This document shows positions 1-44,998 of a DNA stretch of 44,998 nt, in pieces. The position numbers and the translations under genes are program-made. Below the pieces are notes generated by a model. That model worked only from the letters and a program-made list of their open reading frames with translations, did not search any database and was not told where the DNA came from. The DNA lies in NCBI GenBank assembly GCA_012840395.1, contig DULL01000028.1, forward strand, positions 1 through 44,998. Reading direction: 5' to 3'. This DNA is from Clostridiaceae bacterium (lineage in GTDB: Bacteria > Bacillota > Clostridia > Acetivibrionales > DULL01). The stretch's first letter is position 1, and the number at the start of each line of letters is the position of its first letter.

Positions 1-406
1 AATCTTTAACCGATTTCTTTACATCTGGATTTTTCCCATTCTTCTTCAAAGAATCTTCTATTAATGAATCATAGTTGGTTGTCCAATAAGTTTTTATAGG
101 AAGTTTTGCTAAAATCTCATGATTCTCGTTAATATTATTACATGATACGAAATTATTTCTTATTAGTTCTGCCATAGGTTGTTTTGAACCATCTTTATTA
201 TAAATATACTGTGCTAAAGCCACTAAATCTGTTTCTTTATTAACATCCAATCCAATTCTTTTTGCAGGATTTCTTAATAATTCCTTCCAATCAACATACC
301 CTGATGCGACCGATAACCCAGCACCAGCAAAAATAGCAGCACAACCTTCTTTTATACATTTAATATAATCATCAATAAAAGAATCTATTTCCAATGAAAA
401 CTCCAT
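1..406 (-). CDS. SIR2-like NAD-binding protein, N-terminal part (cut by window edge)
   Basis: 135 residues are readable before the gene leaves the window. Residues 21-36 contain the glycine-rich GAGLS signature (GAG at 28-30, Ser32) and residues 109-113 read TTNYD. These are the NAD-pocket motifs of the SIR2-like fold (the second corresponds to the TQNID motif of sirtuins). A WKELL segment at 40-44 is also typical of bacterial SIR2_2-type proteins. Family members are NAD-consuming enzymes, and many stand-alone or fused SIR2 proteins in bacteria are anti-phage effectors that deplete NAD. The start ATG at 406 has GGGGTGG just upstream. The DUF2971 gene lies upstream on the same strand, so a shared defence role is possible. 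That is inference, because the C-terminal part that would define the subfamily is missing. Confidence 0.72.
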   Translation of the reverse strand, partial: MEFSLEIDSFIDDYIKCIKEGCAAIFAGAGLSVASGYVDWKELLRNPAKRIGLDVNKETDLVALAQYIYNKDGSKQPMAELIRNNFVSCNNINENHEILAKLPIKTYWTTNYDSLIEDSLKKNGKNPDVKKSVKD

Positions 407-536
407 TAAACCACCCCAACCTTATAACTTAAAAATATTTTGATTTTAAGTAACATAACTCAAGTTCTAATAGTATTTAAAGTAACTATATAAATTATCT
501 TACTCTGCTTATTTATAAAATTACAACTCTACTTAT

Positions 537-565
537 AATGGTATACCATTTTTTACAAGTGTCAA
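537..565 (-). promoter_or_regulatory. Promoter-like region with 14-bp palindromic operator
   Basis: On the minus strand a consensus -35 TTGACA (560-565) is followed about 10 bases later by the perfect palindrome AATGGTATACCATT (537-550), which covers the expected -10 area. No consensus -10 at 17 bases is seen; TACCAT at 16 or CATTAT at 19 are the options. A perfect palindrome over a promoter suggests a dimeric repressor site. The TGGTATACCA core resembles GntR-type operators. The nearest downstream gene is the SIR2-like gene, about 130 bases away. Confidence 0.45.
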
Positions 566-580
566 CCTTTTTTAAATAGT

Positions 581-742
581 TTATAGTTTTATCTCTAAAT
601 TCTTTATTTTATTGGGGTCAAGCCTAATTTCTTGCTCCTTAACCTTTAAGACTTTATAAACAAAAACATTGTACCAATGTAATCCTTATATCTTTTCTCT
701 AGGGTTATCTAAAAGTTCTTTAATTGTATTATAATAAATTTC
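581..742 (-). pseudogene. Short coding remnant of unknown family
   Basis: Between the SIR2-like and DUF2971 genes a 54-codon minus-strand stretch ends with TAA at 581-583. It reads protein-like sequence (EIYYNTIKELLDNPREKI, then a TAA stop, then GLHWYNVFVYKVLKVKEQEI). The internal stop and lack of a start suggest the tail of a decayed gene. I do not recognise the family. The rest of 407-838 shows no gene beyond the promoter-like site. Confidence 0.25.
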
Positions 743-838
743 AAAATAACAGGAGTTTATCAGAGTAAAATAGATATATAGAAAAGAATAACAACAAAGG
801 AGTAAATAGAATCTATTTGATATGATTCTTACAAAAAA

Positions 839-1894
839 TTAGTATCTTAATGGAACTTTAGACTTTTTTATATATATTTTACCTTGTTTTTTATTAGAAT
901 CATCAAATGTTGTATTGTATCCTTGACTGTCTAAAAATAGTTTAAGTCCATTTCTAGCAATATCAATATTATTTTTCGGTCCAATTGTTATTCCATCAAT
1001 TGGCAAACCTTTTTCATCTTTCTCTAACTCGCTTTCAAATCTAACTTCTATATATGGAATAAATGCGCCATTCGACGTTCGATATTTTATCACGTCTAAT
1101 TTGCTATTTACATTAAATATAATTCTATACTCCTCATCTTGAAAAAAAATTGGATTTTTAAATAATTGTACCTGCGTTGATAAAACGTTTATAGCCGTTG
1201 AGATTATTGAATAAAAAGTATATTCTAACTTCTTATAATTTTTCTCTGTCTTATCTATATTCACACACTTGCCTAGATAATCATAATATTTATTATATGT
1301 ATTTTCAATAAAGTCTAATATGTCTACAAGAATATTTTCTTGCTCTTTCTTTTCATATATTACTTTTCCAGGTAACATAATTACTGTTTTGTACTGGTCT
1401 TTCCTTGTAATCATATATTTAATAGTCTGTGAATTTTTATCTTTTTTATTACCAATAACGAACACTTTTTCATCCCACATCCTTTTGGGTATTTTTTCTA
1501 AATTAAAATCTATATTATATCCATCAAATTTAGAATAATTCCCCCATAAATTTACAGAATCTTTATTTAAAGATGAACTAAATATGAAACTTCTTTCTAT
1601 AAATGATTTCAATACCTTCATAATTGTTTTCAATTTTTCTTGACTCAAATATTTATAATTACGTCTATTGGAAATCTCTTTTATTAAACTTATAGCATAT
1701 ACGAATTCTGTTCTATCATTTAAAAAGTCACTTTTAGTAACCCATAAAGTATTACTTTTGATTATATTTTCTAGCGATTTAATATCCGTATAGTGATAAA
1801 TATTTCCTTTCATATAATTATCTAAATCAATATATTTTAGTCTCCATTTTTCACAATTTACACTCATATTAAGGCTTAGTTCTTCAGCATCCAT
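839..1894 (-). CDS. DUF2971 domain protein
   Basis: 351 residues. Residues 31-64 have the DUF2971 hallmark: a YHYT entry motif, SLENIIKSNTLWVTKSDFLN and an acidic FNDR/E-like turn (FLNDRTEF). The middle part has a GNYS.FDGYNIDF segment, also usual for this family. The biochemical role is unknown. DUF2971 genes are frequent in accessory and defence-rich regions. The start ATG at 1894 is well placed behind AAGGAGG. The gene is very AT-rich, like the SIR2-like gene 430 bases downstream on the same strand, and unlike the later housekeeping operons. I see no transmembrane segment or signal peptide. Confident about the family, not about any function. Confidence 0.75.
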   Translation of the reverse strand: MDAEELSLNMSVNCEKWRLKYIDLDNYMKGNIYHYTDIKSLENIIKSNTLWVTKSDFLNDRTEFVYAISLIKEISNRRNYKYLSQEKLKTIMKVLKSFIERSFIFSSSLNKDSVNLWGNYSKFDGYNIDFNLEKIPKRMWDEKVFVIGNKKDKNSQTIKYMITRKDQYKTVIMLPGKVIYEKKEQENILVDILDFIENTYNKYYDYLGKCVNIDKTEKNYKKLEYTFYSIISTAINVLSTQVQLFKNPIFFQDEEYRIIFNVNSKLDVIKYRTSNGAFIPYIEVRFESELEKDEKGLPIDGITIGPKNNIDIARNGLKLFLDSQGYNTTFDDSNKKQGKIYIKKSKVPLRY

Positions 1895-2049
1895 TTTTTA
1901 ATATCCTCCTTGTATATGTTATTAATACACAATTCGCCATAATACAGGAGTTTCCTTCATATTGTTAAAATAATATCTATATTCCTTTACCAGTAGAAGT
2001 TTTTATCTCTTATGCCTTCACTTTCCCCTTATCCCTTATTCCTGTCTTC

Positions 2050-2475
2050 TGTGTAAACATCAAATAAACTCTTTCCATTGCAAATAAAGTCGTTCCGCTG
2101 AAAATAAAGATGTTCCTTCGGAACAGGTTCAAGGGGCAAGGTATAAGGAATTAAGTTATGTATCCTTTTTATAAATCAATCCTTTGTAATCCACTTATCA
2201 TGCAGATTACAAAGGATTTTATCTTTCTCTCCTTATCCCTTTTCCCTTACCCCTTCTCCCCACCACGGAACATCTTTATTTACTTTTTTCTCTTCCATTT
2301 TTCCCATTTAATTCTATTCAACTATCCATTTTAAGGAACATCTTTATTTTCATCCATTTTATCCCATCCATCAACCATGCGGGTTTGCGGACTTGGCCAG
2401 GGAATGAGTTTATTTTATAATCACATCATGTGTAAACATCAAATAAACTCTTTCCATTGCAAATAAAGTCATTCC
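2050..2475. repeat. 20-bp degenerate tandem repeats, a 42-bp direct repeat and inverted 15-mers
   Basis: Positions 2053-2112 hold three head-to-tail 20-bp units; the clearest are TTCCATTGCAAATAAAGTCG (2073-2092) and TTCCGCTGAAAATAAAGATG (2093-2112), followed by another TTCC. Two of the units recur at 2432-2471 inside a 42-bp exact direct repeat (2050-2091 and 2429-2470, spacing 379). The 15-mer AAATAAAGATGTTCC (2102-2116) returns inverted at 2267-2281 and 2335-2349. GTTCC-TTC-GGAAC (2112-2121) is a small hairpin. No gene is supportable between 1895 and 2698. It could be a decayed mobile element end, a MITE or iteron-like binding sites; I cannot tell which. Confidence 0.6.
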
Positions 2476-2698
2476 CTAACTTCATCGTACTGTAAACCTT
2501 GAAACATAAGGATTACATGGCTGTATATGATATCAGGAATTATCCTACATCTACTGCGGAATATAGTGTTCTAAAATAGTTTGCCGCATTTGAACGTTCT
2601 TATAACGCTCACTGAAATATTCTGAAGAATATCTGCCGTATATATGTAGTTATAGTTGACTGTACTAACACCTATTTTATCCGGTAACCTTGTCTCTT

Positions 2699-3250
2699 TT
2701 ATGAATGGTAGTCATATGTTTGTTTTATTAACCTTACTGCTTCATCTACCTGTGAACTATCATAAATGATTATTTCTATCCACTCTTTTCCATTGTAGTG
2801 GTGGTTGGGAAGTTTTTTAATATTAAGGATTGAAGATGATAGCAATAACCCATCAGTTCTTATATGTATTCTGATTTTCTGCTCTTTTACTAATAAAGTA
2901 ATTAAGCAGAAATTCACTTTATTCGCAAGCCTATAATCGGGCATATTTGTGGCAAAATGTTCTAAACAAAACTGGGCACACTTCTTTATAAGCGTTTGAA
3001 GCAGTAGTTTATTATTTTCATTTAGTTTCAAATATTTCTCTTGGACTTTCGGTGCTGTAAATGTCCCTAAGTTATAAACTTGAGATTTTTTATAATATTC
3101 AGTAACAGTATGTGCATTATGTGAATCAAAATTAAACTTAGAAATATCGCTTTTTAGTGTATTTGGAAATAGAAAATGGAAATAATTGGGTATCATAGGT
3201 AATAAAACAATAATAAATCCCTTCCATGAAAAACCAAAAGAATATTCCAT
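2699..3250 (-). CDS. Hypothetical protein: membrane N-terminus joined to DUF5655-like C-terminus
   Basis: 183 residues from the ATG at 3250. This start is preferred over the in-frame GTG at 3262 because GAGAGGTGAGG lies 6 bases before the ATG. Residues 1-30 (SFGFSWKGFIIVLLPMIPN) look like the first transmembrane segment of a multi-pass membrane protein, yet no further membrane segment follows. Residues about 80-183 resemble the DUF5655 domain: an NKVNFCLITLLVKEQKIRIH strand pair, then a LIKQTYDY ending. The join reads like a chimera of two unrelated genes, possibly made by a deletion in this decaying region. Function unknown. The flanking repeat field and transposase remnant support local rearrangement. 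Confidence 0.5.
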   Translation of the reverse strand: MEYSFGFSWKGFIIVLLPMIPNYFHFLFPNTLKSDISKFNFDSHNAHTVTEYYKKSQVYNLGTFTAPKVQEKYLKLNENNKLLLQTLIKKCAQFCLEHFATNMPDYRLANKVNFCLITLLVKEQKIRIHIRTDGLLLSSSILNIKKLPNHHYNGKEWIEIIIYDSSQVDEAVRLIKQTYDYHS

Positions 3251-3300
3251 GTTAGTCCTCACCTCTCAAAATAGGGTCAGTTAAGTCAAATGAAAATTGA

Positions 3301-3447
3301 AAGCCTCGGACTCATGGCTATCAAAAGTATCAATGCAAACTATGTAAGCGGCAATTTGCACCTTCATCTCCCACAACCCCTAGAAAGTTAAAAGAATATC
3401 CCAAATGTCCTAAGCAGGTATTTTGCATGGATATGTTTGGAGTATAA
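3301..3447 (+). pseudogene. Transposase N-terminal remnant (zinc-ribbon type)
   Basis: The plus-strand frame beginning at 3310 reads THGYQKYQCKLCKRQFAPS, then RKLKEYPKCPK. This is the zinc-finger start of IS1/IS1595-like transposases (a HG.Q.YxC..C.R.F motif). An in-frame stop precedes it and TAA follows at 3445-3447, so only about 45 codons survive, without the catalytic core. It marks past insertion-sequence activity. Confidence 0.55.
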
Positions 3448-3503
3448 TTTAAATTGTTTATATCGCATTATATAAAGAATACGAACAAAATAAATATATG
3501 ATA

Positions 3504-3734
3504 TTATTCTGATACTTTCCCATCGCCATAATCTATAATAATTTTTTTGCAATCATCACAACAGTATGCTTCAACACTTGAACCGTTTAAAAAAGAAAAC
3601 TCAGACAGAATAATCGCTTCTTTACTAAATTGAGCAGTTACAAAAAACTTTCCTTTTTTAGGTTTCCAACTAATTTCATGTTGACTCTGAATTACTCCAT
3701 ATCTCATCTCTTTACCACAATAAGGACATATCAT
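3504..3734 (-). CDS. PF20097-type zinc-ribbon protein
   Basis: 76 residues from the ATG at 3734. An upstream ATG at 3743 directly abuts AGGAG, so the second ATG with 9-base spacing is the better start and gives the usual MICPYCGKEM family N-terminus. Two Cys pairs, CPYC near the start and CCDDC near the end, should bind one zinc; the segment between is beta-rich. These small proteins are widespread in Clostridia and of unknown role. It stands alone, between a transposase remnant and a broken DUF3626 gene. Confidence 0.7.
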   Translation of the reverse strand: MICPYCGKEMRYGVIQSQHEISWKPKKGKFFVTAQFSKEAIILSEFSFLNGSSVEAYCCDDCKKIIIDYGDGKVSE

Positions 3735-3850
3735 AAAGTTCATCTCCTAGATATAATATTTTTGTTCACTTAATTCCACTAATGTACATAAAATCATTAT
3801 ATATAAATTGCGAATCAAGCAAACCTCACATATATTCATAATAAACTTCT

Positions 3851-4684
3851 TTAACCAAAATAAGCAACAGTATGCCATATCTGCTTTATGTACTGAAAAA
3901 GTTGTTCTTTATTACCTAGATTAGCCCATTTTTCAGGATATAGGTCAATATCACGAGATGCTTGACCAATAAGAAACGCATTAACAACACCTTGGCCATT
4001 TCCAAAAATACTATCTATTCTTTGCGCTAACAGCTGTATTTTTGGTCCTCTGAAAAGTTCACCAATGGAATGAATGTTTAACCGTCTTTCGGGAATCCAG
4101 TTTAGTTCTATATTATATTTTTGACACATAATTTCTGCCTGAGTTGCAAAGGATGTGTCCTGGAAAGATTGATCCATGTAAAAGCAGTCAACATCATCTT
4201 TTAGAAAAATATCACCATGTATGTGAACCTCAATACAATAATCTAAATTTCTTCCTATATATTTCGGTTTACTACAAGGATTTAGTAAAACTGCTAATGC
4301 TTCCTGTTCTGAAGCAATACCCTGATTTAACATTCGACAATTACTTTTTACATCTTTAAATAGATTTGCTAAAACAGCAGCAAAAGTATCGCATGTGCAA
4401 AGTGTATCAGGATTAGTTGAACTATCCCCATAGGCAAAGGTACAATGATGGATTAAGTCTTGTTTCAAAGTAAAAAAACATGAACCGAAACGTGCTGAAG
4501 CGCCATCAATATATTGGAAAATATTTAAGGCACCATATTTAGGACGGTCTATTGATTCGGGAGGGTAAGCGTCAAAAAATATTCGTTGTTCCCATAAAAA
4601 TCTATCTCCACCGATAAATGCAGATTTCCCGCCAAATAAAAGATTAATAAGGTTAACAAATCCATATGTAATGTATTTCTTCGT
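3851..4684 (-). pseudogene. DUF3626 gene, N-terminally broken
   Basis: 277 codons are open from just after a TGA at 4685-4687 down to the stop at 3851. They carry DUF3626 hallmarks: WEQRIF, RPKYGALNIF, ARFGSCFF, FAYGDSS, a CIEVHIHGDI segment and SIGELFRGPKI. No ATG or GTG lies between the stop and the conserved block; the only possible start is TTG at 4468, which would discard the conserved WEQRIF, RPKYGALN and RFGSC blocks. The expected first 60-80 residues of the family are absent or unrecognisable. The body of the gene is well preserved, so the damage looks recent. Function of the family is unknown. Confidence 0.65.
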
Positions 4685-4764
4685 TCATTCTTTCAACTTT
4701 TCCATTGTTATTAAGGAACCACTTTTATTGATTGGTATTGTCGTTTCTAATTGTAAATAATACT

Positions 4765-5000
4765 TTATAATTTCCTAATTAATTTCACATACTTACCATA
4801 CTCATCTTCTCCTTCAAAGATTACATTTGCGAAACCTTTTTTCTCATACAGATGCCTTGCAATCAGGTTGTCTATGTCAACTCCGATGGACATTTCTTCG
4901 TAGTTAAGCCGCTTCGCGTAATCAATTAAATAATCTATAATAATGCCACCTATAAAATTCAAATACTTTTTCATCTGCAGATTTTTCATACAAATCATCA
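4765..5000 (-). pseudogene. GNAT acetyltransferase remnant, frameshifted
   Basis: The distal part reads IIIDYLIDYAKRLNYEEMSI, then GVDIDNLIARHLYEKKGF, which is the C-terminal acetyl-CoA-binding half of a GNAT enzyme. Upstream, in another frame, DDLYEKSADEKVFEF continues the protein, so a frameshift lies near 4950. The N-terminal half is missing. An open frame of 77 codons can be called here (4765-4998), but it is not a complete enzyme. Confidence 0.55.
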
Positions 5001-5051
5001 GCTATAAGTTAAAAACTTTACGCGATAAACGGGTTGGGTTATTATATATAA

Positions 5052-5091
5052 AAACCCCCCGGAATCTCTCGCAAAAGTGACTCCGAAGGGT
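5052..5091 (-). terminator. Rho-independent terminator
   Basis: On the minus strand an AACCC..CGGA / TCCG..GGGTT stem with an internal loop is followed directly by a T run and TATATA. It sits about 180 bases downstream of the lipoprotein gene at 5275-5739, which it probably ends. Confidence 0.5.
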
Positions 5092-5274
5092 TATAACCAT
5101 TCGTGTAGGACTTCTATGATCCCTATGCTGCTCACACATAAGTGCTTAAGCATACTCACTTTTCAGATATTTTTACGTATACTTTCCATACTGTCAACAC
5201 TTGTTTGATTCTTACTTAATCCATTTATGTCCTTTAGGGTATACTATTTTCATAGCAATTATAAATTACGTATA

Positions 5275-5739
5275 TTACCTGGATAATTTATATATGTACA
5301 TAATTATTTCTGAACCACCTGGAGTATCACTATATTTAGCAATCCACACGCTATCTGAAGAAACATATAGTCTCCACATTGTTTTGTTCTCATATTCATT
5401 ATAAATGGTATACTGATATTCAACATCTTTACCAAGGAAACTGTAAACATCCGAAAATAATGTTGATTCTTCAGGAATTTCTTCTTTTACATATTTAGGA
5501 GAACTGTATTCAACGGTATACCCCGTGGATTCAATTTTGAACAAATTCTCCTTGATAGTATATTTTGAACCTTTCATTTGCTTATTCACAGAGTCTTTTG
5601 TTGCAGATGATAATGGCGATAGATAACTTACCTCTTTAAATGTATATAAACCAAAAAAGTCCTGCTCATTCACTCTACTGCAGCCTGATAGAAAAACCAA
5701 CAAAAACAGTACGGTTGTTAACATCAATATTTTTCTCAT
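5275..5739 (-). CDS. Small lipoprotein of unknown function
   Basis: 154 residues from the ATG at 5739. GGGGAG lies 8 bases upstream; the in-frame GTG at 5745 would sit too close to it. The N-terminus is MRKIL, a hydrophobic stretch of about 13 residues and the lipobox LSGC, so Cys20 should be lipidated and the protein held on the outer face of the membrane. The mature part is mixed beta, with no domain I recognise. It looks free-standing, with the small DUF1648 gene upstream on the same strand. Confidence 0.65.
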   Translation of the reverse strand: MRKILMLTTVLFLLVFLSGCSRVNEQDFFGLYTFKEVSYLSPLSSATKDSVNKQMKGSKYTIKENLFKIESTGYTVEYSSPKYVKEEIPEESTLFSDVYSFLGKDVEYQYTIYNEYENKTMWRLYVSSDSVWIAKYSDTPGGSEIIMYIYKLSR

Positions 5740-5952
5740 AAACACGTCTCCCCATTACTCCACATAATTCTGTCAATCCGTACTTTTTAACTGTATATTT
5801 TACAGTTAATGTTGCATAATAATTGGTTCTTTTCAGAGGTACTCTTACCGATCTTTTTTTCAAAGCCAGTTTAGGTATTATCGACTGACAAATTGGCTGA
5901 TTGTTCCAGAAAACAATCAATATTTCATCTGGAAATGCACTATAGTCGAATA

Positions 5953-6186
5953 TTAACTTTTTCCATATTTAAATTTAATAAGTTGATATAATACAAATGG
6001 TACTAATCCTAAGAGAAACGCATAGTTCTTATCAATAAAACTGCTTGCAATAAACTTTTTTTCACTATCACTAAAAGTCCATTTAATAGGTACTTTTTCC
6101 GGTAAAATAGGTGTTAGAAAAAGCATTATAATTAATGGTATTACTAAAATTAATATTTCCATAAAAAATCTTTTATTGAACTTCAT
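5953..6186 (-). CDS. Short DUF1648-type membrane protein, probably truncated
   Basis: 77 residues. Residues 7-27 form a transmembrane segment followed by PILPEKVPIKWTFSDSEKKF, the DUF1648 signature (LPxxxPxHW.xxG), and a second segment at about 52-70. Family members, including SdpI-like proteins, usually go on for about 100 more residues with further membrane segments. This one stops at YGKS, so it is either a mini-version or a truncated copy. AAAGGA precedes the ATG. No partner is evident. Confidence 0.5.
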   Translation of the reverse strand: MKFNKRFFMEILILVIPLIIMLFLTPILPEKVPIKWTFSDSEKKFIASSFIDKNYAFLLGLVPFVLYQLIKFKYGKS

Positions 6187-6384
6187 TTTTAAATCCTTTC
6201 CCTTATTAATTCATAATGTTCTACCTATTCATGCCATACACTCTTATTTTACAACATATTATCTATGAAAGTACATTCATTCTTAAGCCATACTATTTTC
6301 AAACACCCTGGAATTAGGTTAAAAAATTCTCAAACTTTACATAGCAAAGTTTATTAATGATAAGAAACTATAAACTTATTAATG

Positions 6385-6858
6385 CTATCCCAACTTTTTA
6401 AGTTTTTTTCTCATTTTGTAATTAGTTAATAATTGTCCTTTTCGCTCTACAATTTGCTTTCTAATAACCTCATAACCTTTCTTTTCAAAAAAAGGTTTAG
6501 CTGTAATCGACACATTCACAGTTAACTCAATAATACCGGATAAAACCGCTTCATTTTCAATAATGCCGGTTAATGCGCTAGCAATGCCATGCCTTTGATA
6601 GTCCTTATGAACATAAAGCATATCATAATATCCTTCATATGCCAATGATGCAAAACCTATGATAGTCCCATCTTGTTCAGCTACAATTGTAAAATTTTCT
6701 GATAATCTATGATTCCATGCTGCTTTATCGATATTTTGTGGTGCCCATGCATCAACTTCCGCAGGGGAGTAATCTCTCAAGTTAATAGTATGAACAGTAT
6801 TATAGAACAATTCAATAATTTCAGAAATATCATTTGGTAAATACTTTCGAATATACAT
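6385..6858 (-). CDS. GNAT family N-acetyltransferase (YafP-like)
   Basis: 157 residues, full length for a single GNAT domain. The N-terminus MYIRKYLPNDISEIIELFYN, then TVHTINLRDYSPAEVDAWAP, is characteristic of the YafP-like subfamily. Core motif A is YDMLYVHKDYQRHGIASALT (residues about 78-97), where Q/R-x-x-G-x-A binds acetyl-CoA pyrophosphate. FFEKKGYEV is the usual C-terminal motif B. The substrate is unknown. AAGGAG precedes the ATG at 6858. The gene is a monocistron flanked by non-coding or decayed DNA. Confidence 0.82.
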   Translation of the reverse strand: MYIRKYLPNDISEIIELFYNTVHTINLRDYSPAEVDAWAPQNIDKAAWNHRLSENFTIVAEQDGTIIGFASLAYEGYYDMLYVHKDYQRHGIASALTGIIENEAVLSGIIELTVNVSITAKPFFEKKGYEVIRKQIVERKGQLLTNYKMRKKLKKLG

Positions 6859-6980
6859 TCTTTACTCCTTTTTTTCTAAAAAATGACAAGCAATTATTCC
6901 AGGTCCTGAATATTCATTTTATCCAATTCATTGTTTCTTTTCATTTTTCCCCCGCATAGCCATAATACATATGTGCTATT

Positions 6981-7430
6981 TTAGATATTCCATGGGTCTA
7001 TATGGGCTAAGTCATAATGTCTTGAGTAATTAAGTGCAGAAAACTTACACCTGTCTCTGAAATCCTTTACTCCATCAACATCAATTGACATCAATATATC
7101 TTTTTCACCCCACCTACCAATCACTAACCCCTGTTCCTTAAAATGCAGGATCAGTTGGTGGATATTAAATTATTCTTAATGCAGCTCTTCCACATTCAAG
7201 CATATTAATATAAATTAATGATTCATCTGCTATCAATTCTGCCTGTGAAACAACTTTATACTTTTTATATTTTTCAATTTCACTTCTTAACATTTCATCC
7301 GGGAAAATCATATCTTCTACTTTCTATCGTTATCATTTTAATCAAATTCTTTCTCTAGTATAATAGCCAATTCATGAGCCCTATTAATTCAACTCTCTGC
7401 CCAATAATTACTTTGTGAAGGTTTTATGTT
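6981..7430 (-). pseudogene. Decayed gene or genes of unknown family
   Basis: Three protein-like minus-strand stretches in different frames can be read in order: INRAHELAIILEKEF (about 7340-7390), then MIFPDEMLRSEIEKYKKYK to ECGRAALRII (7165-7311), then LVIGRWGEKDILMSIDVDGV to YDLAHIDPWNI with a stop at 6981-6983. Stops and at least two frameshifts separate them. They most likely come from one coding region or two neighbouring ones. I do not recognise the family. The rest of 6859-7549 shows nothing else. Confidence 0.35.
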
Positions 7431-7549
7431 ATTATCTTATGTTATTATCTATAGAAGAAACTAATAATGATTAGTATTGTAACCCTAAACAAATCTAAGA
7501 CAAAAAATAAAGGTATTTAAAGTATTCATAAGAATTTATGATAAAATCC

Positions 7550-8653
7550 CTACTCAGCGGCTTTAAAATTATAAAGCGGCTTTATTATATCAACTATTTC
7601 AACAGTATCTTGAATATTATTAATGATTTCATCCATAGGTTTGTAGGCGAGAGCACATTCATCTAAAGTTGACCTGTTAACAGTGGTTGTATAAATACCT
7701 TCCATGGTTTTTCTAAATTCTTCAAGGCTGATGGTTTCTTTAGCTTTTCTCCTGCTCATCAGCCTTCCTGCTCCGTGGGGAGCAGAGTAATTCCAGTCTT
7801 TGTTTCCCTTTCCAATGCAAATGAGGCTTCCATCCCTCATGTTTATGGGTATTAATACTCTTTCGCCCTTTCGGGCAGAAATAGCACCTTTCCTCAAAAT
7901 CATGCTGTCCAAATCAATATAGTTGTGTATTGTTGTAAATTGTTCTTCAATTTCAAGTTCCATTCTGTTTATAATCTCCTCAACAATTGCTTTACGATTA
8001 AATACAGCATACTGCTGGATTATTTTCATATCATGCAGGTAGTTGTTATAACTTTTTCCCTGTACATAGGCTAATTGTTTACTGATTTTAACTGTACCCG
8101 CTAGTTCCTTATAAGCCAGTTCCTGATAATATTCTGCAGCCTGCTTTCCTAAATGCCTGCTACCGGAATGGACAACAAGATATAATGTGCCGTCATTGCT
8201 CTTGTTGACTTCTATAAAATGATTTCCGCCTCCCAGAGTACCAACACTCAGTCTTGCTCTTTCAAGATTTACATATTTTTTACAGGCCAGACTTTCAAAA
8301 TCTATATTCTCAGTATATTTATGCTGTTTTTTTCTAATATCAAATCCTGAAGGAATATTATTATAGATAACTTTATCCAGTTTTTCAAAATTAATATCTT
8401 TCTGCTTCAGCTTTATTGTTTCCATGCCACAGCCTATATCTACACCAACCAGATTAGGCACAATCTTATCAGATATTGTCATAGTTGTGCCGATGGTACA
8501 TCCTGCTCCGGCATGGGCATCAGGCATTATCCTGATAACACTATCCTCAACAAACTCCTGATTGCATAATTCCATAATTTGGGCCATAGCTTCACTCTCA
8601 AGATTATCGGTGAATACTTTGGCTGTATTATATTTCCCTTTTACCTCAATCAT
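7550..8653 (-). CDS. rtcB: RNA-splicing ligase RtcB
   Basis: 367 residues, the normal size of the short bacterial form. RtcB joins RNA 2',3'-cyclic phosphate or 3'-phosphate ends to 5'-OH ends, using GTP and Mn2+, and acts in RNA repair in the cytoplasm. Metal and active-site motifs are all present: PDAHAG (Asp45, His47), GVDIGCGM (Asp72, Cys75), GGGNHFIE (Asn144, His145), HSGSRHLG (His162, His167), THN-type TIHNYI (His243, Asn244) and APHGAGRLMSR with His293, the residue that takes GMP. AGGTGA precedes the ATG. No archease or RtcA gene is adjacent. It seems transcribed alone, 120 bases after the Nudix gene. Confidence 0.95.
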   Translation of the reverse strand: MIEVKGKYNTAKVFTDNLESEAMAQIMELCNQEFVEDSVIRIMPDAHAGAGCTIGTTMTISDKIVPNLVGVDIGCGMETIKLKQKDINFEKLDKVIYNNIPSGFDIRKKQHKYTENIDFESLACKKYVNLERARLSVGTLGGGNHFIEVNKSNDGTLYLVVHSGSRHLGKQAAEYYQELAYKELAGTVKISKQLAYVQGKSYNNYLHDMKIIQQYAVFNRKAIVEEIINRMELEIEEQFTTIHNYIDLDSMILRKGAISARKGERVLIPINMRDGSLICIGKGNKDWNYSAPHGAGRLMSRRKAKETISLEEFRKTMEGIYTTTVNRSTLDECALAYKPMDEIINNIQDTVEIVDIIKPLYNFKAAE

Positions 8654-8775
8654 ATTTTCACCTAATTCTGTTTATTTCAAGTATTTCCGGTTTTCATGGC
8701 AGTTTGGAAGGATAGAGTATGCAGAAATTAGCATTGATTTCTTTCTGAAAATGATTAATATTCATATGGCCATAC

Positions 8776-9330
8776 CTATCCAATATTTATTTTTCCGTTC
8801 TCAATCATTTCTTTTACCGCAAACACTGCAGCAATGGTCTTGCTGTCCCTAATCTTACCTTCAAAAATCATATCTATTATTTCCCTTATAGAAAACTTCT
8901 TTATCTCAACATATTCATCTTCGTCCAGATTTTGTTTGCCTGATTCCAGTCCAACTGCCGCATAGATCCGGATGGCTTCATCACTGAATCCCACCGCGCT
9001 ATATATTTTACATACAGGAATCAGTTTTTTTGCTTTATAGCCTGTCTCTTCCTCCAATTCCCTGGCAGCACATACCATTGGATCCTCTCCTTTTTCAAGC
9101 TTGCCCGCAGGTATCTCCAATATATTCCCATCCTCAATGCATCTATATTGTTCCACCAAAATAATATTGCCTTCGTTATCTATAGGCACTACTGCGGTCG
9201 CACCGCTATGAAGCAATACATCCCATTTTGCTTCTTTACCGTTAGGAAACCTTATAGTATCTTCAGCTACAGTAAAAATTTTACCCTCATAAATAATTCT
9301 TCTATCAATTCTTTTTGCTGTTTGGTTCAT
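8776..9330 (-). CDS. Nudix hydrolase, ADP-ribose pyrophosphatase type
   Basis: 184 residues from the ATG at 9330; AAAGGAG lies 8 bases upstream, while the longer in-frame start at 9375 has none. The Nudix box is complete at residues 76-98 (GKLEKGEDP, then RELEEETGY) and coordinates the divalent metals. The N-terminal strand pair, EQYR and the EIPAGKLE context match the NudF/ADP-ribose pyrophosphatase group, which splits ADP-ribose into AMP and ribose 5-phosphate. Similar genes are common in Clostridia near housekeeping loci. Substrate preference is inferred from family only. Confidence 0.85.
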   Translation of the reverse strand: MNQTAKRIDRRIIYEGKIFTVAEDTIRFPNGKEAKWDVLLHSGATAVVPIDNEGNIILVEQYRCIEDGNILEIPAGKLEKGEDPMVCAARELEEETGYKAKKLIPVCKIYSAVGFSDEAIRIYAAVGLESGKQNLDEDEYVEIKKFSIREIIDMIFEGKIRDSKTIAAVFAVKEMIENGKINIG

Positions 9331-9388
9331 TATTCTATTCTCCTTTAATGCTGATATATAAACACAAAAAAACATTACACATAAAATT

Positions 9389-9412
9389 CGACTCTCTAGA
9401 AAGGAAGAGAGC
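9389..9412 (-). terminator. Hairpin after the liv operon
   Basis: An AGAGAG/CTCTCT stem with an 8-base loop is followed on the minus strand by GAATTTTATG. It lies about 110 bases past the stop of the AcuB-like gene and before the Nudix gene. The T run is weak, so this is only a likely terminator of the liv operon. Confidence 0.35.
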
Positions 9413-9520
9413 CGTAGAATAGGAATTAATTACATGCTTTCATAATATTAATTATTCATTCAATTTAAATTTTATGTTCTAGTTAATGAATATTTCATGT
9501 TTTGTTTAGTTGATTTCGAT

Positions 9521-10174
9521 TTATATTTTCTTATTATTATTCTGTAATTTATATATTATCTTAAAGCCCTGTTCTTCAATGGATTTCTCAATTTCCTGAG
9601 TATTTAAGGAATTAATTCCTACTACAATCGCGCTCTTGCCGCTGGCTCCCCTATAAACTGCTACATTGGTAATATTGGCACCGAACTTTCCGATAATACT
9701 GGTTAGGTTGGACATAATACCCGGTTCATCAACCGCTTCAATTGTCAGCCTGGTACCTGGTTCACGAAAACCAAGTAGTTCAATAAATGAATCAAAAATG
9801 TCACTTTCTGTAATAATACCTACCAGTTTATCATTTTCAACCACCGGTAAAAAGCCAACGCCATTATCCCTCATCAAAATGGCTGCTTCTTCCAATAGGG
9901 CATTTGGTGATATTGTGATAGGATTCTTTGTCATTATCATGCTTATTTTTGTTTTTGATAACAAATAGGTAATCTCACCCATGCTGAATGAAGTAGCCTG
10001 TGAAGGTGAGGCCTTTAAAATATCCTCCTTTGATACTACACCAACGAGTTTCCCCTTCTTCATTACGGGCAGACGTTTAACCCCATGTTCTTTCATGATT
10101 TCATGGGCATCAAGTATAGTCTGATCAGGAGAGATGGTGAATGGATTTGTAGTCATCTTATACTTTACAAACAT
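9521..10174 (-). CDS. AcuB-like CBS-CBS-ACT protein
   Basis: 217 residues: CBS domain 1 (about 5-60, LPVMKKGKLVGVVSKEDIL), CBS domain 2 (about 78-135, FLPVVENDKLVGIITESDIF) and a C-terminal ACT domain (about 142-205, LTIEAVDEPGIMSNLTSIIG). CBS pairs bind adenine nucleotides and ACT domains bind amino acids, so the protein is probably a sensor. It lies 4 bases after livF with its own GGGGGTTAGGA ribosome site, as the last gene of the branched-chain amino acid operon. The same layout is seen in other Clostridia. An AcuB role in acetoin metabolism is not implied by this context; sensing of imported amino acids or of energy state is inference. Confidence 0.82.
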   Translation of the reverse strand: MFVKYKMTTNPFTISPDQTILDAHEIMKEHGVKRLPVMKKGKLVGVVSKEDILKASPSQATSFSMGEITYLLSKTKISMIMTKNPITISPNALLEEAAILMRDNGVGFLPVVENDKLVGIITESDIFDSFIELLGFREPGTRLTIEAVDEPGIMSNLTSIIGKFGANITNVAVYRGASGKSAIVVGINSLNTQEIEKSIEEQGFKIIYKLQNNNKKI

Positions 10175-10178
10175 AATC

Positions 10179-10883
10179 CTAACCCCCTAAATATGCTTTT
10201 TTGATTTCTTCACTTTTAATAAGGTCTTCTCCTTTTCCGGAAAGCACTATTGAACCGGTTTCCAGAACATACGCACGATGAGCAATTTGCAATGCCATAC
10301 TTGCATTTTGTTCAACCAATAGAATTGTAGTTCCTGCCTGGTTTATATCTTTTATTATATTAAAAATTTCATGAACCAGCAATGGTGCCAGTCCCATAGA
10401 TGGCTCATCCAGAAAAAGAATTTTAGGGCGGCTCATAAGGGCTCTTCCTATAGCAAGCATCTGCTGTTCTCCACCGGACAATGTCCCTGCTGCCTGTTTT
10501 TTTCTCTCAGCAAGAATAGGGAACCATTCATAAACCTTCTTCAAGTCCCTGGCTATACCTTCTTTGTCACGTCTGAGATATGCTCCTAATTCAAGATTTT
10601 CAAGTACTGTCATTGAAGAAAAAACACGCCGTCCTTCCGGAGCATGGGATATACCCATCTTTACTCTTTCCTGTGCAGATGTATTAGTAATATCAGCACC
10701 ATCCAGCAAAATTTCTCCGCTTGTAGGTTTTTTAAGCCCTGATATGGTGCGGAGAGTTGTTGTTTTGCCAGCGCCGTTTGCACCGATTAAGGTAACAATT
10801 TCTCCGTCATTTACCGTAAGAGAAATACCTTTGAGGGCGTGAATAACTCCAAAATGCACATTAATATTTCTTATCTCAAGCAT
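10179..10883 (-). CDS. livF: Branched-chain amino acid ABC transporter ATPase LivF
   Basis: 234 residues, the expected length. Walker A GANGAGKTT (34-42), signature LSGGEQQ and Walker B ILFLDEP followed by SMGLAP, which is typical of LivF. It pairs with LivG to power import through LivHM. The ATG at 10883 sits behind GGAGG and overlaps the end of livG by 8 bases, indicating translational coupling. Confidence 0.93.
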   Translation of the reverse strand: MLEIRNINVHFGVIHALKGISLTVNDGEIVTLIGANGAGKTTTLRTISGLKKPTSGEILLDGADITNTSAQERVKMGISHAPEGRRVFSSMTVLENLELGAYLRRDKEGIARDLKKVYEWFPILAERKKQAAGTLSGGEQQMLAIGRALMSRPKILFLDEPSMGLAPLLVHEIFNIIKDINQAGTTILLVEQNASMALQIAHRAYVLETGSIVLSGKGEDLIKSEEIKKAYLGG

Positions 10884-11664
10884 TGTTAATTTCCTCCCCC
10901 AAATAAGCTTCTATTACACGTTTATTTGTTTTTATCTCCTCTGGAGTCCCGCTGGCAATCAGCATGCCATAATCCAGAACATATATCCTTTCGCAAATTT
11001 TCATAACAAGCGACATATCATGCTCTATAAGAAGTATTGTCAGTTTAAATTCACTTCGGATCCATTCAATAAGTTCTGTCAAGCTGGCGGTTTCCGCCGG
11101 ATTCATTCCTGCTGCCGGTTCATCCAACAACAGAATGCTGGGATTAGTTGCAAGAGCACGGGCTATTTCAAGCTGCCGTTGCTCACCATAAGGAAGGTTC
11201 TTAGCATACTCATCCTTTTTATCCTGAAGTTTTAATATTCTAAGAAGTTCCATACATTTCTCGAACAGTTCCTTTTCTTCCTTATTATAGGAAGATGTGT
11301 GTATTATACTTGGCATAAAACCGTATTTAACATTCTTATGCATAGCAATTCGTACGTTATCAAGAACCGTCAAATCCCTAAACAGGCGTATATTCTGAAA
11401 AGTCCTGGCAATTCCGGCTTTACAAATTGTATATGGTTTTAATCCTTGTATCTCCCTCTCATTTCCATTTATATTGAGAGTAATAGTGCCGGAAGTTGGA
11501 GCATAAATTCCGGTCAAAAGGTTAAATACAGTTGTCTTCCCAGCTCCGTTCGGACCGATTAACCCAACCAGTTCTCCATGCTGCAATTCAAAACTTACAT
11601 TAGAAACAGCAGTTAAGCCTCCAAAGGATTTAGTTAATTTTTTTACACTTAAAATACTATTCAT
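10876..11664 (-). CDS. livG: Branched-chain amino acid ABC transporter ATPase LivG
   Basis: 262 residues. Walker A GPNGAGKTT (about 37-45), the LivG-type insert after the Q-loop (ARTFQNIRLF), the signature variant YGEQRQLEIARAL, and Walker B ILLLDEPAAGMNP. The C-terminus AYLGEE is usual for LivG. It starts 3 bases after the livM stop, with AGGAT close to the ATG. It forms the nucleotide-binding pair with LivF. Confidence 0.93.
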   Translation of the reverse strand: MNSILSVKKLTKSFGGLTAVSNVSFELQHGELVGLIGPNGAGKTTVFNLLTGIYAPTSGTITLNINGNEREIQGLKPYTICKAGIARTFQNIRLFRDLTVLDNVRIAMHKNVKYGFMPSIIHTSSYNKEEKELFEKCMELLRILKLQDKKDEYAKNLPYGEQRQLEIARALATNPSILLLDEPAAGMNPAETASLTELIEWIRSEFKLTILLIEHDMSLVMKICERIYVLDYGMLIASGTPEEIKTNKRVIEAYLGEEINNA

Positions 11665-11667
11665 ATC

Positions 11668-12636
11668 CTAAGCCCTCCGTTCCTTTGTCCCAAAATATTT
11701 ACCCAATTTACTGAACATAGCAGCGGAAATCTCCTTAGATCCCATTAAGCCTTGAGGGCGGAAAATCATAATTATAATTAAAAGTACAGAATACAAAATC
11801 ATACGTATTTCAGGAAATGACTGCAGGTAAGTTGAAATAATGGCAAGAACTATTGACGCCAATATGGAACCTGATATGCTTCCCAAACCTCCAAACACAA
11901 CTATAACCAATACATCGATAGATTTAAGGAATCCAAATAAATCAGGTTTCAGGAAGTAAAAATATGAAGCGTAAAGCGCTCCAGCAATTCCTGCGCAAAA
12001 AGCTCCAAATGTAAAAGCTAATACTTTATATTTTGTTGAGTTAATTCCCATTGCTTCTGCTGCAATCTCATCCTCACGAATAGAGATACAAGCTCTGCCA
12101 TGAGAAGATTTCAGGAAATTAGAGATAGCAAGAATTGTTCCTGCAGTAAAAACAAACAGCCATGGCCAGTTCACCATTCGAGGAACACCATTTAATCCTG
12201 CAGCCCCATTGGTTATTTTCAGATTAAGAAATACTATACGTATTATTTCTGACATACCTATAGTCGCTATAGCCAGATAATCTCCTCTTAAACGCAATGT
12301 GGGCAAACCTACTACGCAACCTAAAATAGCTGCTGCAACTGCGCCTGCAAACAAACCTATAATAAATCCGGTAATAGTTGGCATCCTCAAGGTAATAATA
12401 GCACAAGTATATGCTCCAACGGACATGAAACCTGCATGTCCCAGTGAAAACTGACCGGTAAAACCGGTAATCAGGTTAAGGCTGACAGATAGGATGATAT
12501 TTATACAAATCATAGTAAGAGTATTTTGTAAATAAGCATTAATTATATTAGTTGAAATCAGAATTTGGACAATAACGAAAGTTAGTGCAAGGGAAAGCAG
12601 CCTTTTTACTCCTTGTTTTTCTAAAATCTTTTTCAC
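11668..12636 (-). CDS. livM: Branched-chain amino acid ABC transporter permease LivM
   Basis: 322 residues starting with GTG behind AAGGTG. It is strongly hydrophobic, with 8-10 membrane segments. The family motif LNLITGFTGQFSLGHAGFMS (about 54-73) and the cytoplasmic EAA-like loop AISIREDEIAAEAMGI (ISIREDEIAAEAMGINSTKY) are clear. It pairs with LivH to make the channel. It begins 3 bases after livH, as expected for one transcript. Confidence 0.93.
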   Translation of the reverse strand: MKKILEKQGVKRLLSLALTFVIVQILISTNIINAYLQNTLTMICINIILSVSLNLITGFTGQFSLGHAGFMSVGAYTCAIITLRMPTITGFIIGLFAGAVAAAILGCVVGLPTLRLRGDYLAIATIGMSEIIRIVFLNLKITNGAAGLNGVPRMVNWPWLFVFTAGTILAISNFLKSSHGRACISIREDEIAAEAMGINSTKYKVLAFTFGAFCAGIAGALYASYFYFLKPDLFGFLKSIDVLVIVVFGGLGSISGSILASIVLAIISTYLQSFPEIRMILYSVLLIIIMIFRPQGLMGSKEISAAMFSKLGKYFGTKERRA

Positions 12637-12639
12637 TCT

Positions 12640-13524
12640 TTACACCTTCTCTCTAGTATTTTTGCCAAGTAAACCAGTGGGTTTAACAATTAGTACAAGA
12701 ATAAGAATTGCAAATACTACTGCATCTCTGATCATAGATTGTCCATAACCCGAAACAAACACTTCTACCGCACCAATAAAGAATCCGCCGATCATAGCTC
12801 CGGGAATTATTCCTATACCTCCAAAAACTGCTGCAATAAATGCCTTTAGTCCTGGGAGAATACCCATCAATGGATTAATTGAATTGTAATATACACCCAC
12901 CAGCACACCTGCAGCACCAGCCAGAGCTGATCCCAGTGCAAAAGTAAATGAAATGGTGGTATCAACATTAATACCCATTAATTCTGCCGCATCCCTATCC
13001 AGTGAAACGGCACGCATTGCTTTCCCTAACCTCGTTTTTTTAACGATAAACTGCAGAAGTCCCATAAGAATGAGAGTTACTACCACTATGAGAATTTGCT
13101 GCATTGTAATGATAATATCTCCAAACTTAAAGGTTTTAGTCAATATACCTGTCATTGGCGGGTAGGAACGTACTTGCGCTTTAACGAAAAACATAGTTCC
13201 GTACTCCAAAAACATTGAAACTCCTATTGCTGTAATAAGTGCTGCTATCCTTGTTGCATTTCTTAAAGGCTTATAGGCTATCTTTTCAATTGCTACACCC
13301 AGCAATGTACATATAACCATGGCAATCAGCAGAGATGGTAAAAATCCGAGATGAAAATAAGTCATGCAAAAATAACCAATATATGCCCCTATCATATATA
13401 TGTCACAATGGGCAAAATTTATAAGCTTTATTATTCCATATACCATGGTATATCCTAAAGCAATAAGAGCATAGATACTGCCTAAAGATATGCCATTAAT
13501 GATTTGTTGTAACAGCTGTTCCAA
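12640..13524 (-). CDS. livH: Branched-chain amino acid ABC transporter permease LivH
   Basis: 294 residues, an all-membrane protein. The N-terminal motif ISLGSIYALIALGYTMVYGI and NFAHCDIYMIGAY are family hallmarks; the usual FAHGD Gly is Cys here. The EAA-like loop is MRAVSLDRDAAELMGI. The start is a TTG at 13524 behind AGGGGGAGG, an unusual start codon that may limit its expression. A gap of 570 bases separates it from livK, so the two parts of the operon may be made in different amounts. Confidence 0.92.
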   Translation of the reverse strand: MEQLLQQIINGISLGSIYALIALGYTMVYGIIKLINFAHCDIYMIGAYIGYFCMTYFHLGFLPSLLIAMVICTLLGVAIEKIAYKPLRNATRIAALITAIGVSMFLEYGTMFFVKAQVRSYPPMTGILTKTFKFGDIIITMQQILIVVVTLILMGLLQFIVKKTRLGKAMRAVSLDRDAAELMGINVDTTISFTFALGSALAGAAGVLVGVYYNSINPLMGILPGLKAFIAAVFGGIGIIPGAMIGGFFIGAVEVFVSGYGQSMIRDAVVFAILILVLIVKPTGLLGKNTREKV

Positions 13525-13809
13525 GTGCCTCCCCCTCTTTCAATCGCCAGTTTAATTTTGATAATATATAAAGCAATAAATAACCAGATAATATTAATAA
13601 GACAATATTATACAATAGCTATTATTATTAAATAAGTAGCTGCTTATGTCAACTTACATTTATCTATTCTACATAATTTCTATATAATAATCTATATTTA
13701 ATACCGATAACTCTTACTAAATATATTATATATTATACATTAAACTTGTCTCATTAGTTTGATGATTTTTCTGTAAATTTTTAGTAAGTACAAAATTTAA
13801 ACATACGAC

Positions 13810-13931
13810 AAGCAAACTCGCTTCGCCCGGGGATTCAGTGAAGGTCTTACAACCCCCCCACTGAACAAGGTTGCTATTATTATTAGCATCAATTAAGCTC
13901 CCGCTTATAGAAGCGAGAGACTTCTTGATAC
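13810..13931 (-). repeat. Two-block hairpin repeat element, copy A
   Basis: Block 1 (13891-13931) has a 9-bp stem, CTCCCGCTT (13898-13906) with AAGCGAGAG (13911-13919), loop ATAG. Read on the minus strand it matches 39 of 41 positions with 34678-34718. Block 2 (13810-13832), read on the minus strand, matches 20 of 23 positions with 17601-17623. The 58 bases between contain TTCAGTG..CACTGAA. The element fills much of the livK-livH gap. The hairpin-then-AATT layout recalls the right end of IS200/IS605 elements; no transposase is present. Confidence 0.55.
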
Positions 13932-13957
13932 CTGCTTGATTTCTGCATAAATATATA

Positions 13958-13989
13958 ATAAGTAGGGACTAAAAACCGCCCCTACTTAT
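13958..13989 (-). terminator. Strong hairpin in the livK-livH gap
   Basis: A perfect 10-bp stem (ATAAGTAGGG / CCCTACTTAT) with a 12-base loop is followed on the minus strand by TATATATTTATG. It lies about 105 bases after the livK stop. It may partly terminate transcription or protect the livK message, giving more binding protein than permease. The T run is imperfect. Confidence 0.4.
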
Positions 13990-14094
13990 AATGCCGGCAT
14001 TCCAGCATATCCATTCTCCATGTTTACTTTATTAGAGGTTAAAAATTTATAACACAACTGTAGGAAAATTATCTTAATTAACAGTTAAACTAAA

Positions 14095-15252
14095 TTAATC
14101 TCCTGCTCTTATAGTTGAAACCTGAACACCGTCTTTTAATTCAATAACAACTAATTTCTTAACAGCATTGTGCTTTTCATCTATGCTGAAGGAACCTGTA
14201 ACACCTGAGAAATTAGTAGTTGCTTCAAAAGCTTTCTTTAATGCTTCACCGGTTAATGCCTCAGCACGGCGGATACCATCAGCAACAAACATTGCTGCAT
14301 CATAACCCAGAGCGTTGAAAGCATCAGGCTCTTTATTATATTTAGCTTTAAAATCTTGAATAAACTTTTCTACAGCAGGATCCTTGTCAAGTGAAGAATA
14401 GTGGTTGGAGAAATAAACATTATTTAATGCCTGTGCTCCGGCAAGCTCAAGCAATACGGGTGAATCAAAGCCGTCAGCACCAAGTATGGGAACGTTAATA
14501 CCCTGTTGACGCGCCTGTTTGATTATCAATCCGGCTTCATTATAGTATCCGGGAATGAAAATAACATCAAAATCCTGGCCTTTAATCTTTGTAAGAATTG
14601 CATTGAAGTCAGTATCCTTGGCAACATATGCTTCCTTTGCTACAATTGTACCACCGCCGGCTTCAAAAGTTTCCTGGAAATTTTCAGCCAAACCTTTACC
14701 GTAGTCACTGGAACTGTCCATGATAATAACTGCTTTTTTGGCAGAAAGGTTATTAAGAGCAAAATTAGCCATTGCAGTTCCCTGGTAGGAATCACTGAAG
14801 CAGATACGGAATGCGTATTCCTTAAGTCCTGAAGCATCATAAGTAACATCGTCAGCTGTTGCGGATCCTGATACTACAGGGATTTTATATTGATTTGCCA
14901 CCGGTATGGTAGCCTTAAAAGCACCTGTTGTTGCAGGCCCGATACAAGCAATAACTTTGTCCTGGGTCATTAATTTTGTGGCAAGAGTTGTTGCTTCAGC
15001 AGGTTCTGATTTGTTGTCGTACTCAACAAGTTCAATTTTTTTGCCATTAATGCCACCCTGGGCATTAATTTGTTCAACTGCCAGTTTAATGCCTTCTACA
15101 GAGCCCTGGCCATAAGTCGCATTATCACCTGAAAGCTCATAGTTAACGCCTATCTTAATTACATTCGCATCAGATCCTTTACTCTGTGAGCAACCGGCGA
15201 AAATTGCGACAGTTAAAAAAACCATCAGTGCAATACTTATAATTTTCTTCAT
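14095..15252 (-). CDS. livK: Branched-chain amino acid binding lipoprotein LivK
   Basis: 385 residues from the ATG at 15252; AAGGAG lies 8 bases upstream, while the in-frame GTG at 15261 overlaps it. A signal peptide ends in the lipobox FAGC, so the protein is lipid-anchored outside the cell. The mature part is a type I periplasmic-binding fold of the Leu/Ile/Val class: IKIGVNYELSGDNATYGQGS, ELVEYDNKSEPAEA, then VIACIGPATTGAF and IPVVSGSATADDV. It is the first gene after the T-box leader and delivers substrate to LivHMGF. Confidence 0.92.
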   Translation of the reverse strand: MKKIISIALMVFLTVAIFAGCSQSKGSDANVIKIGVNYELSGDNATYGQGSVEGIKLAVEQINAQGGINGKKIELVEYDNKSEPAEATTLATKLMTQDKVIACIGPATTGAFKATIPVANQYKIPVVSGSATADDVTYDASGLKEYAFRICFSDSYQGTAMANFALNNLSAKKAVIIMDSSSDYGKGLAENFQETFEAGGGTIVAKEAYVAKDTDFNAILTKIKGQDFDVIFIPGYYNEAGLIIKQARQQGINVPILGADGFDSPVLLELAGAQALNNVYFSNHYSSLDKDPAVEKFIQDFKAKYNKEPDAFNALGYDAAMFVADGIRRAEALTGEALKKAFEATTNFSGVTGSFSIDEKHNAVKKLVVIELKDGVQVSTIRAGD

Positions 15253-15443
15253 TTCGACCACTCCTTAAATAATTATTTAATATAGTATATATATGGTATT
15301 CCAGAAATGCTGGAATTTTTTATACCTTAAACCTTTAAAGAGTTACTAAAATATAGTTTAAACATAATTACATATTTAAATGTAATTTAAATGTATTTAA
15401 ATAGAGTTTTAAATATATTCACAAATTTATATACGTATAAAAT

Positions 15444-15733
15444 AAAAAAGCCTTGTCTCCAATAAAGAGGCAAAACTACATCGTTTCACGGTACCACTCT
15501 TGTTTGCTGCCAAAAGACAGCCTCATGCGACATCTCCGAGCTTGCGCTCTTTTAATGTCTAACGCTATATCGGTCGTCAACCGGTCAAAGCCTACACAAA
15601 CATATTTGTTCTTCAGCCGACTGCTCATAGGCGAGTTCACATATACAATAATCACTTATTTCTCAGCATACAATAAGCTCTCTGAAGATATTGATATACG
15701 CTACTTTTCCCAATCATCGCTATATAGTATTTT
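15444..15733 (-). promoter_or_regulatory. T-box leader, CUC (leucine) specifier
   Basis: Read on the minus strand: Stem I with GATGATTGGGAAAAGTAG, the AG-bulge AGAGAG, then GTGAACTCGCCTATGAG, where CTC (15633-15635) sits at the specifier position. The T-box motif AGAGTGGTACCGTG (15487-15500) pairs with the tRNA acceptor end. The terminator stem (about 15451-15474) has one C.A mismatch and is followed by TTTTTT. The alternative pairing AAGAG with CTCTT makes the antiterminator. It lies 192 bases before livK, so uncharged tRNA-Leu should allow transcription of the liv operon. Confidence 0.9.
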
Positions 15734-15739
15734 TTGAAT

Positions 15740-15768
15740 ATATTATAACTTTCTATTGCATTTGTCAA
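15740..15768 (-). promoter_or_regulatory. Promoter of the T-box/liv operon
   Basis: -35 TTGACA (15763-15768), a 17-base spacer and -10 TAATAT (15740-15745) on the minus strand, a near-perfect sigma-A promoter that places the start of transcription near 15733, just before the T-box Stem I. Confidence 0.85.
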
Positions 15769-15957
15769 TTGATTTTTTAACTATTTGATAAATTTATAAA
15801 TCGCAAACCCGCCAAAATCAATCAAATTCCTGCTATATCCCATTATAGCTTTTTGATTTTCTCACAGAATTGCATTCAACCCATCCATTCTAATATAGTC
15901 AGGAAATACTCACCCAAAAAATTATTGTCTGTAAGCTTAGTTTTATATAATTTAATG

Positions 15958-17265
15958 CTACCGGGTTATAAAGTAATCTTTCTTATCTCTCTGTGAACAT
16001 CTCATTATATACAAAAGCAAAGCCAATATTACTGTAGACAGAATTACATAAATAAGGAGAATTCCTTGATAGCTTCCTGTCAAGTCATAACTAAAATTTA
16101 CTGTTGGATTACCTAGTGATATACCTATTGTAGACATTGCCAGGAAATTTCCTATAACAGCGCGATAGGTCCTTGATCCAAAAAGTTCAAGTACCATAAG
16201 TGGTATTGTAACGGTTTCCATGGACACTGAAAAGCCAAAAATTACAGCATACAGTATTGCCATTACTTTATTCTGAACCAGGGCCAAAATCAAAATACCG
16301 CAAATATGACTGCAGAAACAGACTATAAGTGTAATTTTTAATCCAAAACGGTCAAAAATAATTCCCAGGACAACCTTTGCAATTGCAAGTGAAAAGAAAA
16401 ACACACTGGTTGCAAAAGCGGCAAATTTAGGATCCAGACCTCTGTCTATCATGTGAGAAGGAGCTAATGCATAAACCGGGCTATTTAAAAATCCTGTGAA
16501 AAACACGCAAATAGCTGTTAGATAAAAATATGGCTTTCTTAAAGACTCATCCAGGGTAAAACCTTCCCAGCCGGTTCTTTTCATGTTATCAGGTTGTTCT
16601 TTCCCGCTGCCAAAAGGTAAAAGTCCCATATCTGCAGGATAATTGCGGATGGCTAAAATAAGAGGTATTGAGCAGATCATGTAGCACACCGAAGTAAAAA
16701 AATAAGACTGCCGCCAGCCAAAATTCTGAATCCAGTCTGCAACAATCATGCTGAAGAGGCTTCCTCCAAGCCCACTACCCGCCAATATAACACCCATAAT
16801 AGTACCTTTACGTTCTACAAACCAGCGCTCCACAATAATGGACACAACCGCTGTAGTACAAAAAGCAGAGCCAGCTCCATAAAGAGCTCCACATATGTAA
16901 AATACTGCCAGGCTCTGTGCTCTTGAGAAAATAAAAAAAGCAGTAGTAAGTAGCCCATAACCTATTCCAACCATTTTTCTCACTTCAAGTTTACGTACAA
17001 AAAAACCAATTAGAAAATTAAAAGCTGCGGTAAATAGAAACCGGAAAGTAAAAACAACTGAAAATGCACCTCTACTAAAACCCATTTCTTTTGTTACTGG
17101 CGTAATATAAAGGCCACTGGGAGAATTTCCTAATCCCAGGCCTACAAACACCATAATAAAGCAAGCTCCGGCAACAATCCATCCATAAAAGAATCTTTGC
17201 CTATTAACAGCAATTTTTTCATTTAGATTTGTGTTTTCTAAGTTAGTATTTTGTGAAACCTTCAT
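15958..17265 (-). CDS. MFS transporter, OFA/monocarboxylate type
   Basis: 435 residues from the ATG at 17265, which has AAGGA 10 bases upstream; a longer frame to 17346 has no ribosome site. Twelve membrane segments are expected. FFYGWIVAGACFIMVFVGLG opens the first segment, as in oxalate/formate antiporter and monocarboxylate carriers, and GSGLGGSLFSMIVADWIQNF followed by GWRQSYF is the family's motif in the fifth segment. The substrate is probably a small organic acid, but nothing nearby fixes it. It is a separate unit between the T-box promoter and the nag-type operon terminator. Confidence 0.85.
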   Translation of the reverse strand: MKVSQNTNLENTNLNEKIAVNRQRFFYGWIVAGACFIMVFVGLGLGNSPSGLYITPVTKEMGFSRGAFSVVFTFRFLFTAAFNFLIGFFVRKLEVRKMVGIGYGLLTTAFFIFSRAQSLAVFYICGALYGAGSAFCTTAVVSIIVERWFVERKGTIMGVILAGSGLGGSLFSMIVADWIQNFGWRQSYFFTSVCYMICSIPLILAIRNYPADMGLLPFGSGKEQPDNMKRTGWEGFTLDESLRKPYFYLTAICVFFTGFLNSPVYALAPSHMIDRGLDPKFAAFATSVFFFSLAIAKVVLGIIFDRFGLKITLIVCFCSHICGILILALVQNKVMAILYAVIFGFSVSMETVTIPLMVLELFGSRTYRAVIGNFLAMSTIGISLGNPTVNFSYDLTGSYQGILLIYVILSTVILALLLYIMRCSQRDKKDYFITR

Positions 17266-17461
17266 ATCATTAATTCCTTCCAAAATATTTATGTTGATAG
17301 AAGCAGTATTAAGTATTATTAATTTGATTCTTTGTACAAGATACATGATTTTTTAAGCCATGTAATTACTAAATAACATAAGTTTCGTTATTTAATACAT
17401 TAATTCATTATATCATGAAATTTTAAACTTGAAAAAATTTATAAAAAAATGATTATAAAAT

Positions 17462-17502
17462 AATCCTGCACATATAAGTGTTTTACTTACATATGCAGGA
17501 TT
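17462..17502 (-). terminator. Terminator of the amino-sugar operon
   Basis: A long stem begins AATCCTGCA (17462-17470) and closes with TGCAGGATT (17494-17502), with further pairing inside and a GTTTT loop. On the minus strand it is followed by ATTATTTTATAATC and a run of T. It lies 120 bases after the last gene of the operon, beyond repeat copy B. Confidence 0.75.
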
Positions 17503-17526
17503 CATCTGGATTATCCCAAGAATAAT

Positions 17527-17623
17527 GAAATCTTCCTCTTCCAGAAGGAGGCTGAATTAAGGCAAATCACGTTTGCACCGGTATGATTCCGGGCTCTAAA
17601 CCCCTGGCAAAGCGGGTTTGCTT
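17527..17623 (+). repeat. Two-block hairpin repeat element, copy B
   Basis: Block 1 (17527-17562) is a diverged form of the hairpin: CTTCCTCTTCCAGAAGGAGG followed by CTGAATTAA, as at 34678-34721. Block 2 (17601-17623) agrees with copy A at 20 of 23 positions and ends inside the stop codon of the NagB-like gene. The 38 bases between differ from copy A. The orientation is opposite to copy A relative to the strand. The remainder of 17266-17461 is AT-rich and shows no gene. Confidence 0.45.
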
Positions 17624-18581
17624 AATATGCTACTGTTTCCCAGAAGTCAAAAGGAGCTGCAAGTTCCTGACTTACATAAACCTGTGTATCAAGAAGCTGT
17701 AGTATTGAACTTGGCACAAGAGGAGTAACAGGTCCATGCAGAATCAATCTTGATACCATTCTCTGCCAGGATGTAAATGTACCATTTGTGAGCAGTGCAT
17801 GAAGTTCGATTCTTTCCCTGGATCTGACAACATCTGCCGGTCCTATTGTTGCTGCCTTGGGAGGTACTGCAGTAATATACCCTGACTGTCCGAAAATACC
17901 ATGCAAGGAATTTTGAGCAATTGTCAATGGATGCAGAGTTACAATTTTTGCATCCTGTTTAAGGTATTCATTTATATCCTCCGTCAAGAACTCGTCAACA
18001 GGATCAACAAAGGCAATATGCCCGGCCCATCCGGGACTTGAATAGCAGACATCCGCTCCTCCCTCACCAACTTCTGTTATGAGTTTGGAATAGTCTTTAA
18101 AGTTTTCGTTTGTAGGATAATAAACATTTTCTAAAGGCATGCGGAGTTCCGGATCAATTTTGTATACAAAATATTTGAGCATTGAACGGGCAAAACCTGC
18201 GCGATATGTTATGGGAGCAATATTGCCATCTTCATCTGCCCACTCGTCCATAGCAAATATATATACATTTCTGCAATTGATCCTATGATAATTTATCAGC
18301 TCAGCAACAGGCCAGTATGTCTCAGGCTCAGGATTCCCAAGAATCAGAGTAATCTTTTTATCTTTTTCGTCTGATTCTTTAATTCTGGTGAAAATGTCTC
18401 CAATAATTATTGGATGCGGATTTAGCACAACCTTAATTTTGAAATTTGGATTAGGATGTTTCTCAAGGTCCGTCCCACTGATTTTTCTTAATCTTTCACA
18501 GACTTCCTTGTCTTTAAAAGGAACAAAATCTGCCGGTGTAAATTTAAAATCAGTAGCTGGGTCAAGAATAATCTCTTTCAT
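17622..18581 (-). CDS. NagB-like sugar-phosphate isomerase/deaminase, altered active site
   Basis: 319 residues from the ATG at 18581 (GGGGGT 7 bases upstream; the ATG at 18596 has none). The protein has the glucosamine-6-phosphate deaminase/6-phosphogluconolactonase fold but is about 60 residues longer than usual NagB. The catalytic Asp of the MDE motif is kept (Asp112), as is the ring-opening His (His188 in AGHIAF). The family's DGH Asp is Ala186 and the NEP Glu is Asp193, so the D-H-E triad of NagB is not intact. Last gene of the operon, after the NagA-like gene. Expected to act on the product of that deacetylase; the true substrate and reaction are uncertain. Confidence 0.72.
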   Translation of the reverse strand: MKEIILDPATDFKFTPADFVPFKDKEVCERLRKISGTDLEKHPNPNFKIKVVLNPHPIIIGDIFTRIKESDEKDKKITLILGNPEPETYWPVAELINYHRINCRNVYIFAMDEWADEDGNIAPITYRAGFARSMLKYFVYKIDPELRMPLENVYYPTNENFKDYSKLITEVGEGGADVCYSSPGWAGHIAFVDPVDEFLTEDINEYLKQDAKIVTLHPLTIAQNSLHGIFGQSGYITAVPPKAATIGPADVVRSRERIELHALLTNGTFTSWQRMVSRLILHGPVTPLVPSSILQLLDTQVYVSQELAAPFDFWETVAY

Positions 18582-18654
18582 TTCTTCTACCCCCATTTCA
18601 ATAGTTTTATTATAGTTTAATGGTCTTTTAATGGTTCTAAATCAGGATGATAAA

Positions 18655-19806
18655 CTAAATAATAATCTCCCCTGATAAAATAACTTTCTTTACGTTCATA
18701 AGATGGTCCACAATAATCAGGTCAGCCTTATTCCCTGCTGCTATCTCCCCATATCCGGACATATTTAGTAATTTTGCGGGATTATATGATGCAAACCTGA
18801 AAACATCGCAAAGGCTTGATCCTGTATGCTTGAACATATTGCGGCAGGCAATATTCAGTGTTAATTTTGAACCTGCAATTTCACCTGCAAAATCAAAATT
18901 AATATCATCAACATCTTCATATCCTTCAGGAACAGGCCCCTCTGAAACAAAGGCGTCAGAAATAAGTATTATTCTGTCCTTTCCTTTTATTTTCAGGACA
19001 AGCCTCAGCATATATGGGTCAACATGGATACCTCTGCTGTCACAAATTAATTCTGCATAAATATCATCATTGAAATTTACAGTTTCATCTACGCAAACGC
19101 CTCTGCATTCCGGATATTTGGGAAGATCACCGGTAGCATTTGTATGATGAGTGGCCAGCTTCAAACCGAATGGTATGAACCGCTCAATTTGTAAGGGAGA
19201 TGCTTCACTGTGGGCTACTGAAAAAACTATTCCGGGAATGGCTTTTTTTACATCTGCGACAAACTCTTCTATTCCCTCAAGTTCGGGTGCTATACACCAT
19301 ACCTTTGCGAAGTCTCCCACCTCTTCTATCAGTAATTCATATTCCTCACGCTTAATACCCTGTGTCCATTTGTTGTTTTCTGCCTCGCATCCAAATTTGG
19401 GATTTAAATAGGGGCCTTCCATATATAATCCTTTTATTATCCTTCCGCTGCCTGTTTTTGAAGCATTCTTCATCATGGATATTCCATCAAGGAACTGCTC
19501 TCTGCTTAAATTATAATATAGCGCGGGGAGTATACTGGTAGTTCCATGTCTCAAATGATGTTCAGCAGCTCTTTGAGGATCTTCAGTGAAAAAAGCATTG
19601 CCACCTGCGTGGGTATGAATATCTATCAACCCGGGGCCGGTATAATTGCCATTAGCATCTATTATTTGGGCATTTCCGGGGATATCAGTCTTATTCATCT
19701 CACCAAGGTTTACTATTCTATCCCCTTCAGTAATTATTACTCCATTTAAGATTAAATGGTCTTTTAAGACAATATGCGTATTAGTTATAGCAATTATTGA
19801 AATCAC
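18655..19806 (-). CDS. NagA-like N-acetylglucosamine-6-phosphate deacetylase family
   Basis: 383 residues, amidohydrolase fold. Metal and catalytic residues: DIHTH (His64, His66), MEGPYLNP (Glu130), VAHSEA (His199), THHTNA (His220; NagA usually has THLFNA) and the general-base Asp284 in ISDAF. It should remove the acetyl group from an N-acetyl amino-sugar phosphate in the cytoplasm. The region after THHTNA lacks the usual HREPG of NagA. The only possible start is a GTG at 19806 directly touching AGGGGG, an unusual spacing that makes the exact start uncertain. It sits between the binding protein and the NagB-like gene. Confidence 0.8.
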   Translation of the reverse strand: MISIIAITNTHIVLKDHLILNGVIITEGDRIVNLGEMNKTDIPGNAQIIDANGNYTGPGLIDIHTHAGGNAFFTEDPQRAAEHHLRHGTTSILPALYYNLSREQFLDGISMMKNASKTGSGRIIKGLYMEGPYLNPKFGCEAENNKWTQGIKREEYELLIEEVGDFAKVWCIAPELEGIEEFVADVKKAIPGIVFSVAHSEASPLQIERFIPFGLKLATHHTNATGDLPKYPECRGVCVDETVNFNDDIYAELICDSRGIHVDPYMLRLVLKIKGKDRIILISDAFVSEGPVPEGYEDVDDINFDFAGEIAGSKLTLNIACRNMFKHTGSSLCDVFRFASYNPAKLLNMSGYGEIAAGNKADLIIVDHLMNVKKVILSGEIII

Positions 19807-19850
19807 CCCCCTTGCTATCTCATGTAGTTATGGTAATTTAAAAGCTTAAA

Positions 19851-20837
19851 TCAGGGTTCAAGACTTTTATAATTGTTCTTGTCTGCTATTTCGAAATTAC
19901 AGTCAACTCTTTTGGGAATTTCAGAGGCTTTTCCTTCAAAATATTTGACGGCGATATCCATTAGAGACTTAACCAACTCAGCTGGCGGGATGACAACTAC
20001 TGCCTCATAATATGGATTTTGATCTTTCAGAAGGTTATATGTTTTCTCGCCATAACCACCACAGGAAAATACCTTGATATCCTTACTTGCTCCCATAGCC
20101 TCCAGAGCGGCAACTGCGCCGAAAGCTCCCGGATCGGTAACAGTAAATACTATATCAAAAGGCTCTTTAATATTTGTTATCATGTTGCTTGCCTTTTCTT
20201 CATTATTTTCCGGATCCTGTTCTGCTATTATTTTTATATTGCTACCCATATCACCAAGGCCTTCTTTAAATCCTTCTGCACGGGACATGCACAGAGGAGA
20301 CTGGGCAAGATTGAAAATAACTATATTTGCTTTTCCACCTTTTTTCTCGTCAATGTATTTACGTACATATTTACCCATTTCCACACCGGTTTTATAGTTA
20401 TCCCATGCAACGAAGCTTACGAGGTCATCCCAAACGGGAGGTTCATCAAAACCTACTATTGGAATATTCTTTCCTGCAATACTGTCCAGAGTAGTTCCGA
20501 TTCCTTCCGGGTCAACTGCGCAGAACATTATCATGTCACATTGCTGGGTTACGAAGTTTTCCAACTGTGCTTGCTGTGTTTCAGGGCTTGCGTTGGCATC
20601 CTGTATTATCATTTCTGCGCCTAATGCAGCACCCTGTTCTTTAAATTCCTTATCCATATTCACATACCATTCGTCACCTTTATAATACAGGCTGACTCCG
20701 ATCTTTTTCCCGGAAAGAGGTTTATCACTGGTGGAAGTTTTTGCGGTGCCCGAACTACTCTCAGTACAAGCTGTAAACAAAGATGTGAGAATCATTAAGC
20801 ATAATACAAGAGATAATACTTTTATTATCTTTCTCAC
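19851..20837 (-). CDS. Sugar ABC transporter binding lipoprotein (CUT2, RbsB-like)
   Basis: 328 residues, with a signal peptide and lipobox FTAC. The mature part is a periplasmic-binding fold of the ribose/galactose type (KKIGVSLYYKGDEWYVNMDK, MIMFCAVDPEGI, IPIVGFDEPP). The start is GTG behind GGGAGGAATAATT. It is placed after its ATPase gene and before the NagA-like enzyme, so the bound sugar is probably an amino sugar or derivative. That assignment is from context. CUT2 carriers do not phosphorylate their substrate, so a sugar kinase must act elsewhere. Confidence 0.88.
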   Translation of the reverse strand: MRKIIKVLSLVLCLMILTSLFTACTESSSGTAKTSTSDKPLSGKKIGVSLYYKGDEWYVNMDKEFKEQGAALGAEMIIQDANASPETQQAQLENFVTQQCDMIMFCAVDPEGIGTTLDSIAGKNIPIVGFDEPPVWDDLVSFVAWDNYKTGVEMGKYVRKYIDEKKGGKANIVIFNLAQSPLCMSRAEGFKEGLGDMGSNIKIIAEQDPENNEEKASNMITNIKEPFDIVFTVTDPGAFGAVAALEAMGASKDIKVFSCGGYGEKTYNLLKDQNPYYEAVVVIPPAELVKSLMDIAVKYFEGKASEIPKRVDCNFEIADKNNYKSLEP

Positions 20838-20879
20838 AATTATTCCTCCCTTTTCTTTTTAATTTATTATTAATAGCTG

Positions 20880-22358
20880 TTACACACACAAATTAATAAT
20901 GGACTCCTGGGTTGCCTCTTCACGGGTAAGCATACCTGCAATTCTCCCCTCATGCATTACCAGTATTCTGTCGCACATTCCCAATATCTCTGGAAGCTCG
21001 GAAGATATCATAATAACCGTTTTCCCTTCTGAAGCCATCTTGCTGATTAATTTGTAGATTTCTGCCTTAGCACCTACGTCAATACCCCGGGTTGGCTCAT
21101 CAAGAAAAATAATCTGACTGTTTTCCATTAGCCATTTTGCGATTACGACTTTTTGTTGATTCCCTCCTGAAAGATTTTCCACTGCAGTATCAATGGAAGG
21201 AGTATGAATCTTTAATCTGTCAACATATTGTTCTGCATAATGATTTTCAAGTTTTTTGTTCAGAACACCTCCTTTTAGTATTTTTTTAATGCTAACTAAA
21301 GTTACGTTTTCTTTTACCGCAAAAGGTAGAATTAATCCCTGAGCCTTTCTATCCTCGGGAACAAGCCCAAGGGAGTTTTTAATGGCATACTTAAATTTTT
21401 TAAACCTTACAGGGTTTCCATTAATAGTAATTTCACCGGAGCTAATCTTGTCGATTCCAAGTATCGCCCTGGCAAGCTCTGTTCTTCCTGAACCCACTAA
21501 ACCAGCTATTCCTAATATTTCTCCTTTTCGAACTTCAAAGTTTATATTTTTAAGACCTTTTTGGTTGTTGAGGTTTTTGACTTTCAAAACAACTTCTCCG
21601 ATTTTAACCTCTTCTTTTGGATATTCCTTTTCCAGAGTTCTTCCCACCATCATAGAGATAAGCTTATTTCTGTCAACTTCTGAAACAGGAACTGTACCAA
21701 TATGCCTTCCATCCCGTAAAACTGTCAGATTGTCAGCAATTCTAAAGACTTCTTCAAGCCTGTGGGAAATATAAATTATTGAAATGCCTTGCTTTTTCAG
21801 TTTATTAATTATTTGATATAAAATATCAATTTCTTTATCAGTTAAGGTTGCAGAGGGTTCATCCATAATTATTAATCTACATTGATGATTTATTGCTTTA
21901 CAAATTTCAACTATTTGTTTTTTTGCAACTGTAAGGTTGGCAACAATATCATCCGGTTCAATGTTTACTCCTAATTCACCAATCATGTTAGCGGCTTTTT
22001 CTCTCATGGTTTTCCAGTCTACAAGCTTTTTCTTATATATATAATTCCCAAGAAAAATATTCTCCGTAACCGTTAATGTTTCCGCAAGCTTGAACTCCTG
22101 GTGTACAACACTAATCCCAGCCTTCAGGGACTCATAAGGGGTTCTGAAGTGCATTTTTGTGCCATCAAATATGAATTCACCTGAATCAGGCTGATATATA
22201 CCTGCCAATATTTTTATTAGAGTTGACTTACCGGCACCATTTTCGCCCAGGAGCGCATGAACAGTTCCTCTTTCCATATCAAAAGAAACATCATCCAGGG
22301 CTTTTACACCGGGGAAACTTTTTGATATGTTTCTTATGGATAAAATAATATCTTTCAT
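20880..22358 (-). CDS. Sugar ABC transporter ATPase, double-domain (RbsA/MglA-like)
   Basis: 492 residues with two ATPase halves, the mark of CUT2 importers. First half: Walker A GENGAGKST, Walker B IIMDEPSATLT and a degenerate signature (LTVAKKQIVEICKA). Second half: the degenerate Walker A GLVGSGRTELARAILG and an intact signature LSGGNQQKV, with IIFLDEPTRGIDVG. This division of intact and degenerate sites is normal for the family. AAGGGGG precedes the ATG. It lies 12 bases after the permease gene. Confidence 0.92.
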   Translation of the reverse strand: MKDIILSIRNISKSFPGVKALDDVSFDMERGTVHALLGENGAGKSTLIKILAGIYQPDSGEFIFDGTKMHFRTPYESLKAGISVVHQEFKLAETLTVTENIFLGNYIYKKKLVDWKTMREKAANMIGELGVNIEPDDIVANLTVAKKQIVEICKAINHQCRLIIMDEPSATLTDKEIDILYQIINKLKKQGISIIYISHRLEEVFRIADNLTVLRDGRHIGTVPVSEVDRNKLISMMVGRTLEKEYPKEEVKIGEVVLKVKNLNNQKGLKNINFEVRKGEILGIAGLVGSGRTELARAILGIDKISSGEITINGNPVRFKKFKYAIKNSLGLVPEDRKAQGLILPFAVKENVTLVSIKKILKGGVLNKKLENHYAEQYVDRLKIHTPSIDTAVENLSGGNQQKVVIAKWLMENSQIIFLDEPTRGIDVGAKAEIYKLISKMASEGKTVIMISSELPEILGMCDRILVMHEGRIAGMLTREEATQESIINLCV

Positions 22359-22370
22359 GGTTGTTCCCCC

Positions 22371-23363
22371 TTATATGCCATAACTTTTTCTATTTCTGAG
22401 AACATCAATTGCAATAGCTACGATCAAAACAATACCTTTTAAAACATCCTGGTAAAAAGGATCAACATTTAACATAGTCATTCCATTGAAAAACATTATG
22501 AGGAAAATGGAACCAAATAACGCCCCAATAACCTTCCCCTTACCGCCTGCAAGGCTCAAACCGCCTATAACTGAAGCTATTATGGCATCAAATTCATACA
22601 GATTTCCATTTGTTATAAATGCTGAATCAAGTCTTGACATCAGGATTATTCCACCTACTGAAGCCATAAAACCTGCTATGATAAAGGTTATGGTTTTATA
22701 AAATTTAACATCAATACCTGCAAAGTAGGCTGCTTCTTTATTTCCTCCTATAGAATATACATAACGTCCGAATTTGGTTTTTGTAGAAATAAATGTAAAT
22801 ATTATATATACAAATATCATGATAATTACGCTATAGGGTATAAAGCCCAAACTTCCGCGGCCAATAAAATGTATTGATTTAGGAAGTTTTGCAATAGGAG
22901 CCGCATTTGTTATAACCTTTGCAAGTCCTTTTGCTACATTCTGTACCCCCAGGGTAGCTATAAATGCAGGTATTCTGATATAAGCAACCATTACACCGTT
23001 GCAGAGGCCAATGAGAGCACCCAGCAAAAGCGCAGTAGTTATTGCGACAAAGGGAGGTATATTCATAAATTTCATCATGTACGCTGCGATACAGCTGGTT
23101 ATACATGCATTCTGACCTATTGAAAGGTCAAATTCGCCTGTAAGTATTACCATAGCCTGGCCTACCGCCACAACTGCAATAGTAGACGCCTGAAGCAAAA
23201 TATTTTTTAAATTCTCTCCTGTGAAAAAGTATTTTGATGATACTGTAAATAATAGACCTAGTGCAACTATAGCAATAATTACTGCATAATCCTTGGAGAA
23301 ATCAGAAAAGAATTTACCAGGCTGCAAAAAATATCTCTTTTCGACTTTGGGGCTTCCGTTCAT
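22371..23363 (-). CDS. Sugar ABC transporter permease (CUT2, RbsC-like)
   Basis: 330 residues from the ATG at 23363; AAGGAG directly abuts an earlier in-frame ATG (23372), so the second, at 9 bases, is the better start. About ten membrane segments. Family motifs: QASTIAVVAVGQAMVILTGE, FDLSIGQNACI, and VIGGLSLAGGKGKVIGALFG near the end. It is first in the transport operon, preceded by a copy of the palindrome also found in the ROK gene promoter. Confidence 0.9.
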   Translation of the reverse strand: MNGSPKVEKRYFLQPGKFFSDFSKDYAVIIAIVALGLLFTVSSKYFFTGENLKNILLQASTIAVVAVGQAMVILTGEFDLSIGQNACITSCIAAYMMKFMNIPPFVAITTALLLGALIGLCNGVMVAYIRIPAFIATLGVQNVAKGLAKVITNAAPIAKLPKSIHFIGRGSLGFIPYSVIIMIFVYIIFTFISTKTKFGRYVYSIGGNKEAAYFAGIDVKFYKTITFIIAGFMASVGGIILMSRLDSAFITNGNLYEFDAIIASVIGGLSLAGGKGKVIGALFGSIFLIMFFNGMTMLNVDPFYQDVLKGIVLIVAIAIDVLRNRKSYGI

Positions 23364-23465
23364 AATAAACATCTCCTTTTAAAGAATGGAAAAAAGTATT
23401 TATTTTGAAAAATTGAATTCCAAACTCGCTCAATAATCGACATTTTCCACTTATTATTGTATATA

Positions 23466-23480
23466 ATAGATTACTTCTAT
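23466..23480. promoter_or_regulatory. Probable ROK operator upstream of the transport operon
   Basis: The perfect inverted repeat ATAGA-TTACT-TCTAT lies about 100 bases before the permease start. Fourteen of the 15 bases recur in the ROK promoter at 24840-24854. On the minus strand TATATA follows it, in the position of a -10 element; the -35 is weak. Repression by the ROK protein encoded just upstream is inferred. Confidence 0.65.
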
Positions 23481-23520
23481 TAATATGCTATAAAACTTGT
23501 TTTAAACAGTTCCAATAGTT

Positions 23521-24747
23521 CTATTCGTAATGTTTCTTCAGGCACAATGTTGCTGCTCCTATTGCTGAAGCAGTGCTTCCTAGTTTTGATGTTGTAATTA
23601 TGGAATCTTTATATAATTCAGGTATGGTTTGAAGTTTTACATTTTCAATAATTGATTCTAGTAATATATTGTTATCCTTGATTAATCTTCCTCCAATTAT
23701 TACTTTTGAGGGATTGATAAGACTTATTGAGTTTGCTATACCAATAGCAATACACTTTCCCGCGTTTACCAGCAGGTCATAGCATTCTTTATCACCTAAT
23801 TCTGCTGCTAAAACAATATCCTTGGTTGACGGGGTTTCATAGGCATTCTTTGTTACCTCTGCCAGCAGCCCGTTAGGATATTTTTCGGCTAGCATTTTGG
23901 CCTGTTTTGAAAGAGCCCATCCAGAAGCTAAAGATTCTATACATCCCCTCCTGCCGCAAGTACATTCAGGCCCATCCACTTTAACAATTGTGTGGCCTAC
24001 TTCTCCTGATTTTCCTTTAGAGCCCGCATAAATCTGTCCGTTTATTACCATTCCGCAGCCAATACCGAGGCCGAGATCAAAAACAATAAAATTGTCACTA
24101 TACCTCCCTTCCCCATGCCATAACTCGGCAAGAGTCATAAGTCTGGAACAGTCATCCATCAGGATTTCTTTTTTGTATTTTTCCTTTAAAGCAGTTCTAA
24201 ACATAACACTGTTCCAATTGGGTACATTTTCTGATAGTATGGCTTCTCCTGTTTCCACATCTATATGGCCTTGAAAGGCAACACCAATTTCTGAAATATC
24301 ATCTATTGATAATTCAGCTTTCTTTAACAACTGGCTAATAATTAAATCACAGAGTTGAATAAGGATATCAGTTTCAACGTTATTGTGTATATCTATGCTA
24401 TGTGAAGCAAGTATGTTTCCGGTAAAATCAATTATTACTCCTGTAATGTGAGTTCCTCCAAGATCAATTCCTATACATCTGCTGAATTCTCCGTTTAATG
24501 AAAGTATTTCTTTTGGTCTTCCTAAACCCGTACTTTCAGTTGCTAATACTCTTACCTGATTGTTGGCAAACATGTCATTTACAATATTGGTAACTGTCTT
24601 TTTATCCAGGTTTGATACTTCAGCAAGCTCCACTCGGGACATCGGTCCTCTTTCCCTGAGTATATTGAGTAACTTTTTGGTATTAAAATCCCTGAGAAAA
24701 CTCTGATCACTTTTTGAATATTTAGATTTTGCATCTTTTATATGCAT
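23521..24747 (-). CDS. ROK family transcriptional repressor (NagC/XylR type)
   Basis: 408 residues. A winged helix-turn-helix (about 33-60, MSRVELAEVSNLDKKTVTNI) precedes a ROK sugar-binding domain with GIDLGGTH (93-100), GEVGH (248-252) and the zinc site His252/Cys262/Cys264/Cys269 (CTCGRRGC). The usual catalytic Asp region reads MDDCS. Such proteins repress sugar operons until their sugar or sugar phosphate binds. AAGGAT precedes the ATG at 24747. The shared palindrome in its own promoter and in front of the permease points to self-control and control of the operon. Confidence 0.9.
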   Translation of the reverse strand: MHIKDAKSKYSKSDQSFLRDFNTKKLLNILRERGPMSRVELAEVSNLDKKTVTNIVNDMFANNQVRVLATESTGLGRPKEILSLNGEFSRCIGIDLGGTHITGVIIDFTGNILASHSIDIHNNVETDILIQLCDLIISQLLKKAELSIDDISEIGVAFQGHIDVETGEAILSENVPNWNSVMFRTALKEKYKKEILMDDCSRLMTLAELWHGEGRYSDNFIVFDLGLGIGCGMVINGQIYAGSKGKSGEVGHTIVKVDGPECTCGRRGCIESLASGWALSKQAKMLAEKYPNGLLAEVTKNAYETPSTKDIVLAAELGDKECYDLLVNAGKCIAIGIANSISLINPSKVIIGGRLIKDNNILLESIIENVKLQTIPELYKDSIITTSKLGSTASAIGAATLCLKKHYE

Positions 24748-24833
24748 ATAGAATCATCCTTGATCGTTAAATATACTGCAGTTAATCTTCAGCAATAAGA
24801 AACAAGTTTTATATGGATAGTTATTTCAAATAA

Positions 24834-24862
24834 ATTATATTAGATTACTTCTATAAAGTCAA
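24834..24862 (-). promoter_or_regulatory. ROK gene promoter with embedded operator
   Basis: -35 TTGACT (24857-24862), a 17-base spacer and -10 TATAAT (24834-24839) on the minus strand. The spacer contains ATAGAAGTAATCTA, the same sequence as the perfect palindrome at 23466-23480. A repressor bound here would block RNA polymerase directly, which is the classic arrangement. Confidence 0.82.
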
Positions 24863-24920
24863 TATATTAGTGGAAATTTTCCTTAAAGTATGTAAAAACA
24901 AATAAACAATAGCGCTTGCT

Positions 24921-26381
24921 TTATTTTCTTCTCTTTCTTATCACCGCAACAGTTAATATGGCAACAATTATTATGGTAAATATTTTACCAAAGCCCATTA
25001 ATAATGGTGCAAAATAACGCAAATTCCTCCATACTTTTCCTAAGGACTTATCAATTTTTGAAACTTTCTCATTAGAATATAAAGTGAAGAAAAGATCATC
25101 CTCGGGCAAAGATTCCAAAAATGCTACATAAGTGTTGTCGCTTGTCTTTTCCAGTTGGATGCTGCTTTCAACAATATAAGGGGCTTCCTTGGGAGTGATA
25201 ATTTTAATGTTAAGGTTTTTAAAATCGCTCCATTTTTTTGCAGGATTCAAAATATAATCAAAGTAATAAAGAGGTTTTGAAGTTTTCCTCATATCCATGG
25301 TTCCGGTTATATTGTAATTTACAGTTACTTCTTTTTCACTATTTTCAGGAAATTCAACAGTATAGACAAAAGCAATTATTCTTCTTAAACGCCACTGATC
25401 TGTGAGAACCGAGTCTGAACTAAATCCCATACCTTGTTCAAGGTATTTATCTAAAGTCTTTGCATACATATTATAGAGTTGTACCTCAGAAAGTATTTTT
25501 GTATTTTGCTGTTTGACAGAAGCCATTTCATTTTCATTGCTGCCCATATCGTTGTCTTCAGTGGCCATTTTCATAAGATATGATTTAACTTCCATTTCCT
25601 GAGAGGCAATATGGTGTGTAAATAAGTCGGTTTTTTCCTTAAGTTCTCCGTCTGAAAATGCACTTATCTTTATATCTATGTCTTCTCCCAGGACATAAAC
25701 TTCCAAGGTTTCTGGTTCATAACACCAGGCAGCAATTCTTACTTTATCACTGCTGCGTTCATACCGATTAAAACCTTTAGTAAACACTTTTGTTTTATTA
25801 TAATCAAATCTGAAATCTACTACGAAATTAACTCTCTGTTCGGTTGTTGGCTTTACATTTATAGTATACAATTTTCCTTTTTCGTCTATTTCAAAGTTTT
25901 CAGCCTGATAATATTTATCTGATATTGTTCCAACAATGTTTTCAAAATCAAAGGCTTTCTTTTTGTTTTCTTCAGAGTTATTTCTATAGTTCTCAACAAC
26001 ATCTCCTATATATATTTCATAAGGCAGACTGCTGCCGTCAGCTGTAATTTCAACATCACTAGCCTTAAAACTCGCAAGTTCTGCCACAACAGGAAATGCC
26101 ATTTGTACTGATTGAGCCTGATCTGTAGAGTTTACCATATGATAAGTTGCAGTAACCTTCCCATCAATTGTATAGGAGCGCCCTTCATAATCAGAAAAAT
26201 CAAAAGTGAGATCTTCATTTTTAACAATTATAGGAGAATTTTCTTTTACCAGCATTACTTCAGAAGCAGGGTATCCTTGCCAGTATGTTGGTCCTGAGTT
26301 GGCAAGGACATTAGAGGGTAACAGGCCAGCCAAGCCCGTTAGAACAATACTTATAGCAATGCCTACTGCAAACTTTCTCAT
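24921..26381 (-). CDS. Exported, membrane-anchored protein of unknown function
   Basis: 486 residues from the ATG at 26381 (AAGGGG 7 bases upstream; an earlier frame start at 26405 has none). An N-terminal signal sequence ends near VLANSGPTYW, and a C-terminal membrane segment (IFTIIIVAILTVAVI) is followed by KRRK, so the bulk faces outward and the tail is anchored. The ectodomain of about 430 residues is beta-rich with paired strands (VTATYHMVNSTDQAQSVQMA; EKEVTVNYNITGTM). I do not recognise a named domain. It lies 27 bases after the UROD-like gene, probably in one transcript. Confidence 0.75.
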   Translation of the reverse strand: MRKFAVGIAISIVLTGLAGLLPSNVLANSGPTYWQGYPASEVMLVKENSPIIVKNEDLTFDFSDYEGRSYTIDGKVTATYHMVNSTDQAQSVQMAFPVVAELASFKASDVEITADGSSLPYEIYIGDVVENYRNNSEENKKKAFDFENIVGTISDKYYQAENFEIDEKGKLYTINVKPTTEQRVNFVVDFRFDYNKTKVFTKGFNRYERSSDKVRIAAWCYEPETLEVYVLGEDIDIKISAFSDGELKEKTDLFTHHIASQEMEVKSYLMKMATEDNDMGSNENEMASVKQQNTKILSEVQLYNMYAKTLDKYLEQGMGFSSDSVLTDQWRLRRIIAFVYTVEFPENSEKEVTVNYNITGTMDMRKTSKPLYYFDYILNPAKKWSDFKNLNIKIITPKEAPYIVESSIQLEKTSDNTYVAFLESLPEDDLFFTLYSNEKVSKIDKSLGKVWRNLRYFAPLLMGFGKIFTIIIVAILTVAVIRKRRK

Positions 26382-26408
26382 GAAGTAACCCCTTGTTTTT
26401 TCCATTTA

Positions 26409-27506
26409 TTAATATTTATCAATAAATTCCCTTACCAGCTTAATTCTGTGTTCCAGTCCGTCAGGAGGTACTTGATCAGCCACTCCCATAACAAATCTTG
26501 TATCATCTTTAAAAACATCAATAACATTTTGCAGATGGCTTATAAAGGCGTCCTCAGAGTAACTGGGAGAGAATAGTGCTCCTGGCAGGCCGCCCCATAT
26601 TACTATATTATCTCCTGCTGTTTTTCTTAAGTCTTCAAGTTTTATGTCACCTACAGGGTATGGTGTAACGGCTTCAGCTACATCAAATCCGCAGGGTTCC
26701 AGCAAAGGCAAACAGGCACCGAGAGTTCCGTCTATATGTATGCCTATATATTTACCTGCTTTATGCAGTTGCTCAATTCTCTTTTTGTAATAAGGCATAT
26801 TGTATTTCTCAAATAAAGTCTTACCTGTTATTTCACTGGAAAGATTTTCTGCAAACTCCACATAAACAGCAGGAGAGGCGCATAATATATCAAAAACCTC
26901 GTCTTCTGAATCCTGAATCATACAAATTATTTCTTCAAATTCTTCAGTTTCATCCAAGTACAATTCTATTGTTTTTTCAACTCCTGCCCATCTTGCCAGA
27001 AGCTTTTGTAAAGGAGCTACAGATATAGGTGCAATAGCAGTTGCTATTCCATGTTCACCCCAAAGTTCGTCTATTCTGCTAAACTCCTTATAGTTTTCAG
27101 AATATCTTGTATTCTTAAAAATGTAGAGCATTACTCTTAAGTCATTGATATCCTTGACAAAATGTTCCTGATAAGCCCAGGAGTAAGTTGCCGGTGAGTA
27201 CTTCTGAACCGATCTTATATTCCCTACAGGAGTATTATATTCACATATGTGAAGGTCTTCAGTTTTTTTCTCGCTGTAAGATATACTCTTATCAAGATGT
27301 GTGTTCCATACAAAAGGAGGATAAAAACAAATACCTGCTCCTAAATCTTTATAAAAATTCAGGTATCCGGTCTCACCTTTATACTTATCCTGCAGGATTC
27401 CCCTGATTGTCATGCTATCATATAAATAGGATAAATCCGCGTACCAGGGCATCCTGTCCGGTTTTTGTCCTTTTAGTACACTTAATAGTCTTTCTCTCTC
27501 AGTCAC
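26409..27506 (-). CDS. Uroporphyrinogen decarboxylase-like protein (UROD superfamily)
   Basis: 365 residues starting with GTG behind GGAGG. The opening TERERLLSVLKGQKPDRMPW and the C-terminal GIHIDGTLGACLPLLEPCGF, then IVIWGGLPG are typical of the UROD/corrinoid methyltransferase (MtaA, MtbA) superfamily, with a TIM-barrel fold. No other haem genes are near, so haem biosynthesis is unlikely. The closest relatives by appearance are the uncharacterised clostridial group predicted to act in methyl transfer or demethylation. A corrinoid protein gene is not adjacent. It is followed by the exported protein in the same transcription unit. Confidence 0.75.
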   Translation of the reverse strand: MTERERLLSVLKGQKPDRMPWYADLSYLYDSMTIRGILQDKYKGETGYLNFYKDLGAGICFYPPFVWNTHLDKSISYSEKKTEDLHICEYNTPVGNIRSVQKYSPATYSWAYQEHFVKDINDLRVMLYIFKNTRYSENYKEFSRIDELWGEHGIATAIAPISVAPLQKLLARWAGVEKTIELYLDETEEFEEIICMIQDSEDEVFDILCASPAVYVEFAENLSSEITGKTLFEKYNMPYYKKRIEQLHKAGKYIGIHIDGTLGACLPLLEPCGFDVAEAVTPYPVGDIKLEDLRKTAGDNIVIWGGLPGALFSPSYSEDAFISHLQNVIDVFKDDTRFVMGVADQVPPDGLEHRIKLVREFIDKY

Positions 27507-27610
27507 AATACGTCCTCCATTATATAAGAATATTATTTATTGTTAGATATAAATAAATATAGTATCATTTAACCTGATGTGAATAGTTATTTCATGTTTT
27601 AGTTATTGTT

Positions 27611-27639
27611 ATTCTAGCATACTATTTACCGTTTGTCTA
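27611..27639 (-). promoter_or_regulatory. Promoter of the UROD-like operon
   Basis: -35 TAGACA (27634-27639), 17-base spacer, -10 TAGAAT (27611-27616) on the minus strand. It sits about 105 bases before the GTG start of the UROD-like gene. Confidence 0.5.
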
Positions 27640-27686
27640 ACTGGACAGTCAAGAGTATTCCACCTATTTCCATGTTTTAACAGTTT

Positions 27687-27836
27687 TCACTGTTTGCCAC
27701 ACTTTGCCGCATTACTGCAGCATGCGCTGCAGGAACTGCAGCCCTGTCCCCTGTACATTTTTCTAACATTCTTTACAATGATCCAAATTGCTGCCAGGCA
27801 AAATATTGCTATAGCAATAATCTCAATAATCTTCAT
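27687..27836 (-). CDS. FeoB-associated Cys-rich membrane protein
   Basis: 49 residues. One membrane segment (residues about 3-22, IIEIIAIAIFCLAAIWIIV) is followed by KNVRKMYRGQ and a Cys cluster, CSSCSACC with a further Cys46. This is the short protein that follows feoB in many Firmicutes (FeoB_associated family). The ATG at 27836 is behind AAGGATGG. It follows feoB by 99 bases in the same direction, so it is the third gene of the ferrous iron uptake unit. The Cys cluster may bind iron; its exact role is not known. Confidence 0.85.
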   Translation of the reverse strand: MKIIEIIAIAIFCLAAIWIIVKNVRKMYRGQGCSSCSACCSNAAKCGKQ

Positions 27837-27935
27837 ACAATCACCATCCTTTTCGGCCTACTGTCTTCATAGTCTCAAACACTACCTTTAATCTTGTTCT
27901 ATTACACTTTTCCATTTCATTTTTTACAAATTCAC

Positions 27936-29975
27936 TTATTCAAATCCCAACATTAATCCTATCTGGTATGTCAGTACAGATAATATCCATGCACAGACCA
28001 AGCCATATAAGATAGCTATAACTGTCCATTTTACCGATTTGGTCTCGCTTTTTATGCATCCTATGGTTGCAATACAAGGTGAATAAAGGAGTGCCATAAG
28101 CATGAAGGAATATGCGGATAAAGGAGTAAAGTGCTGCATAAGTATTGAATCCAATCCATACTCTCCTGCTTTATATACTACTCCAAATGTACTTACAACT
28201 ACTTCTTTTGCCAGTACTCCAAATATCAGGGCAATTGTCGCCTGCCATGTTCCAAATCCTGCAGGTTTAAATATTGGAGCTATAAAAGAACTTATTTTCC
28301 CTATTAAGCTTTCATCGCTGGCATATTCCACACCTGCAGGCAGGCTGGAAAGTAGCCATATTATAACTACTGCTGCCAGAATTATAGTAGTTACTCTCTT
28401 TACAAAATCACTTACCTTGTCCCACATATGAATTAATACTCCTCTTAAAGTGGGAATCCTATATGGAGGAAGTTCTATTATAAAAGAGGAATCTTCACTT
28501 TCAGGAATCAGTTTACCGAACAATTTAGTTGTAGCTATTGCCATTACTATTCCTATCAGGTATAGGGATGCAACTACCAATGCCTGATTTTTTGAAAAAA
28601 ATGCACCTGCAAACAAAACATACACAGGAAGACGGGCACTGCATGAAATAAAGGGATTAGCCATAATAGTAATTAGCCTGTCCCGTTTGCTTTCCAAAGT
28701 CCTTGTAGCCATTACAGCAGGCACATTACATCCGAATCCCAGTATGAAAGGTATAAATGCTTTGCCGTTGAGACCTACCGTTCTCATAGGTTTGTCCATT
28801 ATATATGCTACTCTGGCCATATATCCGCTGTCCTCAAGTACGGCAATTGCCATAAAAAGCATAAATAAAACAGGAACTATGCTCAATACTGACCCAACTC
28901 CACCTATAATACCATCTATAATGAATGATGTGAAAATTTCAGAGGCACCAATAACAGCCAGGCCGTTTCCTGCCAGTTCGCTCAAACCCTCTACGCCCAT
29001 CTCCATAAGTCCTACTAAGGGCTCACTAAATTTAAATGTAAACACGAAAACCAGGTACATTACTGCTATAAAGAACGGCAACCCCCAAATTCTATGAGTA
29101 AGTACACTGTCAATTTTATCTGTTAAAGTATTAGTTTCTATCTTGGGAGTGCTGACACATTGTTTAACAATTTTATTAATTAACTCATATCTTTTAGAAA
29201 TTATATATGAGTCAAGTCCGGTCCCCAGCTGATTTTCCAGATTCTTTCTTTCAATCCTAATATAATCTAATAAATCTTTACCATTTTTCATAGCGGAAAT
29301 CTGGGTATTTAATTTTTCATCATCTTCCAGCAGTTTAATGGAAAGCCACCTTGAAGGGTATTTTTTAGATAATTCACTTATACCATCAATCATTTTGCTG
29401 ATTTGGAGAATTTTTTCTTCTACCACCGGACCATAATCAACTTTGAACTGTCCTTTTTTCTTTTGAGTTCCCTTTTCTTCCAATTTATGTTTTGTCAATA
29501 TAATTTCATTGATTTCATCTATACCTAACCTTTTGGTAGCTATGGTCGGTACTATATTTGTACCAAAATATTGAGACAATTTCTCCAAATTAATGTCTAT
29601 ACCTAATTTTTTTGTCTCATCCATCATATTAAGTGCAATAATAACATCCGCATCCATCTCCAGCAGCTGTACCGTAAGATATAAATTCCTGTTAAGGTTG
29701 GTAGAATCAACAACATTAACTATTACATCAGGTTTTTCATTTAATATATATTCTCTGGCAACAACCTCATCTTCAGAATAAGCTCCCATACTATATATTC
29801 CTGGGAGGTCAACTACCTTTATCAGCTCTCCTCTATATATTATCTCTCCTTCTCTTTTTTCCACAGTAACACCAGGCCAATTACCTACATGCTGTCTTGC
29901 ACCTGTTATATTGTTAAACAGGCTTGTTTTGCCTGTATTTGGATTACCTGCCAGAGCAACTGTAATACTTCCCAT
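27936..29975 (-). CDS. feoB: Ferrous iron transporter FeoB
   Basis: 679 residues, full length. N-terminal G domain: G1 GNPNTGKTS (10-18), G3 DLPG, G4 NMMD, then a helical linker (about 160-270). The membrane part has the two Gate regions (ILGFGCNVPAVMATRTLESK; LIFGVLAKEVVVSTFG) and about ten segments. It moves Fe2+ into the cell across the inner membrane. Neighbours feoA upstream and the Cys-rich companion downstream complete the usual Firmicute feo operon. No frame damage is seen. Confidence 0.96.
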   Translation of the reverse strand: MGSITVALAGNPNTGKTSLFNNITGARQHVGNWPGVTVEKREGEIIYRGELIKVVDLPGIYSMGAYSEDEVVAREYILNEKPDVIVNVVDSTNLNRNLYLTVQLLEMDADVIIALNMMDETKKLGIDINLEKLSQYFGTNIVPTIATKRLGIDEINEIILTKHKLEEKGTQKKKGQFKVDYGPVVEEKILQISKMIDGISELSKKYPSRWLSIKLLEDDEKLNTQISAMKNGKDLLDYIRIERKNLENQLGTGLDSYIISKRYELINKIVKQCVSTPKIETNTLTDKIDSVLTHRIWGLPFFIAVMYLVFVFTFKFSEPLVGLMEMGVEGLSELAGNGLAVIGASEIFTSFIIDGIIGGVGSVLSIVPVLFMLFMAIAVLEDSGYMARVAYIMDKPMRTVGLNGKAFIPFILGFGCNVPAVMATRTLESKRDRLITIMANPFISCSARLPVYVLFAGAFFSKNQALVVASLYLIGIVMAIATTKLFGKLIPESEDSSFIIELPPYRIPTLRGVLIHMWDKVSDFVKRVTTIILAAVVIIWLLSSLPAGVEYASDESLIGKISSFIAPIFKPAGFGTWQATIALIFGVLAKEVVVSTFGVVYKAGEYGLDSILMQHFTPLSAYSFMLMALLYSPCIATIGCIKSETKSVKWTVIAILYGLVCAWILSVLTYQIGLMLGFE

Positions 29976-30021
29976 AATTTACCCCCTCTTTTGTTAGACA
30001 CAACTAACATCCTGGCATAAA

Positions 30022-30267
30022 TTAAACAACAGCAATCTTTTGAGCCATTCCATGCCCTAAAGCAAACCTGCTGTTTCCAACCATTACTATTAAAGGCCCG
30101 CCGCTATTGGATAAAACTCTTATTGGTGTTCCTTCAAGAATTCCAATTTCCATTAATTTATTACGGCAATTTCTTCCTCCCATGATTTCTTTAACTTTTA
30201 CAATTTCACCGGAGTTAATATCATTTAATAAAGTAGGTTTATATTCTTTTATAATATGATTTTTCAT
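30022..30267 (-). CDS. feoA: Ferrous iron transport protein FeoA
   Basis: 81 residues from the ATG at 30267; GGGAGG is 8 bases upstream, while the in-frame GTG at 30276 overlaps it. A small SH3-like fold: LNDINSGEIVKVKEIMGG, KLMEIGILEGTPIRVLSN, then the end RFALGHGMAQKIAV. It is thought to help FeoB. It lies 46 bases upstream of feoB. The 200 bases before it are AT-rich; TTGACA occurs there without a convincing -10. Confidence 0.9.
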   Translation of the reverse strand: MKNHIIKEYKPTLLNDINSGEIVKVKEIMGGRNCRNKLMEIGILEGTPIRVLSNSGGPLIVMVGNSRFALGHGMAQKIAVV

Positions 30268-30467
30268 TAACAGCACCTCCCCAAAACATTATTATCCGAA
30301 TCTGCTTTTATCTATATCTATTTTTACTTCTATACTATTCTCTTTAGTTATCATAAATCTATTTTGTCAATTTACTTTTCGATTTATCTTCTTAATATTT
30401 CTTATTTTCTTAAATTGTCTTTATTTATTCTTTTTCTATATTGTCTTTAAATTTGTTACCTGTTAGT

Positions 30468-30899
30468 CTATACATCTTCTTTAGTGTAATTGTCCATAAA
30501 ATCTATTAACTTATCCAATGAAGTAGAACTTATTGAATGTTCAATCAAACAAGCATCCCTGTGGGAAATCTCTTTACTTACTCCTAAAACCTCCTCAAAA
30601 AACCTTACCAAAATATCATGTTTTTCTTTCACTTTCAAGGCTATCTGTTCACCCTTTTCTGTGAGAACCAAAGGACCATATTTTTCATGAGCAACCAGCC
30701 CAGCCTTTTTTAGCTGTGAGACTGCCTGATGTACACTGGATTTTGCAACCTCAAGCTCTTCAGCCAGATCTGTTACACGAACCTTTTCATTTTGTTGGCT
30801 TATGTTCAATATAGCCTCAAGATAATCCTGCAACGAGGGTGAAACACTAATTTTATTTGTCACATTTTCACATCCAAATTTATTAGTCTTACCTAACAT
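30468..30899 (-). CDS. DtxR/MntR-type metal-dependent regulator
   Basis: 143 residues. The winged helix (about 22-75; VTDLAEELEVAKSSVHQAVS, then LTEKGEQIAL) and the metal-binding dimer domain (EKHDILVRFFEEVLGVSKEI, then ACLIEHSIS) are those of DtxR/IdeR/MntR repressors. There is no C-terminal SH3 domain, as in MntR-like forms. With Fe2+ or Mn2+ bound it should repress iron uptake; the feo operon lies 200 bases downstream in the same direction. The start is uncertain: GGAGG is 15 bases before the ATG at 30899, and a GTG at 30863 is an alternative. Confidence 0.85.
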   Translation of the reverse strand: MLGKTNKFGCENVTNKISVSPSLQDYLEAILNISQQNEKVRVTDLAEELEVAKSSVHQAVSQLKKAGLVAHEKYGPLVLTEKGEQIALKVKEKHDILVRFFEEVLGVSKEISHRDACLIEHSISSTSLDKLIDFMDNYTKEDV

Positions 30900-31027
30900 T
30901 TATTTTACACTTTACCTCCATAAAAATCAATAATAGGGAAAATTTTTTTTAATATTTATAGACTCCCTCAATCGGACACACTTATACATAACCCTACATA
31001 TTATGTAGTAGGAATTATTAGTGTAAG

Positions 31028-31654
31028 ATGTGTATAAATATGTTTATATTCCCAATGGGTATAAATCCCCTACTAAATCAGAACTTATGCATACGGCCAG
31101 GCTATTTATATTTAAACAACCTCTTTCGCTCGCTTTGGGAGCAACATGCTGATTTGACAAGGCTGGCCATTATAAGTATAGTTTTCGATCTACCTATTAA
31201 AGACCACGTTATAAAGCGTCTCCTAAGAAATCCTGAAGACTTTAAATCAGCTTTAGAACCCTACTATGGAAATAAAACTGCCTCTCAATTTGCCAATTTG
31301 CTTGCAGAACATCTGACTTTGGCAGCACAGCTTGTTGAGGCAAATAAATCCGGTGATAAGAAGTCAGCAAAGATTTACGAAAAAAAATGGTATGAAAATG
31401 CAAGCAATATTGCCTCTTTCCTTAGTTGTATAAATCCCTGCTGGAGCCGTGAAGAATGGGAAAAAATGCTTTTTACCCATTTGGATTTTGTTAAGGCACA
31501 GGCAACAAATATGCTCACAAAAGATTATGCCAAAGCTATAGCCATATTTGATCCCTATGAAAGACAGGTTCTGGAAATGGCTGATATTATGTCCATGGGT
31601 ATAATAAGGCAATTCCCATATAAATTTGTCTATAGCCCGCCCCTTAATCACTAG
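31028..31654 (+). CDS. Conserved clostridial protein of unknown function
   Basis: 208 residues, all-helical in appearance: LWEQHADLTRLAIISIVFDL, then RLLRNPEDFKSALEPYYGNK and INPCWSREEWEKMLFTHLDF. I recognise the pattern as one found in many Firmicutes, where it has often been labelled loosely (for example as acetylglutamate kinase) without support; no nucleotide-binding motif is present. There is no signal peptide. The start is uncertain; the ATG at 31055 gives the more usual N-terminus. Transcribed divergently from the DtxR-type gene; CTACATA-T-TATGTAG (30994-31008) lies just upstream. Confidence 0.65.
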   Translation: MCINMFIFPMGINPLLNQNLCIRPGYLYLNNLFRSLWEQHADLTRLAIISIVFDLPIKDHVIKRLLRNPEDFKSALEPYYGNKTASQFANLLAEHLTLAAQLVEANKSGDKKSAKIYEKKWYENASNIASFLSCINPCWSREEWEKMLFTHLDFVKAQATNMLTKDYAKAIAIFDPYERQVLEMADIMSMGIIRQFPYKFVYSPPLNH

Positions 31655-31665
31655 TTCTAAGGGGC
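31639..31665 (+). terminator. Terminator overlapping a stop codon
   Basis: A perfect 8-bp stem, GCCCCTTA / TAAGGGGC, with an 11-base loop, followed by TGACTTTTATAT. The stop codon of the plus-strand gene lies in the loop. The next gene is convergent, so the hairpin may end both. Confidence 0.6.
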
Positions 31666-31728
31666 TGACTTTTATATATCAGAGCAGGGAACAATTTCTG
31701 TCCTTTAACTGTTAAGCCGCAAGAGAAT

Positions 31729-32469
31729 CTAGAAAATTGCAGCTAATAGCCCAATAAGAATGATTATCGGGGATATGCACCAGGATATACGCTGCATGGT
31801 AATATAAAAATCTGAGGGTTCAGGGTTTTCTACACTAAGGGAGTGCCTTAACCGGAAGAAAAATAACGGATACTTTATATCAATTACAGTTATAATAATC
31901 AAGAATATGGAAATAACTAAAAGTCTTACATCTCCCCGTATTTGTTCACCTTCCCCAGATGCAAAACTCACAACACTTTTTAGATATATTTTATAATCTG
32001 ATTTATAAGGATTTTGGTCATTAATAATAATATGCCCGATTCCTTCAATAAATGGTTCTTCGTTTTTATCGAATAAAAATATATCTCCTTCCCTATATCT
32101 GCCTTCAAAAATAATATTATTGTTTATATCCTTTATTACTACTTTTTCACGAAAATCCTCATTATTCTTTTCAAAACCTACTTCATATTTCTCAACTATA
32201 TTATTGGGCAGCCTATAAATAACTTCAATGTTATCATGGATACCTTTTATGCCTTTTACAGTAATGTGTATTTGGCCCCACCGGCCTTTGCCTATATAGT
32301 GAGTATCTGCCCCGATAACCTCTTTCTTCAGAAACACCTCATCATATACAACGCCCTTAGTGAAAAAAACAAGAAAATACATCCAGGACAAAGTAATAAC
32401 TAATAGGGTTAAAGCTATTATAAATATTTTACTTTCTTTAGCTAATCTCTTTATATTTTCAATAACCAT
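31729..32469 (-). CDS. Membrane protein of unknown function
   Basis: 246 residues. Membrane segments at about 15-35, 184-203 and 222-245 flank an outer domain of about 145 residues (GRWGQIHITVKGIKGIHDNI, IIFEGRYREGDIFLF, IIINDQNPYKSDYKIYLKSV). The loop before the last segment reads ENPEPSDFYITMQRISW. I do not recognise a named family. GAGGA precedes the ATG at 32469. It is a single gene, convergent with the plus-strand gene at 31028. Confidence 0.65.
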   Translation of the reverse strand: MVIENIKRLAKESKIFIIALTLLVITLSWMYFLVFFTKGVVYDEVFLKKEVIGADTHYIGKGRWGQIHITVKGIKGIHDNIEVIYRLPNNIVEKYEVGFEKNNEDFREKVVIKDINNNIIFEGRYREGDIFLFDKNEEPFIEGIGHIIINDQNPYKSDYKIYLKSVVSFASGEGEQIRGDVRLLVISIFLIIITVIDIKYPLFFFRLRHSLSVENPEPSDFYITMQRISWCISPIIILIGLLAAIF

Positions 32470-32688
32470 AAATATATCCTCACATTTAATTTCACTTTAC
32501 TGCTTTCTTTATTCTCGAGCAATTTCTTTTATAGCTTAATACTATTCTATAGTACTATTATTAATAATCATATAATTGATATGGTTAACAGTGTTATTGA
32601 TATATTATCACAAATTGACAGTACTATATCACTTTGTCAGAAAAAATATATGCTTTTTCTGTTATAATAATATTCTTTTGAATAAATA
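32470..32688. other. AT-rich intergenic stretch, no gene seen
   Basis: No open frame of note in either direction. ATAGTACTAT-type short palindromes occur (near 32550 and 32620) but no convincing promoter could be assigned to the membrane-protein gene that starts at 32469. Confidence 0.5.
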
Positions 32689-32725
32689 AAACCCATCTCT
32701 TAGTTTTGATATAAGAGACGGGTTT
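32689..32725 (-). terminator. Terminator of the alcohol dehydrogenase gene
   Basis: A stem of AAACCC-A-TCTCTTA against TAAGAGA-C-GGGTTT (one mismatch) with a 9-base loop; on the minus strand TATTTATTC follows. It lies 31 bases after the dehydrogenase stop. Confidence 0.65.
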
Positions 32726-32755
32726 ATGCTTTTATATATTTTTTAGCTAGTCATT

Positions 32756-33934
32756 TTATTTTGCCAAAGCTAATTTATAAATTTTTTCAATATCTTCATT
32801 ATATAATGGCACAAACCTTCCTAAGCATTCTCCTTCCTTCAGGCCAAGATTCTTTACTAATACCGGAATATCCTCTTCTTTTGCACCTAGCTCTTCAAAG
32901 TTGGAAGGTAATCCAAGAGATTTCCAGAAGACCTGAAGCCTGTTTATACCTTCAAGAGCTGTAGCTTCAGGATTTGCAAAGTCCATACTGCATCCCCAGA
33001 CACGTACTGCTATCTGGGCAAATCTGTCGATATCATGCTTCATAACATATTTCATCCATGCTGGGAATACTACTGCCAGACCAGCTCCATGGGGGACATC
33101 ATACAGCGCTGATAACTCATGTTCAAGAATATGGCTGCTCCAGTCCTGTTGGCGGCCAACACCACAAACATTATTATGGGCTATCATTCCTGCCCACATA
33201 ATATTTGCTCTGGCTTCATAGTCTCTGGGGTTTTTCATAACTCTTGGAGCTTCTCTAATCATAGTAAGCAATACGGCCTCACAAAGCCGATCTGTTATTT
33301 CTACTCCTTTTGTGTTGGTAAAATAACGTTCAAATACATGAGCCATTATATCTGCAACACCGTTTGCAGTCTGATCAGGAGGTAAAGTATAGGTGAGTTC
33401 AGGATTCAGGATGGAAAATGTGGGACGCAAATACTCGCTGCCTGCTCCTTTCTTTTTCATATATTTTTCATGAGTGATAACTGTATCAGGTGAACCTTCG
33501 CTTCCTGCAGCTGCAATTGTTAATACAGTGCCAACCGGCAGTGCTTCCTTAATTTGTGCCTTGCCGCTAAAAAAGTCCCAAAAATCTCCATCATATTTCA
33601 CGCCCGCAGCTATGGCTTTTGCTGAATCTATAACACTTCCACCACCAACAGCAAGAATAAAATCAACACCTTCTCTGCGGCATAGATCAATACCCTCATA
33701 AACAAGGCCACTTCTGGGATTAGGTACCACACCGCCCAGTTCTATGTAGTCAATTCCCTCTGCTCTCAGAGATTCTTCAACCCTGTCCAAAAGTCCTGAC
33801 CTTTTAACCGATCCCCCTCCAAAATGGACCAGTACTTTACTTCCTCCAAAACGTCTTACCAAAGATCCTGCTTCTTTTTCTGTGTCTTTCCCGAACATAA
33901 AATAGGTGGGACTATAAAAGGTAAAGTTATTCAT
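32756..33934 (-). CDS. Iron-containing alcohol dehydrogenase, butanol dehydrogenase type
   Basis: 392 residues, full length for group III alcohol dehydrogenases. The dinucleotide loop is VGGGSVIDSAKAIA; the metal ligands are in GVADIMAHVFERYF (Asp, His) and ILEHELSALYDVPHGAGLAV (two His). The start TFYSPTYFMFGKDTEKEAG is that of the YqhD/BdhA branch, which reduces aldehydes such as butyraldehyde with NADPH. GGAGG precedes the ATG. Probably a fermentative or aldehyde-removing enzyme; the gene has its own terminator. Confidence 0.92.
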   Translation of the reverse strand: MNNFTFYSPTYFMFGKDTEKEAGSLVRRFGGSKVLVHFGGGSVKRSGLLDRVEESLRAEGIDYIELGGVVPNPRSGLVYEGIDLCRREGVDFILAVGGGSVIDSAKAIAAGVKYDGDFWDFFSGKAQIKEALPVGTVLTIAAAGSEGSPDTVITHEKYMKKKGAGSEYLRPTFSILNPELTYTLPPDQTANGVADIMAHVFERYFTNTKGVEITDRLCEAVLLTMIREAPRVMKNPRDYEARANIMWAGMIAHNNVCGVGRQQDWSSHILEHELSALYDVPHGAGLAVVFPAWMKYVMKHDIDRFAQIAVRVWGCSMDFANPEATALEGINRLQVFWKSLGLPSNFEELGAKEEDIPVLVKNLGLKEGECLGRFVPLYNEDIEKIYKLALAK

Positions 33935-34044
33935 GGCATCCTCCTTAATTTAATATTATTTTCCATAGTATTGTTTCCGTATATTAATTAGTATAAAGTA
34001 ACTATAAAAAATCCCTGGTTTCAGGCAATCAACAGACTTACATC

Positions 34045-34545
34045 TTACCACTTATTATAGTGGACTTTTTCAACATCATATCTGTCTATGGGATCCTTTA
34101 ATTCATCCGGATAACCTATTGCGATAATGCTAAGAGGCACAACTTCTTCGGGGATTTGCAAAAGTTTTTTGAGAGCATTTACTCTCTCTTCATTGGGATA
34201 CAGTCCAAGCCACACTGAACCCAGGCCAAGTTCCGTGGCCATCAAAAGAATGTTCTGAGTTGCAGCGGAACAATCCTGTATCCAAAAGTCTCTGACTCTT
34301 TCCGATGAAAGGTCTCCGCAGACAATAATCCCATGGCTGGCTTCGCTCAGCATTTTGGAATGGGGGTGAAACTTAGGTATTTCGTTCAGTATATTCCTGT
34401 CATTAATAACAATGAAATGCCATGGTTGTGCATTACGTGCCGAAGGTGCCGCAAAACCTGCCCTCAATAACTTCTCAATTGCTTCATCAGGCACCACTTT
34501 ATTTTTATATTTTCTGATACTTCTTCTTTGAAAAATTATGCTCAT
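34045..34545 (-). CDS. Nitroreductase family protein
   Basis: 166 residues from the ATG at 34545, with GAGGAGG 6 bases upstream (a TTG at 34560 is a worse start). FQRRSIRKYKNKVVPDEAIE and APSARNAQPWHFIVI bind FMN phosphate; LGLGSVWLGLYPNEERV is the C-terminal half. A short member of the FMN-dependent NAD(P)H oxidoreductases; the substrate is unknown. It lies 110 bases before the dehydrogenase gene, same direction. Confidence 0.88.
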   Translation of the reverse strand: MSIIFQRRSIRKYKNKVVPDEAIEKLLRAGFAAPSARNAQPWHFIVINDRNILNEIPKFHPHSKMLSEASHGIIVCGDLSSERVRDFWIQDCSAATQNILLMATELGLGSVWLGLYPNEERVNALKKLLQIPEEVVPLSIIAIGYPDELKDPIDRYDVEKVHYNKW

Positions 34546-34677
34546 CCTATCCCTCCTCAAACTTTGAAAGTTATATTTATATTTATTTTTAAATCTTTAA
34601 ATAAATAATTCTACATATATAATTCTATCTGCAGAAATCTTATAGCTTAATATATTATTACCACTATTTTTAATCAT

Positions 34678-34721
34678 GTATCAAGAAGTCTCTCGCCTCT
34701 ATAAGCGGGAGCTGAATTAAT
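34678..34721 (+). repeat. Hairpin repeat, block 1 only (copy C)
   Basis: The first 41 bases agree at 39 positions with the minus strand of 13891-13931. The core is CTCTCGC (34691-34697) paired with GCGGGAG. GCTGAATTAA follows, as in copy B. Block 2 of the other copies is not found here. It lies between the DUF4846 gene and the nitroreductase gene. Confidence 0.6.
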
Positions 34722-34770
34722 CCTAATTAAATTTACAACTAAGATATTACTTGCCAGAAAATTGTCCTGT

Positions 34771-35754
34771 TTAACTGTCAAACCTAAAAAGCTGGTCTCT
34801 CGTGAAATTCCATTCAGGTGTGTTAAGCACATCTCCAAAATTAACAGGATACCAGGGATTGTCTTCAGGATTATCGTAATTCTTTAGAATATGTATATCC
34901 TGGGCAGGCATATAACTTTGTGCTATTATAAATATCTTTTCCTTGGTTTCTTCATGTTCTGCCATGTCAAGTATAATAACACAGTGGCCGGGAAGTTCTC
35001 CCTTTAAGAATACATCACCCGGTTGCATTTCTTCTAAAGGTATCTTCTTCATTTCCTGAGATAGGGACAATGTCCCGGCATAGGCAAATACCATGTCCAT
35101 ATAATCTCTGAATACTTTATACTCCTCTGAATATTCCCCCTGTTTCACCCAATAGGCATTATTTCCTTCTACTCTTATTCTGTTTCCCTTCATCCAGGTA
35201 CTATAATCAGCTCTGAAACCATTGGTAAAATTAAAATGTATCCTGTCGTACTCGCCCCTACTAAAGAGATATTCTGCCCATAATCTCATAACTGCATCAG
35301 CGCACTGCTGCAAATCCCTGTCACCTACATCAATATCCAGGACAGCCACATGAACGTCTTTACTCTTAATGCTGCCGTCGTAATACTTTACTTTTGATCC
35401 ATGAGGCTTTAGAGGTAAATTCCTTAAATACTCACCAAAAGAACCCTTTTCTACATCCACCCGTTTGTAACCCTCAGGGACCATTATTCTCTCCTGAACA
35501 GTAATTCCCTCTTCATTAATAAGTGAAGTTTTACTTTGCTGTTCAACTATATTTTTTATAACAGTATTATTCTCTGAACTGTTTGAAATGTCATTTAAAC
35601 TTTTTCCGCTGTTGGTCTGAATATTTTCTGTCTCTCCATTTTGCTCCCCTGATCTAATACCACTGTCAGAACCCGTATAATTGTTTATGGAACATGAAGA
35701 AAGAAATACAAGAACTACTAAGATGAATGACAATATTACAATTATTCTCCTCAT
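34771..35754 (-). CDS. DUF4846 lipoprotein
   Basis: 327 residues. Signal peptide and lipobox LSSC (Cys21), then a Ser/Asn-rich linker (about 22-85), then a DUF4846 domain (about 90-327): LPLKPHGSKVKYYDGS, DLQQCADAVMRLWAEYLFSR, IHFNFTNGF, and PGDVFLKGELPGHCVIILDM. The last motif, with its GH, resembles the pattern of cysteine/histidine hydrolase folds, but no catalytic Cys is evident. The protein should sit on the outer membrane face. Function unknown. AGGAGC lies 11 bases before the ATG. Confidence 0.82.
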   Translation of the reverse strand: MRRIIVILSFILVVLVFLSSCSINNYTGSDSGIRSGEQNGETENIQTNSGKSLNDISNSSENNTVIKNIVEQQSKTSLINEEGITVQERIMVPEGYKRVDVEKGSFGEYLRNLPLKPHGSKVKYYDGSIKSKDVHVAVLDIDVGDRDLQQCADAVMRLWAEYLFSRGEYDRIHFNFTNGFRADYSTWMKGNRIRVEGNNAYWVKQGEYSEEYKVFRDYMDMVFAYAGTLSLSQEMKKIPLEEMQPGDVFLKGELPGHCVIILDMAEHEETKEKIFIIAQSYMPAQDIHILKNYDNPEDNPWYPVNFGDVLNTPEWNFTRDQLFRFDS

Positions 35755-35797
35755 GATAAACTATGCTCCTGTTGGCATTTCTTTTGTATGTGATTAT

Positions 35798-35826
35798 ATT
35801 GTAGCTGTTTATGGAAAACTATTCAA
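35798..35826 (-). promoter_or_regulatory. Promoter of the DUF4846 gene
   Basis: -35 TTGAAT (35821-35826), 17-base spacer, -10 TACAAT (35798-35803) on the minus strand, about 45 bases before the gene. Confidence 0.6.
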
Positions 35827-35968
35827 CTTATTTATCCTGCATTATGTAACGTATTCTCTAACAATATGCTCTTTTTTTATTTTTCAAATTTTGAGATCAA
35901 ACCACATTAATACTGATATACACCACATTGTTAATATAAATTTCATAAAGAAATTCATTCTATATGTA

Positions 35969-36024
35969 TTGACATAATATCTGTCCATTAATATAATAAA
36001 ATAGAACATATGAATATACGTTCA
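35969..36024 (+). promoter_or_regulatory. Promoter and CadC-type operator of the metal operon
   Basis: -35 TTGACA (35969-35974), a 17-base spacer and -10 TATAAT (35992-35997). Right after the -10 lies TGAATATACGTTCA (36011-36024), an inverted repeat of the SmtB/CadC operator type (TGAA-N6-TTCA), in the position to block transcription. A second TGTTCA..TGAACA pair lies at 36027-36050. Confidence 0.82.
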
Positions 36025-36063
36025 ATTGTTCAAATGAATTAGTATGAACAGGCAGGTGGTGTT

Positions 36064-36435
36064 ATGTCCAATAATTACGGACAAATTGAAAAATGTGACA
36101 GTGATGTAATCCATGAAGAAGTTGTTAATAGAGTAAAGGAAAAAATGCCTCCGGAAGAATCATTGTATGATTTGGCAGAACTATTTAAAGTATTTGGAGA
36201 TACCACACGGATTAAAATTCTTTGGGCATTGGAAGAAGCTGAAATGTGTGTATGCGATATTGCCGCCCTGTTGAATATGACACAATCAGCAATATCTCAC
36301 CAGCTAAGGGTGTTAAAGCAAGCTAAACTAGTTAAAAGCAGGAGAGATGGCAAAATAGTATACTACTTACTGGACGACGATCATGTAAGGCAGATATTTG
36401 ATCAAGGTTTAATCCATATTAATGAAGGCAGGTAA
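36064..36435 (+). CDS. cadC: ArsR/SmtB family metal-sensing repressor, CadC-like
   Basis: 123 residues. Winged helix in the centre (FKVFGDTTRIKILWALEEAE, then MTQSAISHQLRVL). Both metal sites of CadC are present: the alpha-3N site with Cys11 and the CVC pair Cys62/Cys64, and the alpha-5 site with the D-x-H-x10-H-x2-E spacing (Asp105, His107, His118, Glu121), as in staphylococcal CadC. Cd2+, Pb2+ or Zn2+ binding should release it from the operator. GGTGGTG precedes the ATG. First gene of the metal operon. Confidence 0.9.
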   Translation: MSNNYGQIEKCDSDVIHEEVVNRVKEKMPPEESLYDLAELFKVFGDTTRIKILWALEEAEMCVCDIAALLNMTQSAISHQLRVLKQAKLVKSRRDGKIVYYLLDDDHVRQIFDQGLIHINEGR

Positions 36436-36516
36436 GCCTTTGAACTTTAATTTCATCTTAGATATAAATAGTCCGGAGGGACATGTCATAAAAACTGTAT
36501 TCAGGAGGTCACTATA

Positions 36517-36738
36517 ATGAAAAAGAAATTCATACTGGAAGGTTTGGGTTGCGCAAACTGTGCTGCGAAGATGGAGAAAGCCATTAATAAGATTGATGGG
36601 GTCAAAGAAGCCACCATTAACTTCATGACCACAAAACTTGTCATAGAAGGCGAAGACGAAAAAATGCCGTCAATTATAGAAGCTGCGGAAAAGATAATTA
36701 AAAGCATTGAACATGATGTTGTTATGAAAAAAGCTTAG
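36517..36738 (+). CDS. Heavy-metal-associated (HMA) domain protein
   Basis: 73 residues, a single ferredoxin-like HMA domain with the GLGCANCA motif (Cys12, Cys15) for Zn2+, Cd2+ or Cu+. It resembles the N-terminal domain usually fused to P1B-ATPases, which is missing from the ATPase gene 90 bases downstream. It is therefore a separated metal-delivery domain. AGGAGG lies upstream of the ATG. Confidence 0.88.
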   Translation: MKKKFILEGLGCANCAAKMEKAINKIDGVKEATINFMTTKLVIEGEDEKMPSIIEAAEKIIKSIEHDVVMKKA

Positions 36739-36828
36739 AAATGCTGAAATAGAAATATTGTTACAGAAATATTTGAACAGAAATCCCGGATCTCGTCTAA
36801 GTTAAATCGCACAGAGAGGAAAATTTTT

Positions 36829-38706
36829 ATGAGAAAGCATCTTTATAGAATAATCACCGGTGCGGTGGCTTTTATTGCTGCAGTAGCCGTTAATATATAT
36901 GTTGATACAAATAATGAATGGCTTAAGATTCTTTTATTTTTAACCAGCTATGTGATAGTCGGCGGAGATGTAGTGAAAAAAGCTGTAATAAATATTTTTA
37001 GAGGAAAAATTTTTGATGAAAACTTTTTAATGACTATAGCCACAATTGGGGCTTTTTTAATAGGTGAACACCCCGAGGGAGTCGCAGTTATGCTGTTCTA
37101 CCAGGTTGGGGAACTATTTCAGAGCTATGCTGTTGATAAATCCAGAAAGTCTATAGCAAGCCTTATGAACATACGGCCTGATTTTGCCAATGTTAAAAGA
37201 GGAGACGATCTTGTAAGAGTTGATCCTGATGAGGTGCAGATTGGGGATATTATTGTAATTAAAGCCGGAGAAAAAATACCCCTTGACGGAATAGTCATTG
37301 AAGGAAATTCAATGGTTGATACTTCTGCTCTTACAGGTGAATCCGTTCCCCGTGAAATAGGACCGGGAAGTGATATTCTTAGCGGGTGTATAAATATTAA
37401 TGGTGTTATCACAGTAGAAGTTACCAAGGAATATGATGAATCCACAGTAAGCAAAATTCTTGATTTGGTTGAAAATGCAAGCAGCAAAAAATCCAAACCA
37501 GAACAATTTATAACAAGATTCGCGGGGTACTACACACCCGTTGTTGTAATTATTGCCGTTTTACTTGCTATTGTGCCTCCACTTGTAATAAAGAGTACCT
37601 CATTCAGCAGCTGGCTTTACAGAGCACTGTCTTTTCTTGTGGTTTCCTGTCCCTGTGCTCTTGTTATTTCAATACCTCTAAGTTTTTTCGGCGGAATTGG
37701 GGGAGCATCAAGAAATGGTGTTCTGGTTAAAGGAAGCAACTATCTGGAAGCACTGGCTAAAACTGAGGTAATTGTTTTTGATAAAACAGGAACGCTTACC
37801 AGAGGAGTATTCAGCGCCCAGGAAATTCATCCGGTAAATATTTCGAAAGAAGAACTATTGGAATTTGCTGCATATGCAGAGAGTTATTCAAATCATCCTA
37901 TATCCCTTTCATTAAAAAGTGCTTACGGAAAAGAGATCGATAACAAGCGGATTTCTGACATGGAAGAAATTCCCGGTCATGGCGTCAGTGTATCAATTGA
38001 CGGGAAAAAGGTTTTAGCCGGCAATGACAAACTTATGAAAAAAATGAATATTACTTATACTGAGAAAGAGTCTGCCGGAACAATTGTTCATGTCGCAATA
38101 GATAATATGTATGCGGGATACATAGTTATTTCAGATGAAATAAAGCCTGATTCGGCACAAACCATCAAGAAGCTTAAAGAAGCCAATATTAAGCAGACGG
38201 TCATGCTTACCGGAGATAATAGAAATGTGGGGTTGAAGGTTGCCAAAGAGCTTGGACTTGATAAAGTTTATACTGATCTTCTTCCTGGAGATAAAGTTGA
38301 AAAACTGGAAGAACTATTTCTTCAAAAGTCTGCTAAAGGCAAGCTTGCATTTGTGGGTGACGGAATTAATGACGCTCCTGTTCTCGCCCGTGCTGATATA
38401 GGAATAGCTATGGGAGGATTAGGTTCTGACGCGGCTATTGAAGCAGCAGATGTAGTAATTATGACTGATGAGCCTTCTAAGATTGTTACTGCTATGAAAA
38501 TCTCCATCAGAACTTTGAATATTGCATATCAAAATATTGCATTCGCAATAGGAGTAAAGGTTGCTGTGCTTATTCTGAGTGCTTTAGGATTAGCTCATAT
38601 GTGGGCTGCAATATTTGCGGATGTAGGAGTAACTATAATAGCAGTGCTAAACGCTTTCAGGGCTTTGAATATAAGGGACGGTTCTCCTGCTCCCAAAAAT
38701 GGATAA
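36829..38706 (+). CDS. cadA: P1B-type heavy-metal-exporting ATPase (Cd/Zn/Pb type)
   Basis: 625 residues. Actuator loop LTGES (168-172), the membrane metal site SCPCALV (Cys274, Cys276), phosphorylation site DKTGTLT (Asp318), the SNHPIS motif of P1B pumps (His356, Pro357) and GDGINDAP near the end. CPC with a DVG in the last segment (FADVGVTIIAVLNAFRAL) fits the Zn/Cd/Pb group. There is no N-terminal HMA domain; that part is encoded as the preceding small gene. It pumps metal out of the cell under CadC control. Confidence 0.93.
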   Translation: MRKHLYRIITGAVAFIAAVAVNIYVDTNNEWLKILLFLTSYVIVGGDVVKKAVINIFRGKIFDENFLMTIATIGAFLIGEHPEGVAVMLFYQVGELFQSYAVDKSRKSIASLMNIRPDFANVKRGDDLVRVDPDEVQIGDIIVIKAGEKIPLDGIVIEGNSMVDTSALTGESVPREIGPGSDILSGCININGVITVEVTKEYDESTVSKILDLVENASSKKSKPEQFITRFAGYYTPVVVIIAVLLAIVPPLVIKSTSFSSWLYRALSFLVVSCPCALVISIPLSFFGGIGGASRNGVLVKGSNYLEALAKTEVIVFDKTGTLTRGVFSAQEIHPVNISKEELLEFAAYAESYSNHPISLSLKSAYGKEIDNKRISDMEEIPGHGVSVSIDGKKVLAGNDKLMKKMNITYTEKESAGTIVHVAIDNMYAGYIVISDEIKPDSAQTIKKLKEANIKQTVMLTGDNRNVGLKVAKELGLDKVYTDLLPGDKVEKLEELFLQKSAKGKLAFVGDGINDAPVLARADIGIAMGGLGSDAAIEAADVVIMTDEPSKIVTAMKISIRTLNIAYQNIAFAIGVKVAVLILSALGLAHMWAAIFADVGVTIIAVLNAFRALNIRDGSPAPKNG

Positions 38707-38801
38707 GGAGACAAGTCCCTTGACCCAGAATAAACATAGCTTATCATGACAAGAGAATGTAACATCATAAAATTCATTCGTATATTTATTTATTATTAAA
38801 C

Positions 38802-39242
38802 TTATTTATTAAATATTTGATTATATAATTTAAGAACAATATTTACCGGAAATAGACGCTGTTCAAATAAAATAGCCATGGATAAGGCAGCCATAACCAG
38901 ACCTATTAGGAAATATAAAACATGGGGAAAAGCAACCGTATTTAGCATTATACACTGAACTACAATCCAAATTACTAACGCCCAGCTGAAAACACTGCTT
39001 ATATATCCTTGAAACCTTGATTTAAAGCGGAACATTAGTGCACTTATGATGTTTCCAATACCAAGTACAACAAATAAAATAATTCCAGGTATCAAATAAT
39101 TACTAAAAGGTGAATTCTTTAGTGCTTCATTTGGTATTCCCAGTGGATTATGAGGATTAATTATAGCAGCCAGTCCTCCAAACACAGCTCCTATTCCTAC
39201 AAATAAGTGTAAAACAAACAACGTTCGATACAGTCTCCTCAT
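38802..39242 (-). CDS. Small four-helix membrane protein
   Basis: 146 residues with membrane segments at about 7-27, 48-68, 80-100 and 105-125. YRTLFVLHLFVGIGAVFGGL opens it, and a FEQRLFPVNIVLKLYNQIF tail is cytoplasmic or amphipathic. I recognise it only as a common clostridial integral membrane type without known role. The ribosome site is weak (TTAGGA next to the ATG). It follows the SLH gene terminator on the same strand. Confidence 0.6.
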   Translation of the reverse strand: MRRLYRTLFVLHLFVGIGAVFGGLAAIINPHNPLGIPNEALKNSPFSNYLIPGIILFVVLGIGNIISALMFRFKSRFQGYISSVFSWALVIWIVVQCIMLNTVAFPHVLYFLIGLVMAALSMAILFEQRLFPVNIVLKLYNQIFNK

Positions 39243-39271
39243 TCCTAACCTATCCCTCTTTTTAATAAAAA

Positions 39272-39308
39272 AGCTTTCTATGATAATAATATTTTATCAT
39301 AGAAAGCT
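39272..39308 (-). terminator. Terminator of the SLH protein gene
   Basis: A perfect 15-bp stem (AGCTTTCTATGATAA / TTATCATAGAAAGCT) with a 7-base loop, followed on the minus strand by TTTTTTATT. It lies about 150 bases after the SLH protein stop; the repeat at 39350-39465 lies between. Confidence 0.8.
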
Positions 39309-39349
39309 CTTTTCTGGAGGATTTTTTCACAACTTCCAATTAATAAAAA

Positions 39350-39465
39350 TATGGGTGGGACAGAGAATCTGTCTCCGTGGCTCTCCCCGTAGCTCATCCC
39401 AAGCCCAGGCATCACCGAAGCAGGAAACGGGAGCAGAAGAACCGTCCCCGTGCTTCGCTTATGTT
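39350..39465. repeat. GC-rich intergenic repeat with GGGACAGAGAAT/CCGTCCCCG arms
   Basis: The stretch holds GGGACAGAGAATCTGTCTCC and, 70 bases on, GAACCGTCCCCGTGCTTC, matching the dispersed GGGGACGGTTCT / GGGACAGAGAA elements common between genes of Clostridia and related bacteria. It is clearly richer in G and C than its surroundings. It adjoins the 3' end of the SLH gene. Confidence 0.55.
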
Positions 39466-42400
39466 AAAAGCTTAATACACCTCATCATAACTGCAGCACA
39501 TTCTGCACGGGTAGCATTTTTCAATGGCATTAAATTTCCCTCACTTCCTACTATCAAGCCAAGAGCTGTGACCTTTTGCACTGCAGCAATTGCCCAATCA
39601 GATATTTCAGCTTTATCTTTAAAATCAATTCTGCCTGCATTTAAGTCCAGTCCCAGATATTCCAAACAGTTGTTGAGGATTACCATCATTTCCTGTCTGG
39701 TGATTTCTTTATCAGGTTTAAAGCTGCCATCTCCGGTACCGCTTACTATGCCTTTTTCTATAGCAAAACCTACATAAGGCGCAAACCAATCTGATGTTTT
39801 TACGTCCTCAGGCAGTGTTCCTGAAATTTCAGGAGGTGTACCTGCTATAATACCTGTAGCGGATAAAATCATTTTCAGGAACTCCGCCCTTGAACAATTC
39901 CTTTCAGGTGCAAAGTCATTACTACCTATTCCGTTAACTAGACCTCTTGCTGCAACATATGAAATTATATCCTTTGCCCAGCTGTTTTCTGTGTCATTAA
40001 ATGTGAAGCTTCTTTCTTCTATAGAATAATCACCGTTTCCATCTAATTTAAAAATCATATTGCCAGAAGTTTCATCATAGTAAGAATATGTTATTACTTT
40101 TCCATCCTTTAATGCTGCCATGTTATATGCATTTGGTTTCGAATCTGAATTTGCATCTTCATCATCATTTTGAGGAAGCCTTACTTTAATAATACCTCCG
40201 ACTTTTCCCGTATTTCCAATTTTAACCGAAATGTTCCTGCCGTCCTGGATTACTGAAATACTTACGCTGTCGCTATTTGGATTGTTCTTAATTTCATCCC
40301 TAAGGGCATTTACGGTATCGTTATCTAAAATCAGCTCCACATTCTTGAAGTTTATCTTTAGCCTGTCGGTTTCCATATCAAGTATGTCTTTACCCAAGTC
40401 TATAGTATCTTTGTCCTCCTTTGCTGTCAGAACCAGCATCTCACTATCATATTTATAAGTTACATCTTCTTCATACACCATATAAACCGGGCTTATATCA
40501 TAGGACCGCTTCCATACTGTTACACTGATCAGGGCATAAAGGTCATTAGGATTTATAACATTATCCTCTCTTATTATAGCACCTTTTAGATTATAGGTTG
40601 TTGCAACATCAGGGTTATATGCACCCGGATCCCAAATAACAGGATACTCAACCTCTTCCCCTGTATTCAAAGTTACTTTTACTGTTTCAGGTAAATCCAG
40701 ATTGTCAAAGGATGTTCCACTGTAGACAGTTTTACTGTCTATGGCATCCATCGATACAATACTTTTGACAAAATTAAGAGTAAATTCCTTCGTTATCGGG
40801 GTTCCAATATCTTCGTAAACACCGTCCAGGACATGTTTACCCTGTGCTGTAACTGAAATTGTAACTGAGGGCTTATCCATTGCCTTTTTCAGTATAAGCT
40901 GGTTTGCCATAAGTTCAAAATACTCGTTGTCGGCAATGGTATAATCATATATAACACCTATGGGAGCCCCCTGTATGGAAAAACGTGCAACAGGTGAGCC
41001 TATTTCTGAAGTTGTAACACCAGTTGTTGAAATCCTTATATCTACATTCCCATAGGGCTGCTTAACTGTAACATTTATTGTTGATTCCAGGCTGTAATAA
41101 TCAGTAATATAGTATTCACAATGAATAACCGCTTCTCCGGAATAATAGGCGTTTATAACACCATTTTCATCAACAGATACTATATCACTGCCATATATCA
41201 CACTATATGATACATTGTTATCAAGCTTAAATTCTTTGCCGCTTTCAGAAACGCCAAATACATTAATCTTAGCCGTATCACCCTGGTTAAGTTCAATCCC
41301 TTCAATATTGACATTATTCTCATCCTTAATTAATAGCGACTTAAGACTTGATAACTCTGAAGGTATTACTTCCACATACATTGCTGTTTCATTACCCGCA
41401 GGATCAACTGCAGTAACCTTTAATTCATCCCGGGTATTTACCTGTGTTCCAATGTATGTGAAGCTTCCACCCAATACAGGTACAGCTGTCCTGTTGTTTC
41501 CGGTTACTCCGCTATCCTGATTGTCTGAGCTGTTTTCAATGTATACCCGCGCATTAGGCTCGCTTGTTCCAACAATCTCATATCTCCCATTGCTGCTTAA
41601 AACGCTTGATGAATTGAGAAGAAGTTCAGGCTTCACCGTATCCAGGGTTATAACCAGTTTTGATGAAGTGTAATCATTATTTTCATTAACAGCCAAAAAG
41701 TCTATAACACTGCCTCCATCATCAAGTTCTACAGGAATTTCAAGAGAAGTGTCGGCATTAACTGTATATATTTCACCATTGGTTATCCCGTCTACCCAGT
41801 AAGAAACCTCCACATTCTGGTCTGGAATATATTTTACAACCGGATTGCTCTGATTGGTGGTTACACCAACAGTATTTTCATTTTTACCATCTGCCTTTGT
41901 TGCAGTTGTGTCATTGACTTTCAGTGTAACCTTTGCAGGATTCGGCACAGGCAGGTAAATTGGATCCGAAATATATTCTTCACTGGTGTAAGTAATATAA
42001 TTTTTCTCATTATATGAGTAAACCTTGATTCTGTATGATTTTCCAGGAACAATTCCCGAGTTTTTAAAGCCGGTAGGATTGCCGTTTTCATCATAACCTA
42101 TAGCAACAGTGGACTGATTGCCAATGTAAACCATTGTTTTATCGGTTGTTATACCCTCAAAACCTTCTATCTGATTGCCATTTTCATCAAGAATAGTTAC
42201 AACATATCCCTGTGCATTTGCAACATCGTCATAGGTTACCTTAAACTGTCCGTCTCCCCCTGGTAAAACCCTTATATTCTGAGGCATATCAGGTACATTG
42301 GGATTTACATAAGTAAATATTTCATCTGACAGTTCACTGGAATAGACTTCATTTTCATGTCTTAACACAACTCTTACCTGGTAGTTTCCACTTGTCAATC

Positions 42401-43970
42401 TTTCAGGTATATCAACAAGTGCCTCCTTATTCTTTGCAGGGATCCCTTGTGCAGCTCTAATACCCGGATCGTATCCTTCTGCCATTTTTTTATTGTATTC
42501 TTCTTCATTGCCTTCATAATCCTCCAGATCAACTGTTTTCTGGATTTCAGAAAGATGTATGTCAACAGTATAGCTGTCATCGATATTTAAAGCATCCCAA
42601 TTTACTATAAGCTGTTCATTGGAAACCTGCTGGAAGGACACATTCTTAATTTCAGGAAGTGCCATAACATCCATTGCCCTGCAGTCAACTGCCTTGTCAG
42701 TTGTAATCGTCCAGATTCCGTTCTCGGGATCTTCTACGGAAATATACACCAGTTGCTCGGTAATTCCGCTTTTACTTTCATTTTCATTTATAGTCTGAAT
42801 ACGGTAGTTTTCATTTTCTTTAAGTATATATTCACTGCCGTCAGGCCTGGTTACGCTTATGGACGGCATATCACCTGTATACTGAAGTTCAAACAATGCA
42901 TAATCCTGATCCTTAACCTCTATTTCATGTTTTGTGTCATATGCCATAAGCCTTGCGTCATTGCTTCTTTTTGATGAGTATGTTTCCCTCATGTTTCCAC
43001 CGAAAAGAATAATGCCGCTGCTGTTGCTTTGTTCATTGTCTACATATTGATACCCAATTGCATTTTCTATTTCTTCGATTGGAATGTTTAATTCCTGTGA
43101 AATATATGCAAAGTCGTCGTTAAATCTAACCTTTTTATCAGCCCAGTAATAACTTACAGAAACAGGAATTCCGATTACCCTAATTCCGCAAAAAGCCCGG
43201 TAGGTACTAAGTTCCGCCATTATTGCAGCAAGCTCAATGCCTCCTATAAGCGGAATATATTTTGGAATAAATAATCCAACATAAGCTTTGCCTCCGAGAG
43301 ATACATTACCAAAAATGCTGTCGATTCTAGGATCCGCTACAAGCCAGATTGATGCCTCGCCCTTAATTATATCAAGAATATTCATGGAAATGCCTGCCCC
43401 AATATCAACACAAGGGTACATTACACCGTTATATTCAGTAAAATAAACCAGGAACTTTGCATAGGCTCCGTCAATCATCTTAAGCCCTACGATTTTGCCT
43501 TCTTCAGCTGTGAACTGAAAACCGTTTAAACCAAATTCCAACGCAATTGTTTCAAGCTGGAAGGAATAAAGTGTAGGATCGGCATATCCTGAAATCAGTT
43601 TTAAGGTAAGTGGTGGTATTACATTATAATACCCCTTAATAGTATTATATAAATTATATACGCCTCCGCCCATTTTGGTTAAGTATCCAACATTTGCCGG
43701 ACCCGCGCCAAGTGGAATTCTTAACGTATCACCGCCTAACACAAGCTCCACGCTGTCAGGTATGCAGCCTCCCCCTGTTTCAAAGACAAGTGCAACTGTC
43801 CCTTCACATTCAAAGGCATCACCAACTTTAAAACCTGCATTTATTGCCGCATACATGCCGTCATAGTTTATTGAGTCAAGCGCAAAGGCAGCATGAGCTC
43901 CTCCTGCCTTAAGTTTGGGTATTGAACCATCATCAATCTGGACGCTTCCGTTAGCAATTATTCCCACCAT
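39459..43970 (-). CDS. Large SLH-domain surface protein, probably lacking its true N-terminus
   Basis: 1503 residues. Three C-terminal SLH domains (about 1324-1385, 1386-1449, 1450-1503; AEFLKMI, FKPDKEITRQEMM, NATRAECAAVMMR) bind cell-wall polymer. Before them come a fibronectin type III-like segment (about 560-660), Ig-like Bap/Big segments (YSVIYGSDIVSVDENGVINA; YPVIWDPGAYNP) and an N-terminal region of beta-rich, glycine-rich sequence (LGGDTLRIPLGAGPANVGYL). No signal peptide precedes this, no ribosome site precedes the ATG, and an in-frame TAA lies 18 bases upstream. The gene therefore looks truncated at its 5' end. 43971-44132 holds no supportable gene; TTAGTACG is repeated at 44070-44087. 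Confidence 0.75.
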   Translation of the reverse strand: MVGIIANGSVQIDDGSIPKLKAGGAHAAFALDSINYDGMYAAINAGFKVGDAFECEGTVALVFETGGGCIPDSVELVLGGDTLRIPLGAGPANVGYLTKMGGGVYNLYNTIKGYYNVIPPLTLKLISGYADPTLYSFQLETIALEFGLNGFQFTAEEGKIVGLKMIDGAYAKFLVYFTEYNGVMYPCVDIGAGISMNILDIIKGEASIWLVADPRIDSIFGNVSLGGKAYVGLFIPKYIPLIGGIELAAIMAELSTYRAFCGIRVIGIPVSVSYYWADKKVRFNDDFAYISQELNIPIEEIENAIGYQYVDNEQSNSSGIILFGGNMRETYSSKRSNDARLMAYDTKHEIEVKDQDYALFELQYTGDMPSISVTRPDGSEYILKENENYRIQTINENESKSGITEQLVYISVEDPENGIWTITTDKAVDCRAMDVMALPEIKNVSFQQVSNEQLIVNWDALNIDDSYTVDIHLSEIQKTVDLEDYEGNEEEYNKKMAEGYDPGIRAAQGIPAKNKEALVDIPERLTSGNYQVRVVLRHENEVYSSELSDEIFTYVNPNVPDMPQNIRVLPGGDGQFKVTYDDVANAQGYVVTILDENGNQIEGFEGITTDKTMVYIGNQSTVAIGYDENGNPTGFKNSGIVPGKSYRIKVYSYNEKNYITYTSEEYISDPIYLPVPNPAKVTLKVNDTTATKADGKNENTVGVTTNQSNPVVKYIPDQNVEVSYWVDGITNGEIYTVNADTSLEIPVELDDGGSVIDFLAVNENNDYTSSKLVITLDTVKPELLLNSSSVLSSNGRYEIVGTSEPNARVYIENSSDNQDSGVTGNNRTAVPVLGGSFTYIGTQVNTRDELKVTAVDPAGNETAMYVEVIPSELSSLKSLLIKDENNVNIEGIELNQGDTAKINVFGVSESGKEFKLDNNVSYSVIYGSDIVSVDENGVINAYYSGEAVIHCEYYITDYYSLESTINVTVKQPYGNVDIRISTTGVTTSEIGSPVARFSIQGAPIGVIYDYTIADNEYFELMANQLILKKAMDKPSVTISVTAQGKHVLDGVYEDIGTPITKEFTLNFVKSIVSMDAIDSKTVYSGTSFDNLDLPETVKVTLNTGEEVEYPVIWDPGAYNPDVATTYNLKGAIIREDNVINPNDLYALISVTVWKRSYDISPVYMVYEEDVTYKYDSEMLVLTAKEDKDTIDLGKDILDMETDRLKINFKNVELILDNDTVNALRDEIKNNPNSDSVSISVIQDGRNISVKIGNTGKVGGIIKVRLPQNDDEDANSDSKPNAYNMAALKDGKVITYSYYDETSGNMIFKLDGNGDYSIEERSFTFNDTENSWAKDIISYVAARGLVNGIGSNDFAPERNCSRAEFLKMILSATGIIAGTPPEISGTLPEDVKTSDWFAPYVGFAIEKGIVSGTGDGSFKPDKEITRQEMMVILNNCLEYLGLDLNAGRIDFKDKAEISDWAIAAVQKVTALGLIVGSEGNLMPLKNATRAECAAVMMRCIKLLT

Positions 43971-44132
43971 GTGTTTAAGACTTTTTCTTTATTTTCTACC
44001 ATTGATTTTACTGCATTTCATGCCATTATTATTTCTATTTTCATTAAAAAATTATCGCTTCAAAAAATTTTAGTACGTTTTTAGTACGGTCATTTTCATT
44101 CATTGTTTTTATTTTCTATAGTGTCAATACTA

Positions 44133-44441
44133 TCATTTTATGACCTTGCTTAAATCCATTTTAGCATATATAACCCTGTGAATCTCAACAACCTGTTCTT
44201 TAACCACATAGAACACTAAATAGTTTTTTACAGGTAATACTCTATATTCATTTTCAAGGGATTTTTCAGGATAATATATCCTGCATGAATACGGAAACTG
44301 TGCAAGCCTTGATATAGAAGTATCCAATGCATCAATTAAATCCATTGCTGCCTTTGGTGCTTTTAACTCATCTGCAATATAAGACACAATATTATATAAA
44401 TCTTTACTTGCCAAAGGCAGGTATCTAATTTCATACTTCAT
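44133..44441 (-). CDS. RelE/ParE-type toxin
   Basis: 102 residues of the ParE/RelE fold: MKYEIRYLPLASKDLYNIVS, ALDTSISRLAQFPYSC, EYRVLPVKNYLVFYVV and EIHRVIYAKMD. Members cut mRNA at the ribosome or block gyrase; this one has the ParE-like Y-R-V-L-P pattern. It overlaps the antitoxin gene by 11 bases, with AAGGTGG upstream. Transcribed second, as usual for this type of module. Confidence 0.88.
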   Translation of the reverse strand: MKYEIRYLPLASKDLYNIVSYIADELKAPKAAMDLIDALDTSISRLAQFPYSCRIYYPEKSLENEYRVLPVKNYLVFYVVKEQVVEIHRVIYAKMDLSKVIK

Positions 44442-44718
44442 CAGATTCCACCTTATCCGTTAACCTTGCCCTTAATTCATTAAATACTTCTTTATGGGAA
44501 TAACGTTTATCAGTTGATTTTGCTTCCAGTTCCGCTTCCTTCAACTTAAAGTAAATTTCACTTTCAAACAGTTTGCGTTCATAAGCTTCCATACTCATAA
44601 CAACCATATCACCATAACCATTCTTGGTCAAAAATACTGGTTCTTGAGTTTCATGGATAATCCTTGATATATCAGCAAAATTATTTCTTAAATCTGATAC
44701 TGGTCTAATATGTGGCAT
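44431..44718 (-). CDS. Phd/YefM-type antitoxin
   Basis: 95 residues. The N-terminal DNA-binding half is PVSDLRNNFADISRIIHETQ, PVFLTKNGYGDMVVMSMEAY, the Phd/YefM signature; the C-terminal half (KLKEAELEAKS... SHKEVFNELRARL) is the disordered toxin-binding tail. It neutralises the toxin encoded downstream and represses the pair. GGGGTGA precedes the ATG at 44718. A strong inverted repeat sits 22 bases before it. Confidence 0.9.
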   Translation of the reverse strand: MPHIRPVSDLRNNFADISRIIHETQEPVFLTKNGYGDMVVMSMEAYERKLFESEIYFKLKEAELEAKSTDKRYSHKEVFNELRARLTDKVESDEV

Positions 44719-44740
44719 ACAATTATCACCCCTTTATTAG

Positions 44741-44771
44741 TTTAGCATAATTTTATCATAATTATGCTAAA
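44741..44771 (-). promoter_or_regulatory. Toxin-antitoxin operator
   Basis: A perfect inverted repeat TTTAGCATAA (44741-44750) and TTATGCTAAA (44762-44771) with an 11-base centre containing TATGATAAAA-type -10 sequence. It lies 22 bases before the antitoxin start, where Phd-type dimers repress their own operon. Confidence 0.75.
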
Positions 44772-44792
44772 ACATCAATAAAACTATAAAAG

Positions 44793-44998
44793 TTATTTTT
44801 CCTCATTAAGTTGTTCTAATGGTTTTATATTAAATGGGTCAGTTAAATCCTTGCCTTCAAACTTTTCCAAGAATTCCAATAATGCAGTTCTTCTTACCTT
44901 CATGCTTCCAAGTTTTATAGCTGGTAGTAAACCTGCCTTAATTAAACTGTAAATGTAAGCTGAATTACATTTAACCAGTTCAGCAACTTCACTTACAG
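44793..44998 (-). CDS. Excisionase-type helix-turn-helix protein, C-terminal part (cut by window edge)
   Basis: The last 67 residues are readable: VSEVAELVKCNSAYIYSLIK, then AGLLPAIKLGSMKVRRTALL and EFLEKFEGKD. This is the HTH_17 (excisionase family) pattern: a helix-turn-helix followed by a wing with K.G.x.vR. Such small proteins serve as excisionases or regulators of mobile elements. It stops 22 bases before the toxin-antitoxin operator, all on the minus strand. The start lies beyond the window. Confidence 0.78.
   Translation of the reverse strand, partial: VSEVAELVKCNSAYIYSLIKAGLLPAIKLGSMKVRRTALLEFLEKFEGKDLTDPFNIKPLEQLNEEK

Follow-up and report, generated by a model that had tools for sequence, protein, structure and literature searches.

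A NagB-fold protein family with a predicted loss of the NagB phosphate site and its possible role in a pathway for unphosphorylated amino sugars

Gene content and regulation of the locus

The window, which is the whole 44,998-nucleotide stretch of DNA analyzed here (contig DULL01000028.1 of a Clostridiaceae bacterium), carries on its minus strand, in the order in which that strand is read, a ROK regulator gene (23521 to 24747), the genes for the permease (RbsC/AraH type, 333 amino acids [aa]; 22371 to 23372), two-domain ATPase (RbsA/XylG type; 20880 to 22358), and sugar-binding lipoprotein (19851 to 20837) of a CUT2 importer, a gene for a 383-aa NagA-like amidohydrolase that we call F1 (18655 to 19806), and a gene for a long, 324-aa NagB-like protein that we call F0 (17622 to 18596). 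After a gap of 275 bp comes an MFS transporter gene (15958 to 17346, minus strand) whose membership in the pathway is uncertain; a homologous MFS gene also adjoins an F0 tandem pair on contig C34 of the same genome. Membership is likewise uncertain for a URO-D/corrinoid-methyltransferase-like gene at 26409 to 27506 (minus strand). Elsewhere in the window (9521 to 15261) is a full set of branched-chain amino acid-type ABC transporter genes followed by a gene for a CBS-domain protein, which were named from reading the sequence.

The first-pass annotation of this DNA had described a NagA/NagB-like pair at 17622 to 19806 that is fed by a CUT2 importer and has no kinase. Both genes lie at these coordinates on the minus strand, and the importer is complete, with a Peripla_BP_4 lipoprotein, a 492-aa sugar-type ATPase, and an Rbs/Ara-type permease. 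No sugar kinase was found among the window proteins scanned, a subset drawn from the longer open reading frames (ORFs).

An HTH stands at the N terminus of the ROK protein, which keeps the DLGGT ATP motif but has Cys at the column of the NagK catalytic Asp (in the NDAN motif); the HTH and the Cys set it apart from ROK kinases. We considered whether it might be a hidden kinase and rejected this because of the Cys at the catalytic position. Because of this Cys and the HTH, we read it as a local repressor, with a probable role in sensing rather than phosphorylation. The same 18-bp putative operator is present upstream of the transporter operon (AATAGAAGTAATCTATTA, 23464 to 23481, no strand assigned) and upstream of the ROK gene (TATAGAAGTAATCTAATA, 24838 to 24855, no strand assigned). 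These are the only two perfect copies in the genome. Weak matches number 22/24, compared with 43/30 for the controls, which are higher, and the neighbors of the two next-best sites examined (on contigs C8 and C56) are ribosomal-protein genes and a gene unrelated to sugars. The idea that a kinase encoded elsewhere is controlled by the same palindrome is therefore not borne out.

This bears on the textbook order of events, in which a kinase encoded elsewhere would 6-phosphorylate an unusual N-acetylhexosamine (HexNAc) and F1 and F0 would then act on it through an altered phosphate site. The genome does encode a ROK kinase that could do so, on contig C54, together with other ordinary HexNAc genes (NanE and a NagA that scores 309.2, above the cut-off). 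However, the operator is common to no kinase, and for this and further reasons given below, we consider the textbook order unlikely.

Fold and predicted active site of F0

A Pfam search with F0 (E up to 1) matched no family, and its score against the NagB equivalog model TIGR00502 is 34.3 bits, which is below the cut-off of 236.9. PF01182 matches only one gene in this genome, which is on contig C62 and is not F0; the protein that it encodes scores below the equivalog cut-offs itself. A profile built from 45 F0 relatives matches NagB-annotated PDB chains (best E, 1.1e-17), and no chains with other annotations are matched significantly. The best structural match of an AlphaFold2 model of F0 (pLDDT 94.7, pTM 0.90) is also NagB (2bkv, Z 27.9, rmsd 2.1 over 230 residues; 1dea, Z 26.8). 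Based on the profile matches and the fold, we place F0 on a distant branch of the NagB fold.

The second structural neighbor of the F0 model is 6-phosphogluconolactonase (6PGL), with a Z of about 22, and the Asp and the His that F0 retains are common to NagB and 6PGL. F0 might thus be a lactonase, or another hydrolase or isomerase of the same superfold, instead of a deaminase, in which case F1 would cut another bond. We find this quite improbable, since the significant profile matches are confined to NagB, the GHIAFxDP motif of F0 is of the NagB type, and F0 is recurrently linked to amide hydrolases (see below).

The length of 324 aa is counted from the first ATG, while the first-pass annotation began at an ATG five codons later. 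E. coli NagB, at 266 aa, is shorter than F0 by 58 aa, in good agreement with the earlier estimate of about 60. (The E. coli NagB and NagA reference sequences that we used are identical to PDB chains.) With the five-codon shift, the residues described as retained, Asp112 and His188, are Asp117 and His193 and match E. coli Asp72 and His143, while the residues described as altered, Ala186 and Asp193, are Ala191 and Asp198 and stand at the positions of E. coli Asp141 and Glu148. The residues had thus been read correctly, but an altered ring-opening triad does not hold up as the key difference from NagB. In an alignment of 95 nonredundant F0 proteins with 18 ordinary NagBs, 17 of the 18 NagBs carry Asn at the Asp141 position, so the Ala of F0 is no mark of new chemistry, and Asp in place of Glu148 is a conservative change. 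Within the F0 family, most proteins have Pro, Ala, Thr, or Ser at the Asp141 position; at the Glu148 position, 79 of the 95 have Asp and 16 have Glu; and the equivalents of Asp72 and His143 are kept in 94/95 and 91/95, respectively.

The phosphate site is a different matter. The ordinary NagBs all have a loop of the TG[GSNA][TS] type (with the T sometimes replaced by A) and Lys208, and 15 of the 18 have Arg172; we take Arg172 and Lys208 of E. coli NagB to be phosphate ligands. In the F0 family, the position of Arg172 is Leu in 88/95 proteins and that of Lys208 is Gln in 89/95, and the loop is N-P-x-P or similar where ordinary NagB has TG[GS]T (for the role of this loop in NagB, see PMC4281351). 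The window F0, with its N-P-x-P loop, Leu231, and Gln278, has none of the three elements of the NagB phosphate site (TG[GS]T loop, Arg172, and Lys208). As judged from the alignment, the predicted loss of the NagB phosphate grip is the family-wide distinguishing mark of F0. The prolines in the loop, where NagB offers backbone NH groups, argue against the textbook order, in which F0 would have to hold a 6-phosphate. In favor of that order, Arg279 and Arg283, near the Lys208 position, are conserved in F0 and might provide an alternative site for an anion.

There are seven F0 genes in this genome, and the other six encode proteins 47 to 60% identical to the window F0; an eighth, the second of the tandem pair on C34, is outside this count. 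Three of the seven (on C21, C46, and C50) have no deacylase or kinase gene adjacent, which counts against the pathway proposed below. In one F0 of the tandem pair (L116:8796-9761), Arg replaces the catalytic His (SGRIATIEP); this protein is a possible pseudoenzyme partner of the other, which keeps the His. At E up to 1e-40, 62 of the 390 other genomes of the class that were searched contain F0; of 18 genomes from the same order, none does. Hosts of F0 loci include Clostridia, Bacteroidales, Planctomycetes, Actinomycetota, Spirochaetes, and others. A search of a plasmid collection yielded distant relatives only. One of these, on a Vibrio nigripulchritudo plasmid (L127:9869-10765), has genes for a nucleoside hydrolase, an adenosine deaminase, a ribokinase, and NupC around it, and since this is a nucleoside-salvage cluster, the fold may serve other chemistry.

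Deacylase and kinase partners of F0

F0 loci were chosen by similarity to the window F0, and operons (n = 88) were defined as same-strand genes separated by gaps under 250 bp, with our own ORF calls, which makes the counts approximate. Deacylase-type partners in these operons are NagA-like in 34, ceramidase-like in 27, and M20 in 7, and genes for PIG-L (3) and creatininase (2) are also present. The occurrence of several unrelated amide hydrolases beside the same enzyme suggests that N-deacylation is the step partnered with F0.

The ceramidase-like partner is a ceramidase N-terminal (PF04734) protein of 430 to 450 aa that travels with F0 (e.g., L113:12214-13518, and 27 of the 88 operons). A PF04734 gene is also found on a Devosia plasmid (L129:8001-9272) with NagB-like, SIS, and amidohydrolase genes. 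This partner led us to consider the inositol ring-cleavage pathway, which we rejected: no such hydrolase is described for it in the literature that we found, and PF04734 is in none of 14 control genomes, that of T. maritima included. Aldolases of the fuculose, FBP, and KDPG types were tried as markers of the sugar, and blastp detected almost none near F0.

Several other gene associations were observed. At L004, L010, L011, and L023, the F0 set is followed by three genes, for an SIS isomerase, a triose-phosphate-isomerase-like protein, and a YjbQ/UPF0047 protein, and DegT/DnrJ-type aminotransferase genes adjoin F0-like genes at L082, L084, and L014. This genome has three URO-D/corrinoid-methyltransferase-like genes in the vicinity of NagA-like or F0 genes (window 26409-27506, L116:3059-4135, and L160:2034-3137, the last two named solely by reading the sequence), and there is an MttB-like methyltransferase gene (L117:10095-11501) beside the lone PF01182 NagB gene. 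One thought is that methylated amino sugars might be demethylated by the linked methyltransferase-like enzymes.

F1 scores 174.4 bits against the NagA model TIGR00221, below the cut-off of 225.65, and, as the first-pass annotation reported, it has THHTNA and lacks HREPG, in place of which it has CRGVCVDE. In a tree, one branch (SH-aLRT 100) takes in 29 of the 34 F0-linked NagA-like proteins and none of the nine NagAs taken as ordinary; the NagA encoded on C54 of this genome groups with the latter. An NagA-like gene on contig C44 (L162:5787-6098) is apparently broken in two pieces. All 29 members of the main F0-linked clade, the window F1 included, retain every metal ligand and the catalytic Asp. 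In contrast with these, the H-R-x-P-G phosphate pincer is not intact in F1, which has lost His226 and Pro229 and keeps Arg227. Across the clade, Lys140 is deleted in all 29 proteins, His226 is deleted in 27, and Pro229 is changed in 27, while new acidic residues appear by the pincer (Asp232 in 28/29 and Glu233 in 24/29). We had entertained a complete loss of the NagA phosphate ligands in F1, and this was dropped, because the alignment shows that Arg227 and Asn219 are retained. Arg227 is Arg in 19/29 of the clade, among them the window F1, and position 219 is divided between Asn (14, including the window F1) and Asp (15). The phosphate site of F1 is, as far as the alignment can tell, remodeled, and because Arg227 stays in 19/29 and position 219 is split, the case from F1 is weaker than that from F0.

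Both Arg227 and Asn219 are phosphate contacts in NagA (for the roles of the pincer residues, see PMC6016474), and their presence in the window F1 is in keeping with the textbook order; the conserved acidic pair next to the pincer counts against it. Arg227 could also bind the carboxylate of a uronate. If the substrate were a 2-acetamido-2-deoxy-uronic acid, with the carboxylate in place of the phosphate, the product would be fructuronate or tagaturonate. NagA accepts a 6-sulfate instead of the phosphate (PMC6016474), and KdgK/KDPG-aldolase-like genes are near one F0 tandem pair. Nevertheless, the acidic Asp232 and Glu233 disfavor an anion, and the main kinase linked to F0 is one that a uronate route does not need, so we regard a uronate substrate as quite improbable.

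This linked kinase belongs to the FGGY family, whose members act on ketoses and polyols and not on N-acetylhexosamines; we know of no FGGY kinase that acts on a HexNAc, which is a further point against the textbook order. An FGGY kinase gene is present in 25 of the 88 F0 operons. In the FGGY tree, 18 of 24 F0-operon kinases fall in one clade (SH-aLRT 99) that includes none of 18 background FGGYs. The remaining six (from L002, L028, L032, L048, L056, and L070), some of them on long branches, fall outside this clade and, from their positions in the tree, look like separate recruitments. At the locus of the closest relative (L002), whose F0 is 79% identical to that of the window, the order is F1-F0-FGGY, and the kinase gene starts 2 bp past the F0 stop. 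FGGY genes also adjoin F0 on C34 and C52 of this genome. The window copy of F0 has no FGGY gene beside it, and therefore its kinase, if an FGGY, would have to act in trans.

Proposed pathway and comparison with known systems

The gene arrangement, fold, residue losses, clades, and co-occurrence described above were computed; from here we infer the order of steps, the phosphate-free substrate, and the reactions. An N-acylated amino sugar would be brought in by the CUT2 importer under ROK control, and F1, as a metal-dependent amidohydrolase, would take off the acyl group. The NagB-fold enzyme F0 would then convert the free amino sugar to a ketose and ammonia. Unlike the enzymes of the textbook Nag route, F1 and F0 would act on a sugar that has no 6-phosphate, and the ketose would be phosphorylated afterwards by an FGGY-family kinase, which many relatives, but not the window copy, encode beside F0. 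We hold the balance to be even on whether deacylation and deamination-isomerization do take place on the unphosphorylated sugar and, where an FGGY kinase is encoded, come before phosphorylation by that kinase. A better account of the missing local kinase is that the predicted phosphate-binding elements of these enzymes are lost or remodeled and that an FGGY step comes later in related operons. As for the sugar, a 6-deoxy-HexNAc (of the FucNAc or QuiNAc type) offers no site for 6-phosphorylation and would be a sensible starting guess, no more than that. The earlier suggestion of a pathway for an unusual N-acyl amino sugar thus stands insofar as it is CUT2-fed and backed by gene context, but not for the reason given, the altered triad, since ordinary NagBs usually have Asn at Asp141.

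A broader proposal is that a hitherto undescribed family of deaminase-isomerases, founded by F0, acts on unphosphorylated amino sugars together with its own clades of NagA-like deacylase and FGGY kinase, that the order is to deacylate, deaminate, and then phosphorylate the ketose, and that the seven copies in one genome serve different sugars. We advance it tentatively and lean slightly against its holding in full. A literature search for an unphosphorylated amino-sugar deaminase or for the F0 gene set returned nothing relevant. F0 proteins have no Pfam family, and similarity would name them glucosamine-6-phosphate deaminases, which implies a phosphorylated pathway and is at odds with the predicted active site. 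If our reading is true, Clostridia of anaerobic digesters, the rumen, and the gut would have a way of processing amino sugars that do not allow 6-phosphorylation, for example amino sugars from bacterial cell surfaces, and a clade of FGGY kinases and a ceramidase-like partner would gain testable functions.

Among known systems, NagB, the glucosamine-6-phosphate deaminase (PF01182, TIGR00502), resembles F0 in fold, in the equivalents of Asp72 and His143, in the acid at the Glu148 position, and in having an NagA-like gene adjacent. In contrast, F0 has no Pfam match and is below the TIGR00502 cut-off, its phosphate loop, Arg172, and Lys208 are replaced, its N terminus is longer by about 50 residues, and it carries a DEWADEDGN insert. 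NagA, the N-acetylglucosamine-6-phosphate deacetylase (TIGR00221), shares with F1 the amidohydrolase domain, all metal ligands, the catalytic Asp273, and His251, but F1 is below the TIGR00221 cut-off, has R-x-x-x-x-D-E for HREPG, and belongs to a clade apart from NagB-linked NagA. 6PGL has the same superfold as F0, but the profile search did not match its sequence significantly, and the loop motifs of F0 are of the NagB type. NagB-II, the SIS-domain deaminase (NF046059) that also stands in for NagB in some GlcNAc pathways, has a fold unrelated to that of F0, which has no SIS domain match.
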